From a virus, in the IMG/VR virus record IMGVR_UViG_3300017963_000792, positions 1 to 22,118 of that record: a stretch of DNA of 22,118 nucleotides; one strand, 5' to 3'. The position numbers and the translations under genes were made by a program. This document shows, piece by piece, positions 1-22,118 of the stretch. Each line of letters starts with the position of its first letter. Position 1 is the first letter of the stretch. The notes beneath the pieces were generated by a model. It searched no databases. It was not told where the DNA came from and saw only the letters and a program-made list of their open reading frames with translations.

Positions 1-540
1 CCCTGATCATCAAAATCAATATGAGTCAAATAACCGCTACCGTCGACCGAATATGTATGGAGTCCGCCCGCACCATTTGCAAGGTAGATAAAGTTACCGT
101 CACCCCAGACGCCGCGTGCAGTATCGCCCTGATCATCAAAATCAATATGAGTCAAATAACCGCTACCGTCGACCGAATATGTATGGAGTCCGCCCGCACC
201 ATTAGCAAGATAAATAAAGTTGCCATCACCCCAAACGCCATAGGCCGCATCGCCCTGATAGTCTGAATCAATCCAAGTCAAATAACCACTACCATCGACT
301 GAATAGGTGTGGAGTCCGCCGCCCCCATTAGCAAGATAAATAAAGTTACCGTCACCCCAAACGCCTACGGCATTATCGCCTTGATCGTCTGAGTCGATAT
401 GGGTAAGATTTCCACTACCGTCGACCGAATAGGTATGAATTCCGCCGGAAAAATTAGCAAGATAAATGAAGTTACCGTCGCCCCAGACGACGGTTGCCGA
501 ATCTCCCTGATCGTCTGAGTCGATATGAGTTAAAATTCCA
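1..540. repeat. Tandem 126-bp coding repeats (propeller blades)
   Basis: Repeat units start near 1, 127, 253, 379 and 505, each exactly 126 bp (42 codons) apart, and continue beyond the left edge. The units at 1-126 and 127-252 are identical over their first 77 bases, while the other units differ more, mostly at silent or mildly changed codons. This pattern points to recent duplication or gene conversion among blades of the adhesin-like gene. Confidence 0.9.
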
Positions 541-1502
541 ACGGGTTTAGTCAAAAGAATTTCACTTGCCGCCTGACTCGCGGTATGCTCATGGTAATAA
601 TTATTTGAAACCCCGGACCATTCTGCCGGATCAAAATCGGTTGGGAAACCTTGGATTTCTGTATCGGCTTGCGCCTGATTTATTAACAGATATTCGGGCT
701 GTAATTTTGTAATCGCCGTTGCGTCTGTTTGGGTTGCGACAATCTTGGCGTTATAAATAGTCCCGCCATACTTGGTATTGTCATTAGTATAGGCCAACCG
801 ATAATAATAACCATTGGTCGGCGTAAAGGCGGACGATTCGTAAAAATCGACCGCTTCATTGGTAAAAGATACAATGGAGTTTGTAACGGTTGACGGGCTT
901 GAAAATGCGGCGTCGGATGATTCCTGCAAAGCGACCCGGCTTGTGTCCATGTCATTTTCGTTTACTGCCGTAAATTGCAAGGTAAAGGTCGGGGTCGGGT
1001 CCCATTTGGCCGATTCGTATTTCCAATACTTCGGCTCGCTCAACGGTTCGTAGGTTTCAGCGCTTGCAACCGTATTCCATACCTGATATGCACCGACTTC
1101 TATTTGGGTTTGGGTTGCGGTAATGTCGGTTGCGGATTGGAGAATTATTATTTTGGCTGAATATACGGTTAATTGCGTGTTGCCCGAAGCATAAGCTAAA
1201 CCATAATAAAAATATGATGAATGCAAGGTAAATGAATTCGACCGAATCCTTGTTTTTGTTGTTGTTCCTTGCGGGACCCCAAGGGTTGTTAGCTGACTCG
1301 AATTTGTTCTAGTAGTCGTGTCATAAGCGCGTAAACTGATAGCGACAAGACCGGCATAGGTATTTGTTGCAACTACCTCAAGATAAGCCGTGGCCCCATT
1401 ATAGTCGCTTGGGTCAATATAAACAAACTCCTCGTCGTTTTCGGTCGTCGTAGGCGCCCAAGGATTGTTGAACATATTTATTTCTTGTCGAACATCAACC
1501 AT
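1..1502 (-). CDS. Putative tail adhesin with C-terminal beta-propeller repeats (partial, runs off left edge)
   Basis: The frame is open from an ATG at 1502 to the window edge (500 codons, no stop seen), so the C-terminus is missing. The ATG follows directly on the TAG of the upstream gene, and GGAGAG lies nine bases before it. Residues 1 to about 315 are rich in Thr, Ser and Tyr and look like beta-sandwich domains; two parts resemble each other (each has a YY-x-LAY stretch followed by a segment ending in KI and an ATQT or SAT motif). From about residue 320 there are 42-residue repeats of the type VWGDGNFIYLAN...HTYSVDGSG.LTHID, which resemble LVIVD-type beta-propeller blades. The position at the distal end of the tail module and the repeat architecture suggest a receptor-binding or side-fibre protein exposed on the virion. 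That function is inference; a secreted or scaffold role is not excluded. Confidence in the reading frame is high, in the role moderate. Confidence 0.8.
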   Translation of the reverse strand, partial: MVDVRQEINMFNNPWAPTTTENDEEFVYIDPSDYNGATAYLEVVATNTYAGLVAISLRAYDTTTRTNSSQLTTLGVPQGTTTKTRIRSNSFTLHSSYFYYGLAYASGNTQLTVYSAKIIILQSATDITATQTQIEVGAYQVWNTVASAETYEPLSEPKYWKYESAKWDPTPTFTLQFTAVNENDMDTSRVALQESSDAAFSSPSTVTNSIVSFTNEAVDFYESSAFTPTNGYYYRLAYTNDNTKYGGTIYNAKIVATQTDATAITKLQPEYLLINQAQADTEIQGFPTDFDPAEWSGVSNNYYHEHTASQAASEILLTKPVGILTHIDSDDQGDSATVVWGDGNFIYLANFSGGIHTYSVDGSGNLTHIDSDDQGDNAVGVWGDGNFIYLANGGGGLHTYSVDGSGYLTWIDSDYQGDAAYGVWGDGNFIYLANGAGGLHTYSVDGSGYLTHIDFDDQGDTARGVWGDGNFIYLANGAGGLHTYSVDGSGYLTHIDFDDQ

Positions 1503-1952
1503 CTATTGCCACTCTCCGGTATTCTGTTTGATGATATTTTCGACGGCATTGCGCTGATTGGGCGCTAACTCCAATTCGGTTACTCCGTCGGCTTCAACCG
1601 GAACCATGTAAATAAGGTCTTGAACGTCCGGGCCGAATGTCCCGCTTGAACCGTAGGTTAGCATAAATTTTATGCCGGTTTGTTGTTCAAGAAATGGTAG
1701 CCATTCCCAAACGTCCTTAATTACATAAGTGTTTCCCGGTATCCCAATAACCGGGTCCTGCGCGCCCGCATCAGCCATTAGTAAATCAACGGCGGCTATT
1801 TGTTCCGCCGTTAAGTCGTCCGAAAATTTAATGTAAGTATGCAAAGCGGTGGTCGTAATGCTTGGCCAATAGCCGGTGTCCCGATGAATTTTGTTCGCAA
1901 GGTTCCAACCATAACCGTCCGGCAACGGGTCGTAAGTTAATGTAGTCGGCAT
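1503..1952 (-). CDS. Hypothetical tail-module protein, 149 aa
   Basis: I do not recognise this family. The ATG at 1952 has a clear AGGGGGC ribosome binding site four bases upstream, and the gene ends in TAG immediately before the ATG of the adhesin-like gene, so the two are probably translationally coupled. The protein has no signal peptide or membrane segment. It is acidic, with Trp and aromatic clusters (for example DVWEWLPFLEQQTG near residue 80) and a C-terminal helix-like segment rich in Asn and Gln (PNQRNAVENIIKQNTGEW). Being directly upstream of a putative receptor-binding protein, it could be a small structural partner or a fibre-assembly chaperone, but this rests on position only. 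Confidence 0.7.
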   Translation of the reverse strand: MPTTLTYDPLPDGYGWNLANKIHRDTGYWPSITTTALHTYIKFSDDLTAEQIAAVDLLMADAGAQDPVIGIPGNTYVIKDVWEWLPFLEQQTGIKFMLTYGSSGTFGPDVQDLIYMVPVEADGVTELELAPNQRNAVENIIKQNTGEWQ

Positions 1953-1986
1953 TTTGCCCCCTTTTAAAATTTAAAATAAAAAACCC

Positions 1987-2430
1987 TCAATCTATAACAG
2001 GCCGCATCCCAACCGGCGCAACCGGGGCCGGGTAAAATCTTAAACCAAAAGTTGCCCCCGCTTGCGCAAACGTAGGGTCGTCCGACCATCCAAATTCGGA
2101 TTCCGCGACGTCTTGCCAAGTTGCCCCGTCTTCGGCCAAGGCTTGAATAACCGCTTTAAGGCCGACAAAATAAGACCCCTTTTCGGTAAAAGTGAATTGA
2201 TATTCTAGGGCTTCGGTTTCGCCGATTAGCGCCGGGTTTGCTTTGTCCGGGTCGGTTTTGGCGTTTGCAAGATAGGCCCGATATATAAGCCGTTCGCCGG
2301 TATCAAGCTGATATGCAACCGCGTCCCAAGCAACGGTTGCTTGATTGGCTGCAATCCAATTTTGCGCCATTGAAAGCCCGGCAAACGCAAAGATAAAAAT
2401 AATCGTCATAATACTAATTTTGGTTTTCAT
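1987..2430 (-). CDS. Secreted FnIII-like protein with Sec signal peptide, 147 aa
   Basis: I chose the ATG at 2430 because AGGGGG sits five bases upstream; the frame is open further up but lacks a binding site there. The first 21 residues form a Sec signal peptide: a KTK-type basic start, a hydrophobic core (IMTIIFIFAFAGL) and a likely cleavage at SMA/QN. There is no lipobox cysteine. The mature part begins with an ATVAWDAV motif and continues with alternating beta segments (YRAYLAN, YFVGLKAV) ending in GLRFYPAPVAP, which resembles a single fibronectin type III-like domain. Export of a protein from inside a tail operon is unusual: it could act on the host envelope or surface (for example superinfection exclusion or adhesion). 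No function is established. Downstream lies only a short AT-rich spacer. Confidence 0.72.
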   Translation of the reverse strand: MKTKISIMTIIFIFAFAGLSMAQNWIAANQATVAWDAVAYQLDTGERLIYRAYLANAKTDPDKANPALIGETEALEYQFTFTEKGSYFVGLKAVIQALAEDGATWQDVAESEFGWSDDPTFAQAGATFGLRFYPAPVAPVGMRPVID

Positions 2431-2452
2431 ATTGCCCCCTATTTTCAGTTGA

Positions 2453-3049
2453 TTAGTTTTTGTTTTTGCCTGAAATACCTTCAATCAATAACCGTGCGTC
2501 CGCGCCGCCGGTAATTTCATTAATTACAAGTTCGCGTTCGCGCCGGGGAAGCGACAAAATAAATTCAAGCGTTTGTTGGCCGACGCCCCGGTTTACGATT
2601 ATGTCGATACCCGCCAAGCGCCGCGCCTTAAATAACCATGATTCCGATTCGAGCGCCGCGCGCTTTTCCGGGTCAAGGCGCGGAAATAACTCTTTTAGCT
2701 TTACCGCCGCCGATACAAAGCAAACCAGTTCGCGCCGCATTTCTGAAATTTGCACCTTATAGGCCGCGACCGCCCGACCCGCGTTAGCAAGCGCGATTTT
2801 ATGCCTTACTTTTTGCCGCTTTGTAAAACAGATAAACCGCCGCCAACGCAAGGCCGCAACTTCCAATTCGGCCAATTCTAAATTTTCCCCAAGGCCGATT
2901 AAATCACGATTGCGGTTGTCAATTTCGCGCAAGCATTGTTTATATTTGGCCCAATCGTCGCCTTGGCTTCGGATAATAAAATTTTCAATTTGGAATTCTG
3001 AATGAAATTGTTGGTAATCGACCAAAAGCCTTTTAATGTCGTTTTTCAT
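2453..3049 (-). CDS. Hypothetical alpha-helical protein, 198 aa
   Basis: The start is set at the ATG at 3049, which overlaps the TGA of the upstream 757-residue gene (ATGA), indicating translational coupling; a longer frame with a TTG at 3112 lacks a binding site and would overlap the neighbour by 67 bases. The protein is almost entirely helical and strongly charged, with leucine-rich heptad-like stretches (about residues 45-75) followed by a basic, aromatic patch (WRRFICFTKRQKVRHK, about residues 68-83) and a C-terminal part with RRERELVINEI. There is no signal peptide, and the hydrophobic stretches are too short or interrupted for clear membrane spans. I do not recognise the family. Its place between the peptidase/propeller protein and the secreted protein suggests a tail-tip accessory or assembly role, by position only. 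Confidence 0.7.
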   Translation of the reverse strand: MKNDIKRLLVDYQQFHSEFQIENFIIRSQGDDWAKYKQCLREIDNRNRDLIGLGENLELAELEVAALRWRRFICFTKRQKVRHKIALANAGRAVAAYKVQISEMRRELVCFVSAAVKLKELFPRLDPEKRAALESESWLFKARRLAGIDIIVNRGVGQQTLEFILSLPRRERELVINEITGGADARLLIEGISGKNKN

Positions 3050-5319
3050 TTTGAAGTACCCGCCCCAAATCTGCCGAAATTCCTGTTTGGCGTTTCCCCA
3101 ATTAAAAGCCAAGTGTCGGTATTTTGTTTATATTGTTGGTGTTGTTCATATACGCCCCAAGCCGGGTAATTTGTCGCCCAAACGTAAGCGTAATTGGATA
3201 CCCCCAAGCTTGGCCGCTTGCCGTTTGAATTGGCAAACCAAGATTGCTTGGACGTCCAAATATTCAAATCGGCATTGTATTCGTCAAGGCGGCTTGTATA
3301 TTCAACCGTGGTCCGTCCGCCGAAGGCGTAACCCTTATTGGACCCAATTGAAAAATTTGCCCCAAAGCCCGACCATGCGACGGCCCCCGAAGCTTTGGTT
3401 TGATAGCTGTTTGTTGTCGGGTCATAAGCTTTTAAAGTGTCAACAAAATTCGCCGGGTCGTATTCGTTCCAACTGTTAAGGTTTACCGGATTGCCGCCGA
3501 AAATATAAGCCAATTCGTTCAACGTCCAATAAGCCGTTCGCGCGCTTTTATACCCCGCCTTGCTTTCGTAGCTGTCGCTTATATCGTTATAGCGGTCATG
3601 TGTTGAATAGACTTCGCAAAGCGGTTCAATATTATTTTCTTGCCATTGGGTCCCGCCGATTAAATGGGTATGGCCATTGATATAAAACCCGGCCATATCT
3701 GACCGCTTTTCATTTGGAACCGCTTGCCGGTCGGTCCAAGAAAAAGCCGCTTTATCATAGCGATGGGCGTTATCGACTACTTCGTGAAAAGTGTTATATG
3801 GATAGGGTTGCGCAAGGCTTGCGGGCGGCTGAACCGTTCTGGCGGGCTTGCTTCCGCCGAAAACCCAATAGGACGATATTTGATTTGACGAATAGCCGAC
3901 ATATTCCCTTGACCAATAGCCGTCGTTTGGGTAACTAACCGGCAAAACGTATGCCAATTCTTGCCAAGAATCGGTATTGCCCTTGTATTGGTAATGGTTA
4001 GGCAACGCCGCCGCTTCAATCGGCGGGCCATAATCCAAAAGGCAATCGTGGTATCCAAAAAATATATAGTAGTCACGGAAGCAAGCCGCCGGGTTTGACC
4101 GAAAGCCGACGACCTTTGGTTGATTAAAATCTTGCCCTTCAAATTTGATAACGACTTCGTCGCCGTCGGTAAACGCGGTGGAATTACAAAATTGGTATTC
4201 AATGGGAACCGCCGTTAATTTCGTCGATACGGTTTGCCAATCTTGCCCTGCGCGCTGATAATCTAAAAAGCGATATGGAAGGCTTGACGCTTGCCGGACT
4301 TCGTCAAAACGATTATCTAAAATCAGCGTCCCCCGATTTACCGTTTGAATCATTAAAACCGCATGGTTGGCAACCGTCGTGCCTTCGACCGCAACAATTG
4401 CCATTTGTAAATTTTTTACCGGGTATCCCGCGTTAATTAGTTCTTGCATTTTGGTCAAGGCGAAGTCCTCGCAATCGCCCCTTTGCCCGGTGGTCATTAT
4501 GTCCCAATAGTCCCCGGCCCCGTACCCGCTTAAATCTGTTTCGTATTCATGCGCCGCGTTAACGTTTGCGTTGGTTTGTTTTATGGTTTCAAATTGCGCG
4601 TCTGAAATAAACGTTGGCGCGCCCGGTTCGGTATTGGTGCAAGTTGGGTGCGTCGGGTTGCGACTGCAAAAATCAGTAAATTGCGGCCAAACCGTCGGTT
4701 TGCAATCGCTAAAGGTCTGGCCCTGATTGACGGGAAGGTTTTGTTGACTGGAAAACTCCGGTTCTAGGCAAATATCGCAAGTGTCGTTTTCATAATCCAT
4801 AGAATCCGAAATTATAGTCCCATATCGGTAAATCGGATCAAACTTTTGCCAACCCGGCAACATACATTTATTTAAAAACGTCACCCAAGGCCCAAGACCC
4901 AACGACGGGGTTATTTGACCGTCGCGGGCTTGATTCCAAGCCGCGCCGCCGTTATAACCGGCGACAATGTTAACCTTTGACGGGCTTTCATATTCGCCCG
5001 GTATTTCCAAAATGCCGACGTCGCCGGTTAGTCCTTCGGTCCCGTCAATGGACCAAGTGTAAATGGTTGGGTCCGCCGGAAACTGACTATTTAAAATCGC
5101 AACGCGTCTTTCAAGGGCCGCGATTTGAAGGCCAACAATGTTTTTGTCAAATCTTTCTTCGGGCGTTGTTTCCGGCATGGCGTCATATTCGTTTTGAAGT
5201 TCCGCAATTTTTTCGTTTAGGACTTCAATGCGCGCTTCATTTTCGGCGCGGCCCCCATATTTCAATGTAATTTGGTAATAACCCTGTCCAAAATCTGATA
5301 TAACGGTTCCTTTTCCCAT
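3046..5319 (-). CDS. Tail protein with transglutaminase-like cysteine peptidase (C93-like) and Kelch propeller, 757 aa
   Basis: The ATG at 5319 has GAAGG seven bases upstream and lies four bases after the preceding stop. Domains, by eye: residues 1-25 a small beta segment (GTVISDFGQGYYQITLKY) of a type seen in phage tail hub proteins; 26-80 a coiled coil; 110-230 a linker with six cysteines (C152, C181, C184, C206, C218, C227); about 240-360 a bacterial transglutaminase-like cysteine peptidase domain with the hallmark GDCEDFA (C283), NHAVL (H319) and LILDNRFDEV (D335) forming the Cys-His-Asp triad; about 430-755 Kelch-like blades (YWVFGG, AYIFGG, GYAFGG, each followed by a Y-x-x-x-x-N-x-W/Y type segment). 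The peptidase may cleave cell-wall peptides or host surface protein during entry, filling the role that NlpC/P60 domains have in lambda-type tails; the propeller probably binds a surface ligand. Roles are inferred; the domain calls are fairly secure. Confidence 0.85.
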   Translation of the reverse strand: MGKGTVISDFGQGYYQITLKYGGRAENEARIEVLNEKIAELQNEYDAMPETTPEERFDKNIVGLQIAALERRVAILNSQFPADPTIYTWSIDGTEGLTGDVGILEIPGEYESPSKVNIVAGYNGGAAWNQARDGQITPSLGLGPWVTFLNKCMLPGWQKFDPIYRYGTIISDSMDYENDTCDICLEPEFSSQQNLPVNQGQTFSDCKPTVWPQFTDFCSRNPTHPTCTNTEPGAPTFISDAQFETIKQTNANVNAAHEYETDLSGYGAGDYWDIMTTGQRGDCEDFALTKMQELINAGYPVKNLQMAIVAVEGTTVANHAVLMIQTVNRGTLILDNRFDEVRQASSLPYRFLDYQRAGQDWQTVSTKLTAVPIEYQFCNSTAFTDGDEVVIKFEGQDFNQPKVVGFRSNPAACFRDYYIFFGYHDCLLDYGPPIEAAALPNHYQYKGNTDSWQELAYVLPVSYPNDGYWSREYVGYSSNQISSYWVFGGSKPARTVQPPASLAQPYPYNTFHEVVDNAHRYDKAAFSWTDRQAVPNEKRSDMAGFYINGHTHLIGGTQWQENNIEPLCEVYSTHDRYNDISDSYESKAGYKSARTAYWTLNELAYIFGGNPVNLNSWNEYDPANFVDTLKAYDPTTNSYQTKASGAVAWSGFGANFSIGSNKGYAFGGRTTVEYTSRLDEYNADLNIWTSKQSWFANSNGKRPSLGVSNYAYVWATNYPAWGVYEQHQQYKQNTDTWLLIGETPNRNFGRFGAGTSK

Positions 5320-5322
5320 TGC

Positions 5323-6855
5323 CTAACCTTCGCGGACTTCCATCACTATTGCGACCGCGTTGACTTGGTAAATAATATAATCAACCGTAAATTCATCATT
5401 ACCCGTCCGGCAAACGTCGCCGGGGTTCAAAAAGGGGTCAACGTGCGCAAATCTATGAACCAAATTCCCGCTTTGAACGCTTCTATAAACCGAATTTTCG
5501 ACGGTCGCAATTTGGGTCGCAAACGTTTCGATCTTGGTCCCCGATAAACTGATTGCCCGCCTTGTCGGCCCTTCGTCGGTTCTTATTTCTTCAAGCGTTA
5601 CCCTTAAAATTTCTTCGGTAAATTCAACCGTGCCGTCGATTTCATACCCAAGCGTAATTACCAATTCTCCGTTTGCCCGGTCGGATATTTGACCGGCATA
5701 TTCAAAGCCGGGAACAACCGCGCTAACATAAGTTGGGTTGCCGCTTCGCTTGCGCGCTTGAAAACTGGATATTGGAATTTGAATATCAGTTGTCCCGTCC
5801 GCCGCCCCGGTTACGGTTAAATAAAAACGTTGAATAGCTTTGTTTTTATTTAACGCAATCCAAGTCGACCAGTTAAAAACGGTCATTGCGTCGCCGATTT
5901 GAATCGATTCGGCGGTTTCGGCTAATATTTCAATGGCGGAAACGAATTCGGAAACGGTCAAATTTTCGGCGACGTCTATTTCAATAGAAGGCGTCGCGGC
6001 GGTAAATTCGGAAACCGCGATATATTCGTTTATCGACGGTTCGATAAGCGTTTCAATTTCAACAGTAAAGTTTTCGGAAACCGCAAGATCGTTGCCCGCT
6101 TGTGGTGCATGAAATAAGCTATAAACATCGGCGGCAACGTTTTCGGAAACTGCGATATTGTCGCCGTTGTTAACGTGCCGGTCAAGGTCGACGGCAACGT
6201 TTTCAATTAGCGCAATGTCTTGACCCGCTTGCAACTCGCCGATAAAATCCATCGTTAGGAAGGTTGATTCTGAAACCGCCAAATTGTCGACAACATTCGG
6301 AATAACTTGAATTTCATATGTAACTTGAAGTTCGGCGGAAAGCGCCGAGTCATAATCCCTTGACCTTCCAGACCTTTCGGCCCCGGAACTAGATGAATTG
6401 TCAACCAAATGAATCGTTAAGTCTTGGCCCGACGCCCAACCCGCGCGGTCAATATGCGTTTGAAGCGCTGAAACAAGGCTTGGCGAATCGTACCAATTTC
6501 CCGCCGTCCAACCCTCAACGGCATTCCAAGCGGTCGCGGATTGTAAACTTCTGCCAACTAAGTCGGCCCCGCTAGATATTGCAGTTGTATCGTCCGCATC
6601 CTCAAAATGAATGTTTAGGTTGCAAATTGTCGCCGTCGTCGTAAAAGCGCAATATATTTTTAAGATCGCCGCCGATATAGTCGCGTTTTTCGGTATGGTA
6701 ACGCTTTGAAACCTAAAAAAAGTATGCCACTCGAAACCCGAACCGGTGCTTCCAATAATTAGCGAATCACCAGAGTTGGAAAAATTCCCACCGGTGGGAG
6801 TCCGCGCATAACCGTCGTCGGCGTTGGCTATTATTTCAAACGTTGCGTCGGTCAT
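5323..6855 (-). CDS. Modular tail-tip protein: jelly-roll domain, AVSEN repeats and hub-like C-terminus, 510 aa
   Basis: Residues 1 to about 182 look like a DNRLRE/carbohydrate-binding jelly roll (DDGYARTPTGGNFSNSGDSL, HTFFRF, IPKNATISAAILKIY, ending ELQVTYEI). Residues 190 to about 325 hold seven degenerate repeats of about 19-23 residues centred on (N/D)(L/I)AVSEN, starting near 191, 213, 233, 256, 278, 298 and 317. Residues 330-510 form a compact domain with RAISLSGTKIE, FLNPGDVC and VMEVREG near the end, resembling C-terminal parts of phage tail/baseplate hub proteins. The gene begins four bases after the stop of the 168-residue gene; GGCGGCCT is the nearest G-rich stretch before the start. 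A plausible role is a tail-tip hub or fibre-anchoring protein that also binds glycans. The repeats may be a spacer or stalk. No catalytic motif was seen. Confidence 0.78.
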   Translation of the reverse strand: MTDATFEIIANADDGYARTPTGGNFSNSGDSLIIGSTGSGFEWHTFFRFQSVTIPKNATISAAILKIYCAFTTTATICNLNIHFEDADDTTAISSGADLVGRSLQSATAWNAVEGWTAGNWYDSPSLVSALQTHIDRAGWASGQDLTIHLVDNSSSSGAERSGRSRDYDSALSAELQVTYEIQVIPNVVDNLAVSESTFLTMDFIGELQAGQDIALIENVAVDLDRHVNNGDNIAVSENVAADVYSLFHAPQAGNDLAVSENFTVEIETLIEPSINEYIAVSEFTAATPSIEIDVAENLTVSEFVSAIEILAETAESIQIGDAMTVFNWSTWIALNKNKAIQRFYLTVTGAADGTTDIQIPISSFQARKRSGNPTYVSAVVPGFEYAGQISDRANGELVITLGYEIDGTVEFTEEILRVTLEEIRTDEGPTRRAISLSGTKIETFATQIATVENSVYRSVQSGNLVHRFAHVDPFLNPGDVCRTGNDEFTVDYIIYQVNAVAIVMEVREG

Positions 6856-6858
6856 TTG

Positions 6859-7365
6859 TTAGGCCGCCGATAAAGTGATTTCAATCTTAACTTTTAAAAC
6901 GCTTCCGTTGATAACCGTTTCGGGCGATGAAAATTGACTTTCACAAAAAAGGACGCCGCCGCCCGCCGCGTCGCCCTTGGTGGTCGGCGCGGACCCGCCG
7001 CCAAAAAGCGCCGCCCCATATATGGTTTTTGACGCATTGAAAGTAAAACTTGCGCGGTTTGCGCTATTGTCGACAACCGCGCCGGAAACCGTCCCGCCTT
7101 GCCAACCGGGCCGCGCCGTTTCTTCATATGCCGTGCATTCGGTAAAGCCGGGCGTCGCGTAGTTGTCCCCGGCGGCGGGCGTATGGTCGTCTTCAAACGG
7201 CGCAACATACCAGTTTGCAATTTGCGTCCCGCCGTTTATGGCGGAATCTAAAAAATGGTTGCGGCCTTCCAAGGTGCAAAGATTTTTATCGTTCCATTGA
7301 TTAATCAAAAGGCCGTCAAGCCAATGTTGCCAATGCCAGATTGAACCAATATTTAAATTGTTCAT
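6859..7365 (-). CDS. Putative virion structural protein, 168 aa
   Basis: The ATG overlaps the previous stop as ATGA at 7365-7362, with AAGGAAGG upstream, so it is coupled to the 114-residue gene. The sequence has the look of a widespread uncharacterised phage family: an N-terminal WHWQHWLDG segment, then EGRNHFLDSAINGGTQ, a WYVAPFEDDHTPAAGD stretch, EC.AYEETARPGW and a C-terminal beta part (NSANRASFTFNA, IYGAALFGG, LKVKIEITLSAA). I recall such proteins being encoded just after tape measure genes next to tail-tip proteins, and call it structural on that basis. No enzyme motif, signal peptide or membrane segment is visible. Confidence 0.72.
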   Translation of the reverse strand: MNNLNIGSIWHWQHWLDGLLINQWNDKNLCTLEGRNHFLDSAINGGTQIANWYVAPFEDDHTPAAGDNYATPGFTECTAYEETARPGWQGGTVSGAVVDNSANRASFTFNASKTIYGAALFGGGSAPTTKGDAAGGGVLFCESQFSSPETVINGSVLKVKIEITLSAA

Positions 7366-7706
7366 TCCGCGCCTTCCTTTACCAAAAAGGTCATTTTTAG
7401 CCGCCCGCCGTCAATTTTAATTTCTGAAATGGCCCCGGTAAAAAAGCCTTCCCGGCAAGCAATATTTAAAAGCGTTTCGTTGCGGGACATATACCAAAGA
7501 TTATCGGCGGTCGTTTCGTCAATAAACGCTTCAATTTTTAAAGCCCGGTCCCCGTCACTAAAACCCCTATGGTCCAAGACCGCGCCGCCGTCCAATGTCG
7601 CGGTCCGCGAAACTCGCGGCGGCGTATCCCTAAAGGCCGACGTTGGCAATTCTTCAAAAACGACCCCGTCAATTGTCTTGCTTTCGATTGTCGTTATGCT
7701 AACCAT
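7362..7706 (-). CDS. Small tail protein following the tape measure gene, 114 aa
   Basis: The ATG at 7706 abuts the TAA of the tape measure gene, and the GGGGGGC that serves as its binding site lies inside the end of that gene. The protein is mostly beta in character (TTIESKTIDGVVFEELP, RALKIEAFID, AISEIKIDGGRLKMTFLV). Its slot directly after the tape measure protein matches that of lambda gpM or of small distal-tail proteins, but I see no sequence motif that proves homology. Likely a minor tail or tail-tip initiator component. Confidence 0.65.
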   Translation of the reverse strand: MVSITTIESKTIDGVVFEELPTSAFRDTPPRVSRTATLDGGAVLDHRGFSDGDRALKIEAFIDETTADNLWYMSRNETLLNIACREGFFTGAISEIKIDGGRLKMTFLVKEGAE

Positions 7707-10403
7707 TTAGCCCCCCAATAAAAACGCCGTGCCTTCGGCGTTGGCCTGTATTTGCGCGCGTTCAATTATCGACTGTAAAACAAGGTCAAGTTCCGGGTAA
7801 ACCCCCGACGATTCGATTGTTATCAGGCCGCCGCCTTGTTCAATCCTAGCCGTCCGGGCTTCGGTGTATGCGATTTCCGCCGCCGTCAATTCCCTTTGCA
7901 TGATTAATAATTCGTCGCGTCGTCGGCTTTCGGCTTCAAGTTCCTGTTGGATAACTAGCGCGGAATAGCCCGACGCATTGTTTAAGGCCCCGACTATTTC
8001 GCCGATAACGTCGCCGGTGTTGGCAAAGCTTTCGGAAACCATAGTTGCAACCGTTTCAAGCCGCGCGGCCCCGGCTTCGACTTCGGCAATATCAAGGCGG
8101 GCTTGCCATTCAAACGCGGTGCGCAAGGTTTCGGCTTGCGCTTCGATTTGGGCAATTTCAATTTCTGTTTCGTTTTGCATCCGGGCAATGGTAATGCGTT
8201 CGGAAGGCGTCGCGGCTTCAATTTCCCGTTGGGTTTCGTTCAAGTTATTTGGGTCGGTTCGGGTCCTAACCGGGATTGCGATTTCTTCGCCGTCAATGGT
8301 CGTGTATATCGTGTTCCAAGCGCGGTTTGCTTGTGCGGCAACGTCGTCGTCGTTGACCTCAATTTCAACCGCCTTGGTCGCCGGTATGCCGTCAATAATG
8401 AAATGGACCGTTTCACCGTCAATAGTAAATTGCCCCAAGTTGTCCCAAAAAACGTTAACCGGCGTTTGTTCCGGCAAATCGTCTATTTCTTCGCCCATTT
8501 CATGCAAGGCGACAATTGCCTTTCCCAATTCAACGTTGGCTTCGCCTTGGCGTTGTCTAAGTTCAATTGCCGCCGTATCATAACCAGAAAAGCTTAATAA
8601 GGTGCTGTCGACCGCTTCGCCAAACGATCTAAAAAGGGTTGAATTTTCCCGAAGCCAACCGCCAAAGCCTTCGTCCCCTTGAAGTGCCGCAAAAACCGCC
8701 GCCAATGCCGTCGCCGGTAAAATAATTGTCCCAAGCGCCGACGCAAGACCGCCCGCCCCGGACAACAACGGCAAAAGCCCCGGCAACCGGGTCAACGCCA
8801 ATAATCCGATTGCGCCCGAAAATATATTTAATGCGCCGGTAACGTTTGGGATTTGTTCCGCGATTAAATTTATCCCGGTGCCAAATCCCGCAATTTGTCC
8901 AATCGTTTCAAACGTCGACCCTTCCAACTCGTCCATTTGCCCGACAATGCGGGCAAAGCCTTCAAAAAAGGGACCAAGCCCGCCGACAATCCCCGACGTC
9001 GTGTTAATCAGGGCTTCAATTCCCGTAATGATCGCTTGTATAGCGCGCGCCAAGTCTTGGGGGTCGGTCAAATCAAGGTCGCCAAAAATATCTTCAAAGA
9101 CATTTCTGGCCGTGGTTCCAAGCGTATTAAACGCGGAAACGATACCGTCCCAATCAAGCGCGGCCAACGCTTCCGGCATGGCGGCGGCAATGGCCGACAA
9201 ATCAGCGGCCAACGCCTGACCGAAGTCTTGGACAAGGTCAAGGACCGGGTCAAATGAACCTTGGTCTATTCCAAGCGATACCCCTTGGAATACTTCGCCG
9301 ATTGCGCGCGCAATGTCGGCCCAATCGTCAAGCAACGGGGTTCCAACGTCAACTAATGTCGCCCGCAAATTGTTAATTAGTCTTTGGTTGGTTAGATTGA
9401 AATTGTCGGCCATTAATTCGTAAGCTTGCGCCGCCGCCCCGGCCCGGTCGGCCATTGCGGCCATTGCGTTAGCATAACCGCCCGAAGCGTCCCGGCCCAA
9501 AATAAGGGCCGCGTTTGCGCCTTCGATACGCGGTATCAATTGTCGCATTGCTTCAAGGTTTCCGCCGGTCGCTTCGTAAAGTTGCCTAAAAACGCCGTCA
9601 AGTCCGCGCGCGGCAACCGCCCCGGCCCCCAACTCGACCCCCATACTTTCGGCGGCGTCGCTTGCTGCCGACGTCGGCGCAAGTATAGCGACCAAGGCCG
9701 ACCGGATTTGCGTAACTGCTTGCGCCGTTGGCGCGCCCGCTGCGGTCAACCCGGCGACTGCCGACGATAAGTCGGCAAACGAAATGCCGCCCGACGCCGC
9801 AACGCCGGTCACATTCGCAAGGGTTGGTTCAAGTTCTTGCAAAGTTGTTTTGCCGGTTCTAACCGTCGTAAAAAGGACGTCCGCATAGTCGGCGGCTTCG
9901 TCGCTCGCCGCGCCAAAAGCGTTCATGGTCGGGCGTAAAACGTTAACCGCTTGGTTTAAGTCCGCTTTGGTTGCAATGGCAAGCCTTTCGGCTTCGGTAA
10001 TAAGCCCAAGTGAAGTTTCGTAACTTTCGCCCGATGAAATGGCGTTATAAATTGCGGAATTTATATCGTCAAAGGATTGGGTCGAATCCCGCGCATAATC
10101 AATAATATTTTGCCTGAATTGGTCGATTGATTGCGCCGGGGCGTCAATTAGGGTTGTTATTTCGTTGAAGCTGTCGCCGAATTGACCGGCGGCAATGGTC
10201 GCGGCGGTCAAGGCCCCCCCCGCGACAAGGGCAAGCGCGGCGTCGATTGCCAGAATTGACGCGGTAAAATCTGCCAATGGTTGCGTTGCGTCGGTAACGC
10301 TTGTCGAAAAAGAATCAAGCCCCCTTTGCGTCGAATTGATCGTTTGCGAAAGGTTGTCTTGGCCTTCAAAAATTATTTTGACTATTTTTTCAAGATCGGC
10401 CAT
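7707..10403 (-). CDS. Tail tape measure protein, TP901 type, 898 aa
   Basis: This is the longest gene in the window. It has the TP901-type tape measure pattern in its first 350 residues: VKIIFEGQDNLS at the start, a hydrophobic Ala-rich segment near 50-75, AGQFGDSFNEITTLID, NVLRPTMNAFG, LQELEPTLANVTGVAASGGI and TAAGAPTAQAVTQIRSAL. A second strongly hydrophobic region (about residues 525-570, LLALTRLPGLLPLLSGAGG onward) may insert in the host membrane during DNA ejection. The C-terminal third is charged and coiled-coil like (EIEIAQIEAQAETLRTAFEW). A long non-contractile tail is implied, since tape measure length sets tail length. AGGA lies ten bases before the ATG, after the frameshift extension of the chaperone gene. 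Confidence 0.93.
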   Translation of the reverse strand: MADLEKIVKIIFEGQDNLSQTINSTQRGLDSFSTSVTDATQPLADFTASILAIDAALALVAGGALTAATIAAGQFGDSFNEITTLIDAPAQSIDQFRQNIIDYARDSTQSFDDINSAIYNAISSGESYETSLGLITEAERLAIATKADLNQAVNVLRPTMNAFGAASDEAADYADVLFTTVRTGKTTLQELEPTLANVTGVAASGGISFADLSSAVAGLTAAGAPTAQAVTQIRSALVAILAPTSAASDAAESMGVELGAGAVAARGLDGVFRQLYEATGGNLEAMRQLIPRIEGANAALILGRDASGGYANAMAAMADRAGAAAQAYELMADNFNLTNQRLINNLRATLVDVGTPLLDDWADIARAIGEVFQGVSLGIDQGSFDPVLDLVQDFGQALAADLSAIAAAMPEALAALDWDGIVSAFNTLGTTARNVFEDIFGDLDLTDPQDLARAIQAIITGIEALINTTSGIVGGLGPFFEGFARIVGQMDELEGSTFETIGQIAGFGTGINLIAEQIPNVTGALNIFSGAIGLLALTRLPGLLPLLSGAGGLASALGTIILPATALAAVFAALQGDEGFGGWLRENSTLFRSFGEAVDSTLLSFSGYDTAAIELRQRQGEANVELGKAIVALHEMGEEIDDLPEQTPVNVFWDNLGQFTIDGETVHFIIDGIPATKAVEIEVNDDDVAAQANRAWNTIYTTIDGEEIAIPVRTRTDPNNLNETQREIEAATPSERITIARMQNETEIEIAQIEAQAETLRTAFEWQARLDIAEVEAGAARLETVATMVSESFANTGDVIGEIVGALNNASGYSALVIQQELEAESRRRDELLIMQRELTAAEIAYTEARTARIEQGGGLITIESSGVYPELDLVLQSIIERAQIQANAEGTAFLLGG

Positions 10404-10434
10404 TTTGTTAAATTCCTATAAAAAAAAACGGAAA

Positions 10435-11036
10435 TTATTTTTGGTTTCTTGCTTCAAAAAAGCGGCCCCAAAGTATAAGTTCCGTTTTTACTAAACGCCC
10501 ATGCGGGAAAATGTCCGGCCTTACTTCAAATAAAAACCGCCCTTTGGCATGGCAAAGGCTTAAAGCGACTTGGATTTCTTCGCTTTGCCAAAGGGCTTCG
10601 ATTTTCCCGGCGACGCCATACCTTGGCCGCTTAAAATCAAAATCCGATTTGTTAGGGTCAAAAAAACCGTCGGAAACGCCTTATTAAGACGCGCGGCTAG
10701 GTCTTCGTCGCAAACGGGGTTGACGCTTCCGGCTACCAAATGCGCAATCCGCTTCGCGGTCGATTCCGGTATTTCTTCGCCGTGGCCGACCATTTTTGAA
10801 ATTGCGTCCTTGACCTCGCCCGCGCGCATAGTCAAAAGCCCTTCTAAAATTGCGGTTGAAATTGACCGTTTGCCCGCGACTTCGTCGGCCTTGGCAAACT
10901 CGACCCCCGTCAACCCCCTAACCTCCCAGACAAGCTCGTCGCCTTCGTCAAACCAATCTTTTAATTCCGGGACGGGGACTGCCATTGTTCGCGGTTCGAA
11001 ATGCGTTGCTAAAAATTGTCCCTTATCAAATGCCAT
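10435..11036 (-). CDS. Tail assembly chaperone G-T fusion made by -1 ribosomal frameshift, about 200 aa
   Basis: The upstream 158-residue frame contains G GGA AAA in phase (mRNA sense, plus-strand 10608-10602), a close match to the lambda G/T slippery heptamer G GGA AAG. Slipping back one base after residue K145 opens a frame of 55 further codons (beginning IEALWQSEEIQ, ending FFEARNQK) that stops at TAA, 10437-10435. This frame has no start codon of its own and fills almost the whole gap before the tape measure gene. A stable stem-loop starts five bases after the heptamer. In lambda the G-T product binds the tape measure protein and recruits tail tube subunits; gene order here is the same. 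The extension is short compared with typical T domains. The frame is read directly; use in vivo is inferred. Confidence 0.75.
10539..10608 (-). promoter_or_regulatory. Programmed -1 frameshift element: slippery heptamer plus stem-loop
   Basis: In mRNA sense the heptamer GGGAAAA (plus-strand 10608-10602) is followed after five bases by GCCCTTTGGCA (10596-10586), which pairs perfectly over 11 bases with TGCCAAAGGGC (10549-10539). Inside the loop, AAGCGA immediately next to the outer arm can pair with TCGCTT further on, giving a stacked inner stem. Spacing and stem strength are those expected of a frameshift stimulator. Confidence 0.78.
10560..11036 (-). CDS. Tail assembly chaperone, gpG-like, 158 aa
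   Basis: This is the unshifted product. The ATG at 11036 has AGGGGG four bases upstream. It lies between the major tail protein and the tape measure gene, the conserved position of tail assembly chaperones. The N-terminal half has the mixed alpha/beta character of this group (MAVPVPELKDWFD, ELVWEVRGLTGVEFAKADE), followed by helices (AILEGLLTMRAGEVKDAISK) and a TAKRIAHLVAGSVNPVC segment. The C-terminus is a basic tail (GKSKPFGKAKKSKSL) that is replaced when the ribosome shifts frame. It should coat the tape measure protein during tail assembly and be absent from the mature virion. Homology is inferred from position and the frameshift signal rather than from a strong motif. Confidence 0.82.
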   Translation of the reverse strand: MAFDKGQFLATHFEPRTMAVPVPELKDWFDEGDELVWEVRGLTGVEFAKADEVAGKRSISTAILEGLLTMRAGEVKDAISKMVGHGEEIPESTAKRIAHLVAGSVNPVCDEDLAARLNKAFPTVFLTLTNRILILSGQGMASPGKSKPFGKAKKSKSL

Positions 11037-11057
11037 GCTTCCCCCTCATTGTTAAAA

Positions 11058-12077
11058 TTAGCCGAAAACCCGGACCGCTTCGGTTTCGGCGGCAATGGCG
11101 CAAGTCGCGTTGACGTTGGCCCCGGCGGGAAATGATACCGGCGCGCCAAGGTAACCTTGACATAATATAAACGGGTCGTTTAGCCGGTCTTGAAAAAACT
11201 TAAACCAAATAAACTCGTCGGCAAACCTTAAAAGGTTGTCGGTTATACCGTCTTTTAACTCGACGCTAAAGGCCCCGGCGTTTAGGGTTTGGCTTGCGGA
11301 CCCTTTGACCCGACCGTAAACTTGGGTCGTGTTGATTGTATGAGAATTGGCCGGGGGCGAAAAGTCGTAGGCGTCAACAATTTCGACAAAGCTTGGGACG
11401 TAATATTGCGCATAAACGTCTTTGCCGTAAACGGTCGAGCCGGCGTCTTCGGAATGAATCGCGGGTAAAGCCGAATGAAAAGTTATTCCGGCATATCCCA
11501 AAACCCCGTTTGAAACGCTCGCGTATTGGATTTCCCAACCGGGCAAGTCGTAACGTTCTTGGTGAACATTTTCGACTTGTTTTATTTCGTCGGTTGTAAT
11601 GACCGCCGGGGTTTGGGACGAAACGCGGATTTGGCCGATTTCTATTGCATCATTATCAATATAAGGCGGTCCGCCATTAGCCCCGCGCGTTTCGCTAAAA
11701 GCGGTCCCTTCCGCACCGTCGACAATGGCAAAGGCCCCCAATGCGGTTACGGTTACCGAAAAAATTTGGTAATCGCTCACCGCCGGGCGTGTAATGGCTT
11801 GGTCGACGGCGGCGGAAACTGTCGTTTCAACCCCGGCGATATAAACCTTACATTCTGAAATGTCGACTTGGTCGTTGGCCCCGCCCGCTTCCGGCGTGAT
11901 AACGCCGCCGGATTTAACGCCGTTGGGCTTAATATCCGGGGCCTTGCCCGACCGGCCCGACCAAATTTGCGCCGCGCTTTTAAATTCCTGTTTGTCGCCT
12001 TGGTCGGTTAGTTCGAGAAAGGCGGTCAAAACTTGGTCGGCTTCATACATTAATTTTGCGTTTCCTGAATTTGACAT
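11058..12077 (-). CDS. Major tail (tube) protein, lambda gpV-like role, 339 aa
   Basis: I place the start at the ATG at 12077 because GGAGG, the best canonical binding site in the window, lies seven bases upstream; an upstream in-frame codon at 12149 lacks one and would overlap the neighbour. The protein is beta-rich and acidic with many Gly, Ser and Thr residues, no signal peptide and no cysteine-rich region. Its position between the tail terminator and the G/G-T chaperone is that of the tail tube protein in lambda-type phages. The N-terminal part (residues 1-180, including a VDISECKVYIAGVETTVSAA strand set) could be an extra domain relative to a minimal tube protein. The call rests mainly on gene order and size, not on a diagnostic motif. 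Confidence 0.72.
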   Translation of the reverse strand: MSNSGNAKLMYEADQVLTAFLELTDQGDKQEFKSAAQIWSGRSGKAPDIKPNGVKSGGVITPEAGGANDQVDISECKVYIAGVETTVSAAVDQAITRPAVSDYQIFSVTVTALGAFAIVDGAEGTAFSETRGANGGPPYIDNDAIEIGQIRVSSQTPAVITTDEIKQVENVHQERYDLPGWEIQYASVSNGVLGYAGITFHSALPAIHSEDAGSTVYGKDVYAQYYVPSFVEIVDAYDFSPPANSHTINTTQVYGRVKGSASQTLNAGAFSVELKDGITDNLLRFADEFIWFKFFQDRLNDPFILCQGYLGAPVSFPAGANVNATCAIAAETEAVRVFG

Positions 12078-12096
12078 TTTTATACCTCCAATTTTA

Positions 12097-12882
12097 TTAG
12101 TTGGTTTGACTGTACGGGTTGCCCGCAACCCGTTTATATTCAACCCCAAAAACGATATTGACGCCGGTTGAAAGCTGTCCTTGCGTCGGAAATTCCGGCT
12201 TCGCGCTTAAAACGTCAATCGCGTCAATCAAGGGACCGCCGGGCGTTTTCAACGCGCTTCGGGCCGACGCGGCCCCGTCAACCGTTGCGACGTCGTCATT
12301 GCTTCCAATGTCAAGTGGTTCGTCGTCGATAAAATCGCCGGTAACCCGGCGAAGTGTAAGCGTCCCGGCGGCATCTTGGTCGGCCCAAGCCCCGGACGTA
12401 ACCGAAACCCCGGCGATATATCCGGTCGCCTTGGACGTTTGACCAATGATATATTTGCCAACCGTGGCTTTAAATATCCCGCCCGAATCAAAGCCAAGGG
12501 ACCAAACCGGCCCTTGGATTGCTTCGACAATATCGGCGTAAATCAATTCGGCCATTGGCCCCGGTGCAATGGTCCCATGTTTTTCAACGCCTTGGACCTG
12601 TATTTGTAAATCAAATTTTGAGTGATTGCCGTAAATATTAATATTTTCTTCGACAAGCGGCATAAACCCAACCGCCGGTAAATATTCAAAATCAATGGGC
12701 GGCAAAAAGGACCGGAAAACTTCAACCCCAAGGTCAAGGTTGAAACCGTTTTTGACCCTGATTGTTTCAAGCCTTAAACCCCAATTGATAAAAATCCTTT
12801 CGCGAATCGGCAAAAAATCGCCGACAAATTCAAGGTCGGTCGCGGCGGATTCTCTAAGGGCTATTTGTTCGAAGGTTTCCAT
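12097..12882 (-). CDS. Tail terminator-like protein (gpU position) with inserted beta domain, 261 aa
   Basis: Residues 25-125 fit the tail terminator fold type: helix, then FINWGLRLETIRVKNGFNLD, EVFRSFLPPIDFEYLPAVGF, FDLQIQVQGVEKHG and PMAELIYADIVEAI. The matching end of the domain (GPLIDAIDVLSAKPEFP..., VNIVFGVEYKRVAGNPYSQ) appears only after residue 215. Between them, about residues 136-207, lies a Gly/Asp-rich insert (GKYIIGQTSKATGYIAGVSV, GTLTLRRVTGDFIDDEPLDI, DVATVDG) that resembles a small beta repeat found in unrelated phage surface proteins. The protein should cap the finished tail tube and join it to the head. It lies three bases after the stop of minor tail protein Z with no good binding site, so coupling is likely. 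The role is inferred from fold pattern and position. Confidence 0.72.
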   Translation of the reverse strand: METFEQIALRESAATDLEFVGDFLPIRERIFINWGLRLETIRVKNGFNLDLGVEVFRSFLPPIDFEYLPAVGFMPLVEENINIYGNHSKFDLQIQVQGVEKHGTIAPGPMAELIYADIVEAIQGPVWSLGFDSGGIFKATVGKYIIGQTSKATGYIAGVSVTSGAWADQDAAGTLTLRRVTGDFIDDEPLDIGSNDDVATVDGAASARSALKTPGGPLIDAIDVLSAKPEFPTQGQLSTGVNIVFGVEYKRVAGNPYSQTN

Positions 12883-12885
12883 AAA

Positions 12886-13488
12886 TTATCTGGCCGAATC
12901 AATCAAAATATTTGTATGGTGCTCAAGCCTTGCCTGTAACCGCGTGTTCGCGTTGGCAAGGGTTGGGTTGATAACGTCCGGGTCGTCGAATATATCCGCA
13001 ATCGCGGGGCCGTATAGCTCATTTATGGGCAAGGCGTACTTTGACCCTTTTAGTTGGCCATAAATAAACGTCGGGTTGGGCTTTACCCTAAAGTCGTCAA
13101 ACTCGCGCCAAAATACCCCCCGGTGTCCGCTTTTCATGGTCGCAATAAAGGCGTGTTTAATAACCGTTTTTTTGTTCGCTTTTAGGACCCTAACGCTAAC
13201 GCCCTTTTTGACCGCCGTTGAAGTGTAGTTGATAAGCGCTAACGGCTTCCCGGTGCATTCAAGTTCGGCGGTCAAGCGGTTAAGGGCCATTTTTTTAACT
13301 GAAAAATGCTTTCGAATTACCGCCGCCTTGGCGGTCACCTTGGCCCCTATGTTTTTGACCGCGTCGGTTTTTAGCCCGCTTAATGCGTCATTCGTCGCGC
13401 GCTGAATAACTACCTTGCTTCCTCTAAAGGTCGCAATGGTTCTTTGAATTTCCAAAAGGTCTTGACTGTCAATTGATACAGACGCCAT
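12886..13488 (-). CDS. Prophage minor tail protein Z-like, 200 aa
   Basis: The sequence matches the minor tail Z family in layout: a helical N-terminus with RATNDALSGLKTDAVKNIGAKVTAK-type Ala/Lys-rich stretch, a central beta part (KPLALINYTSTAVKKGVSVRVL, HAFIATMKSGHRGVFWREF), and the conserved LPINELYGPAIADIFDDP near residues 152-170. Its neighbours also fit: head-tail joining protein before, tail terminator after. In lambda, gpZ is needed late in tail completion. The ATG at 13488 lies two bases after the previous stop; AAGG is 12 bases upstream, so translation probably depends on coupling. Confidence 0.85.
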   Translation of the reverse strand: MASVSIDSQDLLEIQRTIATFRGSKVVIQRATNDALSGLKTDAVKNIGAKVTAKAAVIRKHFSVKKMALNRLTAELECTGKPLALINYTSTAVKKGVSVRVLKANKKTVIKHAFIATMKSGHRGVFWREFDDFRVKPNPTFIYGQLKGSKYALPINELYGPAIADIFDDPDVINPTLANANTRLQARLEHHTNILIDSAR

Positions 13489-13489
13489 G

Positions 13490-13840
13490 TTATTCGCAAA
13501 CCTTAATTAGACAAGTAACAAAAAATTCGTCGCTATCAGCTATCCCGGTAACTTCAAAGGTCGTCCCGTCGTCGACAACAAATTTTTCGCCGTTTCGCCC
13601 TTGGGTGCGGGCGACCGGAATTTTGCCTAAAATATGGCGCGGACATTCAAGGGTTAGCCGTTCGCCCCTTGCTTGCGTATTAAACCCGTCCGGTTCGGCT
13701 TGGTTTTCTTTTTCAAGATTGATTTTACAGTTAACCGGGTCGCCGTCGTTTGGGTAATACGTCGCCGCAATATCGCTTCCGATATGCGAAAAAATATCTT
13801 CGGCGGCTTTTAATAGCGCCGCGTCGTTTTGTCCGGCCAT
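13490..13840 (-). CDS. Putative head-tail joining protein (gpFII position), 116 aa
   Basis: A small soluble protein with an N-terminal helix (NDAALLKAAEDIFSHIGSDI) and a beta C-terminus (ERLTLECPRHILG, KFVVDDGTTFEVTGI, FFVTCLIKVCE). The GTTFEV-type strand near residue 95, followed by a hairpin, is typical of head completion proteins such as lambda gpFII, and the gene lies between the capsid genes and minor tail protein Z. The binding site is GGGGC eight bases before the ATG. The function, connecting the filled head to the tail, is inferred from size, fold pattern and location. Confidence 0.68.
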   Translation of the reverse strand: MAGQNDAALLKAAEDIFSHIGSDIAATYYPNDGDPVNCKINLEKENQAEPDGFNTQARGERLTLECPRHILGKIPVARTQGRNGEKFVVDDGTTFEVTGIADSDEFFVTCLIKVCE

Positions 13841-13865
13841 ATTTTAAGCCCCTTAAATTGCCGCG

Positions 13866-14261
13866 TTAACTTGTTACGGATAGAAAATAGCGTAAGGCAA
13901 CGTGAAACTTTCCCGCCGTCAATGCGGTCGTCGCAATCGTTACGGTCAATTGGGTGTAGGCGGTCGTCAAAACGCTTGTCGCGGCGGTTCCAACCGGGAC
14001 GACGTCAAGCAAAGCGTCAAGCGTAAAAGAAGTAATAGCGGTCGCCGCTAAAATATCTTCGGACCCGACAAGTTTTAGCGCAATCGTCGCATTCGTTCCG
14101 ACCGGGGCCGTAACGACCCGGATAATACCCGACGTTATGATTGCTTGCGGCGGCAAAACCTTCGGCCCAACCAAAATGTCGCCAATCGCGCCGCCGTGTT
14201 TTGCGAAGTCATAAAGAAAATTAGCTTCGCGGTGTTTTCCTGATAATGCGGATTCTTGCAT
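13866..14261 (-). CDS. Putative capsid decoration/head structural protein, 131 aa
   Basis: The ATG at 14261 has AAGGGGG six bases upstream. The protein starts with a polar segment (SGKHREANFLYDFAKHGG) and is otherwise a beta-rich, Ala/Thr/Val-rich sequence with no cysteine or charged clusters (IITSGIIRVVTAPVGTNATI, ILAATAITSFTLDALLDVV, AYTQLTVTIATTAL, KFHVALRYFLSV). Uncharacterised phage proteins of this pattern occur directly after major capsid genes, which is the position of lambda gpD. I call it a decoration or head-fibre protein on that basis; no motif proves it. Confidence 0.65.
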   Translation of the reverse strand: MQESALSGKHREANFLYDFAKHGGAIGDILVGPKVLPPQAIITSGIIRVVTAPVGTNATIALKLVGSEDILAATAITSFTLDALLDVVPVGTAATSVLTTAYTQLTVTIATTALTAGKFHVALRYFLSVTS

Positions 14262-14382
14262 GATAAACCCCCTTATTTAAAGGTTTTGTTGTTGGTTAAA
14301 AACTGTCTTGCCGGGAAGGCTTATTTAATACCGCTTTCGGGGAAGCATGAATTTTTTTCGGCCCCCCCGGCAAGGTTAAATT
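14262..14382 (-). other. Non-coding spacer with long-range inverted repeat after the capsid gene
   Basis: No gene is visible here. CTTGCCGGG at 14307-14315 and its exact reverse complement CCCGGCAAG at 14366-14374 can pair across a 50-base loop that itself holds a small CCGAAAGCGG hairpin. In mRNA sense the structure is followed by ACAGTTTTTAAC. It could be a weak terminator or attenuator that raises capsid over downstream expression, or an RNA processing site. The U-run is short, so a full terminator is doubtful. Confidence 0.4.
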
Positions 14383-16464
14383 TTAATTGCCGTCGTTAAA
14401 ATATAGGGCTTTCCAGTCAACGGCCTTGGCCCCGCATTCAATCCGCACCTTGTATTCCGTCCCGTCAACCGACCATCCTTGGCGTTGTTCAAGGTAGGGG
14501 GTTTGAACCCCGTTTAAGAAAAAGGCAACGACGGTCTTGCCCTTTGGCCCGGCCCCGTACCATGCCGCCGCGTCGTCGTCGTCAAGGCGCGGTTCATATA
14601 CGCGGGTAAAATAGTTCCCGACATAAATATTTTTGCGGGTAGCGGCAAGCGACGAATCGGTTGCAATGGTATCCGAATCGGCAAACTGGATGGTTTGAAA
14701 AAAGACCTCCGCCGCGCCTTCCAAGGCAACCGGCATAATAACAAACTTGGGTTGAATGTTAAGCCGCCGCAAACCCTGTAAATCCTTTTGGACCTTCATT
14801 GCGCGAATCATTTCGGCAATGGTCGCTTGGCCGGGGGGAGCGCCGGAACCGTTATCAACAAAATTGCCGTGGTCGGCATGAAACAAGGCGGTCCCGTCGC
14901 CCATTGCGGCGTTGGCCGTCAATACCGCATAAACGACGTCGGCAACCTTGCGGTTGGCCGCTTCGCCGTGCATGGCCGGAATGCGGGTCAAAGCGCCAAG
15001 GTCGTCGTTTATAATCGTTTCGCGGGTTATGGCGAAAAGCTTGCCGTATTTGGCAATCGAATATTGTTCTTGGGCTTCGGTAATTTTCCCGTAACGGTAT
15101 TCGCCGCTTTCCGGGATTTCTTCCAAGTCTGAAATTTCGCTTGCGCGCGGCATCGAATGCGTTTTAAAGTCGCTGACTTGATCGGTTGCAACCCATGTCC
15201 GCCAAGTTTCTGACGCCGTATCCCAACCTGAAAAAAGGGCTTTGTTGGCGACGTTTGCCAGTATATAAGGCAAGTCCCCGGTCGACAAGGCCCGCCCGAC
15301 CATTTCCATAACATTGCCGCCGGTCGGAAGCCCGGCGACCCGCAAGGATTCGCGGGCAAGTTCGCGCAACGAAAACCCTATTAGGTCGGCGCTTCCCGCC
15401 GCCGGTTTTTCGATTTTCTCAACGTCGCCGCGCATCAAAAGCGAATCGGTCGCCGCCGCGCGGAATTTGTCTTGCGCGTCTTCAGTAACGGTCGCCGGTT
15501 TATAATGCGAAAAATCGTCTTCGCGTTGCTTGTCAAGGAAGTCGACAAAAGCCCGGTAAGCTTCGTCGATTGTTTTTTCTTCGACAATCAGACTTTCGGC
15601 CAACTTGACGTTGTCAAAGCGCTTGCCCAAGGCGTCAATTTCTCTTATTCGGGTTAGTTCTTCGCCCTTGGCTTCGGCCCGGATTTTATCAAGATCGACC
15701 TTGGGCGCGTCGTCCTTGGGCGGTTCGTCCTTTTTGGGCGCGCCTTCGGCCCGGACGTCAAGGGTTTCTAAAAAGGCCCATGCTTCGGCTTCGGTCGCGT
15801 CTTCGGCAAGGCCGCGTTTAATTAAAAATTCTCGTAATTTCTTGTTCATGTTTTGACCCCCTTCGGGTTTTAATTTATTGTTTGTGTTCGCGGACCGGGC
15901 TTTTGCAAGTTCGTCGGCCCCAATTGGAACAATGGACCCTTCCCGGATTCGCCAACGTTTGGTAACCCTGACCGGACCCGCAAAGCTGCGCCCCTTAAAT
16001 TCATAGCTTTCGCCTTCGGGGACCCATTGGCTGTCGATTGGTCGGTAACCGGCTGAAAAATCCGTCAAGTGTCCTTCCCTTACTTTTTGCCAAATGCTGT
16101 CAACGTCGGCAACGCCGGAAAAATGCGCGCGGCCAACCAAAACGTCGCCGTCTTTTTTAAGGCCGCGTATCGACCCGACGACGTTGGCGGTATCAAACCG
16201 CCTATGGGTATCTAAAAGCGGGACTTGCCGGGACCCCGGCATTTCGACCCCGTCAATTAGCAAAATTTCCTTTACAATTTCGTATCGGTCGAAGTCAAAG
16301 ACTTCAACGGGTTGTTCGCTTGCAATAACCGCTTCAACGCTTCGTTCGTCTTCGTTGACGCTATCCGGCCCGGTCGCTCTAAGGGCGAAACTTCGATAAC
16401 TTAACTTGTCGGCCCCGTTGGTTTCGGACCGCTTCATTAGCTTTTTAATCGTGCGTTTTTTCAT
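14383..16464 (-). CDS. Prohead protease / major capsid protein fusion, 693 aa
   Basis: The ATG at 16464 has AAAGGA eight bases upstream. Residues about 22-190 are a prohead (HK97 U35/S78-like) maturation protease: LLDTHRRFD with H87, VVGSIRGL, and HLTDFSAGY with S137, followed by EGSIVPIGAD. Residues about 206-330 are helical, charged and Lys/Asp-rich (APKKDEPPKDDAPK), as expected of a scaffold or delta domain. Residues about 335-693 are the capsid shell part, with GTALFHADHGNF, IRAMKVQKDLQG, and a C-terminus resembling Mu gpT-like/HK97-fold subunits. Such fusions are a known family (prohead protease/major capsid protein fusion). The scaffold would be removed by self-cleavage during maturation. 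A strong ribosome binding site inside the gene (before codon 206) suggests a second, protease-free product. Confidence 0.92.
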   Translation of the reverse strand: MKKRTIKKLMKRSETNGADKLSYRSFALRATGPDSVNEDERSVEAVIASEQPVEVFDFDRYEIVKEILLIDGVEMPGSRQVPLLDTHRRFDTANVVGSIRGLKKDGDVLVGRAHFSGVADVDSIWQKVREGHLTDFSAGYRPIDSQWVPEGESYEFKGRSFAGPVRVTKRWRIREGSIVPIGADELAKARSANTNNKLKPEGGQNMNKKLREFLIKRGLAEDATEAEAWAFLETLDVRAEGAPKKDEPPKDDAPKVDLDKIRAEAKGEELTRIREIDALGKRFDNVKLAESLIVEEKTIDEAYRAFVDFLDKQREDDFSHYKPATVTEDAQDKFRAAATDSLLMRGDVEKIEKPAAGSADLIGFSLRELARESLRVAGLPTGGNVMEMVGRALSTGDLPYILANVANKALFSGWDTASETWRTWVATDQVSDFKTHSMPRASEISDLEEIPESGEYRYGKITEAQEQYSIAKYGKLFAITRETIINDDLGALTRIPAMHGEAANRKVADVVYAVLTANAAMGDGTALFHADHGNFVDNGSGAPPGQATIAEMIRAMKVQKDLQGLRRLNIQPKFVIMPVALEGAAEVFFQTIQFADSDTIATDSSLAATRKNIYVGNYFTRVYEPRLDDDDAAAWYGAGPKGKTVVAFFLNGVQTPYLEQRQGWSVDGTEYKVRIECGAKAVDWKALYFNDGN
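15847..15861 (-). promoter_or_regulatory. Internal ribosome binding site and start codon within the protease/capsid fusion
   Basis: GGGGG (plus-strand 15857-15861) lies seven bases before an in-frame ATG (15849-15847, codon 206, MNKKLREFL...). It has the same form and spacing as the start sites of about nine other genes here. Use of it would give a 488-residue scaffold-capsid protein without protease, similar in logic to the nested C/Nu3 genes of lambda. Confidence 0.65.
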
Positions 16465-16477
16465 GGCGTTTAGTCCT

Positions 16478-18109
16478 TTAGTGAATTGGCGTTAACGAAT
16501 CGACCCGGTCAAGTATTTCTTGCAAAACCGTTTCAAGTTCTGCAATTACGCCGCCATTTCGCCCGGCAAGATTGACCGAAAGCGTTTTTTGCCCTTCAAC
16601 TGCCGCCGGGTTGTTGGCGGTACTTGTCGAATCGGTTTGCGGTTCAAGCCCGGCGTCGTCAATAAGCTTTTTAGCGGCCTTGATTTCCTTAACGACCGTT
16701 GCATAATCGCGGCCCCGCGCGCGCGCGACTTCTTGCGGGCTTCGTAATAAGGCGTCAATTTCTGAAATAAGGGCCTTTGATTCGCGCAACGGGTCAACGT
16801 GTTCATGGCCCGGCGCTTGCCATTCGGTCAACAAAAAGCGCGCCGGATTGGCAAAAAAACCTTGGGCCGGAATAGATATTTTGCGTTGCAAAATCGCTTG
16901 TTCCATAAACGGGTAAAATGTCGGTTGGCAAAAGCGCCGAATGTGCCGGGCGACTTCCGGCTTTAAAAACCGTGAAAAATCGTTCCTTGAAACCCGGCTT
17001 GACGAATAGGAAAGCCCTTCATAATCAAAGCTTAAAAGTTCATAAGGGACGTTGGTTGTTGCGCTGAAAAGCCGAAGTAACAATTTTATTGTCGGCGGAA
17101 AACTTGTCCCCGGTCGCGGATTATGGGCAATTTCTATATCTTCGCCTTGGGCCAAATATTCGATAATTGCGTTTTCCATTTCGTCAATCTTGTTGCCCGC
17201 GTCCGCGTCGGTCCCGTCGGTTAGCATATTTGTTCGGCCCGCCGGGTCGTTTCGTTTGACAAAAGCAAGATATTTCGCGGCAAGCTTGGCCGTATCAATT
17301 TCGGCGTCAAGATATTCGGACAAGTCGCGCGCCAAAAGTACCCCCGGCGCAAAAGATGAAATGCCCCGGACTTGTCCGGGCCGCAACGTATGGAAACCAT
17401 GAATAACATTTGCCGCCGCAACCCTGACCGACTGGCCCCAACCGTCCGGGTCCGTGAAGTGATAGGCAACCCGTTCGCCGGTCGCCTTGACGTATTCAAC
17501 CCCTTGGTCAACTTCGTTGCTTGCCGGTATCTTGCCGGTAGGGTTGCCGGTCAACCAATCGGCTTCGATTAGTTGAAGGGCAAAGGGAAGGTAACGCTTC
17601 GTTGATCGGCTTCGGCGCTTTACAATGATAAATTCGCCGCTTTCCAATTCTTGGCGCTTGGCCAATTCCATAAATTCGTAATAGTGAAGGTTTCCGGCAA
17701 TGTCGGCTTGGTCCGCCCAAAAATTAAAGGCGCTTTCGATTTCGTTGGCAAGCTTTTCGTCGATTGCGTCGCCCGAAGGCGTTACGACCCGCGATTGCAT
17801 AATCAAACCGGGGCCAATTATTTCGTCAATTAGGACTTGAACCGCGCGGGAAAAAACGGGGAAGTCGCGGACCAATTGCCGGACCCTTGCCCGGACCGCC
17901 GGGGACGACGCGCGGATTAAATCGTTAACCGAAGCGTCGGCGGGCGACCAGTCCCCGGTAAGGCGCGACGTTTTCGCCGCCGCATATTGGGCCGACCGGG
18001 TTTGGCGTGATAATAAATCGCGGTAATAACGGCGGCGCAACGCGGCGCCCGGCGATATGACGCCAACCGCGCCGTCAATCAATCGCGCTAAAAAATTTGA
18101 CTTGGTCAA
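16478..18109 (-). CDS. Portal protein, lambda gpB family, 543 aa
   Basis: Translation starts at TTG 18109, overlapping the TGA of gpW (TTGA), with AAAGGA eight bases upstream; no ATG lies nearby. The family pattern is clear: RRYYRDLLSRQTRSAQYAAA, GDWSPADASVNDLIRASSPA, RARVRQLVRDFPVFSRAVQV, IDEIIGPGLIMQSRV, then FNFWADQADIAGNLHYYEFM, and a later NVPYELLSFDYEGLSYSSSR with FLKPEVARHIRRF. The C-terminus (from about residue 450) is a helical tail ending with a leucine-rich coiled coil (VIAELETVLQEILDRVDSL). The protein forms the dodecameric DNA gate at the head vertex, docks the terminase and, after packaging, the gpW-type connector. Confidence 0.95.
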   Translation of the reverse strand: MTKSNFLARLIDGAVGVISPGAALRRRYYRDLLSRQTRSAQYAAAKTSRLTGDWSPADASVNDLIRASSPAVRARVRQLVRDFPVFSRAVQVLIDEIIGPGLIMQSRVVTPSGDAIDEKLANEIESAFNFWADQADIAGNLHYYEFMELAKRQELESGEFIIVKRRSRSTKRYLPFALQLIEADWLTGNPTGKIPASNEVDQGVEYVKATGERVAYHFTDPDGWGQSVRVAAANVIHGFHTLRPGQVRGISSFAPGVLLARDLSEYLDAEIDTAKLAAKYLAFVKRNDPAGRTNMLTDGTDADAGNKIDEMENAIIEYLAQGEDIEIAHNPRPGTSFPPTIKLLLRLFSATTNVPYELLSFDYEGLSYSSSRVSRNDFSRFLKPEVARHIRRFCQPTFYPFMEQAILQRKISIPAQGFFANPARFLLTEWQAPGHEHVDPLRESKALISEIDALLRSPQEVARARGRDYATVVKEIKAAKKLIDDAGLEPQTDSTSTANNPAAVEGQKTLSVNLAGRNGGVIAELETVLQEILDRVDSLTPIH

Positions 18110-18324
18110 TCAAACCGTCCTTTCGGCTTCGCATAGGCGCGCGACGGGACAAGGCCCAATTCGACGGCCATTGCGTCAAGCGTTGCCTTGACTTCCTTAA
18201 TTTGTACGTCTTGATAACGAATGAATTTGCCGCCAATAGAAACTTGAACGACCTTAGACCCGGCTTGAAGTTCCAAATAAGCCGCCTTCATGCTGTCAAA
18301 TTCGGCTTGGGTATAAAAAGACAT
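18106..18324 (-). CDS. W: gpW-like head-tail connector, 72 aa
   Basis: A small protein with the gpW pattern: an N-terminal helix (YTQAEFDSMKAAYLELQAG), a beta hairpin (KVVQVSIGGKFIRYQD) and a second helix (IKEVKATLDAMAVEL), with a basic C-terminus. Size (lambda gpW is 68 residues) and position between large terminase and portal are as in lambda. It acts after DNA packaging, plugging the portal and letting gpFII and the tail attach. The ATG has no Shine-Dalgarno sequence close by; instead it lies in the downstream arm of an 11-bp perfect inverted repeat, so its expression may be specially controlled or nearly leaderless. The final codons overlap the portal start. Confidence 0.9.
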   Translation of the reverse strand: MSFYTQAEFDSMKAAYLELQAGSKVVQVSIGGKFIRYQDVQIKEVKATLDAMAVELGLVPSRAYAKPKGRFD

Positions 18325-18354
18325 AGGGCAATGTTAGCATAACCATTGCCCTAT
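18323..18354. promoter_or_regulatory. Perfect 11-bp inverted repeat over the gpW start (operator or mRNA hairpin)
   Basis: ATAGGGCAATG (18323-18333) and its exact reverse complement (18344-18354) are separated by ten bases, 21 bp centre to centre or two helical turns, as for a dimeric repressor site. In the transcript it forms a hairpin holding the A and U of the gpW start codon. A weak minus-strand promoter (TTTTCA at 18363-18358, 16 bp, TATGCT at 18341-18336) overlaps it. Confidence 0.6.
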
Positions 18355-18365
18355 ATTTGAAAATT

Positions 18366-18440
18366 TCGGGTTTTTGCGGATAAAAAAGGGTTTTTTACGG
18401 GTTTTTATTGGTTTTTGCGGTTGACATTACCATTTTTTTT
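18366..18440. promoter_or_regulatory. Phased T-tracts / iterated GGTTTTTNCGG repeats (likely bent DNA)
   Basis: Four related 11-13 bp repeats lie at 18368-18379, 18388-18400, 18399-18411 and 18410-18420, two of them sharing GGTTTTTGCGG exactly. Their T-runs are centred near 18373, 18393, 18404 and 18414, and a T8 run near 18436, so spacings are close to one or two helical turns. Phased A/T-tracts usually curve DNA. The last part overlaps the end of the upstream HTH gene. It may be an upstream promoter element, a binding array for the neighbouring HTH proteins, or a packaging-type site. Confidence 0.5.
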
Positions 18441-18651
18441 GACCCTTGCGGCTTTTTTTGGCCGTGTTGCGCTGATTAATCGCGGCTTCAATTTGTAGTT
18501 TCCGCCATTGGTCAATTTTTTCGGTATCGCTTTCCCAACTTCCGGTAATCTTGACAGCCGGAAATGCGCGGCTTCGTATCCATTCTAAAATGGTTGCTTC
18601 GCTTCGGTTGCAATGGCGACTAATCTGTTTCATCCCCGACAAACCCGCCAT
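18427..18651 (-). CDS. Small helix-turn-helix protein, 74 aa
   Basis: The ATG at 18651 has AGGGGG four bases upstream and lies nine bases after the stop of the 112-residue HTH gene. Residues 7-50 resemble an excisionase/MerR-type or Nu1-type winged helix: MKQISRHCNRSEATILEWIR, then a FPAVKITGSWESDTEKIDQW wing and helix. The C-terminus is basic (NTAKKSRKGQKKW). It aligns by eye with its upstream neighbour (…ISES/RSEATI…LPAKKISGEW/FPAVKITGSW…LDKWR/IDQWR), so the pair arose by duplication. A DNA-binding role is likely; candidates are control of late genes at the adjacent repeats or a Nu1-like packaging accessory. Both are inference. Confidence 0.75.
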   Translation of the reverse strand: MAGLSGMKQISRHCNRSEATILEWIRSRAFPAVKITGSWESDTEKIDQWRKLQIEAAINQRNTAKKSRKGQKKW

Positions 18652-18660
18652 AAGACCCCC

Positions 18661-18999
18661 TTATTTTCTTTTCGCTTTTTTCGCCGCAACCCTCGCGTCG
18701 GCTTCCGCCTTTTCCGCTTCCTGTCGTTCTTCGGCGGCTTGCGCTTCGGCGGCGTCGGCTTCGGCGCGTTCTTCGCGGGCTTTTTCGGCGGCTTTTTCAG
18801 CGGCGGCTTGCGCGGCGGCGTCGCCTTCGGCGGCTTTTTCTTTCACGCCGCGCCATTTGTCAAGGTCCTTGGTCGAAGCGGTCCATTCGCCGCTGATTTT
18901 TTTTGCCGGTAACCCTTCGTTTTGGATTTGCAGTATTAGGGTTGATTCGGATATGCCCAAATACCGTTTAATTTCCAATGCGCCTTTTAAATTTGCCAT
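18661..18999 (-). CDS. HTH protein with Ala/Glu-rich coiled-coil tail, 112 aa
   Basis: The ATG at 18999 has AAAGGGGG six bases upstream. Residues 1-50 form an excisionase/Nu1-type winged HTH (LEIKRYLGISESTLILQIQN, then GLPAKKISGEWTASTKDLDK). From about residue 52 to the end the sequence is an uninterrupted Ala/Glu/Lys-rich helix (EKAAEKAREERAEADAAEAQ and similar), surely a long single helix or coiled coil, with a basic KKAKRK end. Lambda Nu1 has the same order of winged HTH followed by a helical self-assembly region, so this could be an auxiliary packaging protein or a nucleoid-like organiser of phage DNA. It is a paralogue of the next gene. Function unknown. Confidence 0.75.
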   Translation of the reverse strand: MANLKGALEIKRYLGISESTLILQIQNEGLPAKKISGEWTASTKDLDKWRGVKEKAAEGDAAAQAAAEKAAEKAREERAEADAAEAQAAEERQEAEKAEADARVAAKKAKRK

Positions 19000-19011
19000 A
19001 ACTGGCCCCCT

Positions 19012-20871
19012 TTACCATCTTGGTTTTGCTGTTTTTGGTTTGCGCTTCGGCCTTGGTCGCGCTTCGGCCTTGGCGGTTCCGTTGCCTAACTGTTTTTGCC
19101 TTACCGCTTGCCAGTCGGTTATGGTCGCCATGCCCGCGCGCAATGCGGCGGCGTAGGCGTAAACCTCCAAGTCTAAAACGTCGTTTCGTTCCCGGACCTT
19201 AACCCATTCCATTATAGGGAAGCCGTTTCGATACTTGGTAACCTTTTTTTCGGCGGTAAACTGTAAATAATATTCGTCGTCAATCCCAAATGGGAAATGG
19301 TAAAATCCGGGGCCGGGCTTTTGCATCCCAAGCCGCGAATAAATTTGACTTTTTGCGGTATCAACGCCGACGGTCCAAAGTTGGCAACCGTCCTTAATCG
19401 TTTCGCCTTGCCAATCGACGTCGACCAGACTTGGCCGGTTTAATACCGGCTTGTTTTGAATCGACGACCCCTTTATTGCAATCGTGTTAATTGGGCGAAA
19501 CCGGCAAAAATTATAAACGACTTGGGAAAGATACCCGGTATCAATTGCCGCCGTCGTGATATATAGCACGTTGCCGCTTGCGTGTTTGTAACCTTGCTGT
19601 AAAAGGGCGTCAAGGGCGTCCCATACTTCGGGCCGGTTGGGGTCCCCGTAAAGTTCCGTATGCAAAACAAGCCAACTTTGTTCGGCTTCGCCCCAACCCC
19701 GGACGACGACCGGCAAGCGGTTGGCTTGGACGTCAACCCCGGCGGTCAAAAAACAAACCGAATCCGGGGCCGTTAATACCGGGTATGCTTCCGCGCGGTT
19801 TTTTAAAACGACCCAATCCGGTTGACTTCCTTCTTCGTCCCAAACGTCGGCAAGCCGGGTATTGGTCCATACTTGCAAGCGTTCCGGGCTGTCCTTGGCG
19901 TCTAAAAATTCGTTAACGATTTGTTCCCATGAAACCCAACCAATCGGCGAATAAAGGCTTGATATGTGATAACCGCGCTTTTTGCGGTGCGGATATTTCG
20001 CGCGCCATTGTCCGCGTTTTAGCATTTCCGGTTTGTGGCTTTCGTCAATGGCTTCATGGCAAAACCGGCATTCGTACCAAACCGCGACGACTTCCCCGGC
20101 GTCGTTTCGCTTAAACTTGATTCCGCGCTTGAAGCTTTTGCCGCCCCAATCCAAGGTTTGAAACTTGCCGCAAAACGGGCAAGGGACATAATACCGGCGT
20201 TGGTCGCTTGCGTTGAAAAATTTTTCAATCTTTGAAATACCCTTGACCGTCGGGGTTGAATTGCGGAAAATTTTTTTGCGCGCGCTATAACTATCGGTTC
20301 GCTTTTCGGCAAGGTCCGCCGGGTCGCCTTCGGACCCGACCGTTTGCGGGAAACCGTCAAGGTCGTCCAACATTAAATAGCGGATTGATTTGTTGCGGTA
20401 GTTGGCCGGACTATTGGCCCCGGATATAAATAAAATGCCGCCCGGAAACTTTTTGCGCAACATAGCGTTTCCGGTGGTCTTGATTTTTCGCGGCGCAATC
20501 TTTTTTGACAAAACCGGGGTTTCTTCAATCGTCGGGGCAAGCTTGCCGGTGCTATGATCGACGGCCAACTTGTCGGTCGGAAATACCATCAAAAACGGCC
20601 CCGGTTCGGTATCGACAATATACCCAAACCAGTTGTTGCCAAGTTCGGTCAAGCCTAATTGCGTTGCCTTCATAACGGAAACGTCGTCCACTTCGCTATA
20701 TACCGAAAGCGCGTCCATTATTTCGGCGCAATAGGGCGTTCGGCTTGTCCGGTAGCGCCCCGGCTCAACCGACCCTTCGCTTGGCAGTATCCGGTTGGCG
20801 TCCGCCCATTGCGAAACGGTATATTCCGGCGCGGGTTGTATGCCTTCGCGTATGGCTTGAATAAAATCCAT
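19012..20871 (-). CDS. Terminase large subunit, GpA family, 619 aa
   Basis: I prefer the ATG at 20871 (GAAGG ten bases upstream) over a TTG at 20880, which is only one base from that site. The ATPase part shows a GpA-type Walker A (VMKATQLGLTE, about residues 66-76), MVFPTD, and Walker B with catalytic acid region (YLMLDDLDGFP, about 165-175). A zinc-binding pair CPFC (about 231-234) and CRFC (about 268-271) is typical of the family. The nuclease domain begins with LTAGVDVQANRL (Asp near 380) and includes AIDTGYLSQVVYNFCR, VGVDTAKSQIYSRL and RNDVLDLEVYAYAA. It cuts concatemers and drives DNA into the prohead through the portal. The preceding gene ends six bases upstream. Confidence 0.96.
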   Translation of the reverse strand: MDFIQAIREGIQPAPEYTVSQWADANRILPSEGSVEPGRYRTSRTPYCAEIMDALSVYSEVDDVSVMKATQLGLTELGNNWFGYIVDTEPGPFLMVFPTDKLAVDHSTGKLAPTIEETPVLSKKIAPRKIKTTGNAMLRKKFPGGILFISGANSPANYRNKSIRYLMLDDLDGFPQTVGSEGDPADLAEKRTDSYSARKKIFRNSTPTVKGISKIEKFFNASDQRRYYVPCPFCGKFQTLDWGGKSFKRGIKFKRNDAGEVVAVWYECRFCHEAIDESHKPEMLKRGQWRAKYPHRKKRGYHISSLYSPIGWVSWEQIVNEFLDAKDSPERLQVWTNTRLADVWDEEGSQPDWVVLKNRAEAYPVLTAPDSVCFLTAGVDVQANRLPVVVRGWGEAEQSWLVLHTELYGDPNRPEVWDALDALLQQGYKHASGNVLYITTAAIDTGYLSQVVYNFCRFRPINTIAIKGSSIQNKPVLNRPSLVDVDWQGETIKDGCQLWTVGVDTAKSQIYSRLGMQKPGPGFYHFPFGIDDEYYLQFTAEKKVTKYRNGFPIMEWVKVRERNDVLDLEVYAYAAALRAGMATITDWQAVRQKQLGNGTAKAEARPRPKRKPKTAKPRW

Positions 20872-20876
20872 TATCG

Positions 20877-21095
20877 TCAAGCCTTCAAATATTTGTTAGG
20901 TTTTTTTAGAAACCCTTCCTTGGCCGCGGGCTTTGTCTTGGCCGCGGGCTTTGTCATTGTTAAAACGTCGCGCAAGGCGTCGGCCCGACCCTTCCAGTAT
21001 TCGGCGCTTTGCGGGTCAAGGTGTTTTATGCTTTGGTGTTGTTGGTCGTGTCTGGCAATCATTTCTTCAATTTTTTCTCTAATTTTGTTTTTCAT
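20877..21095 (-). CDS. Hypothetical small protein between terminase subunits, 72 aa
   Basis: ATG at 21095 with GGGGG five bases upstream. The N-terminal half is a charged helix (MKNKIREKIEEMIARHDQQH), followed by DPQSAEYWKGRADALRDVLT, resembling short helical hairpins found in many phage small proteins. The C-terminus is basic and carries TKPAAK twice in tandem, encoded by an exact 18-bp duplication at 20919-20954. No family recognised. It ends six bases before the large terminase, so it is in the packaging operon and might help terminase assembly, which is only a positional guess. Confidence 0.68.
   Translation of the reverse strand: MKNKIREKIEEMIARHDQQHQSIKHLDPQSAEYWKGRADALRDVLTMTKPAAKTKPAAKEGFLKKPNKYLKA
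20919..20954. repeat. Exact 18-bp tandem duplication
   Basis: Two adjoining copies of CTTGGCCGCGGGCTTTGT (20919-20936 and 20937-20954) encode the doubled TKPAAK in the small protein before the large terminase. It keeps the frame. Confidence 0.9.
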
Positions 21096-21122
21096 TTTTG
21101 CCCCCGTTTATGATTTCATTGT

Positions 21123-21347
21123 TTATTCTGGCTCGTTTGCCATTTCCGCCGGGCTGATAAGCCCGCCGCATTTAGCGCAAAAAATAGCCGCGCCATTTTC
21201 GCCCTTGGTTTGCACAATCTCGTAGCCGCGACGTTCGGCCCAATCCGAAAAAGCGCGGATTCCCGCGCGCCAACCAAAGCGAAGCGTCGGCGCTTTACCA
21301 GTTCTAACGGCTTCAAGGTATTTGTCAAAAAGGTTTTCTATATTCAT
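21123..21347 (-). CDS. Hypothetical small protein with CxxC motif, 74 aa
   Basis: ATG at 21347 with a G-rich GGGGCGG upstream, 12 bases after the previous gene's stop. The N-terminal helix (NIENLFDKYLEAVRTGKAP) leads to a Trp-containing segment (RFGWRAGIRAFSDWAERRGYE). Near the C-terminus is a single FCAKCGG motif, half of a zinc ribbon; no second Cys pair is present in the protein, so metal binding would need a dimer or partner. A frame on the same strand shifted by one base is also open but lacks a good start. Function unknown. Confidence 0.65.
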   Translation of the reverse strand: MNIENLFDKYLEAVRTGKAPTLRFGWRAGIRAFSDWAERRGYEIVQTKGENGAAIFCAKCGGLISPAEMANEPE

Positions 21348-21359
21348 AATATACCGCCC

Positions 21360-21620
21360 CTAAAATTTTGCGTCGAATTCCTTAAGGCAATCATCGGCCC
21401 ATTTTATCGCGTCGTTTTTTTGTAAAGTATTATTAGACGACGCAAGCGTTCTCCAAGCTTCAAACCAAACGACTTGGCGCGATATTCTTTGACCCCGTTT
21501 GATACTGTCGACCGCGTTGGCCGTCGCGTCCGAAAGCTTTAAAACTAAAATTTCCAATTCGGCAATCCGTTCGGCAAGCTTTAAGACTTCGTCTGACAAG
21601 TGTTCAATTACCGGGTCCAT
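21360..21620 (-). CDS. Hypothetical small helical protein, 86 aa
   Basis: The ATG at 21620 has AAAGGGGG five bases upstream and starts one base after the TGA of the small terminase, so I prefer it to an upstream in-frame start at 21659 that overlaps that gene. The first half is a leucine-rich coiled coil (VLKLAERIAELEILVLKLSD), followed by a basic segment (DSIKRGQRISRQVVWFEAWR) and an acidic C-terminal helix. It may pair with the terminase or form small oligomers. No family recognised. Confidence 0.66.
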   Translation of the reverse strand: MDPVIEHLSDEVLKLAERIAELEILVLKLSDATANAVDSIKRGQRISRQVVWFEAWRTLASSNNTLQKNDAIKWADDCLKEFDAKF

Positions 21621-21621
21621 A

Positions 21622-22118
21622 TCAACCCCCTTTCGCCAAGCCTTCAAGTTGGCGGACAAACTCGTTTAGTACGTCTTTGATTTCGTCATGTATTAGCCGG
21701 TAACATTGCGATTGATCGGTTTCAGCGGCAACCAAGGCGGATATTCGCGCCGGGACGTTTAGGAAATTATCGCGGGCCATGCGCGCCGCCCTAAAGGCCC
21801 GGTCGTTTACTTCCGCGCGCCGAATCCAAAGCCCTTGGTTAATTTCATGTTTTAGCTTTAATTCCTTGGCCCGGTATTTTTCGACCTTCGCCCGCGCGCC
21901 GACAAACGACTTGCCGCCCGCCGGGCCGACCGGCTTGCCGTTGCCGCCCTTGGCTTTTTTTTGCGGCGTCTGGTTGGCTTTCCTAAAAGTCGGGTCAAGC
22001 CGCGCGTTGTAATAGCGGACCGCCAAGGCGTATTTAAGCAACGGTTTTTTCTTGCCGGGGACCTTGACCAAGGCCCCCTCAAATACGCCTTGGGTCTTGG
22101 CCTTGCGGACCATTTCCG
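21622..22118 (-). CDS. Terminase small subunit, Nu1-like (partial at right edge)
   Basis: The frame is open through the window edge; the only Met near it (22113) has no visible binding site, and the family normally begins with a winged HTH that is missing here, so the gene very likely starts beyond the window. What is seen is the end of that domain (GKKKPLLKYALAVRYYNARL), a basic Gly/Lys-rich linker, and a helical domain typical of Nu1/DUF1441-type small terminases: KVEKYRAKELKLKHEINQGL, RRAEVNDRAFRAARMARDNF, VPARISALVAAETDQSQCYR and EIKDVLNEFVRQLEGLA. It should recognise the packaging start site and position the GpA-type large subunit encoded downstream. Three small genes separate the two subunits, unlike in lambda, where they adjoin. 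Confidence 0.82.
   Translation of the reverse strand, partial: EMVRKAKTQGVFEGALVKVPGKKKPLLKYALAVRYYNARLDPTFRKANQTPQKKAKGGNGKPVGPAGGKSFVGARAKVEKYRAKELKLKHEINQGLWIRRAEVNDRAFRAARMARDNFLNVPARISALVAAETDQSQCYRLIHDEIKDVLNEFVRQLEGLAKGG

Follow-up and report, generated by a model that had tools for sequence, protein, structure and literature searches.

The 3' end of a short gene in the tail region of this virus raises the question of whether one gene there yields two proteins by a programmed -1 ribosomal frameshift, and whether a hairpin lying directly after the candidate slip site takes part in it. The window analysed is a whole 22,118-base virus record, a metagenomic fragment without a cultured host, and its tail genes lie on the minus strand. 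In phage lambda, where the slip motif is GGGAAAG, the ratio of G to GT matters for tail assembly, and we know of no need for a structural stimulator (hairpin) at the lambda shift site. Low-level -1 shifting in lambda yields a G-T fusion which links the tape measure and the tube subunit (PMC5009743; Levin 1993 and Xu 2004, 2013 and 2014, as cited therein). The original prediction had read the locus in the window as encoding a lambda-type G-T tail chaperone. From the comparison of sequences given below, we consider it very probable that a programmed -1 ribosomal frameshift of the lambda G/GT type operates here, with the hairpin as its likely stimulator. The features concerned are collected in Table 1.

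Table 1. Features at and around the predicted frameshift site, in coordinates of the window.
Feature	Position	Strand	Basis and remarks
Gene directly upstream of G	11058..12149	-	phrog_30644, 1.5e-83; family of unknown function
Gene G, zero-frame product	10560..11036	-	158-aa predicted tail assembly chaperone; ORF, predicted fold and position
-1 slippery heptamer, G GGA AAA	10602..10608	-	In phase with G (ccg gga aaa tcg); sequence
5-nt spacer (tcgaa), heptamer to hairpin	10597..10601	-	Sequence
5' arm of 11-bp stem, GCCCTTTGGCA	10586..10596	-	Folding and covariation
36-nt loop	10550..10585	-	Inner helix of the minimum free energy (MFE) structure, 10583-10578 with 10557-10552
3' arm of 11-bp stem, TGCCAAAGGGC	10539..10549	-	Folding and covariation
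T extension, -1 frame	10435..10602	-	55 codons, IEALWQ...ARNQK, then TAA (10437-10435); conserved in relatives
Tail tape measure gene	7707..10403	-	phrog_991, 4.9e-48; PF10145, 5.9e-26; ATG at 10403

Gene G (11036-10560) is placed between the phrog_30644 gene upstream and the tape measure gene downstream, and its 3' end reads ...ASPGKSKPFGKAKKSKSL. Going by gene order only, the upstream gene may encode the major tail tube protein, for which this is the expected place. Neither G nor T of the window matched a known family in Pfam, PHROGs or NCBIfam, and a PDB sequence search with a G profile returned zero matches; fold comparison alone worked. The structure of G used for this is an AlphaFold model built from 67 relatives (pLDDT 84.7). 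Its two best, and only convincing, PDB matches were YqbN (3klu; probability 1.00, E-value 0.02) and the HK97 tail assembly chaperone (2ob9; probability 0.96, E-value 0.16). The predicted fold of G thus resembles those of HK97 gp13 (2ob9) and the YqbN/XkdN-like TACs (3klu, Phage_TAC_5, phrog_389), but there is no significant sequence match to these proteins and the whole-chain TM-scores are moderate, at 0.41-0.63. Among 68 relatives of G, five weakly matched Phage_TAC_5 and eight weakly matched phrog_389 (XkdN-like). Together, the predicted fold and the gene order identify G as a putative tail assembly chaperone.

The sequence at the end of G bears out what was originally predicted from it: the heptamer is in phase with G, exactly 5 nt separate it from the hairpin, and the -1 frame continues past the slip site through to its TAA, with the tape measure gene next. 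This frame is without stops from 10680 on and contains no ATG, GTG or TTG throughout, and its TAA falls shortly before the tape measure ATG. The predicted G-T fusion is about 200 aa long.

The stem formed by GCCCTTTGGCA and TGCCAAAGGGC is a perfect 11 bp, as had been described, and every outer pair has an ensemble probability of at least 0.97. The MFE structure reaches -28.0 kcal/mol and places a helix of GCGAAG with CTTTGC inside the loop, which receives no independent support in the two-dimensional covariation map described below. A fold of 121 nt gave z = -2.76, and one of 200 shuffles was as stable. The inner stem proposed originally, AAGCGA/TCGCTT, does exist as a possible pairing but is not the optimal one, as its -24.9 kcal/mol falls short of the MFE structure by 3.1 kcal/mol; the covariation map does not single it out, and we do not retain it as a separate conserved element. 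A second suggestion, that the loop could pair alternatively as GGCAAAG/CTTTGCC, fails, as this pairing reaches -16.7 against -28.0 kcal/mol and has an ensemble probability of 0.00. A pseudoknot or switch as the stimulator is likewise not supported, since that pairing is 11 kcal/mol weaker and the covariation map highlights no second helix. Rfam yielded one sub-threshold chance match only, on the other strand.

In the mechanism that we propose, most ribosomes would complete gpG (158 aa). At G GGA AAA a minority would slip back by one base, as tRNA-Gly re-pairs to GGG and tRNA-Lys to AAA. The 11-bp hairpin would obstruct the ribosome during the slip, and the shifted ribosomes would read on in the T frame to give the gpG-T fusion. 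By analogy with lambda, gpG would coat the tape measure protein and the T tail would recruit the tail tube subunit. We infer that shifting occurs, as well as its efficiency, its stimulation by the stem and the roles of gpG and gpG-T. In E. coli, G_GGA_AAG-type heptamers belong to the most efficient ones, and a hairpin that acts as stimulator starts 4-10 nt downstream of the motif (PMC4066793); the hairpin start in the window fits this rule.

A search with the G sequence alone retrieved two viral loci and two phage records. Searches with G and T profiles yielded far more: 242 T-bearing loci, from which 80 were kept, 71 loci bearing G and six in bacterial genomes; the bacterial genome contigs had given no matches in a single-sequence scan. 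Wherever both parts scored (161 loci, some of them records that overlap on one contig), T is encoded in the -1 frame relative to G, and in no case in frame 0 or +1. Counting distinct T peptides leaves 120 loci, all of which carry a candidate shift site when standard and looser motifs are taken together. Relatives with a broken heptamer or -1 frame, named originally as what would speak against a frameshift, were thus looked for and not found in these sets. The junction is GGGAAAR or A6R (GGGAAAA, GGGAAAG, AAAAAAA or AAAAAAG) at 82 of the 120 loci, against 0.09 expected from the rate of these heptamers elsewhere in G. The other 38 have weaker, nonstandard motifs (NGTAAAG, TGCAAAG, GGAAAAG, GGGGGAR and GGGGGGG), and because these were chosen by a looser pattern, the shift site there is a presumed one. 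In most loci the slip site stands exactly 72 nt before an F-x-F-x-x-R-P motif, and T is conserved as a protein (GRFLFEVRPD.FPEG). Marinobacter phage PS3 and Caudoviricetes ctUtU524 both carry homologous G and T in the -1 phase, annotated as hypothetical proteins only.

Covariation of the stem in related phages, which had been put forward as a check, was found among the relatives with GGGAAAR sites. At 69 such loci, aligned without gaps, the two arms of a locus pair with a mean of -19.2 kcal/mol, versus -14.5 kcal/mol when arms are swapped with those of relatives less than 75% identical, and none of 5000 permutations fell below -16.7. As kinship might inflate this test, it was repeated at successive positions over 320 nt: own and swapped arms differed by -4.1 directly after the heptamer (0 nt) and by -3.8 at a distance of 6 nt, and at all other positions the difference stayed within -1.1. 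A two-dimensional map of 325 window pairs placed the helix of positions 6-21 with 48-63 among its top cells. Synonymous recoding of T weakens the stems, with a mean z of -2.1. For the window itself, comparison of its own arms with recodings drawn from family codon usage gave z = -3.1 (1%); when codon usage was controlled column by column the gap was smaller, and the arms of the window still beat 200 of 200 recodings. Counting in a fixed register was modestly positive, with 65.9% of cells paired versus 61.3% in shuffled data, and with a covariation of 0.142 versus 0.097 (0 of 500 shuffles). RNAalifold found no consensus structure on the fixed-register alignment, which we attribute to subclades using shifted registers of the stem, as in the pairing of GCGCTCTG with CAGAGCGC read from the alignment. 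A covariance model of the hairpin hit five bacterial genomes once each, all of them already known to carry the locus. These comparisons indicate that at GGGAAAR sites the hairpin is under selection beyond what coding imposes.

The stem is not uniform across the family. On a tree of G, and with a threshold for strong stems set by hand at -17 kcal/mol, 54 of 74 GGGAAAR loci have strong stems and 20 have weak ones, as against none of the eight A7 loci (L068, L059, L089, L090, L096, L019, L125 and L070). One of these, L070, has its A7 site and weak hairpin while nested among GGGAAAR relatives on the tree. The eight A7 sites with weak hairpins suggest a trade-off of slipperiness against hairpin. 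The TGTAAAG clade of ctUtU524 has strong stems, from -23 to -28, and no advantage of own arms was seen in the PS3-type GGTAAAG group (17 loci) or the GGGGGAR group (10 loci). A supported clade of PS3 (L005) and 15 similar loci has a G GTA AAG site, whose P-site codon is poor at re-pairing in the -1 frame, and a covarying stem was not found there at the usual place. At a further set of loci (L119, L126, L102, L105, L120, L121, L123, L139 and L145), GGGGGAA or GGGGGAG stands directly before the stop codon of G, mostly with weak stems. Two of these, L119 and L126, have a T frame that opens just 10 nt ahead of the G stop, so that any shift must use GGG GAA, a sequence outside the standard slippery sites. 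It is conceivable, and we hold it only tentatively, that the family has an RNA element tuned to its slip site, with a covarying wide-loop hairpin beside GGGAAAR, a weak one beside the very slippery A7 and, elsewhere, its replacement by a noncanonical GGG GAA(stop), which would keep the G:GT ratio constant. The pattern of sites and stems is post hoc, with a hand-chosen threshold, small clustered groups and a poorly resolved tree, and is therefore a lead and not a result.

The weakness of the stem at A7, at most GGGGGAR and at PS3-type GGTAAAG sites means that it is not essential to the arrangement, and here the strongest rival explanation enters, namely that the frameshift is real and the hairpin is not its stimulator. 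The hairpin would then be a by-product of coding conserved T residues (ALW ... RGR), or would serve mRNA stability or translation of the tape measure gene. Both arms do encode conserved T residues, ALW is also retained in clades which lack the stem, and such clades keep the -1 arrangement. Against coding alone stands the recoding comparison, in which own arms outpair synonymous versions of the same protein; they also outpair the arms of relatives at the position of the hairpin only, and the hairpin starts at the distance from the slip site at which stimulators occur. We regard a non-stimulating hairpin as unlikely.

Much less probable still is that T is a separate short protein, made by re-initiation or coupled translation at the G stop. 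Such a reading would suit ctUtU524, in which a T-frame start is annotated as a gene of its own, and the sizeable minority of relatives in which the zero-frame stop abuts the slip site. Against it, the T frame of the window has no start codon of any kind, 62 of the 120 loci have none before the motif, the ALW directly after the slip is conserved in the protein, and the -1 phase is kept without exception. Expression of T by transcriptional slippage is more improbable again: a few relatives do have A9 runs at the junction on which RNA polymerase could slip, but the window and most relatives have only three or four consecutive A, and GGGAAAR is a classic ribosomal site (PMC4066793, PMC5009743). 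A degenerate gene, or a sequencing error in a once continuous one, has no observation in its favour and can practically be dismissed, given that the same -1 arrangement recurs at all 161 loci, from independent assemblies, with no in-frame fusion among them.

The preferred reading, a ribosomal -1 frameshift with a likely stimulatory hairpin, shares with lambda G/GT the GGGAAAR-type motif, a shift towards the 3' end of G, a place directly ahead of the tape measure gene, and the two predicted products G and G-T. It differs from lambda in that no sequence similarity is detectable with Pfam, PHROGs or NCBIfam, that the T extension is only about 55-60 aa long, and that its site is followed by a covarying hairpin. 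Hairpins do have a precedent at phage shift sites: an earlier survey predicted them in three of five phage clusters and judged them relevant in one (PMC4066793). The signal is also like those of the IS911/dnaX type, in which the heptamer is followed 4-10 nt on by a stable, possibly branched hairpin (PMC4066793), but it belongs to a different gene, has a wide loop of 36 nt and lacks a conserved upstream SD-like stimulator (one was seen at 22 of the 74 GGGAAAR loci). The two annotated phages in turn differ from the window, both having nonstandard sites: GGTAAAG without a stem in PS3, and TGTAAAG with a strong stem in ctUtU524. As no entry of Pfam, PHROGs or NCBIfam covers the family at usable scores, the fused protein was missed in the annotation of both. 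New here are the chaperone family, its missing annotation and the comparative evidence for selection on the stem, the mechanism being of the known lambda G/GT type. With their gapless geometry and covarying hairpin, these loci form a good natural series in which to measure how the G:GT ratio depends on slip site and RNA structure.

Some minor observations concern the window itself. The slip site plus one base, GGGAAAAT (10601-10608), is perfectly complementary to ATTTTCCC (10505-10512), which lies about 90 nt downstream within the T frame and holds the codons for IFP; there are five such complementary 8-mers in the window versus 3.2 expected, so this match is likely due to chance. On the same strand, a 757-aa protein of the tail region (3046-5319) has a Peptidase_C93 transglutaminase-like cysteine proteinase domain at residues 213-365 (E-value 1.6e-30), followed by what appear by eye to be Kelch-type repeats. 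The major capsid protein (14383-16464, minus strand) is apparently fused to its own maturation protease (phrog_4523, PF25209).
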